Of a DNA stretch of 53,024 nt, positions 1 to 53,024 are shown piece by piece (position 1 is the stretch's first letter; each line of letters opens with the position of its first letter). Made by a program: the position numbers and the translations under genes. This DNA comes from a virus. The notes beneath the pieces are model-generated. The model was given only the letters and a program-made list of their open reading frames with translations. It was not told where the DNA came from and did not search any database. The stretch covers positions 1 through 53,024 of the IMG/VR virus record IMGVR_UViG_3300037961_002462. One strand, 5' to 3'.

Positions 1-1
1 A

Positions 2-142
2 AACAAAGCTGATGAAGTAGCTAAAGAAGTAGCAAGAATCGCTGCAACTGCAAGCGGAGCTGTTACAATAGCTGATAGTTTAAACAATGTATTTGCTCAC
101 GCAGACATAACTGCTGTGGCGAACTATGCTAAATCCGCATAA
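2..142 (+). CDS. 3' end of a head protein gene, possibly the major capsid protein (partial)
   Basis: Only the last 46 codons are present, ending in TAA; the start lies left of the window. The visible tail is rich in Ala and Val and ends ...NYAKSA. A hairpin terminator follows at once. The next genes are a decoration-like protein and connector/ring-type proteins, which is where the major capsid protein sits in crAss-like and other podovirus maps, so a capsid or other head protein is inferred from position only. The fragment itself carries no recognisable motif. Confidence 0.6.
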   Translation, partial: NKADEVAKEVARIAATASGAVTIADSLNNVFAHADITAVANYAKSA

Positions 143-157
143 TAACAATTAATTAAC

Positions 158-195
158 GGAGGTCTGTAGAAGATTGTGCCTTAATGCAGGCCTCC
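158..195 (+). terminator. Hairpin terminator after the first (head) gene
   Basis: GGAGGTCTG (158-166) pairs with CAGGCCTCC (187-195), a 9-bp stem with one G-T pair and a 20-nt loop, followed by TATTTATAA. It lies in the 81-nt gap between the partial head gene and the gene at 224. The stem is far more GC-rich than its surroundings. It may reduce read-through after a very highly expressed gene. Confidence 0.6.
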
Positions 196-223
196 TATTT
201 ATAAACTTTAAAAATTTAAAAAA

Positions 224-778
224 ATGGCAATAAAATTTGATTTTAACAAACTAAGAACTGCAATTAGAGGTTTTTTACCTGGTTCTCAATCTGACGGTTC
301 CGCGGTTGCAAGTGGAAAAGAAGCTATCTTTGTTCCACAATTAAGAGCAGCAAAAGCTAACATTATTACATGGAGTTCTGCTTTGAGTATAGAGAACGGT
401 GATAGTGGTAGTATCGTTGTAACAGGTGATACTAGTGCTGGTATCTTGACTTTACCAACTGCTGCTCAAGCAGGAGCTGGTTGGTATGTAGATATCATGA
501 TAAATCACGCTCAAGCTTCTAATGCGACACACATTACAGTTGGTGATGGTTACTTTATTGGAGGACTTGTCCTTGTTGATAAAGATACTTCCGATAAATC
601 AGAACATTTTAATTCTGACAATGACAGTAATGATTTTATTAATTTAGACGCTGCTACAAAGGGTAACGACCCAGGTGGTCATATTCGAATAGTATGTGAT
701 GGAACTAATTGGTTAGTTTCTGGAGTACTAGTTGGAGATGGTACATTGGCTACACCTTTTGCTGATGCTGAATCTTAA
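224..778 (+). CDS. Putative head decoration/fibre protein (hypothetical)
   Basis: This is a 184-aa acidic protein of unknown family. The first ~30 residues are basic and hydrophilic (MAIKFDFNKLRTAIRGF); the rest is rich in Gly, Ser, Thr and Asp with alternating hydrophobic residues, as in a beta-sandwich. There is no signal peptide or membrane segment. It is enclosed by two GC-rich hairpins (158-195 and 796-815), suggesting a separately dosed, abundant product. Position directly after the presumed capsid gene suggests a decoration or head-fibre role; this is inference. The ATG is preceded by an A-rich leader without Shine-Dalgarno, as in Bacteroidetes. Confidence 0.6.
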   Translation: MAIKFDFNKLRTAIRGFLPGSQSDGSAVASGKEAIFVPQLRAAKANIITWSSALSIENGDSGSIVVTGDTSAGILTLPTAAQAGAGWYVDIMINHAQASNATHITVGDGYFIGGLVLVDKDTSDKSEHFNSDNDSNDFINLDAATKGNDPGGHIRIVCDGTNWLVSGVLVGDGTLATPFADAES

Positions 779-795
779 TAGATAATTAGAGTTTA

Positions 796-815
796 GGGGG
801 AGTTTAGGCTCCCCC
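796..815 (+). terminator. Hairpin terminator after the decoration-like gene
   Basis: GGGGGAG (796-802) pairs perfectly with CTCCCCC (809-815) across a 6-nt loop, followed by AAATTCTT. A 7-bp stem with six G-C pairs is exceptional in this AT-rich window. The T-run is short, so partial termination or 3'-end protection is also possible. Confidence 0.65.
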
Positions 816-835
816 AAATTCTTAAAACGAAGACC

Positions 836-1039
836 ATGAATTTAATGAAATATTTACAAGATTTATCAGGTGACCCAGATTACTTAAAAAAGAAAGCTGC
901 AGAAGCTGATAAAAACAAAAAAAGATTTTACATAGGCGGGCAGTCTGGATTCAAATGGAGAACAGAGTCTGCCAATAAAACATGGGTAGAAAACGGAAGA
1001 ATAATTAAAGAAAATAAGGGTAAGAAATTATCCAAATAA
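836..1039 (+). CDS. Small basic protein (hypothetical)
   Basis: This is a 67-aa lysine-rich protein that starts MNLMKYLQDLSGDPDYLKKK. It has no membrane segment or recognisable domain; the centre has an aromatic/Gly stretch (FYIGGQSGFKW). It lies 21 nt after the terminator at 796-815 and 29 nt before the next gene, in the head/connector module. A start at the second Met (codon 4) is possible. Function unknown; a minor virion or assembly protein would fit the location. Confidence 0.55.
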   Translation: MNLMKYLQDLSGDPDYLKKKAAEADKNKKRFYIGGQSGFKWRTESANKTWVENGRIIKENKGKKLSK

Positions 1040-1068
1040 ATAGGGAGTATTAATAAAAAATAAATAAA

Positions 1069-1806
1069 ATGAAACACATCGTATTAATTAAAGCAAGAAA
1101 ACCAGAAAAATTTAATTACTGTAAGTTTGGTACTTACAAAGATAAAAGAGGTAAAATACAAAAATTAATAGACATAAATGGATTAGAAACAAGTGGATAT
1201 GAAATGTTTAACGCAGTTGTATCACTTAATATAAATGACGAGTACGACAAGTCTGTATATGAGTTTTTAAAAGACCATCCTCTAATAAAAAAGTTTATAG
1301 TTGAAGATGTGTCTGCAACAGAAAGACAGAATGCAGAAACATCAATTTTGTCAGCACAAGCTGTGACAACAGCTTCACAACTAAAAGAACAAGAATTAAA
1401 AGATTTTGCTTTATTACTTGGACTGGATAGTACTTTACAAGAAATGTTGTTAAGAGCTAAAATAATACAACACGCGAGTACAAAACCAGCAAAGTTCTTA
1501 GAACAATTAAACGACATTGATAAAGAACATAGAATATTTTTGAAAAAAGCTTTTAATGAAAAACTTTTAACAAAAGTAAATGGTGTATGGAAACATAATA
1601 CACTTAATATAGGTATGACAGATGACCAGGCTATTGTATGGTTAAAAGATAATGGTGATACATACGCATTATTAAAACACCAACTTAGAACTGGAGTAAC
1701 ACCTGTAGAAGAAACTATTGAATTAGAAGAAGTGGAACAACATCCACTAAGAGCTGGTTCTGCAATTTCTGAAATAGAAAAAGAAATAGATAATTTAAAA
1801 AAGTAA
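1069..1806 (+). CDS. Conserved-type phage structural-module protein (unknown)
   Basis: This 245-aa protein has a beta-rich N-terminal part (residues 1-60), a long helical middle (about 85-180, many Leu, Lys, Glu), and a helical tail ending in EIDNLKK. No catalytic motif, signal peptide or membrane segment is visible. It lies between the small basic gene and the connector-type gene at 1813, with only 6 nt separating it from the latter, so the two are probably cotranslated. A head-completion or scaffold-like role would suit the position but cannot be shown from the sequence. Confidence 0.6.
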   Translation: MKHIVLIKARKPEKFNYCKFGTYKDKRGKIQKLIDINGLETSGYEMFNAVVSLNINDEYDKSVYEFLKDHPLIKKFIVEDVSATERQNAETSILSAQAVTTASQLKEQELKDFALLLGLDSTLQEMLLRAKIIQHASTKPAKFLEQLNDIDKEHRIFLKKAFNEKLLTKVNGVWKHNTLNIGMTDDQAIVWLKDNGDTYALLKHQLRTGVTPVEETIELEEVEQHPLRAGSAISEIEKEIDNLKK

Positions 1807-1812
1807 TAACGA

Positions 1813-2415
1813 ATGACACTCACAGATGCGTACGAATATTTAGATTTATTATTAGATAAAGCAAATCAACCATATTTTCAAGATGATGAAAAAGATAAAT
1901 TTATCAATATGTCTATAACAGAGTTTTTAAACTCTAGGTATGCTCTTATGAGAATAAATCAAGATTATTCTGAAATAATTGGAAATAGATATTCAGCAAC
2001 TGAAAGTACTGGTAATGTTACAGCGTCAACAGATAGTGTTACATTTGATATATCCTATTTACACTTAACAAATGCTGTGTTAAATGGTGTAACATGTAAA
2101 ATAGTATCAGATGACGAATTTAGTGAATTAACACGTACAAGTAATCCGTTTAAAAGTGTAGACGAAAACAATCCAATATGTGCGGTAACACAGGAATCAG
2201 GAGAACCTAAGTTATTCTTTAATAATGGCGGGTCTATTGACTTTACATCTACTGACGAGTTCAGTATAAGATTTTTATCACACCTAACTGTTAGTGAGTG
2301 GGAAGATATTCCAGAACATTATCAACATGATATTCTAAAAATAGTTGTAAGAAAAATGACAGCTAATATTGAAAATCCAAATTATCAGATAATAAACGCA
2401 GAACAAAAACAATAA
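1813..2415 (+). CDS. Putative head-to-tail connector/ring protein
   Basis: This 200-aa protein begins with an amphipathic helical segment (residues 1-45) followed by a beta-rich domain (55-160) and a helical end. That layout, an N-terminal helix bundle with a C-terminal beta domain, is common among podovirus adaptor/ring proteins, and the gene lies just before the 293-aa ring-type gene. No motif proves it. A double hairpin (2418-2487) directly after the stop closes this first sub-module. Confidence 0.5.
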   Translation: MTLTDAYEYLDLLLDKANQPYFQDDEKDKFINMSITEFLNSRYALMRINQDYSEIIGNRYSATESTGNVTASTDSVTFDISYLHLTNAVLNGVTCKIVSDDEFSELTRTSNPFKSVDENNPICAVTQESGEPKLFFNNGGSIDFTSTDEFSIRFLSHLTVSEWEDIPEHYQHDILKIVVRKMTANIENPNYQIINAEQKQ

Positions 2416-2417
2416 TT

Positions 2418-2487
2418 CAGGGTAAAAATATTTTGCTCCCTGTGCAAAGGAAATAGGTCTAAACATTAATTTGTGAGGGCCTATTTC
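2418..2487 (+). terminator. Double hairpin, probable terminator
   Basis: Two hairpins follow the stop codon at 2415. The first has arms CAGGG (2418-2422) and CCCTG (2438-2442). The second has arms GAAATAGGTC (2450-2459) and GGCCTATTTC (2478-2487), 10 bp with one G-T pair, followed by TGTTTATT. Together they fill most of the 117-nt gap before the next gene, and a TAnnTTTG promoter box follows at 2509. Confidence 0.6.
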
Positions 2488-2508
2488 TGTTTATTGAGAT
2501 AAAATTTG

Positions 2509-2516
2509 TAATTTTG
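2509..2516 (+). promoter_or_regulatory. Bacteroidetes-type -7 box (TAATTTTG)
   Basis: TAATTTTG matches the TAnnTTTG consensus of Bacteroidetes sigma-ABfr promoters and lies 16 nt before the ATG at 2533, directly after a double terminator. A TTG is found at 2494-2496, closer than the usual ~19 nt spacing, so the -33 element is weak. The terminator-promoter arrangement supports a new transcript starting here. Confidence 0.5.
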
Positions 2517-2532
2517 TAAATAATATACACAT

Positions 2533-3414
2533 ATGGCAACATTAAACGAAATAGCATACAATATTAAAGAATTAATGTCTGGTGGTGACGAGAAGTTGGA
2601 AAACAACATAGACACAAGACAAATAAAATATTGGGTACATTATCATAGAGCAAAAATAATAGAGGAAAAATTAAAATCGAGACAACCTATAGACAGAAGA
2701 TACATACAACCTATAGCGTCAGAAAGAATAGAATATTCAGATAAAGACGAGTTATATGGTAATCAATCTTCTTTATCAAATTCTGTAGAAGATAGTTATG
2801 GTTTTGCTTTGAATGATTATAATGGTGTAGACTGGAATGAAGGTAAACAGTTTAATACATTTTCTAAACACCTAGCTATACCAAGTACTATAAATGTAGG
2901 AAATATAGATGGTGTAACAGATATTAGATTAAGAAAAAGAGTAATAAGTTCATCAGGTGGTTCTACTACATTTGGTAGGTGGACTGGTTGGAAAAAACTA
3001 ACTATAAAATCAAAAGATGATGTAAAATTTGCATGGGCTAATAAATTTACAAAAACTTTAGAACCATACGCCGTATTGTATACAGACCTCAATAATTTAA
3101 ATTTAGAAATATCAGGATTAAGGTATCAGGTTGTAGAAAATAACAATACAAACATATACGATTATTGGGTTGATGTTTGGGGTATATTAACAGACCCAAC
3201 ACAAGCAAAAAAAGTACAAAGTGTATCTAGTGGTGTAACGACATACGAAAACTTTAGTCATAGTAGTAGTTACTATCCGATAGCCGAGGAAGATATACCA
3301 TTGTTAAATTCAAGAGTAGCAGAAGTAGAAATGAATCTTGTATTAAAAACACCTAATGATTTAGTAGAAGACAATGTGGATACAACAAAAATAAAGATAG
3401 GTAATGAGCAGTAA
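2533..3414 (+). CDS. crAss-like ring/tail structural protein
   Basis: This is a 293-aa protein. The N-terminus, MATLNEIAYNIKELM, then a short Gly/Glu-rich stretch and DTRQIKYWVHYHRAKII, is a pattern I associate with a conserved structural protein of crAss-like phages, where it forms part of the ring stack below the portal. The rest is beta-rich with many Ser, Thr and Tyr and no membrane segment. It follows its own promoter box and overlaps the next gene by 11 nt (shared NEQ-stop/ATG region). Assignment is by remembered family likeness and context; it could also be a generic connector. Confidence 0.6.
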   Translation: MATLNEIAYNIKELMSGGDEKLENNIDTRQIKYWVHYHRAKIIEEKLKSRQPIDRRYIQPIASERIEYSDKDELYGNQSSLSNSVEDSYGFALNDYNGVDWNEGKQFNTFSKHLAIPSTINVGNIDGVTDIRLRKRVISSSGGSTTFGRWTGWKKLTIKSKDDVKFAWANKFTKTLEPYAVLYTDLNNLNLEISGLRYQVVENNNTNIYDYWVDVWGILTDPTQAKKVQSVSSGVTTYENFSHSSSYYPIAEEDIPLLNSRVAEVEMNLVLKTPNDLVEDNVDTTKIKIGNEQ

Positions 3415-3799
3415 ATATAAACACAAGTATGTTCAAGTACGAGAAATGTACAAGAATGTTAGAGATAAATTAATAAAGAAAATAGATTACAGTACATTTT
3501 ACAAAATAGTAAAAAGATATTTTGAAATAGTATTGAGAGATTTAGTTGTAAAAGAAGATAAAATATATTTACCTAATAAAATGGGTTATGTATATTTAGA
3601 CAAAAGAAAACATAAAAGAGCTTTTCACGTGCGCGTGGACCAGAAAGCAAGTAAAGAGAAAGGGGAGTTAGTAAAATATAAGGTTCCTATACTAGACGAT
3701 TTTTATCATAAACTTGTATGGGTAAGACCTAAACAATATAAGAATTGTAAGATAATGCCACTAGGTATATATAAAAGAGTAATTAATAATTTAAAATAA
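3404..3799 (+). CDS. Small basic crAss-like structural-module protein
   Basis: This 131-aa strongly basic protein (many Lys, Tyr, Arg) has no membrane segment. A helical first half (STFYKIVKRYFEIVLRDLV) leads into a beta hairpin with the sequence IYLPNKMGYVYLDKRK. A small basic protein of this build, with an 'LP..-Gly-hydrophobic strand' signature, is a regular member of crAss-like tail modules next to the ring proteins; its role there is not established. It overlaps the upstream ring gene by 11 nt and precedes a beta-sandwich protein by 6 nt. Confidence 0.55.
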   Translation: MSSKYKHKYVQVREMYKNVRDKLIKKIDYSTFYKIVKRYFEIVLRDLVVKEDKIYLPNKMGYVYLDKRKHKRAFHVRVDQKASKEKGELVKYKVPILDDFYHKLVWVRPKQYKNCKIMPLGIYKRVINNLK

Positions 3800-3805
3800 A
3801 AAATT

Positions 3806-4267
3806 ATGGCAGATACTGATGTAAATGCAGGCACCCTAACAGTTACAATAACAGAAGCCTTATCAGTTGGACATGATGTTTCTGGTAATGATAGAGACTT
3901 TGCACAAACATGCACACATACATTTGCTTCAATAGCTAATGTTTCTAAAAGAGTATTAAAACTAGCAAACACAAATCTAACTGAAGTTGCAACATTTGGT
4001 TCTGCAGAATCTGTAGGAACATTTAAAAGAGCAGATGTAAAATATATAAGAGTTACTAATTTAGACGGAACAGACGCTTTACAAGTTGGATTAGATGATG
4101 AAGATTCAGACGCAGCTTACACATCACTAGCTCCAGCTACAAGTATTATGTATACAGGAACTACGGTAGAAGGTGGTAACGGAGGTTCGACATTAGACAA
4201 TGCTACTGCATTAAAAGTAAAAGGAGTGGCTGGTCATCAATTAGAAGTATTTATAGCGTCAGTATAA
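3806..4267 (+). CDS. Beta-sandwich virion protein (decoration/fibre type)
   Basis: This is a 153-aa acidic, Thr/Ala-rich protein without signal peptide. The central part, RVTNLDGTDALQVGL followed by an acidic stretch and SLAPATSIMYTG, resembles the core of the proteins at 37963 (VKNLDDTNFVKIYDG...LRPGEFL) and 38368 (IKNVDTDYPVAVKPDG...LKPGECF). A hydrophobic strand with 'NLD', a variable loop, and 'L-x-P-G/A' before another strand recur in all three. It is probably a small jelly-roll structural subunit, repeated in the genome. Confidence 0.55.
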   Translation: MADTDVNAGTLTVTITEALSVGHDVSGNDRDFAQTCTHTFASIANVSKRVLKLANTNLTEVATFGSAESVGTFKRADVKYIRVTNLDGTDALQVGLDDEDSDAAYTSLAPATSIMYTGTTVEGGNGGSTLDNATALKVKGVAGHQLEVFIASV

Positions 4268-4271
4268 AATT

Positions 4272-5348
4272 ATGTACGTACATATAGAAAGAATATATAA
4301 TACAGTAGCACGTAACTTAGGATTAAAAGATTACAGTTCACACATCAACAGTTGGGTGGAATGGGCTTTCGAAGCAGAATTACTTATAGGTAGTAGAGAT
4401 ACTTTTGAAGAAATCGAGTCTACATTTACAGCTACAGGTGAAGCGGCTACAGGTACTATCACATTTACAGCTAATCCATCATATGGGGACAGTATAACGC
4501 TTAATGGAGTTACAATATTTTTTAGAGATGGTGGTACTCCTGCAACAAATTTAAATCAACAAAACGAAACTAACACGGTACGTATACAATCTACATTAGC
4601 AGAAACCTTAACAGAGTTAGCTGCAGAGTTAAATGGTACGACTACAACTAATACAGCAAGTTCACCAGGTCTTGTATATGCAAATCTGTTAGAAAATTGT
4701 ACATATACAGTAGATTCAACTACACTTACTATTACAGCAGACGAAGTAGGATTACATGGTAATAAGTTTACCTTATCTTCTAATGAGGTAAATGCAAAAT
4801 GTAGTGGTAGTCATTTAACAGGAGGTAAAGGAATATATGCAAATCAACAATTAAGATTACCAGACAATTTAGTAAAATTACTAGGCGTACGTGTAGGTAA
4901 AGGAGACACAAAACATAAACACAGAGAGTTATTTAAACCCACAGCTGTACATAAAGGTAGAGTTGGTATGAATGACGATGAAACAGACCAAAAGTCCCTT
5001 AGATACTATGTTAGGGGTAATAGACTTAATGTACAACATGATGAGTTTATAGAAATAACAATAGTATATTCTGCGTATCCTACAGATTCTAATGGTTTTC
5101 CCATGATTAAAGAAAGTCACGCTACTGCTGTAGCACAATATATAATGTGGCAATATAAAAACATAGAATTTATAAATGGACAATTACCTATGTATATTGT
5201 AAAAGAAATAGAAAAAAGGTGGTATTTTTTATGTAGTAAAGCAAGAGGTGATGATAATATGCCGACATCAGAAGAACTAAAACAAATTGGTAGAATATGG
5301 AATACATTAGTTCCATTGAATAACAATAGAGGATTAATTGACTTTTAA
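4272..5348 (+). CDS. Tail tubular-like (ring) protein with inserted beta domain
   Basis: This is a 358-aa protein. Residues 1-50 (helical, with VARNLGLKD and NSWVEWAFEAELLIGS) and 187-358 look like the N- and C-terminal parts of the tail tubular/ring protein of crAss-like podoviruses. Between them, residues ~53-186 form a Thr-rich module with 'ITFTANPSYGDSITLNGV', a helical 'LAETLTELAAELNG', 'TLTITADEVGLHGNKFTL' and a final 'LTGG'. This pattern recurs in many phage tail and capsid proteins as a stand-alone beta domain. The module therefore appears to be an insertion into a ring protein, perhaps displayed outside the tail. It sits 2 nt before the muzzle-like gene. Confidence 0.6.
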   Translation: MYVHIERIYNTVARNLGLKDYSSHINSWVEWAFEAELLIGSRDTFEEIESTFTATGEAATGTITFTANPSYGDSITLNGVTIFFRDGGTPATNLNQQNETNTVRIQSTLAETLTELAAELNGTTTTNTASSPGLVYANLLENCTYTVDSTTLTITADEVGLHGNKFTLSSNEVNAKCSGSHLTGGKGIYANQQLRLPDNLVKLLGVRVGKGDTKHKHRELFKPTAVHKGRVGMNDDETDQKSLRYYVRGNRLNVQHDEFIEITIVYSAYPTDSNGFPMIKESHATAVAQYIMWQYKNIEFINGQLPMYIVKEIEKRWYFLCSKARGDDNMPTSEELKQIGRIWNTLVPLNNNRGLIDF

Positions 5349-5350
5349 AA

Positions 5351-8300
5351 ATGGCAGAACAAAGAGGAAATAAACCTGTATCACAACCACAAGCTTTTAC
5401 AGGTGGTATGGTATCGGACGCTAATCCAAGATTTCAACCAAAAGGTAGTTATAGAGACGCTTTAAATATTCGTATAATAAACGATGAAGGAAATACGTTT
5501 AGTGTAGAAAATATAGAGGGTAACAAAAAGTTTTTAGATTTAACAGATATTGATATATTCAAAGACCCTAAAACATTAGATAGTAATAATAATGAAGTAG
5601 GTCCAGGAACGCCAACAGGAGGTTTGTCAACATTTAACAGTCACGACGCTTCTATAGTTGGACACTATTCTTATAGTTCTAATGTAATTTTTATTGTACT
5701 GAAAACTGTAAGTAATTACGATTGGGATGCAGTAACAGAAACTATATTTTTAGATGTAAAATTTAATGCAAATTTAGAGGTAGAATCAGTTACAGACTTA
5801 TATGTTTGTTACGACCATCAAAATGTGAGTCGGTATCCTAGATTGAACATGAGATTAGACCACCCAGTAAGAGTGGAGGGTTTAATAGAAAACGAATGTA
5901 TATCTAGAATATATTGGACAGACAACATAAATCCTTTGCGTTCTCTAAATATAAATCAAAGAGGTAAAAATTTATTGTCACCAGATGTTTTAGATTTAAC
6001 ACCAATGCATAGTCCATCACAGCCTGTGATTGAAAGAACATTGTCTGGAAGTTTACCAATAGGTAAAATACAGTATTGTTATAAATATGTGTCTAGGAAT
6101 GGTGGAGAATCTGTAATGAGTCCATTCAGTAATTTATACCACACAACAAATAAGTCTGGTACATACTCTGGTTTCTACGGAGCGCCATCAGGTGACCCAG
6201 CGGTAGATGTCGGAGCTCAGGGTTTCGAAATAACTATATATGACTTAGACGATAGTTTTGATGCTATTGAACTATACGCTATATTACATGAACAAAATAA
6301 TGGTGGTATACGTGTCGCATTTGTTTCAGTACAAAACTATCAACCTAATTCTACTGAGGTTACATTTTCACATACTAATTGGAGTGGAGATTTAGAAAAC
6401 GGTATAGACGCTATATTAATAGAAAATAATACTTGGGATGTAACAAAAGATATAGCTATTAAGGATAATATTTTATTTGCTGGTAATTTAAGAACAAGAG
6501 ACAACTCCATATCTGAAAGAGAATGGAATGTTAAAGTTAGGAGGTATAATGTTGTAGAACCAAGTGGTTCAGGAAATGTAGGTAGAATAACAACAACAGA
6601 TTCAGATATAAAAGAATATCAAAAAACTAGTGGTGTAGTAACTGAAGTTACACCTTCATTAGGACAGACATGGGATGATGGTAGTCCGAAATGGAGAACA
6701 TACAAAGGTCAAGGTTCGATAAGTACAAACTCTAATATAAGAGATGATGGTCGTGTAGATGTGCAAAAAAAACAATCACACGAATTTAGATATTTAAGTG
6801 ATGGTATAACTTTGGGAGCTGAAAGTTATAATTATGATTCTAATGAACTTGGTGGATGTAGAATAACTTTTGGTATACGAGAAAGAGAGTTAGATAGTCA
6901 AAATAATACAAATAAAATTCCTTTTATAAATGCGGGGTCGTATCAAGATATACAAACAGACAATATAACCGATGGAGGTACAAATAATACAGATAATGTG
7001 TATCAATCAAGTATAAATCTTGGTGGCTCTAAAGACCCAGCTATAGGAGACAGAGTGGGATACAGAAGAGGAGAATTATATAGATTTGGTGTACAAATAT
7101 ATGATAAAAAGGGGAGGCCAGGAAACGTCTTATGGATAGGTGATATAGAAATGCCAGAACAATACGACCCATTAAGAATGTTAAGGACTAATGCAAGTAC
7201 GTATTCTCCAGACCTTTCTACCTCAGATTTACTAAGTAACAGTTTGTTAAAATCCTCGAAGTATGCACAGGACCACAGAACAAGTTTTATTTATGGTTCA
7301 GTAGTACCAGGTTGTGAGGTAGCGTGGCTTACTAAAGCAAACAATTATACAAAAAGATTTCAAACACCAGGCGCTCAATTAACATATGGAACAAATTATA
7401 ATGATATAAATATATCACCAAACACAATTACCAATAGTGGAGGTGGTGTAGATTTGCATGAAACATATGTTAATTTAAATGGTAGTTCTACACATGGAGA
7501 TATATCAGTGCCTACACCAAAAACTATAGCTGCCCAAGCGAGTGTTTCAAATAGTGCAAGGCCAAAAGAATTTACTTTTAGACAGTCGATGACTGGACAT
7601 GATGACACGCATTACGCGCTAGACCTGTACGTAAACTTTGAATTTAGAATACCAGAAGATGTAAGAGATAAAATTTCAGGATTTAGAGTTGTTAGAGCTG
7701 AGCGAACTAGTTCAGATAAAAGTATAATACAACAAGGAATTTTAAATCAAACAATTGCATATGGTCATACAAAATTAAGCCGTGGTTACGACCAAATGTC
7801 AAAAATAAAAAGTGAACATCATGCAGACGGAACGGACGCTATAGCAAATGATGATAATAGTGAACCTACAAAACATCTCAATTATGACAGTTATTTAAAT
7901 GGGTACATAGGTTTAGCTGAAAATTCTAATTATGCAAGACAGGAAGTAAATTATAGTGAGGGAACAAAACTTATAACAGGAGCTGACCAGGATAACAATG
8001 TATTTGGTAAAAGTGACTATGAAGAAGCCAGTGTACATGGAACGGGTGGCGCGATGGTTTACCATCGTGATTCAGACTATACTAAGTTTAATTCAGGAGA
8101 CACTAGAACACCAGGTACACAACATAAACAGAGAAGACATAGCGCTTACTTTGGTAGTTACGAAGTTATACCTAATACTGACTATCAGAAAGTTTTAAAT
8201 TTAGAAGCTGGTGTAGATGGCACTGGTAACACTACAACTTACCCTGAACATGTAAGTCAGGGAGGTATCTCTCTGCCTGTACAGGGAAGTATATTTACAT

Positions 8301-11077
8301 TAGACAGTCCAGATAGTGCATTTGGTATGAATCCATATAATTATAGGTCGGGAGACCAAATAAGAATAGACGCTGTAATGAAGTTGGTCTATGATAATAG
8401 AACAGACTCCAATCAACAAAATAATGCTGGAGGTACTTATCCTTTTGGATATAGAAATCACAGTGGTAATAATGTTCCAGAATCCTCACCAACGGACCCA
8501 TCTCCGCCACCATCTTCTTTTACGGGTCCAAACATTGATGTTGTACAGGATGACGCTTTAACTACAGTTAGTGGGTCAGCTGAACACGATGAGCATGATT
8601 TGAAAGTAACTGGTAGAACAAGTGCTATCAAGTATAGTGATATGAGAAGTGAAGATGGTCGAGAAAAAAACTTTGCTCTATACGGTAAGTATTATATCTA
8701 CGATACGTATTATGGAATAGGAATGTCGGTAGATGGAGGTAATATATATACCTCAGGTGCACATGCTTCTTCTGCAACAAGTAGAGGTGATACAGGATAT
8801 AGACCGTCACAACATCATGATAAGTACACTTTAGATATTTTAGCTGCAAAAGAGATTGGAGATGGAGAAATATTATCTAATTCTTATTTTAAATCGGGAG
8901 TTTCAGGATTCGATTTAGGAAGATTAAGCGGATTTTCAAACAATACTTTAGGATACTGTCAGTGGGGTAGAAAATTACAAAACGAGAATAGTCTATCTTT
9001 TCTTGACGGTTCGTATAAAACAGCTGGGTGGTCAGTAAAATTTGCTCACATATATGGAAATCTTACAACCCCACCTAGTGATGTAAAAAATGCGGACTAT
9101 ACATATGACACCATGTCTACGATACAGCAGGGGTTAAGGAGTATAGTTTTACAAATAGATGGTGACGGAGGACACACAGGTAACAAAAGGGGATTATTAA
9201 ATCCCAGAAATTTATCAGCAGTTTTAGAAAATAGAAATTGGCATTCGAGAGGTACAGATGGTCAAAATTCAACTGCTACTATAGAAAAACCAACACTTTG
9301 GCAATCTGCTTTAGGAAATCCAAATGGCAATGCGAACGAACTGAAAGGAGAATATGGAAATAGAAGTTATATACCATTTAAATTTTTATGTAGTATTGTA
9401 CGTAATGTAACGCCATATGGAGGAGATTCAAAATCAGCAATAGAAAACACTAGGTTTATACCTTGTGGTAATTTTCATCCAATAACAAAAGATAGTTCTG
9501 GAAGTTCAGATGAAGCTCATTTATCTTCTGTTTATGGTGGAGACACGTATATAACATTTTATACCCATCAAAAAACAGCTTGTGTATATGAAGGCAATTC
9601 TGCTGCAAGATGGCAAATATTTCCTGTAGAATCTGAAACAAACACAGACATGAGAATGGGTAGACACCTATCAGCTGGTGATGTAAATACAGGAAATGAA
9701 AGTACATCAGATGGTCAATTCGTTACTAATGAGTGGCAATATAATGATGTATACTCACAACAAAACAACCTTAAATCAGCTATCATGGTAAATGAAGATG
9801 AGATATGTAAGTCTTTGGATTTAAGATACGAAATAGCATATAGTAATACAAAAATATCAGGAGAAAAAGAAGATTCTTTTAGAGTATTTGAATGGGCGAA
9901 TTTTCACGATATGGAAAGTTCATATGGTGAGATAACTAGACTAGTGAACTTTAGAAACGAGTTGTATGTATTACAAGAATCGTCTATATCTAAACTTTTA
10001 GTAAATCCAATATCTATGATAAAAGATGATTTAGGTACTACCATTAATGTAGGAACAGGGGATACTATTGAAAATCATTTATATATATCTACTAAGTTTG
10101 GTACAAGACACATGGACAGTGTTGTAGCCTCGCAAAACAATTTGTATTTTGTAGACAATAATTATGGCAAACTTTTAGCTTTTAATGGTGAGTCCTTAAA
10201 TATATTGTCAGACACTTTAGGACAAAGAGATTTTTTTAAGAAAACTATAACTGACAATAATTTAGAGTCATCAAGCATACCAGGATACGGAGCGTTAGCT
10301 GACACAGATAAATTTGGAAGAAACTTTTTCTGTGATAATCATTTGAAATACAATGGTATAACCAGCGCTTTTGATTATAAAAATAATGAACTTATAATAA
10401 CATTACATAGTTCTACTTTAGAAAAAGATAATACAAATGCAAGATATACTTCTAGAAAAACATCATATGATAATTTAGGAAACCAACATACTTTTAATAC
10501 AAAATCTAAAACAATAGTTTTTAGTGAAGCTTTAAACGCTTTTTCATCTTATTATAGTCACACCCCTAGAAAGTGGTATGAAATTGGAGGATATTTAGTA
10601 ACAGCAAAAGCAAATGTTAGTTTAGTTGATAATGCTGCAAACGCACTGGGTGTTTATGATAAAGACTTTTTATCTTTATGGAAATGGGACGACCACGTTA
10701 GTGACTATAAGACATTGTTCTTTGAGGATACAGACACGACAAAAGTTGAAGAAAGTTATATATTAAAAACTATTGCAGAAGCTCCACAAATAAGTAAAGT
10801 GTTTGATAATTGTAGAATTATAATGATTGGTACAAATCAAACTATAGATGACAGTACAATAGATTTCAATACAGAAATAACTGCTCAACAACTTATATTA
10901 GGTACAGATACTTCAGTAAAATATAGAGAGGGGGTGTTAAGATTTCCGCTTAGACAAGCACAAAGAAATTTACCAAGAATGAGAGGAACATATGTAAATA
11001 TAAAATACAGTACTAAAAGTACCGAAAAATTTAATATCTTTGCAATACTTGCAAAGTATAGACAATCATTTAATTAA
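5351..11077 (+). CDS. Tail stabilization/muzzle-like protein (crAss-like)
   Basis: This giant 1908-aa tail protein has an N-terminus, GGMVSDANPRFQPKGSYRDA followed by LNIRIINDEGN, that matches the start I associate with the crAss-like 'stabilization protein' (related in concept to P22 gp10, and to the muzzle at the tail tip). The rest is beta-rich with many Tyr, Asn, Ser, Asp and Gly, and no signal peptide or membrane segment. The part around residues 1520-1660 (YGEITRLVNFRNELYVLQES, then FVDNNYGKLLAFNGE) reads like repeated beta-propeller/hub strands. It probably closes the tail tip and contacts the cell surface. It is longer than the usual 700-1500 aa, indicating inserted domains in the middle (residues ~850-1400). 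Confidence 0.7.
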   Translation: MAEQRGNKPVSQPQAFTGGMVSDANPRFQPKGSYRDALNIRIINDEGNTFSVENIEGNKKFLDLTDIDIFKDPKTLDSNNNEVGPGTPTGGLSTFNSHDASIVGHYSYSSNVIFIVLKTVSNYDWDAVTETIFLDVKFNANLEVESVTDLYVCYDHQNVSRYPRLNMRLDHPVRVEGLIENECISRIYWTDNINPLRSLNINQRGKNLLSPDVLDLTPMHSPSQPVIERTLSGSLPIGKIQYCYKYVSRNGGESVMSPFSNLYHTTNKSGTYSGFYGAPSGDPAVDVGAQGFEITIYDLDDSFDAIELYAILHEQNNGGIRVAFVSVQNYQPNSTEVTFSHTNWSGDLENGIDAILIENNTWDVTKDIAIKDNILFAGNLRTRDNSISEREWNVKVRRYNVVEPSGSGNVGRITTTDSDIKEYQKTSGVVTEVTPSLGQTWDDGSPKWRTYKGQGSISTNSNIRDDGRVDVQKKQSHEFRYLSDGITLGAESYNYDSNELGGCRITFGIRERELDSQNNTNKIPFINAGSYQDIQTDNITDGGTNNTDNVYQSSINLGGSKDPAIGDRVGYRRGELYRFGVQIYDKKGRPGNVLWIGDIEMPEQYDPLRMLRTNASTYSPDLSTSDLLSNSLLKSSKYAQDHRTSFIYGSVVPGCEVAWLTKANNYTKRFQTPGAQLTYGTNYNDINISPNTITNSGGGVDLHETYVNLNGSSTHGDISVPTPKTIAAQASVSNSARPKEFTFRQSMTGHDDTHYALDLYVNFEFRIPEDVRDKISGFRVVRAERTSSDKSIIQQGILNQTIAYGHTKLSRGYDQMSKIKSEHHADGTDAIANDDNSEPTKHLNYDSYLNGYIGLAENSNYARQEVNYSEGTKLITGADQDNNVFGKSDYEEASVHGTGGAMVYHRDSDYTKFNSGDTRTPGTQHKQRRHSAYFGSYEVIPNTDYQKVLNLEAGVDGTGNTTTYPEHVSQGGISLPVQGSIFTLDSPDSAFGMNPYNYRSGDQIRIDAVMKLVYDNRTDSNQQNNAGGTYPFGYRNHSGNNVPESSPTDPSPPPSSFTGPNIDVVQDDALTTVSGSAEHDEHDLKVTGRTSAIKYSDMRSEDGREKNFALYGKYYIYDTYYGIGMSVDGGNIYTSGAHASSATSRGDTGYRPSQHHDKYTLDILAAKEIGDGEILSNSYFKSGVSGFDLGRLSGFSNNTLGYCQWGRKLQNENSLSFLDGSYKTAGWSVKFAHIYGNLTTPPSDVKNADYTYDTMSTIQQGLRSIVLQIDGDGGHTGNKRGLLNPRNLSAVLENRNWHSRGTDGQNSTATIEKPTLWQSALGNPNGNANELKGEYGNRSYIPFKFLCSIVRNVTPYGGDSKSAIENTRFIPCGNFHPITKDSSGSSDEAHLSSVYGGDTYITFYTHQKTACVYEGNSAARWQIFPVESETNTDMRMGRHLSAGDVNTGNESTSDGQFVTNEWQYNDVYSQQNNLKSAIMVNEDEICKSLDLRYEIAYSNTKISGEKEDSFRVFEWANFHDMESSYGEITRLVNFRNELYVLQESSISKLLVNPISMIKDDLGTTINVGTGDTIENHLYISTKFGTRHMDSVVASQNNLYFVDNNYGKLLAFNGESLNILSDTLGQRDFFKKTITDNNLESSSIPGYGALADTDKFGRNFFCDNHLKYNGITSAFDYKNNELIITLHSSTLEKDNTNARYTSRKTSYDNLGNQHTFNTKSKTIVFSEALNAFSSYYSHTPRKWYEIGGYLVTAKANVSLVDNAANALGVYDKDFLSLWKWDDHVSDYKTLFFEDTDTTKVEESYILKTIAEAPQISKVFDNCRIIMIGTNQTIDDSTIDFNTEITAQQLILGTDTSVKYREGVLRFPLRQAQRNLPRMRGTYVNIKYSTKSTEKFNIFAILAKYRQSFN

Positions 11078-11082
11078 TAATT

Positions 11083-12333
11083 ATGCCAAGTTACGTAGAT
11101 ATACTAAGACAATACCAAGATAGGAATAGAGTCACAAGACAATATCAACCTACCAATCCATTTTCTTCATCAGCATATATGGACGAGGGAGCAACAGATG
11201 CTCTTTCTCAAGCTAGAACAGAAGAAGCTCAGATGAATCCTATGATTACGAGTGACATGTATACAGAGCCTACAAATGTAGATAGAGCTATGTCAGCTTA
11301 TGAAAACATAGGTAGATTGGATAAAATAACTGAAAGTGAAGGCATACAAAATATAGCAGAAAAAATTGGAGGACAAACAAAAGTAAATGTACCATTAAAT
11401 CCAAATAACCCATTGTATAATGTAGGAAAAGAATATACTGAAATTGCGACACAAGGATTTACAGGCCCATATGCAGCAACGGAAACAGCTGCAACAGTAA
11501 ATCCACTTGATATGTATACAGCGAAAGATGTTGTATCATATAATATACCAGGATTGAATCCTGAGGGTATAATAAACCCTAGTAACACTGGAGCTATAGC
11601 GGCTATAGCTTATGGTTTAGCAAGTGATAACAATCCATATACTTACGATACAAAAGAAGCTATAGGTATGGGTATAGGAGATTACATGACAGGAGCAAAA
11701 GCTTCATCTTTATTAGGTTTAACTTCAAACCCAGCATTAATGGCAGCCGCTCCATATGTTCCTTTAGTAGCGGCAGGGTTAGGGTATTTATTTAGAAAAG
11801 GAAGGTCAAGAAGAAAACAAAAAGAAGAAGCTAGTGCGCAGGGTGATGTTCAAAGTAGATATGAAAATCTTGTAGATGAACAAAGAAGACGTATATCAAA
11901 TGACCAAATGGCGTCTAGAGGTGATGTTGGAAATACTATGTATGGAGGATATATGTATAATACTGGTGGTAAAAAATTGAATAATATTACAGCAGAGTTT
12001 ACTGGAAACGAATTGATAGTAAATGACCAGGATATTGTAGAACAGGGATTAAAAGAAGGTAACTTTAAGAAAGCGGCTGGACCAATAAGAAAAGCTATGA
12101 AAGGTGGAATGATTACACCTGGTGAAGAGTCACACAAAAACAATCCGATGCCTGTTACATCAGACGGTACTATATATGCTGGAGGTGGACCATTAAAATT
12201 CAAAGTAGGTGATGGAGCTGGTATATATGACCATGCTACTGACCAGTTTAAAGAAGATATGTCAGATAAACAAATTGCAAAGGTGGCAATGAAGAATATA
12301 AAAAAGTGGAAAAAAAATAATATGTATTCATAA
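11083..12333 (+). CDS. Putative cargo/ejection protein with central hydrophobic segment
   Basis: This is a 416-aa protein. Residues ~230-250 (ALMAAAPYVPLVAAGLGYLF) form one hydrophobic segment followed by a very basic stretch (RKGRSRRKQKEE). The C-terminal third is Gly/Lys-rich, with GGYMYNTGGKKLNNITAEF and 'NPMPVTSDGTIYAGGG', a 'GG-x-L...EF...N.-G-x-I' pattern often seen in internal virion proteins of Bacteroidetes phages. It is the first of four consecutive large proteins behind the muzzle gene, and its stop overlaps the start of the next by one base (TAATG). It is probably packaged and ejected, perhaps helping pore formation; this is inference. Confidence 0.55.
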   Translation: MPSYVDILRQYQDRNRVTRQYQPTNPFSSSAYMDEGATDALSQARTEEAQMNPMITSDMYTEPTNVDRAMSAYENIGRLDKITESEGIQNIAEKIGGQTKVNVPLNPNNPLYNVGKEYTEIATQGFTGPYAATETAATVNPLDMYTAKDVVSYNIPGLNPEGIINPSNTGAIAAIAYGLASDNNPYTYDTKEAIGMGIGDYMTGAKASSLLGLTSNPALMAAAPYVPLVAAGLGYLFRKGRSRRKQKEEASAQGDVQSRYENLVDEQRRRISNDQMASRGDVGNTMYGGYMYNTGGKKLNNITAEFTGNELIVNDQDIVEQGLKEGNFKKAAGPIRKAMKGGMITPGEESHKNNPMPVTSDGTIYAGGGPLKFKVGDGAGIYDHATDQFKEDMSDKQIAKVAMKNIKKWKKNNMYS

Positions 12334-15300
12334 TGGCAGAAAAGAAAAAGTCAGGTAAAATAACTGAAAAGTATCCTGGTGACACTGAAAGAGTTGTCAG
12401 ACCAGAATTAGCTGAGGCTCTAAAAGACTTATTAGCTTATGGAATAGATATTAGCGTAACAAGTCTACGAAGGGTAGAAAGGGGAGACAGGTCAAGATGG
12501 ATACACAGCGCGCATAGTACAGGCGCAGCTTTTGATTTAGTGCATAGTGATAACAGTGCATTTTTTGAGTTTTTATTTAACGACCCAAACGCTGACCCAC
12601 CTTTAATACAATTTGATAAGGATAATTTCAATTCAAAAGATATGAAAAATTGGAAATTATCTCCAAAAGCAGAGGTATGGTGTAAAAAACACAATATCAT
12701 GGTTTTTGATGAGTATAATGTTCCAAACAGTGGAAAAGGAGGTAGGAGGGTAATTTCCGACCATTTACATATTGAGGTTCAAACAAAAGATGGAAACTCA
12801 ATACGTAGACAGGGCAAAACAAAAATAAGAACTGATTATGATGAAAATTTTGGTGAAAGAAAAAACCTCAATAGAACAATGGACGATGGGTATGGTGCTT
12901 ACAAAGATGTTTATGAGGGTACAGGATATTGGGGACAAAACGATGAACAATTTACAACCAATGAATATAACTCAACACCAGAGTACAAAGAAAATATAGA
13001 ACAAAATGCTGATGACCACGATTATAATACAGGTTTAAAAGATGAAATATATATAGATATAGATAAGTTATCTGAAGACGCAAAAACTCGTGTAGATAAT
13101 AACGACATCCCGACATTTGAAAGTACACCAACCAACACGCATGAACTTGTTTTAGACACTTATACTGACGAACGAGGTAGTAATTTGTTACCAAGTATAA
13201 TATCAGATTTAGAATCAAAAGGGTATAAGGTAGAAACAAGAAAAGACAAAAATGGTAAGTTAAATCAAGATGTTATTTATTTTGAAAATGAAGAAGACGC
13301 AAACAAAGCGAGGGATTATGTAAGAAATCAAGTTACATATGATGGTAGTTTAGATGTTTATACACAAAAAATACAAACAACAACACAACAACCTACAGAT
13401 GAAACTACTACACCTGAAACTACTACACCTGAAACAACAAATAATCAAATAACAATTGTTGTAGAAAATAATAGAGATTTTGAAGAAAACCCAATAACAA
13501 AAGAAGAAGTACAGAATGTAGTCAATTATCAAAGAGATAGTGACCAATTAAAACAAGATTTTAAAGACGGAAAATTACCTTATAATTCTTTGTTTATAAT
13601 TGATGGTGTTTTATATAAAAAAGGTTTCGATGATTCAGTTCATGAGTACGATAGAGAAAGTCGTACATTCGATGACCAAAGACAGTTCCCTACTGTAATT
13701 GACGACCTAGAATTTGATGAATTACCAGTACCAACACCTGAAGACCCAGGTGACGCGATAAAAGAATTTGAAAATAGAGGAAAATCGAGAGAAAATGAAG
13801 ATGTTGAAGAAATAATAGAACCAGAAGAAGAATTTCCTGAACCAATATCTAAACCAAATAGAACAGATTATCCACTTGACCCAAACAAAAAAAGTGAAGG
13901 TAGGTTTAATCCCCTTACAAAAGGTAAGACATATAATGAAGCTTTAGAAGAATATAACAAACAAGAAGCAGAACGAAAAGAAAGGGAAGAAAGAGTTAAA
14001 AGAGAAACAACTACTGTAACACCATCTGACACTGATGAAAATCGTAATATTATAGCTGAAGACGATAGTGACAACGAATTTTTAACCAATGAATTAAATA
14101 AAATAGCTGAAGAAGCAGGTAGTAACAAAAGGTTAGAAAATAATAAAGTAGTAACTGTTGAAGAAGATGAGAAACAGGAAACAAAAGAAACAGAAGAAAC
14201 AGAAGAAACAGTAATATCAATCGAAGAAGTAGTCAAGAATGACTATATGAATGATAAGGGTTATACTAGTGAAGACCAATTAACTGAAGAAGACAAACAA
14301 TTTATACAAGCAGAATTAGAAAACGCTTCATTGGATGAAGAAGCAGTAAAAAAACAAGTACAAGATAAAATAAGAGGGGATACATACTTACAAGAAAAAT
14401 ATCAAGGTATGGACATTAATGATATTATTATGTCCCCTACTTTTGGTAATGATTTTGCAGATATTTATGACAATATAGTAGTTGGGGATACCGAACAAAA
14501 GACTGTTGAAAATGAAACAACAGGAACTGTCGAAACAACTGGAGATACAGAAACAACAGAATTTGAAGGAGAAAGATATGGTGATTCGGAAAGAGAAATA
14601 CTAGATTATATTTTTCAAGCTTCGGATGAAGATTTAGATAAATTAAAACAATTAAAAAAAGATAGAAATTTTATTACCAAAAATAAAGTAGGTAATGATA
14701 AAATATTAAAAGCGGCAGACGAAGACACGGCGGGTTCTGGAAAAGTTACATCAGAACAATATTACGAATTAGACTCTAGTCTAAGAAATGATTACACAGA
14801 AGTTATAGACTGGAACACGGGGGAGTCTTTTTACATTAGAACGGATTGGATAAATAGGTCTGAAGGACAAAGAGCTAATGATTTACGTAGAAAAAGAGAA
14901 TCGGGCTCTATAACTGCAGAGGAAATAGAAGAGTTAGAAAAATTAGATACTGGTTATCACATACGTGATGTATTGACAAGGGCTGACGTATATATGAATA
15001 CAAAAGGACATCCTGGAGGTCAAACAAAACAATATACAGGAGGTTTAGAAGAGGTTAATCAATTTATAAATAATAGAAGAACATTAATAATTGAAACTGG
15101 TAAAGACCCAGAAATACAATTATCGCCTGAACAAACAGAAATATACAATAAGGTTATAGATGAAAACTATGATGAATCCAATTTAGAAACAGATTTTGAA
15201 ATATTTTACAATCAACCTATTGTTTACAGAACACAGATAGTAGATGAGGATGGCAGAATCACATATGAAGGAGATGAATTTTTAACAACACCTTCAGATG

Positions 15301-16073
15301 TTACAACTACTGTAACGGGACCGCCAACAACAGATACAGATAAACAACAAATACCACCTGTAGTTACTAGAGAAGATGTAAGAACTTTGGGAGATATAGG
15401 GCAAGAGGTTTTAAAAGGTACTATGGCGGCAGCAAGAGGTGTTCTAGATGCTTTTGGTGGTCCAGACGCTTTAGTTAGTGCTGTAATGGGTAAAAAAGCT
15501 TTAGGTGTAGCAATGCAAGATTTAAACCCACAAGAGAAAGCTAAATTAAGTCCTATGTTTAACGAACAGTTAAGACAGTCTAAAGAGTTAACTAAGAGAG
15601 GATTTCACCCATCACAAGAAAGAAAAATAAGAAAGGATATATCACAAGCTTACAATCAAGGTTTGGACAATGCTGTAAGAGGTACAGCTGGAGACAGAGC
15701 AAAGTTTTTAGCTACGTCAGGAATTTTAGATAGAAATAGAGCTTCGGCATTGTTAGAGTTTGCAGCGTTAGATTCACAACAACAGATTGCAAATCAAGAT
15801 AGATATAATCAATTATTACAATTTAAAGAAACATTTGACGCACAACAAAAAGAAAGTTTAAGAAGTGAAAATCTTGAGTTGGCGTTAGCAAATAAAAAAG
15901 CAGCCTCACAATTTGCTGGTATTGCACTGGGAGATACTATGTCAAGATTAAGTGATTTAGCTGATAATGAAATTAATAGAGCTTTAAAAAACGAAATGTT
16001 TAATAGGTATAACTATATGTTTAATACAGATAAAACAAATCCGTATCTTACAAGTACAATAAATCCAGAATAA
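12333..16073 (+). CDS. Large virion protein with N-terminal M15-like peptidase domain
   Basis: This 1246-aa protein has at residues 1-150 the zinc ligand spacing of M15 (D-Ala-D-Ala carboxypeptidase/L,D-endopeptidase) enzymes. His61 and Asp68 lie in HSTGAAFD, and Asp143 and His146 lie in SDHLHIEV. The middle (about 330-800) is acidic, low-complexity and Thr/Glu-rich, with short repeats such as TTPETTTPETT and ETEETEET, probably a flexible linker. The last ~250 residues are helical, with a Gly/Ala-rich stretch (EVLKGTMAAARGVLDAFGG) and coiled-coil-like segments. A peptidoglycan-cleaving domain in an ejected tail/cargo protein would help DNA entry. It overlaps its upstream neighbour by one base and ends 1 nt before the next gene. 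Confidence 0.6.
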   Translation: MAEKKKSGKITEKYPGDTERVVRPELAEALKDLLAYGIDISVTSLRRVERGDRSRWIHSAHSTGAAFDLVHSDNSAFFEFLFNDPNADPPLIQFDKDNFNSKDMKNWKLSPKAEVWCKKHNIMVFDEYNVPNSGKGGRRVISDHLHIEVQTKDGNSIRRQGKTKIRTDYDENFGERKNLNRTMDDGYGAYKDVYEGTGYWGQNDEQFTTNEYNSTPEYKENIEQNADDHDYNTGLKDEIYIDIDKLSEDAKTRVDNNDIPTFESTPTNTHELVLDTYTDERGSNLLPSIISDLESKGYKVETRKDKNGKLNQDVIYFENEEDANKARDYVRNQVTYDGSLDVYTQKIQTTTQQPTDETTTPETTTPETTNNQITIVVENNRDFEENPITKEEVQNVVNYQRDSDQLKQDFKDGKLPYNSLFIIDGVLYKKGFDDSVHEYDRESRTFDDQRQFPTVIDDLEFDELPVPTPEDPGDAIKEFENRGKSRENEDVEEIIEPEEEFPEPISKPNRTDYPLDPNKKSEGRFNPLTKGKTYNEALEEYNKQEAERKEREERVKRETTTVTPSDTDENRNIIAEDDSDNEFLTNELNKIAEEAGSNKRLENNKVVTVEEDEKQETKETEETEETVISIEEVVKNDYMNDKGYTSEDQLTEEDKQFIQAELENASLDEEAVKKQVQDKIRGDTYLQEKYQGMDINDIIMSPTFGNDFADIYDNIVVGDTEQKTVENETTGTVETTGDTETTEFEGERYGDSEREILDYIFQASDEDLDKLKQLKKDRNFITKNKVGNDKILKAADEDTAGSGKVTSEQYYELDSSLRNDYTEVIDWNTGESFYIRTDWINRSEGQRANDLRRKRESGSITAEEIEELEKLDTGYHIRDVLTRADVYMNTKGHPGGQTKQYTGGLEEVNQFINNRRTLIIETGKDPEIQLSPEQTEIYNKVIDENYDESNLETDFEIFYNQPIVYRTQIVDEDGRITYEGDEFLTTPSDVTTTVTGPPTTDTDKQQIPPVVTREDVRTLGDIGQEVLKGTMAAARGVLDAFGGPDALVSAVMGKKALGVAMQDLNPQEKAKLSPMFNEQLRQSKELTKRGFHPSQERKIRKDISQAYNQGLDNAVRGTAGDRAKFLATSGILDRNRASALLEFAALDSQQQIANQDRYNQLLQFKETFDAQQKESLRSENLELALANKKAASQFAGIALGDTMSRLSDLADNEINRALKNEMFNRYNYMFNTDKTNPYLTSTINPE

Positions 16074-16074
16074 T

Positions 16075-18105
16075 ATGGCATTAGATTTTTCATACTACAA
16101 TGCTTTAACTAGTGGGTACCAAAACTCACAACAACGTAGAGCGATTAGACAACAAGAAGAAAATAGACAGTTACAACAATTACAAATGTTGCAACAACAA
16201 CAGCAACAAAATGTACAAAACCAACAACAAATGCAACAGCAGATAATGCAGGCGGAACAGTTGGTTCAAAAGATAACTGGAAGTAAATTTGGTAGACAAA
16301 AAGATATAGACGATATGAAAAAGTGGTCGTCTGAATACTCTGGGTGGAATGACATAAAACAAATTATTAAAGATTATAATGGTGACTATACTGCCGCAAG
16401 AACATATGGTAACTTAGACCATTATGTTAATTTGTATAAAATGAAAATTAACAACCCTGATTCAGACCCAATGCAGGGTAATCCTATATTACAAAGAGTA
16501 CAACAAAACACAAATAATCTTACACAATTTTTAACTACCTATATGAGTCCAGAAGATAGAGGCCTTCTGTTTAAAGACGATATAATAAATTATCAAAAGT
16601 GGCAAGCAGGTGAAATAGATGATTTTGTATATAATGGACAAAGAAATGAGTATGATATTGAGTCACTTATGGAAGCTACAACCCGAGGCACTGATATAAC
16701 AGTTGACGATATGATTGACGCAAACATAAACGCTGTTATACACGACGCTTCAAGAATAACTGGTTTGCCTGCAGAACATTTTATGAACAACCGACACAAC
16801 TTAAAACAATGGTTTGTTAGAGAAATGGGAATTAATCAAAATGTTGTTGGTGTGGGTCAAAAAGATATAAGCACAGATTACGCAAGTGAGTTTAAAAATA
16901 GTTTAGAAAAGTTACCAAAACATCTTGGTGATAATGTAGGTAAGGCTATATTAACTGTTGAAGATATATATGATTTAGAAGATGAGGGTGTTACACTAAA
17001 ACAATTATTTGAATTACCATTTGAAGGAACATTTTACAGTGACAATTGGGAAAGAATGGGAGGATACAATTCTGGTAAACAAGCACATAGTAAATTAGGT
17101 GGTACTAATTTGGTATACCAGGGTCATCAGGGTATAACCTCTGGACAAATACTTACAGACAGAGCTTTACAAGTAGGTGTATTAAAAAGTCAATATGGCG
17201 AAAGATATAGTCCAGATGGTACAATACAAAATTTAAATGTAAACGGGTTGTACGCTGAAAATGGTAACAGAATTGGAGAAGATGATATAGCAAATCCAAA
17301 TTGGAATTTTACACAAACTATATTTGGATATGAACAACAAAATATGGATTTTAAATACAATGGTACATTTATAGGAATGAGAATTAAGTTCATAAACAAT
17401 CAGTCAGGTAAAGAAGAGTCTATATTGTTAACTAGGGATAGTGATGCTTCAGATATTAAAAAAATAAGAGAACAATATGGAGATAAACCTGTAGAGTTTG
17501 TAATGATAAATGAATTAATAGATGAAGATGCTTTAAGTTCTGATGACCCATATTATGATGTTATAGAGTTAGATAATGTGGCGTTTAGACAAGAATTAAA
17601 TAAAAATACGAACCCAGAAGGTTTGAGTGCAGTAATAAATCAATCTTTAAGTAACGAAGAAAAAATTAAATTACAAGAAATAAAAAATAAGAAAAGATTA
17701 CAAATAACGACACAACTTGCAGATGTATATACAAATGGAGATAATGAAGTATTAGACCAAGTAGCTCAATCATATTCACAATCTATAGGTGGTAGTTTAG
17801 TAATATCTGGATTTGATTTACAAGAATCTGTAAAATTACAACCTATTATGATGAGTTATTTGTTAGCTGAAGCCGAAAGAATATCTGAAGGAGATACAGA
17901 TAAAGTAAATGAAAACTTCAGACAAATGACAACCAATTTACCTAATTTATTAAATACAAGTAATTATCAACAAATGAGAAAAGCCATGCAAGAGGGACCT
18001 GATGCGTTTATAAACTTCTTAAAAAAGAACATGGATAAGAAAACTTTTAGTAAATTTACAGCAGTTAACAGGGATTGGAATAAATATTTCAGATTAAGCA
18101 AATAA
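16075..18105 (+). CDS. Gln-rich putative cargo/internal virion protein
   Basis: This 676-aa protein has at residues 20-65 an extreme Gln-rich helix (runs of Q with L, M and N), which is probably a coiled coil. The rest is mixed alpha/beta, acidic, without signal peptide, membrane segment or catalytic motif that I recognise. It starts 1 nt after one large virion gene and ends 1 nt before the 3847-aa gene, so the set 11083-29650 is one translational block. crAss-like phages encode several such large proteins, which are packed in the tail and expelled into the cell; this assignment is by context. Confidence 0.55.
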   Translation: MALDFSYYNALTSGYQNSQQRRAIRQQEENRQLQQLQMLQQQQQQNVQNQQQMQQQIMQAEQLVQKITGSKFGRQKDIDDMKKWSSEYSGWNDIKQIIKDYNGDYTAARTYGNLDHYVNLYKMKINNPDSDPMQGNPILQRVQQNTNNLTQFLTTYMSPEDRGLLFKDDIINYQKWQAGEIDDFVYNGQRNEYDIESLMEATTRGTDITVDDMIDANINAVIHDASRITGLPAEHFMNNRHNLKQWFVREMGINQNVVGVGQKDISTDYASEFKNSLEKLPKHLGDNVGKAILTVEDIYDLEDEGVTLKQLFELPFEGTFYSDNWERMGGYNSGKQAHSKLGGTNLVYQGHQGITSGQILTDRALQVGVLKSQYGERYSPDGTIQNLNVNGLYAENGNRIGEDDIANPNWNFTQTIFGYEQQNMDFKYNGTFIGMRIKFINNQSGKEESILLTRDSDASDIKKIREQYGDKPVEFVMINELIDEDALSSDDPYYDVIELDNVAFRQELNKNTNPEGLSAVINQSLSNEEKIKLQEIKNKKRLQITTQLADVYTNGDNEVLDQVAQSYSQSIGGSLVISGFDLQESVKLQPIMMSYLLAEAERISEGDTDKVNENFRQMTTNLPNLLNTSNYQQMRKAMQEGPDAFINFLKKNMDKKTFSKFTAVNRDWNKYFRLSK

Positions 18106-18106
18106 T

Positions 18107-21100
18107 ATGGCAGAAAAAACACCATTGGCACAAGATGAAAATGTATCTGTACCAGGTATAGATATAGTAGAATATGATAATAATTATCAAAATGCATCAC
18201 AACTTGCAGAAGGATTATTAAATCCTGCTCCACAACAAAATAGACAGATGGACGCTTATATGAGGTCACAAGCTGTTACTGATGTGCAACAACAACAGTT
18301 TGAAGGATTGTCTACTAGTCCTATACAACCAGGACAAGAGTCAGGAATGTTTGGTGTAGACCCAGATGCAGTAATAGGAACATTTGCGCAAGATACGACA
18401 AGGTCTATAAAAGCTGGTTGGGGTGATTTAGTTGCTGGTACTGGAGATACAATTGATGTGTTAAACGCATGGTTTAATCCTAATGACCCAGACCCATCAA
18501 CAAGTGTTGGAAATTGGATGAGAGGTGTTGGAGAAAAATATCAAAACGAAAACTTTTTAGTTATATCAGAAGACCTACAAGATTTAACTTGGGACGATAT
18601 GTTTAAAGCAGAATTTTGGTCATCAAAAGTAGCAAGATTAGTTCCATATGCAGCGTCTTTTCTAATACCATATGCTGGAGGAGCTGCATTAGCTACAAGA
18701 TTTACAAGTAAATTATTAATTGGAGCGGCTAAACGAGGTATTATAGGAAACGCTAGTAGAGTAATAGGGACTGCGTCAAAGTCCAAAAAAGCAAAATATC
18801 TATTTGGAAAAAACAGAATAGGTGGTAGTGGTTTAGCTGGGGTATCTTTAGTAGATAAAGGAATAAAAGGTAAACAAGCATTAGAATTAACAAGAGGTGT
18901 AAAAAGTTTATCACAAGCTGTTGGAGGGGGTTTTGCGGCTAACATGATGGAAGGAGTATATTTAGGTGGAGAAGCTTACAATCAGGGAATGAAAGACGGT
19001 TTAACTATGGAACAAGCTTCTGCCGCTGCTAGTGATGTAGTGTATGATAACGCACAATACATGTGGGTAGATATGGCTCAATATGGTTTATTGTTTGGTG
19101 GTTTAGGGAAGACATTTAGATTAAGTAGATTAGCAAATCTTACACCCGACCCAAAAAGGTTTGGTTTTAGTGTTAAAGGTTTAATTAATCCTTTAGTTCA
19201 AAGAGGACTAATAAATTTACCAACGGTAGGAACGTATGCTGGTATCGAAGGTTTTTCAGAGGGTGTACAAGAAACATACCAAGAGTGGATTAAATACAAA
19301 GCTATTCATAAACAACAAGGTAAGGATTATCAATCTTATACTAATTGGTTAAAAACTGCGGATGGTAAATTTACAAAAGAAGCGAGGGATGTATTTTGGA
19401 CTTCTGTTGGTTTAGGTGGAGCTATGGGTAGTGTTAGGGGATATGTCGATGGAGCAGCAGAAAGACAATCAACTATTCAAGAAAGATTAGAAAAAACGGC
19501 ATTAGGGATAAACTTACAAGAAGAGGGTAAGTATAGTGACGAAGCGCAAATGATGTTTCAACAATTTGCAGACGAAGTTATTGCTGAACACATATATAAC
19601 TATAATGGAGATGGTACACCGTTAAAACAAGTAATTAGTAAACAAGTAGAAGAGGGAAAGATTACACCAGAAGCGGGAGAGGCTTTGAACAACACTATAG
19701 ACCAAATGGTTACTACTTATGATAAACATTCATTAAGTACCACACTTACAGAGTCAGGACAAGAACAGGCATTTTATACTGAAGTCAGATTAGAAAGAAA
19801 TAAACAACAAAGACAAGACACAAAAAATATATTCAACGAAGAAAGAAAAAGAGTAAAACAAAATGTAAAAGACCCAGCAAAACAAAAAGAACTTCTTGAC
19901 GAAATAACAATGGAAGAGAATGCTGTAATAAATATATTAGACCAAGAAAAGAAAGAATTAGAAAATAGAATAGAAAGTTTTTATTACCTAAAAGAAGAGG
20001 TAATGACTAAAGATGGTAAGGTAGATAAGAGGTACAAAAAAAGAATGACAGCTGATGAGTTTGAACAGTTTACAACACAGGGTCAAGAAAGATTAACAGC
20101 ATCACAAGCGCAAGAAATGGGCATGTCTGTTGAACAATATAAAGAATATAATAAAAGAAAAAAAGAACAGGGTACTTTTAGAAATGTTGTAGAAAGTATT
20201 AAAGATAGATTTAAAAAAGGTAGAGATATAGTATCTCAAAAAATTAAAGATTTTAGAGAACCAGAAATAAAACCTACAGAATCAAAAACTACAGATACAG
20301 ACATAACACCGCAACAAGAAGCTAAAAAAAAAGCGGTAATTGAACTACCTGAACCACCTAAGTCTGAAAAAGTTAGACGAAAAATACCAATAAAAGATAA
20401 AGTAAAAAAGTTAGCTAAAGCTATAGTTGACAAAGGAGGTGAGTTAATTGTTAAAGCTTCTAGTATAATACCTACACCAGGTGGTACGAGTTACACAATA
20501 ACAGACAGTAAAGGAAAAACTATAAAGTTTTTTAATAGAACTGGTAAGGTTGGTAATCAATCAATAGAAAACTTTTTATCTAAATATATCAAAGATAAAT
20601 CTACAGATGTAAAAATAAAAATCATTTTACCACAAGATGGTGAAGCTAATGTTGTTAAGATTGATGGACAGTTGTTTTTTCAATATAATAATGACTTGTA
20701 TCAATATAAAATGGAAGCTAGTATAGATGGACAGACTATTGGTACAATTGAATATAGAGATTATGATATTAAAGACGAACAAATAACAAGAGCAAAGAAA
20801 ACGAAGTCAGAAAGACAGGTTAAAAAAACTAAAGATGTTATAAAAAAATATTTTGATAAAATAAAATCTAAAGTAACACCATCTAAAGATAAATCAAAAG
20901 ATGATAATTTATTTAAAAAATATGATGGAACTGTACCTAGAAGAAATTTTGAAGTATATACAAATTCAGGATTAGCAGAATATGTTTTACTTAATAAAAT
21001 ATTAGAAAGAAATCAAATACCAGCTGACAGAGCCTATATAGTTAGTTCAGAACTATTAGATAGTTTTGGTAATGAAGCGGTATCTTTAGCTATAGGTAAT

Positions 21101-24100
21101 AGTATTTTCATACAAGAGGGTGGTACCGTAGGGACAGATATAATACACGAAGGCGGACATATATATTACCGTATGTTTGCGGGTACACCACTTATTAAAA
21201 GAATTAACGAACTTTTAATAGGAACAGATATATACGACCTTACTACTATAGAATATCCAGAACTAACACTTATAGATGTCGGAGGGACTGTTATGACTCT
21301 AGGACAGTATGTAGAAATACAAAAAGGTGTGTTAAATCAAAGAAATGATTTAGATGGTGATATAAAAAGTATTATTAAAAGTATAACAGAAGTGGAAGGT
21401 GTAGACGACACCAAAACAAATAACTTTTACATATCTTTATTAACACAATTAACTACAAAACGTAGGGGTGGAGCAATAGCTAAACGATTAACAGACTTAG
21501 AACAAACACATTTATTAGAAGAGTCTTTTGTAAGAACATTAGAAGCTAACTCTTTTGGTAGATTAGACGCTATTATTAAAGATAGTTCTACACAAAAGAA
21601 AATAGAAGAAGAGTTAATTAAGTATTATAAAGAAGCGAAACAACTTACTACAGACGAAGAAGCAAGACAATTTTTAGATTTAGTGGATGATGTGGTACCA
21701 ACACTAAGTTTAGACGCGGCTATGAAACACATATTGTTAAAGTTTGGGAAAAAAGGTGGTATAAGAAATTCTGGATATGCAGGAATAAATAGAGCAAAGA
21801 AAAAAAACATAACTAAAGCAACTGAATTTGGTCTAATACATACTTATATAAACTATGAATTAGGAAAAGATTTAACAGACCAAGAAATTATTGACAATGT
21901 AATAAAACGTATAGAAAAATCTGGTTTAGTAAATTTAAAAAGTTTAGATAAAAAATTAAAAAAAGAAGTAACTAGTTATATTGAATCAGTGTTGTATACA
22001 ACAAAACCTGAATACAAACAATTATTACTTACAAGTAATGATTTATTAATAGACGCTATTATACGAGAAAAAGGTTTTAAAGAAGGTAGTGTACAAGAAC
22101 AACAGGCAAAAGAAAAATATGAAGAAGAGTCGTTAAATGAAGACGACCCAAGTGATGTAGATAAGTATAATGAAGAAAAGAAACAGATAAACATGCCTAA
22201 GACAATGACTAATTTTTTTAAGGGCATTGCAGAAATATATAATGTTAAGTCAGAGTCACCATTCGAAAGAAAAAAATTAATGTATCAATTGCGTACTATT
22301 TCTAGAAATACTAGAAAAAACCCATACGAATTTATTTCTGCGATAAGAAACAGTAAGTTTACGGAAATACAACAGATGTTAGATATATTAGATAACAAAG
22401 TATTTAAAAATCAAAATTTAACAGACGCAAAACTATTACAAATCAATAACATATTTAGAAGTATGGTAATTGAAAGACTAACAGGTAATATGTTGTTAAT
22501 ACAAAACGAAACTGATTACAAATGGATAAACAAACCATTAATGAGTAGAACTACAGAAAAAACTGTAGTAAAGAGAATGTTGGATTCTTGGAAAAATTTA
22601 TCAGAAACTAAAAAAGAACAAAAAAGGATTGCATTAGAAAATGTCTATAATACAGTTAGTCAAAATAATTTTAGTGATAAAGCAAAAGCCGAAGGTACAG
22701 TAGCTATATTAGAAATACTATTTAAAGATACTGATGGTTATGAAAGACTTGATACAGAAGCGATGATGAATGAGTTAATAGTTTATAATAACAAACCTAT
22801 GTATTTGATGGATGTATTTTTTGATACTAAAAGTACACAATATGGTCCTAAGCTTACTAACAAAGAATGGATGTTGTACAATAACAAATCTAAAAGATGG
22901 TCATATAAGGTAGGTGATAGAAAAGCTTTCGAATATTATAACAATAATTTATCATCATATAAAACTGTGTTAGAAGAATTAATGATAGTTTCTAGGCCTT
23001 ATAACTACTTATCAGTGGTAGACAATGTTACAGGTGACGCAATGAGTATATTTAACAATAACAATGCGTTACACAATCAAGCTTACGACAGTGTAGAAAA
23101 AATAATAAATGTAGATAAGAGAAAGAAAAGTATATTTAATCCAAAGAACAATATATTCGCGCAAATAATACAAGATAAATTTGAAATGAATATATTGTTG
23201 AACAAACAAAATGGAGAGATATTAGACAATCCATTTGATATTAGTATACAAACAGGTATGTATAGATACTATCCAGGACAAGAACTAATAGAAAGATGGG
23301 ATGAAGGAGCAAGAAATATGACTAATATTAATCCAGCTGAAATACAATCAATGGATTTCTTTAGTTTTTTAACAGCTATTAAAAATGCAGAAAAAGGTGA
23401 CATAGTATTTTACGACCAAAGTATTGGTACGTTTTCAGACAAAAGTAGAAGGTATTATGTTAAATCTATAGCAGCTATAGATAAAAATACAAGACAAATG
23501 ATTTTGTCTAGATTGTATAATAATCCAGCAAAAAATGATACATATATAAAAGGTGATAGAGTTTTACCTTTTGATATTATACGTAATAAAAATGGTGAAT
23601 ATCAAATAGAAAACTTAACAGAATTAGTTGAAAAATTCAAATCTGATATAAGAAAAAATAGTGAACTATACGAAGGACATGAATTATTCAGGAAAGCTAC
23701 ACAAGAAACGATTGAGAACTACCTAATTAGTTATATAGGTAATAGATTTATGGCTCAACAACTGTTAGCATATGACCATAAACAAGCTAAGAACGAAGTA
23801 GATTACGTAAAAAGATTGGCGGGTACTATTGCGTCACATATGACATATGACCACAATACTTCTTTTGAACCTATAATTGTTAAAGATTATTATGTAGATG
23901 ATAACGGTAATTTATATACAGAAGATGAAATACCAGAAGGTGTAGATGTGTCAATTGAAAATGATGCTGCTGGTTATATATTACCAGAACAAGCTAAAAT
24001 AATTACAGATAAATATGCTGGTGTTAGAGATGTTGGTGGTGTTTATAAGTTTGTTTATAACTATAGACAAGAAGATGGAAGTACAGTGTATTTAAAGTTC

Positions 24101-27100
24101 GCTGTACAGGTATTAACACCAGAGATGGAACAAACAAGTGAAGTGCATAGAAATATAGCAACTCTACTTAGAGAAAGAAACATGAGTATAGCTGATGCAA
24201 CTATACCAAATTTAGAGTTTATAGATATGTTTGCACATGGAAATTTGGTAATAGCTGCTTCAGAATCATCTGCAAAACTTTGGTTTGATGGTGTGAGTGG
24301 TAAAAAGGGTGGGCAGTATGTGTATGATGTACGTAATTTGGATGACACGAATTTACAAAACATATTAAGCAAACAAGATGAAATATTTATGGAGGGAGAT
24401 ATTAACGATGCTAATAGAGTTTTTGTAGGTTTAGATGGTAAGGGATTAGGTATACAGTTAGAATTAGACAAACAAACAGACGAAAGATATTATCCGTCAC
24501 AATTATTTTATCATTTGAATAACAACATGTATAGTCCTGCAAATGTTGAAATACTTAACAGAATGTTACAGTTAAGAAAAAATGTGATGGAAAAAAGTAA
24601 TCAAGAAAGAAACTTTGATGAAGGAATGATAAGTGAGTTAGGAGCTACAACAGAACAAATATTTAAAGAGATGGAAAGTTTTAAAAGTTCTGTAGACCCA
24701 GGTATATATGGTCAGTTGTTATCGTCTTTGTTTGGAGATATAGATGGTAGATACCCAGCTATGAATGACATATATAATGCAATAGCTAGAGGTAGAGTAC
24801 AAAAGAAAGGGACTAAAATGTATACAAAAGGTAGTATAGCTTATCAATCATCTTCTTTAGGTATGGGTCTAGAATCGTTTGTTACACGTAATATAGATGG
24901 TAGAGATGTAGTAGTTTCGGAAGCGTTTGTTCCTGGTTATTTACAACAACAAGGTGTTAAGGTAGGAGATTTGTTTTTAGGTACTAGAATACCATCACAT
25001 GGTAAGGTAAGTACATCTGTATTTGTAGTAAAAGGTTTTCATCAACAACTAGAAGGTACACCTACATCTAAGATAACTATACCAGCTAAAGTGTCTAAAT
25101 ATTGGGGAGCTGACTTAGATGGAGATTCTATACACATGAATTTTAAATACAATGAAAACGAAATAAAAAGTGCAGATGATTGGAGAAATGATAGTAATGA
25201 GTTTTTTGATTTGTATGTTGATTTAGTTAGTAAACAAGATGTAAGAAAAGAAATAACAGCTGATATAGAATTTGAAAACGAAGTTAATAACATACTAGGA
25301 GAAGACAGAAAAAGACCTGAATCACAACTTACACCAACAGGTGATAGTCAAACTTTTAAAGAAAATGTACCAACAAAAAAGTTAGTTGGTATTGTAGCTG
25401 CATTACAAAGAACATTAAATGTATTTTCTAATTCTGGAGTAGAGTTAGGTTTTGAAATAGATATAGAGGGTAGAAAGGTAGATAGGTTTTTTGATGATGT
25501 AGCATTAGAAGATGGTAAGGGTAACTGGTTTGGTCTAGCACAGATTCTTAACATAGTATTAGACAACGCAAAACATCAGTATGCAGAAGGTTTGGGTATT
25601 AATTTTAATTCAGCTGCGGGTTTTGTAATGTTGAGAAGACTGGGATATTCTTTACAACAAGTAAAAGATATATATACATCTGATGTAGCTAAATCATATT
25701 TCGATTGGTTAGACACTACAAATGGTAAAAAGTTTACTTCGTCTAAAAATACGATACAACAGTTAATTGGTAAAACAAAACGACCAGGTAAAAAATCTAG
25801 TGATTTTATAAAGTTTTTAGGTAGAAACCTTACCAAAGAAGAAAATAAAATATTAACTATAATATATAATTTACAAGAGTTTAATAAAACTATAGCACAA
25901 CCTATAGGTCAAATGTTTACTGTACATCAAGGTATAATTAAAAATCCTTTAGAGTTAAGAGCTACTTTAAGAAAAATAGAATTAATAAAAAATAACAGAA
26001 TAAAACCAAGTATTAAAAATTACAAAGAAAATAAACTTGGTAATTTATTTACAAATCCTATATTAACACATGCTCAAGAGTTGATGGAGTTAGTTTTAAC
26101 AAGAGCTAGTTCTACTGATATAAGATACACACCTTATATGCAATCTATTACAGAAGAAGTGTATACAGACGCAAATAGTAAATTTTTCTATTATTCAGAC
26201 CAACAAAAAAACAAAATAATAAATCATATAATAAAAGAAAAACTCGCAGAGTATATTGATGTTATAAACTCTAGTAGAAGATTGTCTAGTTTAGTTGAAG
26301 ACTTTAAGACAATGAAAGAAGAGAATCCTAATAATAAATTTTTACAGTCTTTAAAAGTTGTAACTAATAGTAAGGGTAGGGAAATTATAGTTACAAACAA
26401 ACAAATACTTAATGAATTTCTTACAGAATCAGAAATACAAGAAATCAAAAAAGATTTCAGTCAGTTGACTGCAGAACAAAAAGACACAATGATAAATATT
26501 GAATATAGATTTTTTGATTTTGGTTTTAAAGAAGAATCTATAATACCTTTGTTTGATAATGTAGAAATACAACTTTTAAATAAAGATATACAAAAGGCTA
26601 TAAATTATATGCAAGAAGCAATACCAACGGGTGTTAAGGGTATTGATATTATTGAACAAGCAGAATCTGAAATTCAACAAGAGTTAAAAGAAATAAAAAA
26701 TATAGAAGATAGACTTATAGAAGAATCAACAAAAGAAAGAGAATCAGGAGATACTTTTGATGGTAAAATGAAATTAACAACTTCAGAAGAACAGTCTATT
26801 ATATCTGGCAACAAAAAAACAATAGCGCATGGTTTCAGTTATAATGACACTGGTGGTAATATAGTTAAGTTAATTACACCTGGTAGTACTTTGGTTGAAA
26901 TATCACCTGCTATTAAAAGAAATAGTTTGGATGAGATTACAGATAAAGATGCATTTGCTAGGTCTGAAGGATATGACAACTTTCAAGATATGAAAGAAAA
27001 TGGTACGAAGTATCATAAAGATTTTATAGAAGGTAAAAAACCAATATACATACACAAGATTGTTGGTAAACCCTCTACAGCTACAGAAAACAGAAGAGCT

Positions 27101-29650
27101 AAAAAAGCTTTTGACAGAAATGTTACTGAGAGTGTAGAATATATGGAAGAAACAAATCTTTTGTCATTTGATGAGTGGTTACAAGATAAAGGTATAACTA
27201 TAAAGTCCTTAACAAAAGGTTCTATTATATATAAAAGACTACAACAAAGATATAAACAATATGTTATAGACTACAATTTGTCAGAAGATTTTATCGTAGA
27301 AAAACTTACTGATGCAAAAATTAAAAAGATGTCTATGGATGATTTATTTAATGCGGTTAAAAAGTTAAATAAGTTAGATGGTAGTGCAAGTAATAGAGCA
27401 AAACATTTAGTTAGAAAAGAAATAGCACAAAGAGCATTTAGAGAACAGTCAGACTTTTTACAAGAACAAGCAGATATACAATCATTTAAATTTGTTAAAC
27501 CAGCAAAATCAGATGATATAACTTGGTTTAGAAAGTGGTTAGGTTCTAATAATATGACATCACGTAGACCAGAAATACAATACATGATTAATGAAATAGA
27601 AAAAAATTATTATAACTATTTACAAAGAAATAGAAAGTATGTAGCTGAAATAAATAAAGTACATAATGAGTTAATTGATAGTAAATTAGCTGGTATATCT
27701 ACAATAGAAAAAATAAAAGGAAGGTTAAACATGGCTCAAAGATATGAGTTATTGTATGGTAACATAACTAATAGAGATAAAAATGGTAGAATTGTATTGT
27801 TGTCTAAAGAACAAATGAAAAGTAAACGTAGTTCTATAACACAACAAGAATACAACTACTGGAAAATGTATCAAGATATAAACAAAAGATTTTCTGATAT
27901 TATAAAACAAGAAAAAACTGATTTTATTAAAAATATAAAAATGGGTGATTTAGAAATGTTTGGTAGAGAAGGTTTGTTTGGTTTGTATGATATGAGAATG
28001 GGTAAAAATATGTACGTAGAAAATGTAAAACTATATTTTGATGTTGGTGGTACACAAGTTTTAATGCCACTCAGTACTATAAGAACATATTTAAAGAGTA
28101 GTGGAGCTACAGCAAAAGAAAGAATAAAGAATGTAGAAACATTAGAAAAACTTAAAAGAAAAGCAACTAGATTAAAAAAACAAGGTAAACATGAGGACGG
28201 TAGTGATATTACACTTACTGATGCAGAAATTGACGCACTTATAGATGATGGTGATGCAATTATGAGAATGGCTAATGGATACGAAGGTGAATTATCTGAA
28301 GCAGATAAAGCATTGATACAAGAAATAAAAAGAAGACAACTTACAGAATTTGAACATATGTCGATGGATTTAAATGGAGCTCTGTTAGAATATGTTAGAG
28401 GTATGTTATTTAAATATGGAGATGTAACTAGAGATAGAAATGGAAAACCAAACAACTTAGATGAAAATCCTTTTGTAGGTATGTCTAACATGTCTGTATT
28501 AGTAGACGCTGTAATAGAATTTAATAAAGAAAATGGAAATAAAAACGCGGCAGAATATTTAACTAGGGTTTGGAAAGATTCATTTTTAGAAAAGAAAAAA
28601 CCTAGATTAAATACAGTAGAAAAAATAATAGACTTTTTAGTAAGACTTACATCTTTAAATGTATTAGGTTTTAATCCATTAGTAGCAGTGGGTAATGTAT
28701 TAGCTGGTAAATATCAGGAGTATAGAAAACGTGGTGGTAAAACATTTAAATTAGGTGAAAAAAGGTATTGGAAAGATTGGGGATACTCACAAAAGTTATT
28801 AGAAAAATACAGAATTATAGAATATAGTTTTAGTGACTTTGTACATCTTGACAACAAAAAAGGAGTGTTTGGTAAGATAGAAAGAGCTTCGTATGTATTT
28901 ATGGATAAAACGGAAAACTATATACAAGGTGCTGCCTTTCTTAGTATGTTAACTGAAGAAGAATATATATCAGGTGAAATATCACAAAGAAGAGTTGCAC
29001 AAATAAATTCTAGAATAGCTACTTTACATGGTGAAGGTTATACAGCTCTAGATGGTAGGTTATTAGGTACTTACGCTTTAGGTAGGGCGGCTTTACAATT
29101 TAAAAAATGGTTTGTTACTTTAATAGGTGACAGATTCCAACAACACGATATAGACAGGTTTGGAGAAGTGCAAATAGGTAGTTATACTGCAACTGGTAAT
29201 TATATAAAAGATTTGTATAGACAGTTTAGAGAAGGTGAAATTACCTTAGAACAAATGCAAGACGCGTATAATAAAATGAGTGTAGAACAACAAAGAGAAA
29301 TGGGTGCCTATATAAGAGGTGTGGCGTTAGCAGGAATTGTAGCGACACTTATATTAGTTATGGATGAAGAAGATGAAACTGATGGTACAGTATTAAGAAA
29401 TCTTAAAAAACTTAATAAAGATATTAATGTAATATCAGATTACAATAGACATATTAATTATACTTTTATACCTTCTAGTGTAGGTTTAATAGAAAGTATT
29501 GGTAAGATTTTAGATGGTATGTCAGAAGGTAATACAGAAAAATGGGAAACAGAATTAAAGTATGATGTTGCTCCATTTGGTAAGACTAGAAGAAAGTTAG
29601 AAAGTTCATTAGAAAGTACTTCTGAAAGAGAAAGCGAAATAATACGATAA
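18107..29650 (+). CDS. Giant cargo protein with RNA-polymerase-like catalytic motif (probable virion RNAP)
   Basis: This is a 3847-aa polyprotein-like chain. Residues ~1-430: helical, with Gly/Ala-rich hydrophobic stretches (LVPYAASFLIPYAGGAALAT near 185). Residues ~440-930: charged coiled coil and linker. H1014-E-G-G-H1018 fits a zincin, with Glu1138/1139 (LLEESFV) as possible third ligand. Residues ~2100-2500: D2336-L-D-G-D2340 in WGADLDGDSIH, preceded by RIPSHGKVS; this matches the metal-binding double-psi barrel loop of RNA polymerases (NADFDGD in beta', DFDxD in phi14:2-type phage enzymes). Residues ~2885-2990: PUA/ASCH-like (TLVEISPAI, 'EITDKDAFARSEGYDNF'). One membrane-like helix lies at ~3739-3753. 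It is likely packaged, ejected, and transcribes early genes. The gene follows its neighbour by 1 nt. Confidence 0.7.
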   Translation: MAEKTPLAQDENVSVPGIDIVEYDNNYQNASQLAEGLLNPAPQQNRQMDAYMRSQAVTDVQQQQFEGLSTSPIQPGQESGMFGVDPDAVIGTFAQDTTRSIKAGWGDLVAGTGDTIDVLNAWFNPNDPDPSTSVGNWMRGVGEKYQNENFLVISEDLQDLTWDDMFKAEFWSSKVARLVPYAASFLIPYAGGAALATRFTSKLLIGAAKRGIIGNASRVIGTASKSKKAKYLFGKNRIGGSGLAGVSLVDKGIKGKQALELTRGVKSLSQAVGGGFAANMMEGVYLGGEAYNQGMKDGLTMEQASAAASDVVYDNAQYMWVDMAQYGLLFGGLGKTFRLSRLANLTPDPKRFGFSVKGLINPLVQRGLINLPTVGTYAGIEGFSEGVQETYQEWIKYKAIHKQQGKDYQSYTNWLKTADGKFTKEARDVFWTSVGLGGAMGSVRGYVDGAAERQSTIQERLEKTALGINLQEEGKYSDEAQMMFQQFADEVIAEHIYNYNGDGTPLKQVISKQVEEGKITPEAGEALNNTIDQMVTTYDKHSLSTTLTESGQEQAFYTEVRLERNKQQRQDTKNIFNEERKRVKQNVKDPAKQKELLDEITMEENAVINILDQEKKELENRIESFYYLKEEVMTKDGKVDKRYKKRMTADEFEQFTTQGQERLTASQAQEMGMSVEQYKEYNKRKKEQGTFRNVVESIKDRFKKGRDIVSQKIKDFREPEIKPTESKTTDTDITPQQEAKKKAVIELPEPPKSEKVRRKIPIKDKVKKLAKAIVDKGGELIVKASSIIPTPGGTSYTITDSKGKTIKFFNRTGKVGNQSIENFLSKYIKDKSTDVKIKIILPQDGEANVVKIDGQLFFQYNNDLYQYKMEASIDGQTIGTIEYRDYDIKDEQITRAKKTKSERQVKKTKDVIKKYFDKIKSKVTPSKDKSKDDNLFKKYDGTVPRRNFEVYTNSGLAEYVLLNKILERNQIPADRAYIVSSELLDSFGNEAVSLAIGNSIFIQEGGTVGTDIIHEGGHIYYRMFAGTPLIKRINELLIGTDIYDLTTIEYPELTLIDVGGTVMTLGQYVEIQKGVLNQRNDLDGDIKSIIKSITEVEGVDDTKTNNFYISLLTQLTTKRRGGAIAKRLTDLEQTHLLEESFVRTLEANSFGRLDAIIKDSSTQKKIEEELIKYYKEAKQLTTDEEARQFLDLVDDVVPTLSLDAAMKHILLKFGKKGGIRNSGYAGINRAKKKNITKATEFGLIHTYINYELGKDLTDQEIIDNVIKRIEKSGLVNLKSLDKKLKKEVTSYIESVLYTTKPEYKQLLLTSNDLLIDAIIREKGFKEGSVQEQQAKEKYEEESLNEDDPSDVDKYNEEKKQINMPKTMTNFFKGIAEIYNVKSESPFERKKLMYQLRTISRNTRKNPYEFISAIRNSKFTEIQQMLDILDNKVFKNQNLTDAKLLQINNIFRSMVIERLTGNMLLIQNETDYKWINKPLMSRTTEKTVVKRMLDSWKNLSETKKEQKRIALENVYNTVSQNNFSDKAKAEGTVAILEILFKDTDGYERLDTEAMMNELIVYNNKPMYLMDVFFDTKSTQYGPKLTNKEWMLYNNKSKRWSYKVGDRKAFEYYNNNLSSYKTVLEELMIVSRPYNYLSVVDNVTGDAMSIFNNNNALHNQAYDSVEKIINVDKRKKSIFNPKNNIFAQIIQDKFEMNILLNKQNGEILDNPFDISIQTGMYRYYPGQELIERWDEGARNMTNINPAEIQSMDFFSFLTAIKNAEKGDIVFYDQSIGTFSDKSRRYYVKSIAAIDKNTRQMILSRLYNNPAKNDTYIKGDRVLPFDIIRNKNGEYQIENLTELVEKFKSDIRKNSELYEGHELFRKATQETIENYLISYIGNRFMAQQLLAYDHKQAKNEVDYVKRLAGTIASHMTYDHNTSFEPIIVKDYYVDDNGNLYTEDEIPEGVDVSIENDAAGYILPEQAKIITDKYAGVRDVGGVYKFVYNYRQEDGSTVYLKFAVQVLTPEMEQTSEVHRNIATLLRERNMSIADATIPNLEFIDMFAHGNLVIAASESSAKLWFDGVSGKKGGQYVYDVRNLDDTNLQNILSKQDEIFMEGDINDANRVFVGLDGKGLGIQLELDKQTDERYYPSQLFYHLNNNMYSPANVEILNRMLQLRKNVMEKSNQERNFDEGMISELGATTEQIFKEMESFKSSVDPGIYGQLLSSLFGDIDGRYPAMNDIYNAIARGRVQKKGTKMYTKGSIAYQSSSLGMGLESFVTRNIDGRDVVVSEAFVPGYLQQQGVKVGDLFLGTRIPSHGKVSTSVFVVKGFHQQLEGTPTSKITIPAKVSKYWGADLDGDSIHMNFKYNENEIKSADDWRNDSNEFFDLYVDLVSKQDVRKEITADIEFENEVNNILGEDRKRPESQLTPTGDSQTFKENVPTKKLVGIVAALQRTLNVFSNSGVELGFEIDIEGRKVDRFFDDVALEDGKGNWFGLAQILNIVLDNAKHQYAEGLGINFNSAAGFVMLRRLGYSLQQVKDIYTSDVAKSYFDWLDTTNGKKFTSSKNTIQQLIGKTKRPGKKSSDFIKFLGRNLTKEENKILTIIYNLQEFNKTIAQPIGQMFTVHQGIIKNPLELRATLRKIELIKNNRIKPSIKNYKENKLGNLFTNPILTHAQELMELVLTRASSTDIRYTPYMQSITEEVYTDANSKFFYYSDQQKNKIINHIIKEKLAEYIDVINSSRRLSSLVEDFKTMKEENPNNKFLQSLKVVTNSKGREIIVTNKQILNEFLTESEIQEIKKDFSQLTAEQKDTMINIEYRFFDFGFKEESIIPLFDNVEIQLLNKDIQKAINYMQEAIPTGVKGIDIIEQAESEIQQELKEIKNIEDRLIEESTKERESGDTFDGKMKLTTSEEQSIISGNKKTIAHGFSYNDTGGNIVKLITPGSTLVEISPAIKRNSLDEITDKDAFARSEGYDNFQDMKENGTKYHKDFIEGKKPIYIHKIVGKPSTATENRRAKKAFDRNVTESVEYMEETNLLSFDEWLQDKGITIKSLTKGSIIYKRLQQRYKQYVIDYNLSEDFIVEKLTDAKIKKMSMDDLFNAVKKLNKLDGSASNRAKHLVRKEIAQRAFREQSDFLQEQADIQSFKFVKPAKSDDITWFRKWLGSNNMTSRRPEIQYMINEIEKNYYNYLQRNRKYVAEINKVHNELIDSKLAGISTIEKIKGRLNMAQRYELLYGNITNRDKNGRIVLLSKEQMKSKRSSITQQEYNYWKMYQDINKRFSDIIKQEKTDFIKNIKMGDLEMFGREGLFGLYDMRMGKNMYVENVKLYFDVGGTQVLMPLSTIRTYLKSSGATAKERIKNVETLEKLKRKATRLKKQGKHEDGSDITLTDAEIDALIDDGDAIMRMANGYEGELSEADKALIQEIKRRQLTEFEHMSMDLNGALLEYVRGMLFKYGDVTRDRNGKPNNLDENPFVGMSNMSVLVDAVIEFNKENGNKNAAEYLTRVWKDSFLEKKKPRLNTVEKIIDFLVRLTSLNVLGFNPLVAVGNVLAGKYQEYRKRGGKTFKLGEKRYWKDWGYSQKLLEKYRIIEYSFSDFVHLDNKKGVFGKIERASYVFMDKTENYIQGAAFLSMLTEEEYISGEISQRRVAQINSRIATLHGEGYTALDGRLLGTYALGRAALQFKKWFVTLIGDRFQQHDIDRFGEVQIGSYTATGNYIKDLYRQFREGEITLEQMQDAYNKMSVEQQREMGAYIRGVALAGIVATLILVMDEEDETDGTVLRNLKKLNKDINVISDYNRHINYTFIPSSVGLIESIGKILDGMSEGNTEKWETELKYDVAPFGKTRRKLESSLESTSERESEIIR

Positions 29651-29657
29651 GTTTTAT

Positions 29658-29665
29658 TATCTTTG
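29658..29665 (+). promoter_or_regulatory. Bacteroidetes-type -7 box (TATCTTTG)
   Basis: TATCTTTG exactly fits TAnnTTTG and lies 23 nt before the ATG at 29689, in the 38-nt gap after the giant gene. No TTG at the -33 distance is obvious. It probably starts a separate late transcript for the adhesion/envelope cassette. Confidence 0.55.
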
Positions 29666-29688
29666 TAAAATAATATAAATTAAAAAAA

Positions 29689-29931
29689 ATGGCAAGAAAT
29701 TTAAATGATACATACGCTACAAGAGGAGCTGCGGTAACTGCTTCAGATAGTGCAGATTTAGATAAACCAGGTTTTCTATATGTAGGAACTTCAGGAAATA
29801 TTAAAGTTACTACTACAGAAGGCGATACTTTAACATTTAATAGTATTGCGGCTGGTATAGTACATCCTATATTTGTAAAAAAAGTATTTAGTACAGGGAC
29901 AACAGCATCTAATATTTTAGTAGTATTTTAA
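29689..29931 (+). CDS. Small virion-type beta protein (hypothetical)
   Basis: This is an 80-aa, Thr/Ser/Gly-rich protein with alternating hydrophobic residues and no Cys, signal peptide or membrane segment. Its last half (GDTLTFNSIAAGIVHPIFVKKVFSTGTT, in parts) resembles the C-terminal strands of the beta-sandwich proteins at 3806, 37963 and 38368 in composition and in the 'L..I.AG' turn. It is the first gene after its own promoter box and lies 1 nt before the LamG-like gene. It is possibly a fibre subunit or adaptor; function not shown. Confidence 0.55.
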   Translation: MARNLNDTYATRGAAVTASDSADLDKPGFLYVGTSGNIKVTTTEGDTLTFNSIAAGIVHPIFVKKVFSTGTTASNILVVF

Positions 29932-29932
29932 T

Positions 29933-30730
29933 ATGAGAGTTGGTATATCAAGTACTGTATCTACTAACGTAGTTAGTGTCGCGGAAAAAAACTATTCGTT
30001 ATTATTCGATGGTAGTAACGATGAAGTAGATTTTACTTCTACTGGTTTTCAAGCAGCTTTAGTTGATGGTAATTTTAAATTAACAGGTTCTGTGTCTATA
30101 TGGGCTAGAGTTAATGTGACGGGTTCTAACGGACAGATGTGGGACTTTGCTATAGATGAAGATAATAGAATACAACTACAGTACAAACATGGTGACGATA
30201 GTTTTACAGGAACATATAGAGCGGGTGGTACTAACAGAACAGTAAACCACAATCCATCAGGAACACAAGAAGGTGACGGTAATTTTCACCATATAGTAGT
30301 GACTTGGGATAGAGCTGGTGAAAACGAACTAAAGATATACTATGATGGTAGTTTAAGAGCAACTCAGACTTTGCCAGCTACTTTAACTGGAGATTTTGAT
30401 GACACTGCTGATAGTACCCTTGGTCAAGCTGGTGCTAGTGGTGTAGAATTTTTATCTGGTACATCATTCAATGGTAATGCAGATTATAATGGTTATTTAG
30501 ATGACTTTGCGGTTTATAGTGATGTGCTTACAGCAAGTAATGTAACTACCCTATATAATAGTGGTAAATCAAATCCATCTAATGTAAGAACAGTAGGAAC
30601 ATTGATTGCGCATTGGAAGTTTAATGAAGGAACAGGAAATACAGTAACAGATTCAAAACAAGGATTTGTCGGTACATTTGGTTCAACAGGTAATGAACCA
30701 GTATTTTCTGAAATAAATGCAGAAGAATAA
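29933..30730 (+). CDS. LamG/concanavalin-like domain protein, putative fibre or receptor-binding protein
   Basis: This 265-aa protein has at residues ~22-215 the pattern of a LamG-like jelly roll (Laminin_G_3 type): 'LLFDGSNDEVDF', 'GSVSIWARVN', 'FHHIVVTWDRAGENELKIYY' with DG, and 'NGYLDDFAVYSDVLTASNV' followed by TLYN. Residues ~220-260 add 'LIAHWKFNEGTGNTVTDS', another strand block typical of this fold. Such domains bind carbohydrate or protein ligands and are common in phage fibres and in Bacteroidetes surface proteins. There is no signal peptide, so it is more likely a virion part than an exported protein. Confidence 0.75.
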   Translation: MRVGISSTVSTNVVSVAEKNYSLLFDGSNDEVDFTSTGFQAALVDGNFKLTGSVSIWARVNVTGSNGQMWDFAIDEDNRIQLQYKHGDDSFTGTYRAGGTNRTVNHNPSGTQEGDGNFHHIVVTWDRAGENELKIYYDGSLRATQTLPATLTGDFDDTADSTLGQAGASGVEFLSGTSFNGNADYNGYLDDFAVYSDVLTASNVTTLYNSGKSNPSNVRTVGTLIAHWKFNEGTGNTVTDSKQGFVGTFGSTGNEPVFSEINAEE

Positions 30731-30746
30731 TAAATAAAATAAAATT

Positions 30747-30851
30747 ATGAAAAATAAAATATGTAAATGGGTTCAAGCTATAACATTTGGACTAGTATGT
30801 TTTAAATGGTGTGAGTGTTGTTGTAAATTAGATAACTGTTGTAAAAAATAA
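30747..30851 (+). CDS. 34-aa cysteine-rich micropeptide
   Basis: A short frame of 34 codons has an A-rich Bacteroidetes-type leader and TAA stop, 16 nt after one gene and 4 nt before the next. It encodes 8 Cys in 34 residues: single Cys in KICKW, then a hydrophobic stretch (AITFGLVCF), then a KWCECCCKLDNCCKK end. The density of Cys and basic residues suggests metal binding or a membrane-interface peptide. There are no relatives that I can name. Its tight fit between two genes on the same strand supports it being real. Confidence 0.55.
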   Translation: MKNKICKWVQAITFGLVCFKWCECCCKLDNCCKK

Positions 30852-30855
30852 TATT

Positions 30856-31146
30856 ATGGCAAAAGAATTAAACGAGGATACTGGTTTTGTATTAAGCATT
30901 AAAACAATTATAGGACTAGGTTTTGCAGTAGCTACAATTGCTGGTATGTGGTTTACACTACAAGCAGATATAGCAGAAGCGAAAGAATTACCAGTACCAC
31001 CTCCACCAGATGTAACTAGGATGGAATTTGATATGAAGGATAAAAACATACGCCTAACTATCGAAAATACTCAAGAAGATGTTGAAGAGATAAAAGAAGA
31101 TTTAGACAGAATAGAAGAAAAAATTGATGAACTAACCAGAAGATAA
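30856..31146 (+). CDS. Small membrane-anchored coiled-coil protein (spanin- or holin-accessory-like)
   Basis: This 96-aa protein has one N-terminal membrane helix (residues ~13-33, IKTIIGLGFAVATIAGMWFT). A short Pro-rich spacer (PVPPPP) follows, then a charged coiled coil (residues ~60-96, IENTQEDVEEIKEDLDRIEE). This is the layout of inner-membrane spanins and of several phage membrane-tether proteins. Its stop codon overlaps the start of the thioredoxin-like gene by one base, so it belongs to the envelope cassette. An anchor for the exported proteins downstream is another possibility. Confidence 0.6.
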   Translation: MAKELNEDTGFVLSIKTIIGLGFAVATIAGMWFTLQADIAEAKELPVPPPPDVTRMEFDMKDKNIRLTIENTQEDVEEIKEDLDRIEEKIDELTRR

Positions 31147-31493
31147 TGGAAAATTCTGTATGGAAAATTTATTCGTTGCTTTTATTTTGTTACTTGTGTC
31201 CATCATTGCTATATTCGCAGATAACGATAACCCAGTTTAATGCAAGTTGGAACTCTTCAAATGATGTAGAGTGGTTAAACAAGTTATCTGATGTAGATAA
31301 AATAAAATATATAGATATAGCAGAAAACACTAAAGCACAACAAAAACATGAAATAGTAGTAGTTCCTACTATTGTAATATATAAGGACGGAGAAGAAGTA
31401 AAAAGATTACAAGCAGACATATCGTTTGCTATAAAAGCAACTAGAGAAGAGTTGCAAGAATATATAGATGAACTATTAATGGAAGACTTTTAA
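31146..31493 (+). CDS. Exported thioredoxin-fold protein lacking the CXXC motif
   Basis: This is a 115-aa protein. Residues ~1-25 form a signal peptide/hydrophobic helix (IYSLLLFCYLCPSLLYSQ). The remainder has thioredoxin order: a beta strand and 'FNASWNSSN' at 31-39 where active enzymes have WC..C, a helix, 'IKYIDIAENTKAQQKHEI', then 'VVVPTIVIYKDGEEV' with the cis-Pro (Pro74) and the following strand pair. Both catalytic Cys positions are Asn/Ser-like here, so redox activity is unlikely; a binding or chaperone role in the periplasm is more probable. It overlaps its neighbours by one base on each side (TAATG). Confidence 0.65.
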   Translation: MENSVWKIYSLLLFCYLCPSLLYSQITITQFNASWNSSNDVEWLNKLSDVDKIKYIDIAENTKAQQKHEIVVVPTIVIYKDGEEVKRLQADISFAIKATREELQEYIDELLMEDF

Positions 31494-33679
31494 TGAAAAA
31501 ATTATTATTATTTTTATTATTACCATTGTTAACTTTCGGACAAAAGGAAGTCATTATAACTATTAAAACAGATGTATATCCAGGAGAAACAAAATGGGTG
31601 TTATATGATTCTGTTTATCAAGGTGATACATTAGCCCATGTTCCTTATGGGTATTATACACAAAACAATACTGTTAATAGTGATACAGTGTACATTCCAG
31701 ATAGTATTACTAATATATCTTTTGTTATATTCGATTCTTATGGAGACGGTATAACTAATGGGGAGTATTATGTAAGTATATGTGGAGACACCGTAGTTGA
31801 TTATCCTACTAGTACATTTACTTCAGGATTAATACATAATAGAGTTGTACCACAATGTATGCCACAACCACCACCAGTTCAGTTAGTTCCAGCTAAAGTT
31901 ATAATAAACTTAGACCAGTATCAAAGTGAAACATCTTGGGATATAAAGGATACAAATGGTAATGTATATGCTATGGGTGGTAATTATAATACACAACCAG
32001 ATTACTCTACAATAGTAATTCCTGTACAAATACCTAAAGGTAATTTAATATTTACTATATATGATACGTACGGTGATGGTTTAAATGGGAGTTTGTGGCA
32101 GGGTCAAGATGGTTCGTATTTTGTAAAACAATGTAATGATACATTAGTGTATGGTACAAACCCAGCTTTTGGTAACGACACATCACATATATTTGTTTCA
32201 GATTCTTGTCCGCCTATATATGGGTGTACAGATGATGATTATGTAGAATGGAATCCATTTGCAGATATAGATGACGGGAGTTGTCAAACATTAAAAATAT
32301 TTGGATGTATAGACAGTACAATGTACAATTATGATAGTACAGCAAATACTATGGAACTTATAGATACTTGTGAGTATACATTGATACTACATGACCTTAT
32401 GGGTAATGGATGGGTTGGTTCACATTTAAAAGTGATACATCCAGATACATCTTATCAATTTACACATACAGGTGGTTTTATAGATGAATATCAAATAGGA
32501 TTAACCGCGCCTGACCCAGTAACATTTAGATTTCATATATCGTCACAGGCAAGTTTAACTACAATAGAATGTGGTTTTACATTTATAAATCCAGAGGGTG
32601 ATACTTTGATAAGTATTATGCCTCCATTTATACAACCATTATTACCATATCATATAATAACAAACTGTGGTAATACATGTGAAGAAAAACTATTCGGTTG
32701 TACTGATAGTACAGCTGTTAATTATACTGACTCTGTCAACACTGATGACGGTAGTTGTTATTATAATCCAGGTTGTATGAATCCTCTATTTTTAGAATAT
32801 GATTCTACAGCCGATTATGATAATGGTTCTTGTGAAACTTTAATAGTTTTAGGATGTATGGATAGTACAGCTTTAAATTACAACCCAAATGCAAATGTAG
32901 AATTACCTGGTAGTTGTATAGATATAATATATGGATGTATGAATCCATTAGCATTTAATTATAATCCTAATGCAAACGTAGACGATTCTACATGTATACC
33001 ATTGATATATGGTTGCACAGACCCAACTATGTTTAACTATTGTGATAGTTGTAATACAGATGATGGAAGTTGCGAACCATTTGTATATGGATGTACAGAT
33101 TCAACAATGTTTAATTTTAATCCACTTGCAAATGCTGACAATAATTCTTGTGTTCCTTATATTATCGGGTGTACTGACCCTACTGCACTTAATTACAACC
33201 CCGAAGCTAATACAGAAGATTTTAGTTGTATTGATTATATCTATGGTTGTACTGATAGTACTGCTCTTAATTATAATCCAGAAGCTAATACTGACAATGG
33301 TTCGTGTATTGATGTGGTTGAAGGATGTATGGACCAAGATGCGCACACATATAATGAACTAGCTAATGTAAATATAGAAGATTCATGTTTTTATGACGCA
33401 GAATGTATAACAGGACCTGGAGAACCATATTGGTTAAATGACCCTTGTTATGCTTGGGTTATAGATGTTGATGAGTATTGTTGTGAAAATGAATGGGACA
33501 ATATATGTCAATTAACATATGACTATTGTGAAGGTACTTGGACAGGGCCGTTACCAAAACGAACGAAACAGTTAATTATGATTGTAGATATATTAGGTAG
33601 ACCTGTAGTAGAAAATAAAAATCAACTATTGTTTTATATATATGACGATGGTAGTGTAGAGAAAAATTTAAAACAATGA
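31493..33679 (+). CDS. Secreted Cys-repeat protein with T9SS-type C-terminal sorting domain
   Basis: This is a 728-aa protein. Signal peptide: residues 1-17 (MKKLLLFLLLPLLTFGQ). Residues ~20-120 and ~130-240 are two related modules (VYPGETKW/QYQSETSW ... DSYGDGI/DTYGDGL) typical of flavobacterial cell-surface proteins. Residues ~244-632 hold 11 degenerate GC(T/M/I)D...NYNP.A...GSC repeats. Residues ~640-685 are Cys-rich with DEYCCENEWDNICQLTYDYC. The last 40 residues (KQLIMIVDILGRPV ... LLFYIYDDGSVEKNLKQ) match the flavobacterial T9SS type A sorting-domain form. It is thus likely exported by Sec, passed by the host T9SS across the outer membrane, and displayed on the cell surface late in infection. 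Confidence 0.8.
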   Translation: MKKLLLFLLLPLLTFGQKEVIITIKTDVYPGETKWVLYDSVYQGDTLAHVPYGYYTQNNTVNSDTVYIPDSITNISFVIFDSYGDGITNGEYYVSICGDTVVDYPTSTFTSGLIHNRVVPQCMPQPPPVQLVPAKVIINLDQYQSETSWDIKDTNGNVYAMGGNYNTQPDYSTIVIPVQIPKGNLIFTIYDTYGDGLNGSLWQGQDGSYFVKQCNDTLVYGTNPAFGNDTSHIFVSDSCPPIYGCTDDDYVEWNPFADIDDGSCQTLKIFGCIDSTMYNYDSTANTMELIDTCEYTLILHDLMGNGWVGSHLKVIHPDTSYQFTHTGGFIDEYQIGLTAPDPVTFRFHISSQASLTTIECGFTFINPEGDTLISIMPPFIQPLLPYHIITNCGNTCEEKLFGCTDSTAVNYTDSVNTDDGSCYYNPGCMNPLFLEYDSTADYDNGSCETLIVLGCMDSTALNYNPNANVELPGSCIDIIYGCMNPLAFNYNPNANVDDSTCIPLIYGCTDPTMFNYCDSCNTDDGSCEPFVYGCTDSTMFNFNPLANADNNSCVPYIIGCTDPTALNYNPEANTEDFSCIDYIYGCTDSTALNYNPEANTDNGSCIDVVEGCMDQDAHTYNELANVNIEDSCFYDAECITGPGEPYWLNDPCYAWVIDVDEYCCENEWDNICQLTYDYCEGTWTGPLPKRTKQLIMIVDILGRPVVENKNQLLFYIYDDGSVEKNLKQ
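32222..33388 (+). repeat. Eleven degenerate ~78-nt coding repeats (GCTD...GSC units)
   Basis: Within the secreted protein, about eleven units of 26 or so residues recur, each opening with Gly-Cys-(Thr/Met/Ile)-(Asp/Asn) and closing with (Gly/Asn/Asp/Ser)-(Ser/Thr/Asp)-Cys, with NYNP.AN in the middle. The unit at ~33170 and the one at ~33248 are nearly identical in protein (both with ALNYNPEANT). Unit 2 carries a long extra beta domain. The two Cys per unit could form a disulfide after export. Confidence 0.8.
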
Positions 33680-34710
33680 AAAAAATATTAATATTTATTT
33701 TTCTATTACTACCTTTGTTTGGTAAATCACAAATAGATATAGAAAAGATTTTTAAATTTTCTACATTCTATGCAGCTGTTAATGGTGGTACATCTGTTTC
33801 AGATGTTGAAATATTTTCTGTACAAGATGGTTTAACTACTGAAACAATACAAACACCGTATGACTTTAATCTTACTGTAGGTATCAGAAAGATAGCTAGG
33901 TTTGGTTACGAAAACAAAGCAAATACATTTTATGATGGTACAGAATCTAATTATAGTGACGCTGCTACTATTGGTAAAGTAAAAGGACCTGAGTTTTTAT
34001 TTCAAATAGATTACAAAAGACAAGAGGGTGTAGAGTATTTGGACCAACATCATTTTGTTAGACACACAGTATATGACTACATATTAAAAGCTGAGTATCT
34101 TGTTGATGGTTTTGCAGATGTAGAATATTTTGAAACATCACAAAGATATAAGTATAAGGTAGGGGGGTTTGTTTTTAATGGTGGTATTGTACAACGTATA
34201 GCAGAACCATATGGATATGACCCATTAGACCAATGGAAGTTAGATAATGGTGGTATACATTATACATACTTAGCATTACAAGAAGGATATAATGTAGATG
34301 TATATCATGAAATGTATTATAACTCTAATGGTGATTTAGTAGCTACATCTAATGATGTTTGGGAACAAGTGGTAATACCAGATGTACTATCTCAATATAC
34401 AGAAAGAAAGAGAAATGAATTAGATAGAATATGGAATCATTCTATAGTTATTGGTTTTGATTATTATTACTATAAAAAAGATTTTTGGATACATAGTTGG
34501 GGTAACTTATTGCCTTGGCATTATAATGATGGTAATGATTTTAATTATCATTATGATGTAGATGGACAATGGTACGATTATTCAGGAGGTTTGATATTTG
34601 GACAGAAATTTACAAAACAATTTGGTATCTTTGTAGAAGGTAAATACAATAAGTATTGGAATAGAGAATGGTATGATTTTAAATTAGGATTAAATTACGT
34701 AATAAGATAA
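33676..34710 (+). CDS. Outer-membrane beta-barrel-like protein
   Basis: This 344-aa protein has a signal peptide at residues 1-18 (MKKILIFIFLLLPLFGKSQ). The mature part is rich in Tyr, Asp, Asn and Phe with alternating strands, and ends with 'FGIFVEGKYNKYWNREWYDF' and then a short final strand LGLNYVIR. The paired hairpin strands ending in an aromatic/basic terminus are typical of Bacteroidetes outer-membrane barrels. Its ATG overlaps the stop of the T9SS-type protein gene by 4 nt (ATGA), so the two are probably made together. It may hold that protein at the surface or alter the outer membrane (superinfection exclusion or lysis); both are inference. Confidence 0.65.
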   Translation: MKKILIFIFLLLPLFGKSQIDIEKIFKFSTFYAAVNGGTSVSDVEIFSVQDGLTTETIQTPYDFNLTVGIRKIARFGYENKANTFYDGTESNYSDAATIGKVKGPEFLFQIDYKRQEGVEYLDQHHFVRHTVYDYILKAEYLVDGFADVEYFETSQRYKYKVGGFVFNGGIVQRIAEPYGYDPLDQWKLDNGGIHYTYLALQEGYNVDVYHEMYYNSNGDLVATSNDVWEQVVIPDVLSQYTERKRNELDRIWNHSIVIGFDYYYYKKDFWIHSWGNLLPWHYNDGNDFNYHYDVDGQWYDYSGGLIFGQKFTKQFGIFVEGKYNKYWNREWYDFKLGLNYVIR

Positions 34711-34994
34711 TGGCAATAATAGGATATGTAGATAATATACCAGTGTTTGAAACACCAATAGAAGCTTTACAGTATGGTAATACCAATGGATTAGTTGGAT
34801 ACCATACACACAATATAAATGGTGTTGTTGGATATATGGCAGGGCCAACACATGGTCAAGCCGCTTCAGGTTCACAGGGTAGTATGACAAGTAATTTTAT
34901 TAGTACAGGTAGTAGTAGTACACCAGAAGGTAGTTCAAGTAGTGGTTCACAAGGAGCTCCGTCTTTTGGTGGTGGTGAAAAAGGAGGATATTAA
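34710..34994 (+). CDS. Small Gly/Ser-rich protein (hypothetical)
   Basis: This 94-aa protein has residues 1-50 mixed polar with IGYVDNIPVFETPIEALQYG and an HTHNINGVVGYM segment; residues 50-94 are low-complexity Gly/Ser/Thr. There is no signal peptide or membrane helix. The first base of its ATG is the last base of the preceding stop (TAATG), making it part of the same operon. It may be a linker-rich minor virion protein. Unknown family. Confidence 0.5.
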   Translation: MAIIGYVDNIPVFETPIEALQYGNTNGLVGYHTHNINGVVGYMAGPTHGQAASGSQGSMTSNFISTGSSSTPEGSSSSGSQGAPSFGGGEKGGY

Positions 34995-34995
34995 T

Positions 34996-36387
34996 ATGAG
35001 TAATGGACCATATACATTAACAACTTCAGGAGAAGGTTTAGGACCAGGACCAGATAGAAGGTATCAGTTTCCTGTTGAATTTGGTATGATGAAAAATATA
35101 CCATTTCAATATGATTTTGGTGAGTTTGGACCACCTGAGGCAAAATTAGGAAGAGATGGTAGAATAACTTTTACAGGACCTGTAGTCAGACCTACTTATA
35201 AAAAAGGTAAGAAAAAAGGTGAATACAGACCATTAGCTAAACAACAAACTGTTAAGTATAAACCTAATGAATTAGGAGCGACAATTAAAGTAAAAGAAAC
35301 TCCATTACAACGTACAAGAAAAAGAAGATTTACAGAAGATTTTAATTATCAAGGAGATTATAGTACAAGAGATGTTAGAAGGTTTAATAGATTAAGAAAA
35401 AAAGGGTTTCAAAGTCCATTATCTAGTAAGGGTTATAAAAAAATATTAGACCCTGATACAGAACCATATAGATTACATGTACCTGTTATTGGTCAAGCTC
35501 CAGACTTAATAAATAGATTAGTAAGTTTTACTAAAAGAGGTATGCAATTAGGTGGAGAGTATGGTCCAATAGCAGGTGGTGATTATACAGATGTTACAAG
35601 AACAAATGTTAATCCGTCTGATGGTTTTTCGTTATTTACTAGAGGAAGATTAAATCCTAATATTACGTATGGACTTGAAGGGACAAAAAAAAGAGGAGGT
35701 AGTAGTCCTTTTAATACAGTATTAGGAATGACTTTGGGTGGAATGGCAGGATTTGGTACACTTTTTCCTGCTAGTGGTTCTGAACAAAGTTATTTAAATC
35801 TACCTATTAAAGGTAGGTTTACTAAAAATAAATTTTTAAATACTATATTTCCAGGTTTTGAAGATTATGCAGCACAAGGAGACAGTCCAAGTGGTAGGGA
35901 CGATGTTACAGTTACGAATTATGGAGGTAGTTTAAATATACCTATTTTAGGAGTTTCTACAAATAGAGGCCAAAAAAATATAATAGATATGGGAGTATAC
36001 GGCAGTCAATATAGTAATCAACGATATAGTAATCAAAGACTTTCCAAAATACATCCACTAATTCCTTTTACAGGTAGATATACTATAGGAGGTGATGATA
36101 AAGGAGCTCCAGATTATAGTGGTAATATTTTTAAAGATATAGGACAATATGTATATAAAGGTGGTTTAGATAAAAATTTAAGGTCATTTGGATATCCCTA
36201 TGGAGCGTCATTTGAAACACCAATACCATTATTACCACCATATGCAAATGTATTTGACCCTGGTAGATTTAATGTAAAAAGAACAAAAGAAGTAATATAT
36301 AATCCACAAGGTGGTTTGAATGAAATGACAATATATAACACGAGGCCTGGGAGATTTACAACAACAGATAGAAATTTTGTATATTAA
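34996..36387 (+). CDS. Large beta-rich protein of unknown function
   Basis: This protein is 463 aa from the ATG at 34996, which follows the previous stop by 1 nt; a frame start 54 nt upstream would lie inside the preceding gene and is less likely. The protein is rich in Gly, Pro, Tyr, Arg and Thr. It has a basic region (residues ~70-150, with KKGKKKGEYR and RTRKRRF), a Gly/hydrophobic stretch near 240-260 (VLGMTLGGMAGFGTLFP) and strand-like repeats toward the end (QYSNQRYSNQR). There is no signal peptide. It is probably a virion protein given its place between the envelope cassette and the lysis genes; no known domain seen. Confidence 0.55.
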   Translation: MSNGPYTLTTSGEGLGPGPDRRYQFPVEFGMMKNIPFQYDFGEFGPPEAKLGRDGRITFTGPVVRPTYKKGKKKGEYRPLAKQQTVKYKPNELGATIKVKETPLQRTRKRRFTEDFNYQGDYSTRDVRRFNRLRKKGFQSPLSSKGYKKILDPDTEPYRLHVPVIGQAPDLINRLVSFTKRGMQLGGEYGPIAGGDYTDVTRTNVNPSDGFSLFTRGRLNPNITYGLEGTKKRGGSSPFNTVLGMTLGGMAGFGTLFPASGSEQSYLNLPIKGRFTKNKFLNTIFPGFEDYAAQGDSPSGRDDVTVTNYGGSLNIPILGVSTNRGQKNIIDMGVYGSQYSNQRYSNQRLSKIHPLIPFTGRYTIGGDDKGAPDYSGNIFKDIGQYVYKGGLDKNLRSFGYPYGASFETPIPLLPPYANVFDPGRFNVKRTKEVIYNPQGGLNEMTIYNTRPGRFTTTDRNFVY

Positions 36388-36403
36388 TAAAAATTAAAAA
36401 ATT

Positions 36404-36829
36404 ATGAGTATCTTTACAAAAATATTTACAGGGAGTGCTGACAAGATAATTAATTCTGTCGGTAACGTATTAGACGAGGTAATAACTACACAGGAAGAAA
36501 AAGACGCAGCTAAGTTAGCTATACAGAAAGTACTATTAGAAGCAGAAAAAGATGCTTTTGCTAAAGAAGTAGAAGATAGAAAGTCTGCACGTGATATGTA
36601 TAAAGATGATGCAATGATACAAAAAATTCTTGCAACATTGTTTACGGTAGCATACTTTGGTATTACATTTGTAATGTTTAGTTATTTTGTAACTAAATCA
36701 ATAGACTTAGGTGAGTTTGAAATAAGTTTTATATCTACAATTTTTGGTGCTATGTCATCTAAAGTTAATACGATAATAGACTTTTTCTTTGGTGGTAGTA
36801 GTAAGAAAAGTGAACCTGTAAAAAAATAA
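36404..36829 (+). CDS. Holin-like protein (GTA holin / 3TM type)
   Basis: This 141-aa protein begins with a helical N-terminal part with an acidic/basic segment (LEAEKDAFAKEVEDRKSARD, residues ~45-65). Then comes a hydrophobic helix (~75-98, ILATLFTVAYFGITFVMFSYF) and a second one (~105-130, EISFISTIFGAMSSKVNTII plus DFFFGG), ending in a basic tail. This is the layout of the GTA_holin_3TM family (PF11351), which form membrane pores for endolysin release. It lies two genes before the M15 peptidase, the usual holin-endolysin neighbourhood. Confidence 0.75.
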   Translation: MSIFTKIFTGSADKIINSVGNVLDEVITTQEEKDAAKLAIQKVLLEAEKDAFAKEVEDRKSARDMYKDDAMIQKILATLFTVAYFGITFVMFSYFVTKSIDLGEFEISFISTIFGAMSSKVNTIIDFFFGGSSKKSEPVKK

Positions 36830-36832
36830 ATT

Positions 36833-37168
36833 ATGGCAAAAACACCAGCTTGGCAAAGAAAAGAAGGTAAAAATCCTTCAGGTGGTTTGAACGCAAAAGG
36901 TCGTGCATCATTAAGAGCTAAAGGACAAAATATAAAAGCACCTGTAACAACTAAACCTTCTAAACTAAAAAAAGGTTCTAAAGCTGCAAAACGTAGAAAA
37001 TCTTTTTGTGCACGTATGAAGGGTATGAAAAAAAGATTAACATCTGCAAAAACAGCTAGAGACCCTAATTCAAGAATTAATAAAGCATTAAGAAAATGGA
37101 ATTGTGCACATGGATGTGCAATGCCTAGAAAAAATAATTATTCATCAATGAGACCACAACTAGACTAA
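36833..37168 (+). CDS. DUF6321-like basic phage protein
   Basis: This 111-aa very basic protein has conserved-looking motifs AKTPAWQRKEGKNPSGGLNA then GRASLRAKGQ, a KSFCARMKGMKKRLTSAKTA box, and ARDPNSRINKALRKWNC. This arrangement matches the small basic family (DUF6321) found in many marine phages. Function unknown; the charge and Cys residues suggest nucleic acid binding or a packaged protein. It is set between holin and endolysin, and its stop overlaps the ATG of the endolysin by one base. Confidence 0.75.
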   Translation: MAKTPAWQRKEGKNPSGGLNAKGRASLRAKGQNIKAPVTTKPSKLKKGSKAAKRRKSFCARMKGMKKRLTSAKTARDPNSRINKALRKWNCAHGCAMPRKNNYSSMRPQLD

Positions 37169-37662
37169 TGGCAAAAATAAGCGACCACATAACATATCAC
37201 GAGGCTACCTATAGTAGAACTGGTGAAAGATTAAATTTAGACAATACACCGAATCCTAAACAATTAAAATGTATGGCAGAAGTAGCAGAAAATCTGTTTG
37301 AACCATTACGTAAGTGGGTTGGTGGACCTATAAAAGTAAATAGTTTTTTTAGGGGGGAACCTGTAAATACAGCTATAGGCGGTAGTAAACATTCACAACA
37401 CATGAAAGGTCAAGCTATAGATATAGATGACACGTTTGGACATAAAACAAACGCAGAAATGTATCATTATATAAAAGATAATCTAGAATTTGACCAAATG
37501 GTATGGGAGTTTGGTGGTGAGTATCCTGATGGTAACCCTAACTGGGTACATATTAGTTGGGTATCACATAGACCAAATAGAAAACAAGAAGTAATTGCTA
37601 TCAAAAAAAATGGTAGAACTAAGTATATTAAAGATATAGAGGATTATTTAAAAAATAAATAA
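37168..37662 (+). CDS. Endolysin, M15 family zinc peptidase
   Basis: This is a 164-aa single-domain enzyme. Zinc ligands fit the M15A pattern: His78 and Asp85 in SQHMKGQAIDID, and His128 in NPNWVHISW; Glu114 (VWEFGG) may be the catalytic base. SFFRG near 59-63 is also typical. It would cut peptide cross-links of peptidoglycan at lysis. No signal peptide is present, so release needs the holin two genes upstream. The family (peptidase_M15_3) is common as phage lysin. A second M15-like domain exists in the virion protein at 12333. Confidence 0.85.
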   Translation: MAKISDHITYHEATYSRTGERLNLDNTPNPKQLKCMAEVAENLFEPLRKWVGGPIKVNSFFRGEPVNTAIGGSKHSQHMKGQAIDIDDTFGHKTNAEMYHYIKDNLEFDQMVWEFGGEYPDGNPNWVHISWVSHRPNRKQEVIAIKKNGRTKYIKDIEDYLKNK

Positions 37663-37675
37663 AATAATTTTATAC

Positions 37676-37942
37676 ATGAAAAAAAAGACAAATCAAAAGG
37701 GTGTAATTTTTAATGACATGTATAAAAATGCATATTATATTATTATGGGAAGATTAGTTGTAGATGATTTGTTGGATTATAATGGTTGTGCATTACCATT
37801 TATACCATATTCTAAGAATGATGAAATTAAAGAAGAAATATATGATGATATAATAAATCACTTTATAACTACTGAAGAATACGAGAAGTGTGCAGATATA
37901 AAAAAAATAAAAGATAGTATATATAATAATAAAAATTCTTAA
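37676..37942 (+). CDS. Small hypothetical protein
   Basis: This 88-aa protein has a Lys-rich start (MKKKTNQKG), a helical middle (YKNAYYIIMGRLVVDDLLDY) and an acidic, helical end. There is no membrane segment strong enough to call and no known motif. It lies 13 nt after the endolysin gene and contains at its end the TAACTTTG promoter box of the next gene. Confidence 0.5.
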   Translation: MKKKTNQKGVIFNDMYKNAYYIIMGRLVVDDLLDYNGCALPFIPYSKNDEIKEEIYDDIINHFITTEEYEKCADIKKIKDSIYNNKNS

Positions 37943-37947
37943 CTTTG
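37940..37947 (+). promoter_or_regulatory. Bacteroidetes-type -7 box (TAACTTTG)
   Basis: TAACTTTG, an exact TAnnTTTG, spans the stop codon of the preceding gene and lies 15 nt before the ATG at 37963, with an A-rich leader. It would start the transcript for three small structural genes. Confidence 0.5.
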
Positions 37948-37962
37948 TAAAAAATTAAAAAA

Positions 37963-38352
37963 ATGCCTAAAAATTATACATTTAACGCAAATATAAATAT
38001 GACAGCCAACTCATCTACTGGATACAGTCAGTCACAGAGTGGTTCATATACATTAAATATTACAGGTGTAGACCAAATAGCTACAGGTAGAATAGATGTA
38101 GCTCATGATGGTGACTCAACAGTAATGGCAGCCCCAGGTAGTGGTAGGGTAATATATGTTAAAAATTTAGATGATACTAATTTTGTAAAAATATATGACG
38201 GAGCTTCAAGTGCTAATGATTTAATTGGTATATTAAGACCAGGTGAATTTTTATGTACAATTATAAGAGGAACAGGAACAACAACAGCAAAAGCAGATAC
38301 AGCTACAGTAACAATTGAATATGCTGCAGTAGAAATAGACGCAAACGCATAA
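37963..38352 (+). CDS. Beta-sandwich structural protein (decoration/fibre type), copy A
   Basis: This 129-aa protein is rich in Thr, Ala, Ser and Asp, with no signal peptide or Lys-rich tail. Core: RVIYVKNLDDTNFVKIYDG, a variable Ser/Ala loop, then ILRPGEFLCTIIRG and a final set of strands. The next gene (38368) has the same order (FIKNVDTDYPVAVKPDG...LKPGECFFSP), showing a duplicated family, and the protein at 3806 is a likely third member. It is probably a small repeated capsid or fibre subunit; it has its own promoter box at 37940. Confidence 0.6.
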   Translation: MPKNYTFNANINMTANSSTGYSQSQSGSYTLNITGVDQIATGRIDVAHDGDSTVMAAPGSGRVIYVKNLDDTNFVKIYDGASSANDLIGILRPGEFLCTIIRGTGTTTAKADTATVTIEYAAVEIDANA

Positions 38353-38367
38353 TAAAAATATTTAAAT

Positions 38368-38796
38368 ATGGCAACACAATCATTATCAGTAACAGTTTCA
38401 GCTAGTTTATCATTAGTTGATTCAGATGGAAATACAGTATTTACATTTTCACCTAGTTTTACGACGGCAAGCACTACTGTAGATTCAGCTTTAATATCTA
38501 CAGGAGAAATATTAACAAATGGTACAAGTGATACTACAATTAATTTAGCTAGTCACAATAAAGACTTAATATATACATTTATTAAAAACGTAGATACAGA
38601 TTATCCTGTTGCAGTTAAACCAGATGGAGATGTTATAGCAGATTTAAAACCAGGTGAATGTTTCTTTTCACCTATACATGTTGATGGAGCTGGAGATGGT
38701 TCTGCAAATTTAGACCTTGCTGCTACAACAGCTGCACAAAAAGTACAATACCTTATATGTGATGGTCCAGATACAGGTATAAGTTCTGACGACTAA
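38368..38796 (+). CDS. Beta-sandwich structural protein (decoration/fibre type), copy B
   Basis: This 142-aa protein begins MATQSLSVTVSASLSLVDSD, a beta strand-rich, Ser/Thr-rich start. Its core (TFIKNVDTDYPVAVKPDGDV followed by LKPGECFFSP) aligns by eye with the protein encoded immediately upstream. It is 15 nt from that gene and 8 nt from the next. This is likely a virion component; function not shown. Confidence 0.6.
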   Translation: MATQSLSVTVSASLSLVDSDGNTVFTFSPSFTTASTTVDSALISTGEILTNGTSDTTINLASHNKDLIYTFIKNVDTDYPVAVKPDGDVIADLKPGECFFSPIHVDGAGDGSANLDLAATTAAQKVQYLICDGPDTGISSDD

Positions 38797-38804
38797 TACA
38801 TAGT

Positions 38805-39347
38805 ATGCCTTTAATTAAAGACAAGGATAGGTATAAAAAGTTAGTTAACGTAGATAAAACAAAAACCTACGAACCTAGACAAACTGGTAACGTAGTAACT
38901 AACGTCACACAACGAAATAGACAGATGGCCACTGACAAACAAAAGTCAGAGGTCATTTCTGTTTCAAATAACAATAATTTTGTAGAATCCTTAATTACAC
39001 CCACGTCAAGTACTGTACAAACACTAACATCAATTAATCAAAATCAATCTTTGATAGATGTTATAATGTACAATATGAGCAGTGGTAATGCTGTGGTAGA
39101 GTTCGGATGGACACATACAAATCCAGAATCAATAACTTTTGCTGGTGACACTGTAGTTGTAGATGCATTAATTGCACCATTGTTTAGAGCTACAGTAGCA
39201 GCTGCTGGGACTGTGTCTTTAAAATCACAAATAGAAAATGCAAGGAGTACAACAGAAATTAGTGTGTTTAACAATGTAAACAAAACTGTATATTTTATAA
39301 TAAGAACAGAAGACCAGTTTGCTGTAACATATACAACTACACGTTAA
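38805..39347 (+). CDS. Structural-type protein with beta-rich C-terminus
   Basis: This 180-aa protein has residues 1-60 that are basic and polar, perhaps a virion-anchoring segment. Residues ~62-180 are Thr/Val-rich strands with MYNMSSGNAVVEFGWTH and a helical 'LIAPLFRATVAAAGTVSL' stretch. It follows two small beta-sandwich proteins in the same transcript. The size and composition suit a fibre or decoration protein. No known family recognised. A TAACTTTG box starts directly after its stop codon. Confidence 0.55.
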   Translation: MPLIKDKDRYKKLVNVDKTKTYEPRQTGNVVTNVTQRNRQMATDKQKSEVISVSNNNNFVESLITPTSSTVQTLTSINQNQSLIDVIMYNMSSGNAVVEFGWTHTNPESITFAGDTVVVDALIAPLFRATVAAAGTVSLKSQIENARSTTEISVFNNVNKTVYFIIRTEDQFAVTYTTTR

Positions 39348-39355
39348 TAACTTTG
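39348..39355 (+). promoter_or_regulatory. Bacteroidetes-type -7 box (TAACTTTG) before the phosphoesterase gene
   Basis: TAACTTTG begins at the base after a TAA stop, within a short direct repeat (GTTAATAACTT twice, 39343-39365) and before a T-run. The 89-nt leader to the ATG at 39437 is long for this window. The T-run (39364-39371) lacks a stem, so it is not called a terminator. Confidence 0.45.
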
Positions 39356-39436
39356 TTAATAACTTTTTTTTAATCATTTCTTTTTCAGTCATTTAAAAAA
39401 TAATTTTATAGACATATAACAAAAACCTATAAATTT

Positions 39437-40720
39437 ATGAATTTAGTTGATAAAATAAAGAAATATCTCACAGACAATCCTCATCTTTTGACTAGTAAAT
39501 ATGCAGATACTGCAAAAAAATTTGGGACTAATTACGAACAAATAAGAGCTATAGCGAGAAGAATAAGAGAAAAGAATCCTGATAATATGCCGAAAGAAAA
39601 AGAGGTATATAATTTCCAAGAATCAAAACAACAAGCTATAGCTACAGCAGAAAACTGTACACGTGTAAAATCTTTAGAAGATTTACTTATACAATGTAAA
39701 GTTGATTTGGATAAATGGTATGTAGAGAAATATGATATAGGTACTTATGAGGTAACAGGTTTTGACAAAGAACGTAATCCTGTTACTATTACTATGTATA
39801 GAAGTAAAGCGTTTCTTAAACCTGTACAAGAAGAGTTCAATGTAAAGTTAATTAAAGAACAAATTAAAGAAGATTTATCAGATATATCACCTTTAGTGGC
39901 AAAAAAAGAAAGGAATAGAAATGATAAAAAAGATAAATATCTATTAGAAATATCTGCGTTTGATTTACATTTAGGTAAAATAGGTATTAAAGGTGACAAA
40001 TACGATTTAAAAATCGCTGAAGAAAGATTAGTAAATGCAGTAGAACACTTATTATATAGAGCACAGGGTTATTATATAGATAAAATATTGTTTATTGCGG
40101 GTCATGACTTTTTAAATGCAGATGGTGACTGGCCTATACCAGCTACTACAAAAGGTACACCACAGTTTAATAGTGACTATCATATAGACATGTATAGAGC
40201 AGGTAGGAAGTTATTAATAAAAGTTATAAACTATTTAGCAGAAGTAGCCCCTGTACATGTTATGATTATACCAGGTAATCATGATAGAGAATCTATGATG
40301 CATTTAGGTGATACATTAGAACTGTATTTTGAAAATCATAAAGATGTTAAAGTAGACAATGGTGATAGTTTAATGAAAATGTTAGTATATGGTAAAAATA
40401 TGGTTGTATCAGACCATGGTGATGGGCCTAAAACAAACGATTTACCAGGTATTATATCACAACGATATAAAAATGCTTGGAGTGATGTAGACTATGTTGA
40501 AGTACATAGAGGTCATTTACACACTAACAAGTCCACAAAACTACAAGCAATTGAAGAACTGCAAGGCATTACAGTTCGTAATCTATCGTCTATGTCTGCT
40601 ACAGACTATTGGCACGATAGTAAAGGTTACATAGGTAATATTAAGAAAGCACAAGCTTTTCTTTACCATAGAATAAACGGTTTACAAGGTATACTTAATT
40701 ATAATGTAGAAATTAATTAG
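39437..40720 (+). CDS. Metallophosphoesterase with N-terminal HTH-like region
   Basis: This is a 427-aa protein. Residues ~1-45 are helical with a helix-turn-helix look (YADTAKKFGTNYEQIRAIAR). Residues ~168-365 show the calcineurin-like fold: Asp176/His178 in FDLHLGK, AGHD at 221-224 (normally GD), GNHD at 280-283, SDHGDG with His327, and GHLH at 359-362. It likely hydrolyses a phosphodiester (nuclease or nucleotide phosphatase). Phage genomes of marine origin often carry such a gene near the end of the structural block. It is the last gene of the + arm, and its TAG overlaps the TAA of the convergent gene. Confidence 0.8.
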   Translation: MNLVDKIKKYLTDNPHLLTSKYADTAKKFGTNYEQIRAIARRIREKNPDNMPKEKEVYNFQESKQQAIATAENCTRVKSLEDLLIQCKVDLDKWYVEKYDIGTYEVTGFDKERNPVTITMYRSKAFLKPVQEEFNVKLIKEQIKEDLSDISPLVAKKERNRNDKKDKYLLEISAFDLHLGKIGIKGDKYDLKIAEERLVNAVEHLLYRAQGYYIDKILFIAGHDFLNADGDWPIPATTKGTPQFNSDYHIDMYRAGRKLLIKVINYLAEVAPVHVMIIPGNHDRESMMHLGDTLELYFENHKDVKVDNGDSLMKMLVYGKNMVVSDHGDGPKTNDLPGIISQRYKNAWSDVDYVEVHRGHLHTNKSTKLQAIEELQGITVRNLSSMSATDYWHDSKGYIGNIKKAQAFLYHRINGLQGILNYNVEIN

Positions 40721-41046
40721 ATATAAGCTCCAGTTATGTTATCTCTAATTTGTTCATTACGTTGAACTTCAGTGTATTCTTTTGTTCTATTTTTAAATCC
40801 AACACGAGCATGTATCTTTAAACCAATAACCACAACATCTTGTTCTAGAGGTTTTTTAGGGTTTATTTTATGTATATCTCTTTTATGTGTTATATAATCT
40901 AAATGTGGGTATGTATCATCGTACTCAATTCCAAATACTACATTGTACAATGTTTTTGTTTCAGTTTTTGTTCTGTTTCTAAATTTACGTTGCCATTGGT
41001 ACGTAATATCACAAAACACTATTTCTCCTAATTGTATATTATCCAT
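40717..41046 (-). CDS. Last gene of the leftward (early) arm, hypothetical
   Basis: This 109-aa protein is beta-rich, with aromatic and charged residues (FCDITYQWQRKFRNRTKTET near the N-terminus) and no membrane segment or known motif. It ends convergently with the phosphoesterase gene: the two stop codons overlap by three bases (40717-40720), so no terminator fits between them. Upstream, a structured element with a T-run lies directly before the ATG (41050-41129), which could control its expression. Confidence 0.55.
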   Translation of the reverse strand: MDNIQLGEIVFCDITYQWQRKFRNRTKTETKTLYNVVFGIEYDDTYPHLDYITHKRDIHKINPKKPLEQDVVVIGLKIHARVGFKNRTKEYTEVQRNEQIRDNITGAYI

Positions 41047-41049
41047 AAT

Positions 41050-41129
41050 TAAAAAAACAGGCGAGGAAATGTAATTACCCCAAAGTATAACAGCAGTGTT
41101 ATTATTAAATATTACTAACCCCGCCTGTT
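41050..41129 (-). promoter_or_regulatory. Attenuator-like RNA structure before the last leftward gene
   Basis: On the - strand an 11-bp stem (41129-41119 with 41066-41056, one G-T pair) encloses two further stems, 41115-41111 with 41075-41071 and 41102-41097 with 41092-41087. Seven T follow immediately (41057-41051), then ATG of the downstream gene at 41046. It could be a simple terminator after the small membrane gene, or an attenuator whose antiterminated state lets the last gene be read. Confidence 0.55.
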
Positions 41130-41139
41130 GACAAACAAC

Positions 41140-41232
41140 TTATTTATTTTCTTTTCTTCCTTCATCAAAACCCCAGGCAAATCCAATCATGATAAATCCA
41201 ATTGCACAAAATACGTAAAATACTTCAGTCAT
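41140..41232 (-). CDS. 30-aa membrane micropeptide
   Basis: This 30-codon frame starts at the last base of the Dam-type gene's stop (TAATG overlap). The product has one membrane helix (FYVFCAIGFIMIGFAWGF) and a short charged tail (DEGRKENK). The one-base coupling and clean hydrophobic-then-charged layout support a real gene. Function unknown; small phage membrane peptides often act on the host envelope. Confidence 0.6.
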   Translation of the reverse strand: MTEVFYVFCAIGFIMIGFAWGFDEGRKENK

Positions 41233-42050
41233 TAGTAATTCATTATTAAGAGTTCTTCACCTTTGTTTTGTTTTTTACCTTTAGTTGCACCTGCAGCTTT
41301 AGTAAATTCTTTTGCAACCCATCTAAAATCTTTCTGTGGGTACATTTCTTCTAAACCTTCAAAATAATAATATGATAGTGCAAATTTACCATGTATATTT
41401 TTTAACCACACAGACAAATTTTCATGGTCCATAGAATCAAAATCATGATTACTATAATAGTTTTCTGTTTTGTAATATGGTGGGTCTAAATAGAAAAAAG
41501 TTTTGTTCGTGTCATACTTTGCTATACATTCTGTATAGTCATAATTAGTACAATCAGTTATTGCATGTAGTTTTTGCATTATATCTGGGTCATTTAATTT
41601 TTTGACAAATGTATCAAATTTACTTGTATATTTACCTTTTAAATCTATAAATTTAGATTTCATGATTTTACTACCACTAAAGACCTGTGTAGCTATGTAT
41701 GCGTATTTCATAGCCATATCAAATGAATAATCACTAAATCCAAGGTTACAAGTATTTTTGATTTCTTCTTGATATTTGTAAAACAATTCTTTGTCTTGTG
41801 ATTTAATACCACTTTCTATAATATGTTTTAAGAAAAAATGTGGTTCTGTACAACATTGGAATAAATTAACCATATATCTATTTACGTCATTGTAAACGAT
41901 TTTATTAATATTTGGTAATTGATGTATGTTGTTCTTTATATATACCCAGAATGCTCCTCCAAATACTTCAACATAGTTTTCTATGTCTTCTGGTATATAT
42001 TGGTTTATCCATTTAGCCATACGACTTTTACCACCTATATAACTAATCAT
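41232..42050 (-). CDS. dam: DNA adenine methyltransferase (Dam/D12 class)
   Basis: This 272-aa protein has residues 2-10 SYIGGKSRM as the AdoMet-binding F-x-G-G-K motif and residues 189-192 as the DPPY catalytic motif (in FFYLDPPYY), in the order of D12-class N6-adenine methyltransferases. VEVFGGAFWVY (28-38) is the second conserved strand. It would methylate adenine in phage DNA, perhaps protecting it from host restriction or marking replication. Its start overlaps the stop of a 33-aa membrane gene by 8 nt, and its stop overlaps the next ATG by one base. Target sequence cannot be told from this data. Confidence 0.85.
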   Translation of the reverse strand: MISYIGGKSRMAKWINQYIPEDIENYVEVFGGAFWVYIKNNIHQLPNINKIVYNDVNRYMVNLFQCCTEPHFFLKHIIESGIKSQDKELFYKYQEEIKNTCNLGFSDYSFDMAMKYAYIATQVFSGSKIMKSKFIDLKGKYTSKFDTFVKKLNDPDIMQKLHAITDCTNYDYTECIAKYDTNKTFFYLDPPYYKTENYYSNHDFDSMDHENLSVWLKNIHGKFALSYYYFEGLEEMYPQKDFRWVAKEFTKAAGATKGKKQNKGEELLIMNY

Positions 42051-42144
42051 TGTTATTTATATTTTTATCTATTTCTTTTTCTATTTGTGTAGATACATAC
42101 ATACCTGACACAAATCCTGTTACAAATGTTATTATTGCTATCAT
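42043..42144 (-). CDS. 33-aa single-span membrane peptide
   Basis: This 33-codon frame overlaps the DUF3310-type gene's TGA (ATGA, 4 nt) and the Dam gene's start (8 nt). The product is MIAIITFVTGFVSGMYVSTQ followed by a charged EIEKEIDK-like end, that is, one membrane helix plus a polar tail. Coupled overlaps on both sides favour translation. Role unknown. Confidence 0.55.
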   Translation of the reverse strand: MIAIITFVTGFVSGMYVSTQIEKEIDKNINNND

Positions 42145-42539
42145 TGTTTTAGTTTTTCTAATTCAAACTCTAAGTGAGCTATAGCTTTTTCAATACAATT
42201 AATTGGTGTATCATGTTTTTTATAAGCTCGCAAAATGTATGTTACAGCTGTACCGCAATGATAAGACAAATCAAAATTATCACATACTTTTCTAGCTTCA
42301 TAACCTTCTTTACCTTTATAATATTTTGGTATTCTATGGTCACTTTGTAAACCACCTGTTCTTGTTTTACCATTATACTGGTTTGTATTACTTTGTTTTG
42401 CATTATCTAAATTTCTATCAAATTCATAATAATACTTGTTGTGTTTTTTATCTACCTTGTCCACGATATTTTTTTTTAAATTTAGTTTGACTTTTACTAG
42501 CGTTTTTTGAATGTACCCCTGGGCGTTTTTTTCTACCAT
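42141..42539 (-). CDS. DUF3310 protein (SaV-like)
   Basis: This protein is 132 aa from the first ATG. The C-terminal half matches DUF3310: DHRIPKYYKGKEGYEARKVC, then YHCGTAVTYILRAYKKHDT and a final helix KAIAHLEFEL. DUF3310 proteins are common in phage replication regions; their function is not known. The N-terminal part overlaps a separate 40-aa gene, and no other ATG exists before the conserved part, so the true start may be the GTG at 42464 (107 aa), which lies within an A-rich leader. Positions 42464-42539 are therefore doubtful as coding in this frame. Confidence 0.75.
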   Translation of the reverse strand: MVEKNAQGYIQKTLVKVKLNLKKNIVDKVDKKHNKYYYEFDRNLDNAKQSNTNQYNGKTRTGGLQSDHRIPKYYKGKEGYEARKVCDNFDLSYHCGTAVTYILRAYKKHDTPINCIEKAIAHLEFELEKLKQ

Positions 42540-42568
42540 TACCCTTAAATATAAAGTTTTTTACTGCC
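42446..42568 (-). CDS. 40-aa basic phage protein overlapping the DUF3310 gene start
   Basis: This 40-codon frame encodes a strongly basic peptide ending KKKYRGQGR, with KGNGRKKRPGVHSKNASKSQ in the centre. The pattern KKR.GVHSK...S....KKYRGQG recurs, to my recollection, as a small stand-alone protein in marine and flavobacterial phages. It starts 2 nt after the upstream gene's stop, as coupled genes here do. It probably binds nucleic acid. Its reading frame competes with the N-terminal extension of the DUF3310 gene. Confidence 0.55.
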
Positions 42569-42570
42569 AT

Positions 42571-42825
42571 TTATTTAATAAAATTTAATTTTTCTATATA
42601 ATTTATTGTTTCTTTAAGTTCTTCAATAGTATCTTCTTTTCTGTGTCTTAACTCATCTTCAATAAGTTCTTTAATTAAGTCATCTTTGTTTTGGTATGGT
42701 TCAGGAATTTCTTCATTCATTCCAAACCATTCTCCCCAAAGTTCTTCTAATTCTGAACGATTAAATTGTTCGTAGTATTCTTGTTGAACTATCTCCCAAT
42801 CTTGTAATAAATCTTTCTTTTTCAT
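42571..42825 (-). CDS. Acidic helical protein (hypothetical)
   Basis: This 84-aa protein is rich in Glu, Leu, Lys and Trp (LEELWGEWFGMNEEIPEP), with no membrane helix or known domain; likely all alpha. Its start overlaps the preceding gene's stop by 1 nt (TAATG), in a block with recombination genes. Possibly a regulatory or anti-host factor; not shown. Confidence 0.55.
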   Translation of the reverse strand: MKKKDLLQDWEIVQQEYYEQFNRSELEELWGEWFGMNEEIPEPYQNKDDLIKELIEDELRHRKEDTIEELKETINYIEKLNFIK

Positions 42826-43235
42826 TAGTTTAGTTTAGTTTTATAATGTTCTACAATTTTATTTAATTGTCTTTTGTAAAATAAATCAAATTCAACCAAT
42901 TCTAATTGTCCATTATCAGGATTGATTTGTTTTGGTTGTGTTTGTTCCCAATGTACATACAATACATTTCTTAGTCTTTGACTTGGTGTTTTGTTACCAA
43001 ATTCTGTAGACTCGTGTTCTATAGAACTACTAGCTTTTTCTACAGCTTCTTGTTGGTCTTTATTTACAGGGTATGGTGATAGTAATACATATCCTGTCTT
43101 TCTGTTCATTTTAAATAAATTTACCATAGTTTCATCTGATAGTTCAGGTGTACCTATATGTACTCTTAATGAACCGTCGGCAAGGGTAGATATTTTTTCT
43201 ACCCCGCCTTCGAATAATACTGATTTAGATTTCAT
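42825..43235 (-). CDS. Conserved-type protein of the recombination module (unknown)
   Basis: This is a 136-aa protein. The N-terminal half is beta-rich (KISTLADGSLRVHIGTPELS); the C-terminal half is helical with TPSQRLRNVLYVHWEQTQ and FYKRQLNKIVEHYKTKLN. The SQRLR...YV..E/F.-YY/K... helix pattern is familiar from proteins next to phage annealase/exonuclease genes. It overlaps the exonuclease gene by 11 nt. Role unknown; perhaps an accessory to recombination. Confidence 0.6.
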   Translation of the reverse strand: MKSKSVLFEGGVEKISTLADGSLRVHIGTPELSDETMVNLFKMNRKTGYVLLSPYPVNKDQQEAVEKASSSIEHESTEFGNKTPSQRLRNVLYVHWEQTQPKQINPDNGQLELVEFDLFYKRQLNKIVEHYKTKLN

Positions 43236-44010
43236 AGTTATTACTTAATATATGTATTGTTCTTTCTGATTTATTATTCAATGGGTCATAACCTGTACCA
43301 GGCCAATAATCATTGTCCATACAATATTTGTATATTTCTAATTCACTATTGTACATATCACGACCATCCTCTATCATATCATCACCTAGTTCAAATATAT
43401 TAATAGCAAATGGTGCAGTTTTTTCTATAGCAATTATAAAGAATCTATCTGCTTTAACAGCATCCATATAGAACGCAGCTTGTTTGTGATATTTATATTG
43501 TCTCATAGACTTCATAAAACCATTGTAAGAACAATCTTTAGTTGTTTTGATGTCTATTATCATATTATCTCTATGATAGTCTAACATACCCTTACATTTA
43601 ACGTTATATGATTTATTAGTCCAAGTAATAATTTTTTCTGCTTCACCGTTTTGTAACAACTTAGAAACTGTATCGTCTCTCATAACGGTAAAACATATTT
43701 GTTCGCACAAAGCATAATCTGACTCACTAATAATAGTTTTAAATTGATTTTGTTTTTCAAACTCCGCACTATCTATTTTACCTTGTTTTGTACGTTTGTC
43801 AAATTTAGGTTGTATAGCATAGTGTTGTGTAAACTTCATAGGTTCTAATATCATCATATGTATTGCACTACCTAGTTTCATTGCAGGTGTTGGACTTTGT
43901 TGATTGTCATACATATGTTTAAAATACTCAGGAGATACAGATATATTACTTAACATACTGTTAGATACATACTCCCTGTCTTCGTAGTAATTATGATGCG
44001 TCAGACTCAT
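43225..44010 (-). CDS. PD-(D/E)XK exonuclease (RecE/YqaJ-like)
   Basis: This protein is 261 aa from the ATG at 44010 (MSLTHHNYYEDREY); an upstream in-frame ATG at 44034 adds eight residues and lengthens the overlap with the preceding gene. Conserved signs are S.S.L..I..SP-type N-terminus, MKLGSAIHMMILEP, and the nuclease core GMLDYHRDN-MIIDIKTTKD with acidic residues and Lys, then a QAAFYMDAV helix. It probably degrades one DNA strand 5'-3' to feed the Rad52-type annealase encoded nearby. Family: PDDEXK_1/RecE-like. Order in the operon (annealase, SSB, RusA, exonuclease) fits a phage recombination cassette. Confidence 0.8.
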   Translation of the reverse strand: MSLTHHNYYEDREYVSNSMLSNISVSPEYFKHMYDNQQSPTPAMKLGSAIHMMILEPMKFTQHYAIQPKFDKRTKQGKIDSAEFEKQNQFKTIISESDYALCEQICFTVMRDDTVSKLLQNGEAEKIITWTNKSYNVKCKGMLDYHRDNMIIDIKTTKDCSYNGFMKSMRQYKYHKQAAFYMDAVKADRFFIIAIEKTAPFAINIFELGDDMIEDGRDMYNSELEIYKYCMDNDYWPGTGYDPLNNKSERTIHILSNNYEI

Positions 44011-44293
44011 CTTTAACAACTTTATTGTTTTCATCTACTTTTTCCATTTCTTTTAAAATGTTTTTTGCATCAGGTATTCTCATAATATATTTATGCATTT
44101 CATCATAAAGTGTATCTATATCTTTTTTATCTACAGCTTTATTATTATATATTTTGTGACACCATGTGAGTAAAGCTACTTCGTGAGCTCTAATAATTCT
44201 ACTAAGAAAGTCTATAGTATCTTTTACCTCTACAGGGACCATGTGGTTTTTACCCTGTATTTTAATTTTAGTTTTTGTTTGTTTTTTTGTCAT
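43991..44293 (-). CDS. Hypothetical protein of the recombination module
   Basis: This 100-aa protein has a Lys-rich start (MTKKQTKTKIKIQGKN), helical and acidic end (DENNKVVKDESDAS), no membrane segment and no known motif. It overlaps the DnaA-like gene by 4 nt (ATGA) and the exonuclease gene by about 20 nt. Because it lies inside the replication/recombination cluster, an accessory role is likely but not shown. Confidence 0.55.
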   Translation of the reverse strand: MTKKQTKTKIKIQGKNHMVPVEVKDTIDFLSRIIRAHEVALLTWCHKIYNNKAVDKKDIDTLYDEMHKYIMRIPDAKNILKEMEKVDENNKVVKDESDAS

Positions 44294-44724
44294 GTCGTTA
44301 ATAAATAATTTTTTCTTTTATCATCTATAATTTCTTTAATCATAATTTCGTTTCTATCAATTCTTGCTCTAAGTTTATCATTTTCTGATAGTAATTCTTG
44401 GTATATATTATTATGTTCTTTAAGTTTAAATTCATATTCTGCATATAAATTATTAGTTTTATCAAACATTTCTTTCATATATGGATACCCTTCGATTAAA
44501 TCTGTAATTTTATTTACATAATGTATCATAGAAGCATGATTTCTATTCATAATTTTACCTATGTGTGACCAACTTAATTGTGTACCTTTACGTAAGAAAT
44601 ATGCAAGAATCATTCGTTTTTCTACTGTCTCTCTATGTCTTCTATTAGAAAATAATTCATGATTACTAATTTCATGTAATTCACAAAAATCTTCTATAAA
44701 TTGATTTATACTTGATATATTCAT
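44290..44724 (-). CDS. DnaA domain-IV-like DNA-binding protein
   Basis: This is a 144-aa protein. Residues ~25-75 contain RHRETVEKRMILAYFLRKGT and LSWSHIGKIMNRNHASMIHYV, matching the helix-turn-helix and signature loop of the DnaA C-terminal domain (in DnaA, ..IG..FG.RDHSTV.HA). No AAA+ domain is present. The rest is a coiled coil (about 90-140). It could bind DnaA-box-like sites in the phage origin, or compete with host DnaA. It sits between the RusA gene and a small unknown gene, overlapping both by 4 nt. Confidence 0.7.
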   Translation of the reverse strand: MNISSINQFIEDFCELHEISNHELFSNRRHRETVEKRMILAYFLRKGTQLSWSHIGKIMNRNHASMIHYVNKITDLIEGYPYMKEMFDKTNNLYAEYEFKLKEHNNIYQELLSENDKLRARIDRNEIMIKEIIDDKRKNYLLTT

Positions 44725-45089
44725 AATATTTCTATTTTTACTCCAGGGTTCTCTTTGTCGTATACATATGGTTTAAAGTGTGGTATAATGTAATCACAGT
44801 TGTCATCTTCTATCCATTGATACCTAACCATTAAATCTTGTACTGTTTGTGCAGGATTAATGTAATCGAACTTACGTCTAGAACCTCTATAAAAGGTAAA
44901 CGAAATGTTATAAGGGGGTTTCAAATTATTAACTAAATATATGAATACTTCTTTGTTTTCCATGTATTGTTCCATTGTATTTTGAATATACTTCATAGTA
45001 GTTTTAGAATGTATAAGATATTTCCCTGTCCATCTTTTTCCATTCTTAGAACTTGGAACATTTCCCTTTATAAATATTTCGTTTACCAT
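44721..45089 (-). CDS. rusA: RusA-type Holliday junction resolvase
   Basis: This is a 122-aa protein. The RusA layout is visible: KGNVPSSKNGKRW near residues 8-20, a Lys/Arg-rich middle, RRKFDYINPAQTVQDLMV with two Asp and the Asn, and WIEDDNCD, supplying the metal-binding Asp residues. The length fits RusA (about 120 aa). It would cut Holliday junctions formed by recombination-dependent replication. Its end overlaps the next gene's start by 4 nt; it follows the SSB-like gene by 12 nt. Confidence 0.75.
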   Translation of the reverse strand: MVNEIFIKGNVPSSKNGKRWTGKYLIHSKTTMKYIQNTMEQYMENKEVFIYLVNNLKPPYNISFTFYRGSRRKFDYINPAQTVQDLMVRYQWIEDDNCDYIIPHFKPYVYDKENPGVKIEIL

Positions 45090-45101
45090 ATAGAGTATTA
45101 A

Positions 45102-45680
45102 TTAAAACGGTAGGTCTTCAAATGTATTACCGTCTGCATTTTCTACTGAGGAACTAACACTATTATATTGTTCCATCATAGTTTGATATTTACCTCTATC
45201 TTCATTAGAAAGTTTTTTGTTCATATCAGAATTATATGCACACTTAGCTCCTAATTTATTACTCCATCTATATTTTACAGATTCACGTATAACAGGTTCT
45301 CCTGTTTCTTTATTAGTAGTTACGTATTCTTCTGATATAAATGTAATCATAAGTTCTTTACCTATTACATCATTCATAGCTTTAGAATCATCAGAAAAAT
45401 CTGTAACACCAGCATTTACAAGAAAGTCTTTCATTTGTTTCTTTTTCCAATCTTGTGTAGATGGTTTATCTGTTTGTTTTACTGCCCACATTTGTACTCT
45501 ACCAAGTTTACCATTACTTTCTACATTAAATGTAATAAATGGTGAACCTTTATAGTTATCAATAAGGTCAGATGTTGTAATACTTACAACCTTACACTGA
45601 TGTGCACCAGGTTTTATGTACTCTTGTTTACCACTAGGTTTCGTACTAGTAGTATTTAGGTCAAAAGGTAATACTTTCAT
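45102..45680 (-). CDS. Single-stranded DNA-binding-like protein
   Basis: This 192-aa protein has a beta-rich core (residues ~20-130, PGAHQCKVVSITTSDLIDNY and GRVQMWAVKQTD). It is followed by a Ser/Asn-rich tail ending NTFEDLPF, which resembles the acidic, Phe-terminated tip of SSB proteins used to recruit partners. The core recalls the DUF669-type phage ssDNA-binding family. Position next to the Rad52-type annealase supports this. An alternative is an unrelated OB-fold protein. Confidence 0.65.
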   Translation of the reverse strand: MKVLPFDLNTTSTKPSGKQEYIKPGAHQCKVVSITTSDLIDNYKGSPFITFNVESNGKLGRVQMWAVKQTDKPSTQDWKKKQMKDFLVNAGVTDFSDDSKAMNDVIGKELMITFISEEYVTTNKETGEPVIRESVKYRWSNKLGAKCAYNSDMNKKLSNEDRGKYQTMMEQYNSVSSSVENADGNTFEDLPF

Positions 45681-46147
45681 TATTTATTATTTTTTAATTT
45701 CCAATTAATATATTTAGTCAATGTGTCACCATCAAATATTATTTTATCTTTCTCAGGTGCGTATGGATACTCTCTACCTTTGTATTCTTTAGTTTTAAGA
45801 GTTTGTATTGGTAATCTGTATAAAAATCTACCTATACCCCATGATACACAAGCACGTTTAAACGCATCTGATGCGTGACCTTTTTGTTTTTCAACATTAG
45901 ATTCAGAACCAGTGTCTGATTTCCAAACCCAACCGTTATCTGTATGTATACCTACACGACACATTAATAAACCACATGATTCATAGTATTCTGTAGACCA
46001 TTTATCAGGTCCAACTATTTCGTCAAGTAAATCTTGTGCGTCACGTGCATCTATGTAAGCGACACATGTAGCTTTACCATATTTTGCAGATTGTACTCTC
46101 CATTTAAATGGTAGTTCTTTTCTTAGTTCATTTAGATTCATCTTCAT
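45680..46147 (-). CDS. Rad52/Sak-type single-strand annealing protein
   Basis: This is a 155-aa protein. The Rad52/22 family order is seen: LPFKWRVQS...CVAYIDARDAQDLLDEIVGP, KWSTEYY, CRVGIH, and KGHASDAFKRACVSWGIGRF then LYRLP. It matches the Rad52_Rad22 fold of phage Sak recombinases. It anneals complementary single strands coated by SSB, working with the exonuclease at 43225 and RusA at 44721. The ATG may be either of two close in-frame Met codons. It overlaps the preceding gene by 20 nt and shares its last base with the next gene's start (TAATG). Confidence 0.85.
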   Translation of the reverse strand: MKMNLNELRKELPFKWRVQSAKYGKATCVAYIDARDAQDLLDEIVGPDKWSTEYYESCGLLMCRVGIHTDNGWVWKSDTGSESNVEKQKGHASDAFKRACVSWGIGRFLYRLPIQTLKTKEYKGREYPYAPEKDKIIFDGDTLTKYINWKLKNNK

Positions 46148-46376
46148 TAGTTTTCACATTGTTTATATCATCTTTGATTTTTCGTAATCCACGTAATGCA
46201 ATTACAAGTTTTACGAATCTTCTTATCAACACTGGCTTACCCTTTAGGATAAGTGTTATTGCAATTTCTTTAAAGAGTAGTATAAGTACATCTCTTACCA
46301 GTTGTTTTTCTACACCTAAATCGTGTGATATTTCATTAATAATTTGTTTAAACTTAGTAGTTCTCATATTATACAC
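46128..46376 (-). CDS. HU/IHF-like DNA-bending protein (short)
   Basis: This is an 82-aa protein. FKQIINEISHDLGVEKQLVR and KEIAITLILKGKPVLIRRFVK resemble the two N-terminal helices and the start of the beta saddle of HU/IHF, but the DNA-binding arm is shortened and the last part is basic. A packaged or replication-linked HU-like protein is typical of crAss-like phages. A second Met (codon 4) may be the true start. It has a TATATTTG promoter box upstream. Confidence 0.5.
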   Translation of the reverse strand: MYNMRTTKFKQIINEISHDLGVEKQLVRDVLILLFKEIAITLILKGKPVLIRRFVKLVIALRGLRKIKDDINNVKTNEDESK

Positions 46377-46401
46377 TTATTTATTTAAGTGATTGAGTCC
46401 G

Positions 46402-46409
46402 CAAATATA
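46402..46409 (-). promoter_or_regulatory. Bacteroidetes-type -7 box (TATATTTG on - strand)
   Basis: Read on the - strand the bases are TATATTTG, matching TAnnTTTG, 26 nt before the ATG at 46376. A stem CACTTA/TAAGTG lies downstream in the leader. No -33 TTG at ideal distance. It probably drives the recombination genes of the leftward arm. Confidence 0.45.
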
Positions 46410-46413
46410 TCAT

Positions 46414-46566
46414 TTATTTTATATATTTCATAACTTTATTGACAAAATGTTGACACCCATATATAAATATAAGTCCAATAGCTGTGTATAAAATTAATGT
46501 ATATGATATATATATAAACACCATTAATAATGCAAATGCAAGAATAATTTTAGTTTGTATTTTCAT
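46414..46566 (-). CDS. 50-aa membrane protein after the helicase gene
   Basis: This 50-codon frame overlaps the helicase stop (ATGA, 4 nt). The product has two closely spaced hydrophobic stretches (IILAFALLMVFIYISYTLIL and TAIGLIFIYG) and a short basic end. It ends just before the promoter box at 46402. Function unknown; coupled expression with the helicase is likely. Confidence 0.55.
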   Translation of the reverse strand: MKIQTKIILAFALLMVFIYISYTLILYTAIGLIFIYGCQHFVNKVMKYIK

Positions 46567-47840
46567 AGATTTTCAAATTTAGTTAAACTACTATTAAATC
46601 TAAGTGGTATTTCACCAACACCTATATTTCTACCTTTAGCAAATATTATGTTAGCCATACCTTTAGTTGGTTCTCCTTTATCGTCATGTTCTATTCCATA
46701 GTACTCAGGTCTATGTATTAGTATAACAACGTCGGATGCTTGTTCTATTTCACCAGATTCACGTAAATCTGATAATGTAGGTTTACCCATTGCACGCATA
46801 CCAACACCACGATTTAACTGTGATAATGCTATGATTGTAATATTAAGTTCTTTTGCTAGATTCTTTAGAGTTCTTGCAACTTTACTAACTTCTTGTTCTC
46901 TTGTAGAGTTTTTATTAGAGTATGATACCAGTTGTAAATAATCTACTAACACAAGTTTAACATTTTTTACACGTACATATTCTTTTGTTTTTTTAATAAG
47001 ATAATTTAATGAAGTTATATTACATTCGTCTATATTAAGTGGTAACTTTTCTATTTTAGCTATAGCTTGATTGACATGTAAGTATTCGTCTTTACCCAAC
47101 GTACCATTAATTATATACGAATTATTTACACCTGATTCCATAGATATTAATCGTTTAAGTAATTGTGTACCACTCATTTCATATGAGAATATTACAGATG
47201 GACAATTAGAATATACACAGGCGTTTAATAATAACGCAAGAGCAAAACTAGTTTTACCCATAGATGATGCTCCACCTATAATAACTAAGTCTGACTCTTG
47301 CCATCCCCCTGTAAATTTATCTATTTTATCAAAACCTGTAGCTATACCTAACAATCCATCTGTAGACATTCGTTTATTAATATCTTCAAGTGTATTTTTT
47401 AACAAATCAGATAGACTTGATAACTCTTGTGTAGTGTTATCATTTATACCTTCTAAGTTTTTTTGTATTTCATACATTATTGCACTTGTAGTTTTATGAT
47501 TTGATACACTATTATCAATATCTTGTGCTATATGTAATAATTTATTAGTTTTAGATATTTCGTCTAATTCTAAAATCAATGATTGTACATCGGCATATAT
47601 ATGACCTTTGTCTAATAATGATGACAAATACGATGTACAATTATCTAAATGATTTAATTTTTTACTGATTGTAATAATATCAATAGTAGTACCATTTTGT
47701 TTATACTTATCTATAATTGTATATATTTCTTTATTTAGTGGAGTTTGAAATATATCTACGTGAAAATTATATTTTTCTAATAATTCTGGTTCTAGTATTA
47801 ATTTACCTAATAGTATTTGTTCTATATTGTTTGTATCCAT
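46563..47840 (-). CDS. dnaB: Replicative DNA helicase, DnaB family
   Basis: This protein is 425 aa from the ATG at 47840 (MDTNNIEQ); an upstream Met 20 codons earlier would add hydrophobic residues lying in a terminator/leader and is rejected. N-terminal domain ~1-110 (short), then the RecA-like ATPase: Walker A GGASSMGKT (189-197), Walker B VKLVLVDYLQL with Asp300, ISQL-type motif 'IIALSQLNRG', and DLRESGEIEQASD near 360. It unwinds DNA at the phage fork. It is preceded by a strong terminator (47882-47898). No primase or loader was seen in the window. Confidence 0.9.
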   Translation of the reverse strand: MDTNNIEQILLGKLILEPELLEKYNFHVDIFQTPLNKEIYTIIDKYKQNGTTIDIITISKKLNHLDNCTSYLSSLLDKGHIYADVQSLILELDEISKTNKLLHIAQDIDNSVSNHKTTSAIMYEIQKNLEGINDNTTQELSSLSDLLKNTLEDINKRMSTDGLLGIATGFDKIDKFTGGWQESDLVIIGGASSMGKTSFALALLLNACVYSNCPSVIFSYEMSGTQLLKRLISMESGVNNSYIINGTLGKDEYLHVNQAIAKIEKLPLNIDECNITSLNYLIKKTKEYVRVKNVKLVLVDYLQLVSYSNKNSTREQEVSKVARTLKNLAKELNITIIALSQLNRGVGMRAMGKPTLSDLRESGEIEQASDVVILIHRPEYYGIEHDDKGEPTKGMANIIFAKGRNIGVGEIPLRFNSSLTKFENL

Positions 47841-47881
47841 AATTGTTTTTGGGACGGTAAATATACTATAAAAAAATAAAA

Positions 47882-47898
47882 GGGGGTCAAAGACCCCC
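47882..47898 (-). terminator. Strong rho-independent terminator between leftward operons
   Basis: On the - strand GGGGGTC (47898-47892) pairs with GACCCCC (47888-47882) across a TTT loop, followed by TTTTATTTTTTT. It lies 14 nt after the stop of the gene at 47913 and before the helicase gene. The best-formed terminator in the window; it separates the many-small-gene operon from the replication operon. Confidence 0.85.
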
Positions 47899-47912
47899 AA
47901 ATATTTATATTA

Positions 47913-48332
47913 TTAATTTGTTTCTACATTTTCATATAAAGTTAATAATTGTTCTGGTGAACCTTTAAATATAATTTTTTTCTTCCATACATCACGTATT
48001 GTAATTGATAGATTTTCACTATCATTACCTAGTATTTCATAAATATATTCTTCACCATAGTCTTTAGCGTCAGGACGCATACAATATATACCACCTGGAC
48101 CATCTTTGAAATGTGCAAACATTTGAGCAGCTAAACAATCCATACCATTAGCTATCAATCTTGTATCATTTAAACTAATACCGTTTACAACATGATATTT
48201 TGATAACCATTCTGCCAATTCTATACCATGTCCACTAGGATAACCGTCATATTGACGATACATGGTGGTAATAGTTTTTTTAGAACCATCATCACATTTT
48301 TCTATTATTTTTGTTAAACTTCTTGTTCCCAT
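47913..48332 (-). CDS. Conserved phage protein (GTRSLT-type), unknown function
   Basis: This 139-aa protein begins GTRSLTKIIEK, then MYRQYDGYPSGHGIELAEWL, followed by a middle with AAQMFAHFKDGPGGIYCMRP and an acidic end. This set of motifs recurs in a family of unknown function found in phages and bacteria. It is soluble, without membrane helix. It is the last gene before a strong terminator and overlaps its upstream neighbour by 19 nt. Confidence 0.65.
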   Translation of the reverse strand: MGTRSLTKIIEKCDDGSKKTITTMYRQYDGYPSGHGIELAEWLSKYHVVNGISLNDTRLIANGMDCLAAQMFAHFKDGPGGIYCMRPDAKDYGEEYIYEILGNDSENLSITIRDVWKKKIIFKGSPEQLLTLYENVETN

Positions 48333-48508
48333 AATACATTATAACTTTTAATTATTGATTTTCTAATTGTTTTCCATTTATCGATTTGTTTCTCTGTCAA
48401 TTTATCGTTTTCGATACCAGAGTTTTTTATATCAATAACCTTTTGGTCAATCAATACAATTAAATCTACTAATTTTGCATTAGTCATGTCATTAAAATTA
48501 TTCTCCAT
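48314..48508 (-). CDS. Small helical protein (hypothetical)
   Basis: This 64-aa protein is mostly alpha (NDMTNAKLVDLIVLIDQKVI, then Lys/Glu-rich), with no membrane segment or motif. It overlaps both neighbours (11 nt upstream, 19 nt downstream), as is common in this operon of early genes. Confidence 0.5.
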   Translation of the reverse strand: MENNFNDMTNAKLVDLIVLIDQKVIDIKNSGIENDKLTEKQIDKWKTIRKSIIKSYNVLWEQEV

Positions 48509-48770
48509 AAATTTCTAAATTTTCGTATTCATAATAATAACTTTTAATTTTTTCTATAATACCTCTACCGTTTGCAGTATGAAAACCATAACTGTGTGTA
48601 TGTAAAGATGGTATAGGTTCGTTTTCTACTAATAAACGAAATAAATCCCAGTCATTTTCGTAGTCTATATCTAGTTGTGTTTGATTTATAGCTTCTGCTA
48701 GATAATCAGGGTTATGTCTACACACCCCGTATGTTGCTGTTAAATATTCTTCAACTTCTTGTCCTGTCAT
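48498..48770 (-). CDS. Small acidic protein (hypothetical)
   Basis: This 90-aa protein starts MTGQEVEEYLTATYGVCRHN, has an aromatic/acidic body with HTHSYGFHTANGRG and ends EYENLEIYGE. No known domain. It overlaps the HTH gene's stop by 4 nt. Possibly an anti-host or regulatory protein given its place among small early genes. Confidence 0.5.
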   Translation of the reverse strand: MTGQEVEEYLTATYGVCRHNPDYLAEAINQTQLDIDYENDWDLFRLLVENEPIPSLHTHSYGFHTANGRGIIEKIKSYYYEYENLEIYGE

Positions 48771-49021
48771 AATTTTACTTTTCCGCCTTTAGCGATTAAT
48801 ACATATTCTGAATAATTTACTTTTCTATTAAATCTATTAATAGAAGTTTTCATATTTGTGTCAATTATATATCCATCATTTCTTAAATTATATATGATAG
48901 CTGATAATCTTGTAGCTCCATATTCTTTTATTGCTTCCCATGATGTTATACGATTATATTCATTAAGATGCCATAAAACAGCTTCATGTTGATTTTTTGG
49001 TGTATCTACTAATTTTGTCAT
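48767..49021 (-). CDS. HTH_39-like DNA-binding protein
   Basis: This is an 84-aa protein. AVLWHLNEYNRITSWEAIKE, then YGATRLSAIIYNLRNDGYII forms a winged helix-turn-helix; the order (helix, 'ITSWEAI', 'G..RLSA.I..LR..GY.I') matches the HTH_39 family common in phages. The C-terminus is a basic wing. A regulator of early transcription is likely. Its start overlaps the end of a 51-aa gene by 38 nt. Confidence 0.65.
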   Translation of the reverse strand: MTKLVDTPKNQHEAVLWHLNEYNRITSWEAIKEYGATRLSAIIYNLRNDGYIIDTNMKTSINRFNRKVNYSEYVLIAKGGKVKL

Positions 49022-49139
49022 ATTTAAGTTTATTAATAATTTTATCTAAATGTCTCATATACATAAAGTCTTGTTTGTTTAAAGGTTTATTTAATTCTCT
49101 TTTCAAACATTCTATATAAAAATTTATATCTTTAGTCAT
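48984..49139 (-). CDS. 51-aa basic protein (hypothetical)
   Basis: This 51-codon frame starts MTKDINFYIECLKRELNKPL and is helical and basic. It overlaps the start of the HTH gene by 38 nt, which is larger than usual here, so it may be an untranslated frame; the A-rich leader before its ATG supports translation. It lies directly downstream of the structured RNA element. Confidence 0.4.
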   Translation of the reverse strand: MTKDINFYIECLKRELNKPLNKQDFMYMRHLDKIINKLKYDKISRYTKKST

Positions 49140-49163
49140 AATTCACAATTTATATTTATAATA

Positions 49164-49339
49164 AAGAGAGTATAGACTTGCCGTTGATTCACACTTATCC
49201 TAAACTGCTCACCATATTTGCAGTAAAGTACTAACTAGTCTTCCTTCAATAAGTGCATCCGTTTTATCAGGACCTTCTATAGTAGCGTCTTCTAACTACA
49301 CGTAGTGGGGCGGTACTTATGTTCGTACTATACTCTCTT
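49164..49339 (-). ncRNA. Structured RNA element closed by a 12-bp stem (unknown class)
   Basis: A perfect 12-bp terminal stem (49164-49175 with 49328-49339) encloses 152 nt that code for no protein and are more GC-rich than the flanks. Inside are a 7-bp stem (49192-49198 with 49249-49255), containing a 5-bp hairpin (49204-49208 with 49220-49224), plus a CTAC/GTAG hairpin at 49296-49305. It lies between two small leftward genes. I cannot match it to a tRNA, tmRNA, hammerhead, riboswitch or group I intron. Strand is inferred from the flanking genes; inverted repeats cannot settle it. Confidence 0.55.
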
Positions 49340-49343
49340 ATTA

Positions 49344-49493
49344 TTATTGATTAATATATTTTATTGCATCATCTAATTCTTCAAATGATTTATGTTTATA
49401 AAACACAAATAAAAATAGTTTTTTGTATACTATTATATCATATCCACTTGTGTCTAAAAAATATTTGAACTTTGTTAATGAAAATTTTATCAT
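49344..49493 (-). CDS. 49-aa hypothetical protein
   Basis: This 49-codon frame starts 2 nt after the DUF932 gene's stop and ends just before the structured RNA element. The product is mixed basic/aromatic (KLFLFVFYKHKSFEELDDAI) with no known domain. Spacing favours a real gene; function unknown. Confidence 0.5.
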   Translation of the reverse strand: MIKFSLTKFKYFLDTSGYDIIVYKKLFLFVFYKHKSFEELDDAIKYINQ

Positions 49494-49495
49494 TG

Positions 49496-50377
49496 TTAAT
49501 TTTTTGATAACCAATTAAATGCATTATCACACATTTTTTGTCCTGTACCTGTGTATATAGATTCTTCTCTACCGTTTTCTCTATTTGGAACAGACTTATA
49601 ATGTGTTGTATACATAGTTACACCGTTAAATAAACCCCATTTGTTTCTACCTAGTCTATCTGTTTCTCTAGATATACACATATGTAAATGGTCTCTGATG
49701 TTCATTTTTCTTGTAGTGTAGTTATCAGCCCAACCATATTGTGTAGAATCCATACCAGTTAGATAATCAATAAGTCCAATAATGTCTTTAGCGGTTACAG
49801 GATTAAAACTCATTTCATGTAGTTTTGCAATACGTTCTTCTTGTCCGTCAAAATTTAATATTGTAGGTAAATCTTTTACTTTATCTTGTATAGATTGTTT
49901 GTGTACATAACCTTTAAGACCATTGCTATTTAACCAACTATACTGATTTTGACAAAATATTACAGTATTCATAAATCCAAATTTAAGTGCTGATGTACCG
50001 TCATGTGAATTAATTGCGTATACATATTGTTTCGTATCTTGATTAGCAATAGTCACATTGTTGTCTGGTTTTTGCATTTGTACAAGTATTTTTCTACCAC
50101 CATTAATAGACATAGCTTTAGTAATTAACAAATCATTATTACCAGCTATATTTTGCATAGTTTCTATAATAGTACTGTTTTGTGTAGGTGTATAACCTTC
50201 TTTTACTGTAGTAAATACTTCACCAGTATCTTCACGTACAATACCATAATAATCAGTTTTATGCAAACCATTATTAGCTTCTGGAGTACACTCACCAGCG
50301 TATATAAGTGGTTTTTTAACCACATTCCAATTAAGATTACATTCATTTAAAATTTGTTCAGTCGTTTTCATATTCAT
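49496..50377 (-). CDS. DUF932 phage/plasmid-like protein
   Basis: This is a 293-aa protein. The DUF932 marks are visible: GIVREDTGEVFTTVKEGYTP, then 'GGRKILVQMQKPDN', VYAINSHDGTSALKFGFM and VIFCQNQYSW (the family's 'N..DG..A......R..C.N' core). The family is widespread in phages and plasmids, with unknown function. A second Met, two codons in, could be the start. It overlaps the previous gene's end by 20 nt. Confidence 0.75.
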   Translation of the reverse strand: MNMKTTEQILNECNLNWNVVKKPLIYAGECTPEANNGLHKTDYYGIVREDTGEVFTTVKEGYTPTQNSTIIETMQNIAGNNDLLITKAMSINGGRKILVQMQKPDNNVTIANQDTKQYVYAINSHDGTSALKFGFMNTVIFCQNQYSWLNSNGLKGYVHKQSIQDKVKDLPTILNFDGQEERIAKLHEMSFNPVTAKDIIGLIDYLTGMDSTQYGWADNYTTRKMNIRDHLHMCISRETDRLGRNKWGLFNGVTMYTTHYKSVPNRENGREESIYTGTGQKMCDNAFNWLSKN

Positions 50378-50552
50378 AATTTTTATTTACCCATATTAAA
50401 AAATCTTCTAACATATTGTGTTCGTCTAAATAATCTAAACACATATTTAATTCTACATTATCTTCTGTGTATTCTTTTACTTCATCGTGTTCTGTAGGGT
50501 CGTCACAATGTTGATATGTAGATTTATACCAATCTTCGTAATTAAGATTCAT
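50358..50552 (-). CDS. Small acidic protein (hypothetical)
   Basis: This 64-aa, very acidic protein (DDPTEHDEVKEYTEDNVELN) with aromatic residues has no known domain or membrane helix. It overlaps the upstream gene by 11 nt and the DUF932 gene by 20 nt. Acidic small proteins at such places can be DNA mimics or inhibitors, but nothing here proves it. Confidence 0.5.
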   Translation of the reverse strand: MNLNYEDWYKSTYQHCDDPTEHDEVKEYTEDNVELNMCLDYLDEHNMLEDFLIWVNKNYEYEND

Positions 50553-50913
50553 AATCTAACTTTGATTCTACTAATTCTACTTCTTCTTCTTCTTCTTCTA
50601 CTTTAAACATGTTATCTATATGACGTATAACATCATCAATTAAACTATCATGTTCGTTAAATGACATGTGAGATATTTCTACTCTATTATCATATTCCAT
50701 AGATAGTTCATAATCAAAATCTTGTTCTGAAAAACTTACATCATATAACGCATTTTTTACAGCGTCTGAAATAAGGTCATAAACCTTACGACTTAATACA
50801 GGTTTGTTAATATCTTCCAAAACTTTTTTCTCTCTGTTAAGCGAGTGTGTAAGATTATTAATTTGTGATTCTAATGTTTCAATTTTTGTTTGTAATTGTT
50901 CTTTAGTTTCCAT
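50542..50913 (-). CDS. Coiled-coil protein with acidic tail (hypothetical)
   Basis: This 123-aa protein has residues 1-40 as a coiled coil (LQTKIETLESQINNLTHSLN), the middle mixed, and the C-terminus very acidic (KVEEEEEEVELVESK). No known domain. Its ATG is adjacent to the upstream gene's stop. Possibly an anti-host or regulatory factor. Confidence 0.55.
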   Translation of the reverse strand: METKEQLQTKIETLESQINNLTHSLNREKKVLEDINKPVLSRKVYDLISDAVKNALYDVSFSEQDFDYELSMEYDNRVEISHMSFNEHDSLIDDVIRHIDNMFKVEEEEEEVELVESKLDYES

Positions 50914-51081
50914 TTATTTATTATCTATTTGGTTATACATACAATATTTTACTAATTTTTCAGTTTCTTTAATAAGTTGTTCAACTGTTTGTTGTTCATA
51001 AGGTGAATTCAAGGTGGCAATAATTCTTGCACACCTTGTTCTTATGTTAGATTTTAGTTTTAACTCTTCAGTTACAATCAT
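50914..51081 (-). CDS. 55-aa hypothetical protein
   Basis: This 55-codon frame starts 4 nt inside the upstream gene's stop (ATGA) and ends right at the next gene's start. The product is helical with two Cys (TRCARIIATLNS and LVKYCMYN). The tight fit between two coupled genes supports it. Function unknown. Confidence 0.55.
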   Translation of the reverse strand: MIVTEELKLKSNIRTRCARIIATLNSPYEQQTVEQLIKETEKLVKYCMYNQIDNK

Positions 51082-51443
51082 ACATTATACTTTAAGATTA
51101 ATTTTTCAATTTTATTTTCAATAGGTTCTTTGGTTTGGTGCCTATTGTTCCATTTAGTTATTACTTTGTAATATCTTTTTATATACTTTCTTCTAGCTGA
51201 CTTATACCATTTATTTACTATTTGTACTTCAGACATAAGTTTATTAAAAGATAAAAACTTTTTCGTATCACCATTAAGATAAGTAATTACTAGTTTTGTT
51301 TTGTCTACTGAACTGATTATACAGTGTTGGTTAGCTTTACGAAAAGATGCGTGTGCAACATCGTAAGAAGTAATTTTTTTCATACGCAATAGTGTTTTTA
51401 ATTTTTTAATGTAATCATCAGTTAGTTCTAGTTGTTTGTTCAT
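51078..51443 (-). CDS. Basic protein (hypothetical)
   Basis: This 121-aa protein is rich in Lys, Tyr and Arg, with a possible beta-then-helix build (HCIISSVDKTKLVITYLNGD, then SARRKYIKRYYKVITKW). No known family. It is the first gene after a set of tandem hairpins (51487-51578), so it starts an operon of small genes read leftward. The charge suggests nucleic acid binding. Confidence 0.5.
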   Translation of the reverse strand: MNKQLELTDDYIKKLKTLLRMKKITSYDVAHASFRKANQHCIISSVDKTKLVITYLNGDTKKFLSFNKLMSEVQIVNKWYKSARRKYIKRYYKVITKWNNRHQTKEPIENKIEKLILKYNV

Positions 51444-51486
51444 AAATATAAATTTAAGGGATTAATAGTAATAGAGAATAAAACAC

Positions 51487-51578
51487 CAAGTCTGAAAGAC
51501 TTGTAAGAAAAAAGAAAGAGTCACATGGACTCTCTCTTCTACACACTCAATGGTCCTAAATGGACAAATCATAGTGTG
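51487..51578 (-). terminator. Tandem hairpins: terminator plus two further stems
   Basis: The 151-nt gap between two genes holds, in - strand order, a CACACT/AGTGTG stem enclosing GTCC/GGAC (51573-51578 with 51542-51547), then AGAGTC/GACTCT (51533-51528 with 51522-51517) followed by TTCTTTTTTC (a terminator), then CAAGTCT/AGACTTG (51503-51497 with 51493-51487) followed by GTGTTTTATT (a second, weaker terminator). No clear promoter box was found before the next gene. Confidence 0.65.
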
Positions 51579-51594
51579 AAATTTAAGTAAATTA

Positions 51595-51942
51595 TTAAGA
51601 AACTTTGTTTTCTTGTTTTCTACTTTCTAATTCGAAGTCTTCACTAAATACTTGGTCTGCAAGTTGTTGTGCATCGTGAAAATAATCGTTTAATATAACT
51701 GTGTATCTATCATTTTGTGAAGATGGTAGAGCTTTCATATTAACCCACGAACTACCGTCTTTACCGACTACTGCGTTGTTTCTTAAGAAGTCTATAAAGT
51801 CAGGTATTTTACAACTGATATTTAATATTGTAGTCCCATTCTTAAATGTGTGTGGTGCAATTTTAATGTTAGGAACTAATTTACCTTGTTTCTTAGTAGT
51901 TTCTGCTTCTACTTTTTTTGTAACTTTTTTTGTTTTTGCCAT
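51595..51942 (-). CDS. Hypothetical protein with Lys-rich N-terminus
   Basis: This 115-aa protein has residues 1-25 very basic (MAKTKKVTKKVEAETTKKQG), the middle beta-rich with VPNIKIAPHTFKNGTTILNI and a helical end with acidic residues. No known domain. It lies between two hairpin groups (51487-51578 and 51982-51998), so it may be a single-gene transcript of high level. Lys-rich tails often bind DNA. Confidence 0.55.
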   Translation of the reverse strand: MAKTKKVTKKVEAETTKKQGKLVPNIKIAPHTFKNGTTILNISCKIPDFIDFLRNNAVVGKDGSSWVNMKALPSSQNDRYTVILNDYFHDAQQLADQVFSEDFELESRKQENKVS

Positions 51943-51981
51943 TTTTATTTATTTAAATTAATACTTATTAATAATGTAAAA

Positions 51982-51998
51982 AGAACACAAAGTGTTCT
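51982..51998 (-). terminator. Rho-independent terminator
   Basis: On the - strand AGAACAC (51998-51992) pairs with GTGTTCT (51988-51982) across a TTT loop, followed by TTTTAC. It begins at the stop codon of the gene at 51997 and ends 39 nt before the next gene's start. Confidence 0.75.
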
Positions 51999-52188
51999 AA
52001 TCTGTGTAACCGAATGTTTTATTAGCTGTTTCTAATAATATTTCTGTTAATGATTCATCGTAAAACAAATTACCAAATCTTTCTATCATTATATAAGCTA
52101 CATCTTGATGATGTTTTGTAGTACTATCACCTATAACATTTAATATTTTTTGAAACGATTTCATTTTACTTACTGTTTTTTTGTCCAT
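51997..52188 (-). CDS. Small helical protein (hypothetical)
   Basis: This 63-aa protein starts MDKKTVSKMKSFQKILNVIG, is all alpha in appearance, and ends in ANKTFGYTD. No membrane helix or motif. It overlaps the upstream signal-peptide gene by 19 nt and ends at a terminator. Confidence 0.5.
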   Translation of the reverse strand: MDKKTVSKMKSFQKILNVIGDSTTKHHQDVAYIMIERFGNLFYDESLTEILLETANKTFGYTD

Positions 52189-52412
52189 ACTGTATCTAAT
52201 TTTATAACTGTATCTTGATTAATAATTAATTTATGTCTACAAAGTTTGTGTATATACAACCATGTACTATCCATACTAAATTTATAGATAGTATCTGTAT
52301 AGATTGTATCTACATTATATTCATAATCTGTTACACATACAATGTTTTGTTTTTGGGTATTAGATATACCTATACCCAATAGTATCGCTACTATTATACT
52401 TATAGTTTTCAT
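52170..52412 (-). CDS. Small exported protein (hypothetical)
   Basis: This 80-aa protein has residues 1-19 as a signal peptide or membrane anchor (MKTISIIVAILLGIGISN). The remainder is polar and beta-rich with two Cys (NIVCVTDYEYN and HKLCRHKL), which could form a disulfide in the periplasm. No known family. It lies downstream of a 238-nt gap that holds an inverted repeat. Confidence 0.55.
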   Translation of the reverse strand: MKTISIIVAILLGIGISNTQKQNIVCVTDYEYNVDTIYTDTIYKFSMDSTWLYIHKLCRHKLIINQDTVIKLDTVWTKKQ

Positions 52413-52650
52413 AATTATTTAATTTTGTTTATACATTTATTTAATTGCAAAAGGAAGAGAAGACACTCGTAAATTATTTACTTTAAAGACATTTATTCTT
52501 TTTACAAGTGTCAACTCGACCTATATTATTAACCTAATATATTATTAGACATATATTGTGTTTGAGTTTTAGTCGTAGTTACTTAGTCACTCTGGTGTTA
52601 TTGGGCCACACATATATATGTAATTAGTAATAAAATCTAGAAACGAAGTT
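52413..52650 (-). other. Intergenic gap with a 12-bp inverted repeat and a small hairpin
   Basis: There is no coding frame of note. An imperfect inverted repeat GACACTCGTAAA (52462-52473) / TTTACAAGTGTC (52501-52512), one G-T pair on the - strand, has a 27-nt loop. Next to the upstream gene's stop a GAAAC/GTTTC hairpin (52640-52652) with TTTTATT could end its transcript. The gap could carry a promoter, a small RNA or part of an origin; none is shown. Confidence 0.45.
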
Positions 52651-52872
52651 TCAAGACTTAGGTAATAAACTGGTGAAGATAGAGAATAGTACACCAGCCA
52701 TAACAGCGGTAGCTAGACCACTGAATGTTCCAATGAATAGTATTGGTAAACCAAGTGTAAACACTATGTCCCACAATACCTGTGTTTTAACAAGTTTTTC
52801 TCTACCCAACATTTTGTACATAATAATAAAGTATCCAATTGCGGTAAAGAAAGAAATAACAAATAAGTTCAT
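52651..52872 (-). CDS. Small integral membrane protein (hypothetical)
   Basis: This protein is 73 aa from the ATG at 52872 (MNLFVISFF), which has the typical A/T-rich leader; a longer frame from 52932 adds 20 unlike residues and is less likely. Three hydrophobic segments (FVISFFTAIGYFIIM; LWDIVFTLGLPILFIGTFSG; ATAVMAGVLFSIFTSLL) leave only short charged loops. Function unknown; early membrane proteins of phages often serve superinfection exclusion. Confidence 0.6.
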   Translation of the reverse strand: MNLFVISFFTAIGYFIIMYKMLGREKLVKTQVLWDIVFTLGLPILFIGTFSGLATAVMAGVLFSIFTSLLPKS

Positions 52873-53024
52873 AATATATATATTTAAGTTAATATTTAAG
52901 CAAAAAAAGGACATTGTCTTTACTTGAAACACCTAATGTTAGTTGTGTGTGTGTTCGTAAGTTTAGATAAATATGTCCAATATGTAATAAGAATGAACAT
53001 ACAAAGTATGTGAACCGAAAGTCA
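52873..53024 (-). other. Leader region at the window end
   Basis: No gene was found. A hairpin with arms ACATAC/GTATGT (52999-53013) with TTT loop followed, on the - strand, by TCATTCTTATT may be the terminator of a gene beyond the window. GACA/TGTC followed by a T-run is at 52909-52919. No TAnnTTTG box was recognised. Confidence 0.35.

Follow-up and report, generated by a model that had tools for sequence, protein, structure and literature searches.

A putative virion RNA polymerase that joins counterparts of three crAss-like phage proteins in a single chain

The virion RNA polymerase (vRNAP) of crAss-like phages usually consists of two or three very large proteins; in the Crassvirales families examined here, these proteins are encoded by two or three genes and amount to a total of ~6000 amino acids. 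The nearest solved fold to the protein described below is that of gp66 of the Cellulophaga phage phi14:2 (PDB 6VR4). According to two reviews (PMC7886860, PMC10136315), the phi14:2 polymerase transcribes early genes, and the record annotation lists g065–g067 as detected in virions by MS/MS. Likewise, virions of the Bacteroides phage crAss001 contain gp47, gp49 and gp50 (PMC10172136). crAss-like vRNAPs of 4000–4900 amino acids, some of them fused to a zincin, are already on record, and gp96 of the Thermus phage P23-45 is a tape-measure-fused vRNAP, a giant virion chain with a DFDGD motif and a metallopeptidase (PMC10770324).

Here, we describe a giant gene in a stretch of viral DNA of 53,024 bases (IMG/VR record IMGVR_UViG_3300037961_002462), referred to as the window in the following. 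An original prediction, made from the sequence alone, had described the gene product as a virion-type protein that combines an RNA polymerase motif and a protease-like region in one polypeptide. Very probably, the product of this gene is the RNA polymerase that a small and deeply divergent crAss-like phage injects, with what are elsewhere two or three proteins joined in one chain.

A clade of giant chains with three crAss-like parts

The open reading frame at 18107–29650 (plus strand) starts with ATG, has no internal stop and encodes 3847 amino acids. We annotate it as a putative single-chain virion RNA polymerase gene with a gp47-like N-terminal part, a HExGH region, a two-barrel core and a gp49-like C-terminal part. 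While a first scan of viral contigs with the window protein alone returned no relative, alignment-guided scans of IMG/VR recovered a clade composed of the window, 12 further full-length relatives and several partial ones, with 41–65% identity in the core. All 13 full-length members are single chains of 3698–4100 residues, with the HExGH motif at residues ~1012–1306 and a GADLDGD motif at residues ~2284–2632. In a tree of the second double-psi barrel (DPBB-A), the clade occupies one long branch with a support of 100/100, apart from the other crAss-like vRNAPs. A scan of genome contigs found no relative and hence no link to a host.

Contig L013 (86–13204) encodes a giant crAss-like RNA polymerase chain in one open reading frame of 4372 residues, and in L014 (745–13204) what is apparently the same chain is split into two overlapping frames (2512 and 1653 residues), either by a frameshift or by a sequencing error. 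Because of their TerL similarity and their giant proteins of 3.7–3.9 thousand residues, the elemo and Manatee Spring phages (~60 kb) seemed suitable as cultured or complete stand-ins for our system. We rejected them as the same system, as these giants have no RNA polymerase motif and show no match to the clade profiles. In the cultured Flavobacterium phage elemoA (L049, 17563–28647; 3694 residues) and the Manatee Spring phage (L048, 741–12320; 3859 residues), the giant has a HExxH motif; these TerL-related phages of ~60 kb thus encode giants of similar size with different cargo.

Comparisons at the profile level assign each third of the window protein to the family of one crAss001 protein. Residues 1–760 match the gp47 family (hhalign E 5.4e-6, probability 86; reversed control 0.39), with the segment of residues ~174–460 (18626–19486, plus strand) related to the virion proteins crAss001 gp47 and phi14:2 gp67. 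Residues 1700–2760 match the gp50/gp66 family (E 2e-12, probability 97.7; reversed control 0.11), and residues 3320–3847 the gp49/gp65 family (E 2.1e-14, probability 98.3). Within the latter, residues ~3480–3845 (28544–29641, plus strand) are homologous to the C-terminal end of crAss001 gp49 and phi14:2 gp65, fused here to the rest of the chain; blastp also detects this similarity (E 1e-6). This map is one-to-one: matches to the wrong family or to reversed profiles are not significant, and the sole other clear match links the C-terminal part to an Intestiviridae chain annotated as a fused RNA polymerase subunit (E 7e-5). The original prediction, right in its core, had missed the fused gp49-type C-terminus.

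An insertion of ~85 residues (near residues 2900–2985; 26804–27061, plus strand) is located after the polymerase and before the gp49-like part. It is carried by three of the 13 members (the window, L017 and L019) and lacking in the other ten. A PUA/ASCH-like block had been proposed for the chain, but this finds no support: for the insertion, Pfam returned no PUA/ASCH family even at E ≤ 1 and no meaningful match.

The HEGGH motif at residues 1014–1018 (21146–21160, plus strand) lies exactly where it had been noted. Its residues H1014, E1015, G1017 and H1018 are invariant in all 13 full-length members, and so are E1138 and E1139, which belong to a downstream H-x-(L/I)-E-E-(S/T/A)-F motif. We regard E1139 (21521–21523, plus strand) as the candidate third metal ligand; in a predicted structure of residues 930–1260, it is placed on a helix (model residues 205–219) behind the HExxH helix. 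This model is weak (pLDDT 64); a fold search with it gave no significant match and no zincin among the matches listed. The similarity to known crAss-like HExxH regions is likewise weak, with a best hhalign E of 3e-3 to the gp49 family. The assignment as a putative zincin is made because the HExxH motif is accompanied by the invariant downstream glutamates, and a zincin activity of the region would follow from these sequence features.

Such an activity raises the question of whether the chain is a polyprotein, cut by its embedded zincin, either ahead of ejection or afterwards, into gp47-, gp50- and gp49-like products. The working subunits would then be those of other crAss-like phages. The invariance of HExGH and of the downstream glutamate is consistent with such a role, and zincins have been suggested to process giant polypeptides of phages (PMC5512222). 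However, phages with separate genes for the parts retain the HExxH region as well (crAss001 gp47), so that such cutting would not be its sole purpose; self-cleavage is possible but not needed to explain the motif. As we have also found no evidence of cleavage sites, and as the weak model did not recover a zincin fold, we consider a polyprotein unlikely.

The predicted two-barrel polymerase core

Searches with the window protein by itself gave no RNA polymerase match in Pfam, in PHROGs or, with phmmer, in the PDB, and neither blastn nor tblastn at 1e-5 found anything in phage DNA. The polymerase signal emerged solely via relatives and profiles. In a relaxed tblastn search of 2.3 Gb of phage DNA, residues 2202–2405 matched crAss-like genes annotated as 'putative RNA polymerase' (E 2e-3), and direct blastp comparison with crAss-like vRNAPs yielded an E of 3e-7, at ~24% sequence identity.

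The motif on which the original prediction was built, DLDGD at residues 2336–2340 (25112–25126, plus strand), is found there, and the RIPS motif expected about 45 residues before it occupies residues 2294–2297 (24986–24997, plus strand), 42 residues upstream. To judge these motifs, we used 2000 shuffles of the window protein, in which D[FL]DGD has an expectation of 0.0065 per chain, HExxH one of 0.025, and R[IV]P followed 30–60 residues later by D[FL]DxD does not occur at all. A bare DxDxD proves nothing by itself, because about one is expected per chain by chance. A second DLDGD at residues 1081–1085 (21347–21361, plus strand) was rejected as an active site: it is specific to the window, is kept by no relative in a comparison of the 13 full-length members, and is ascribed to chance, whereas DLDGD at 2336 is invariant throughout the clade.

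RIP/RVP and DLDGD align with RIP/RVP and DFDID/DFDVD of phi14:2 gp66, crAss001 gp50 and the Suoliviridae, and two lysines of the putative first barrel (DPBB-B), K1997 (24095–24097, plus strand) and K2057 (24275–24277, plus strand), align with K1027 and K1065 of phi14:2. A conserved lysine from the upstream barrel had been proposed as a check of the polymerase reading, as had conservation of the aspartates. In an alignment of 17 sequences, which includes crAss001 and two other crAss-like chains and spans 18–67% identity to the window, D2336, D2338, D2340, R2294, P2296 and K2057 are all invariant; K1997 is conserved to at least 90% in this alignment and is invariant within the clade. The residue following the last aspartate is a serine here and a lysine in most crAss-like vRNAPs (DFDxDK); a serine is also found at this place in Intestiviridae (DFDVDS). 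Further downstream, an NW-GLAQ-LDNAK-RRLG segment (residues 2473–2513; 25523–25645, plus strand) has D2486, L2509, R2511 and G2513 invariant in the 17 sequences. It is helical and lies downstream of DPBB-A in a model of moderate quality, and it may be part of the downstream catalytic core, possibly the bridge-helix/trigger-loop region.

The polymerase core ranks among the best conserved regions of the chain, and so does the C-terminal part. Between the window and L017, the overall difference is 0.20 at codon position 2 and 0.43 at position 3, and position 2 diverges less than position 3 in every part of the chain, as expected under purifying selection.

We modelled residues 1700–2760 with AlphaFold2, using the 17-sequence alignment with its crAss-like members. 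The model has a mean pLDDT of 63 and a pTM of 0.46, with a pLDDT below 50 in the catalytic loop (model residues 637–640). A Foldseek search of the PDB returned 6VR4 with an E of 1.2e-14, the sole match below 1e-3, and QDE-1 next; the TM-scores are low overall (0.39 globally against 6VR4). In VIA-align, QDE-1 scored a Z of 12.3 and 6VR4 a Z of 11.8 over 593 residues. The two structures with which a comparison had been suggested, phi14:2 gp66 and QDE-1, are thus the top matches of this moderate model. Based on Foldseek, VIA-align and hhalign, we delimit the putative core by the QDE-1 alignment, which covers residues 1776–2513 (23432–25645, plus strand); the range against 6VR4 is partly different. 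The designed double-psi barrel 7du7 aligns with residues 2239–2347 (Z 9.4), placing DLDGD in the predicted metal-binding loop of DPBB-A, and large subunits of RNA polymerases align with the same region. In BFVD, most named matches of the core model are crAss-like phage proteins, including that of phi14:2. The model also matches proteins of Virus NIOZ-UU157 (Foldseek; BFVD A0A7S9XE14). This taxon label is the commonest among viruses in DNA from marine sediment cores (PMC13037465), and the virus is possibly a marine crAss-like relative.

Sequence, profile, predicted fold and conservation all agree with the reading of residues 2336–2340 as a polymerase metal loop. On these grounds, DLDGD and the upstream RIP constitute a real two-barrel RNA polymerase active-site motif, for which catalysis is predicted. 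The great divergence of the chain and the moderate model might also fit a degenerate polymerase fold that now serves as a structural protein for ejection or as a pilot protein, as might the HExxH giants of 3694 and 3859 residues in the TerL-related phages of ~60 kb, which are devoid of the polymerase motif. Yet the invariance of the three aspartates, the R-P pair and K2057 in 17 sequences, in a core that ranks among the best conserved parts of the chain, makes a dead polymerase very unlikely. Finally, that an unrelated giant protein of a phage has a DxDxD by chance, for which the expectation of about one per chain and the decoy at 1081 might be cited, is scarcely conceivable, as profile, fold and conservation all single out position 2336.

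Genome and gene neighbourhood

A 38.7-kb IMG/VR contig (L015/L016) overlaps both ends of the window with 99.8% identity, over 18.9 kb and 7.1 kb, which implies a circle. The genome therefore appears to be ~65.8 kb in size; the contig of one relative (L010) has 65,897 bases, and the named crAss-like genomes compared have 90–103 kb. The overlapping contig adds crAss-like genes for TerL, portal and major capsid protein, the first two of which were confirmed by tblastn to crAss-like phages. In the window itself, the gene at 5351–11077 (plus strand) encodes a homologue of the crAss-like muzzle or stabilization protein (PHROG 28748, E 1e-54), with tblastn matches to crAss-like stabilization proteins that include phi14:2 g071. 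The giant gene had been described as sitting behind a muzzle-like gene; this is loosely right: the muzzle homologue does lie upstream, with three genes in between. The giant gene stands behind a crAss-like structural block, and the order of tail, muzzle, cargo and RNA polymerase genes is as in phi14:2.

ARAGORN detected no tRNA, a sigma-70 scan found fewer promoter-like sites than in shuffles, and no shared early-promoter motif stood out by eye upstream of the minus-strand genes. On the minus strand, an intergenic stretch of 172 nt (49166–49337) is closed by a perfect 10-bp inverted repeat (GAGAGTATAG...CTATACTCTC). Its only other occurrence is in this phage's own overlapping contig; it has no Rfam match and folds no better than shuffles (z -0.58).

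Proposed mode of action and comparison with known systems

For catalysis, packaging, ejection and the role of the HExxH region, we infer the following from the described relatives. As in phi14:2 and crAss001, the chain would be packaged together with the DNA. It would be ejected ahead of or with the DNA, probably N-terminus first, so that the gp47-like part leads, with the polymerase and then the gp49-like part behind it on one continuous thread. After refolding in the host, the first barrel with K1997/K2057 and the second barrel with D2336/D2338/D2340 would transcribe the early genes, probably those of the minus-strand replication block at 40.7–53 kb, for which host polymerase would not be needed. 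A single polypeptide would hold the parts at a stoichiometry of 1:1:1 and bring them in together. We lean towards the view that the whole injected transcription machine of this ~65 kb lineage has been merged into one ~430 kDa chain, either uncut or matured by the embedded zincin. If true, no simpler vRNAP system would be known from crAss-like phages.

The clade is also informative about the usual, divided systems. As a natural fusion that is shorter than these (3700–4100 versus ~6000 residues), it hints at the parts that cannot be dispensed with and at their order: gp47-type, HExxH, polymerase, gp49-type. Furthermore, it would constrain models of ejection, as the polymerase must cross the tail channel mid-thread. 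The two-barrel RNA polymerases of phages gain a deep branch of ~15 sequences whose metal loop has the form DLDGD.

To place this layout, we compared 17 named crAss-like records by annotation, size, motifs and position. In phi14:2, gp66 resembles the window protein as a two-barrel single chain with the RIP...DxDxD layout and the lysine pair, but it has 2180 residues and DFDID in place of DLDGD, and gp65 and gp67 are separate genes. The separate genes of crAss001 encode 2341, 2412 and 1349 residues (gp47, gp50 and gp49). Three genes are the rule in most Steigviridae (crAss001, phi14:2, DAC15), while cr108_1 splits the parts otherwise. Suoliviridae fuse gp47 and gp50; their giant polymerases, cr118_1 gp14 (4946 residues) and cr55_1 gp070 (4551 residues), have a HExxH ~1450 residues before DFDxD and share the gene order of the window, but the gp49-type protein has its own gene, and cr118_1 gp14 also carries a terminal helicase/exonuclease-like domain. 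The window chain had been called longer, which is true in relation to phi14:2 gp66 but not to these Suoliviridae chains. In Intestiviridae, judging by the annotation of Carjivirus communis (p-crAssphage), gp47 with the zincin is separate and gp50 is fused to gp49: gp44 is annotated as an RNA polymerase catalytic subunit fused to another polymerase subunit, and gp45 as a polymerase-associated protein fused to a zincin protease, which makes two genes where the window has one. P23-45 gp96, lastly, is the tape-measure protein of a long-tailed phage, has its polymerase at the N-terminus and belongs to another two-barrel lineage. A gene fusing all three parts occurs in the window clade alone among the records compared; what is new, as judged from sequence, is thus a clade with putative counterparts of gp47, gp50 and gp49 in one chain of 3700–4100 residues.
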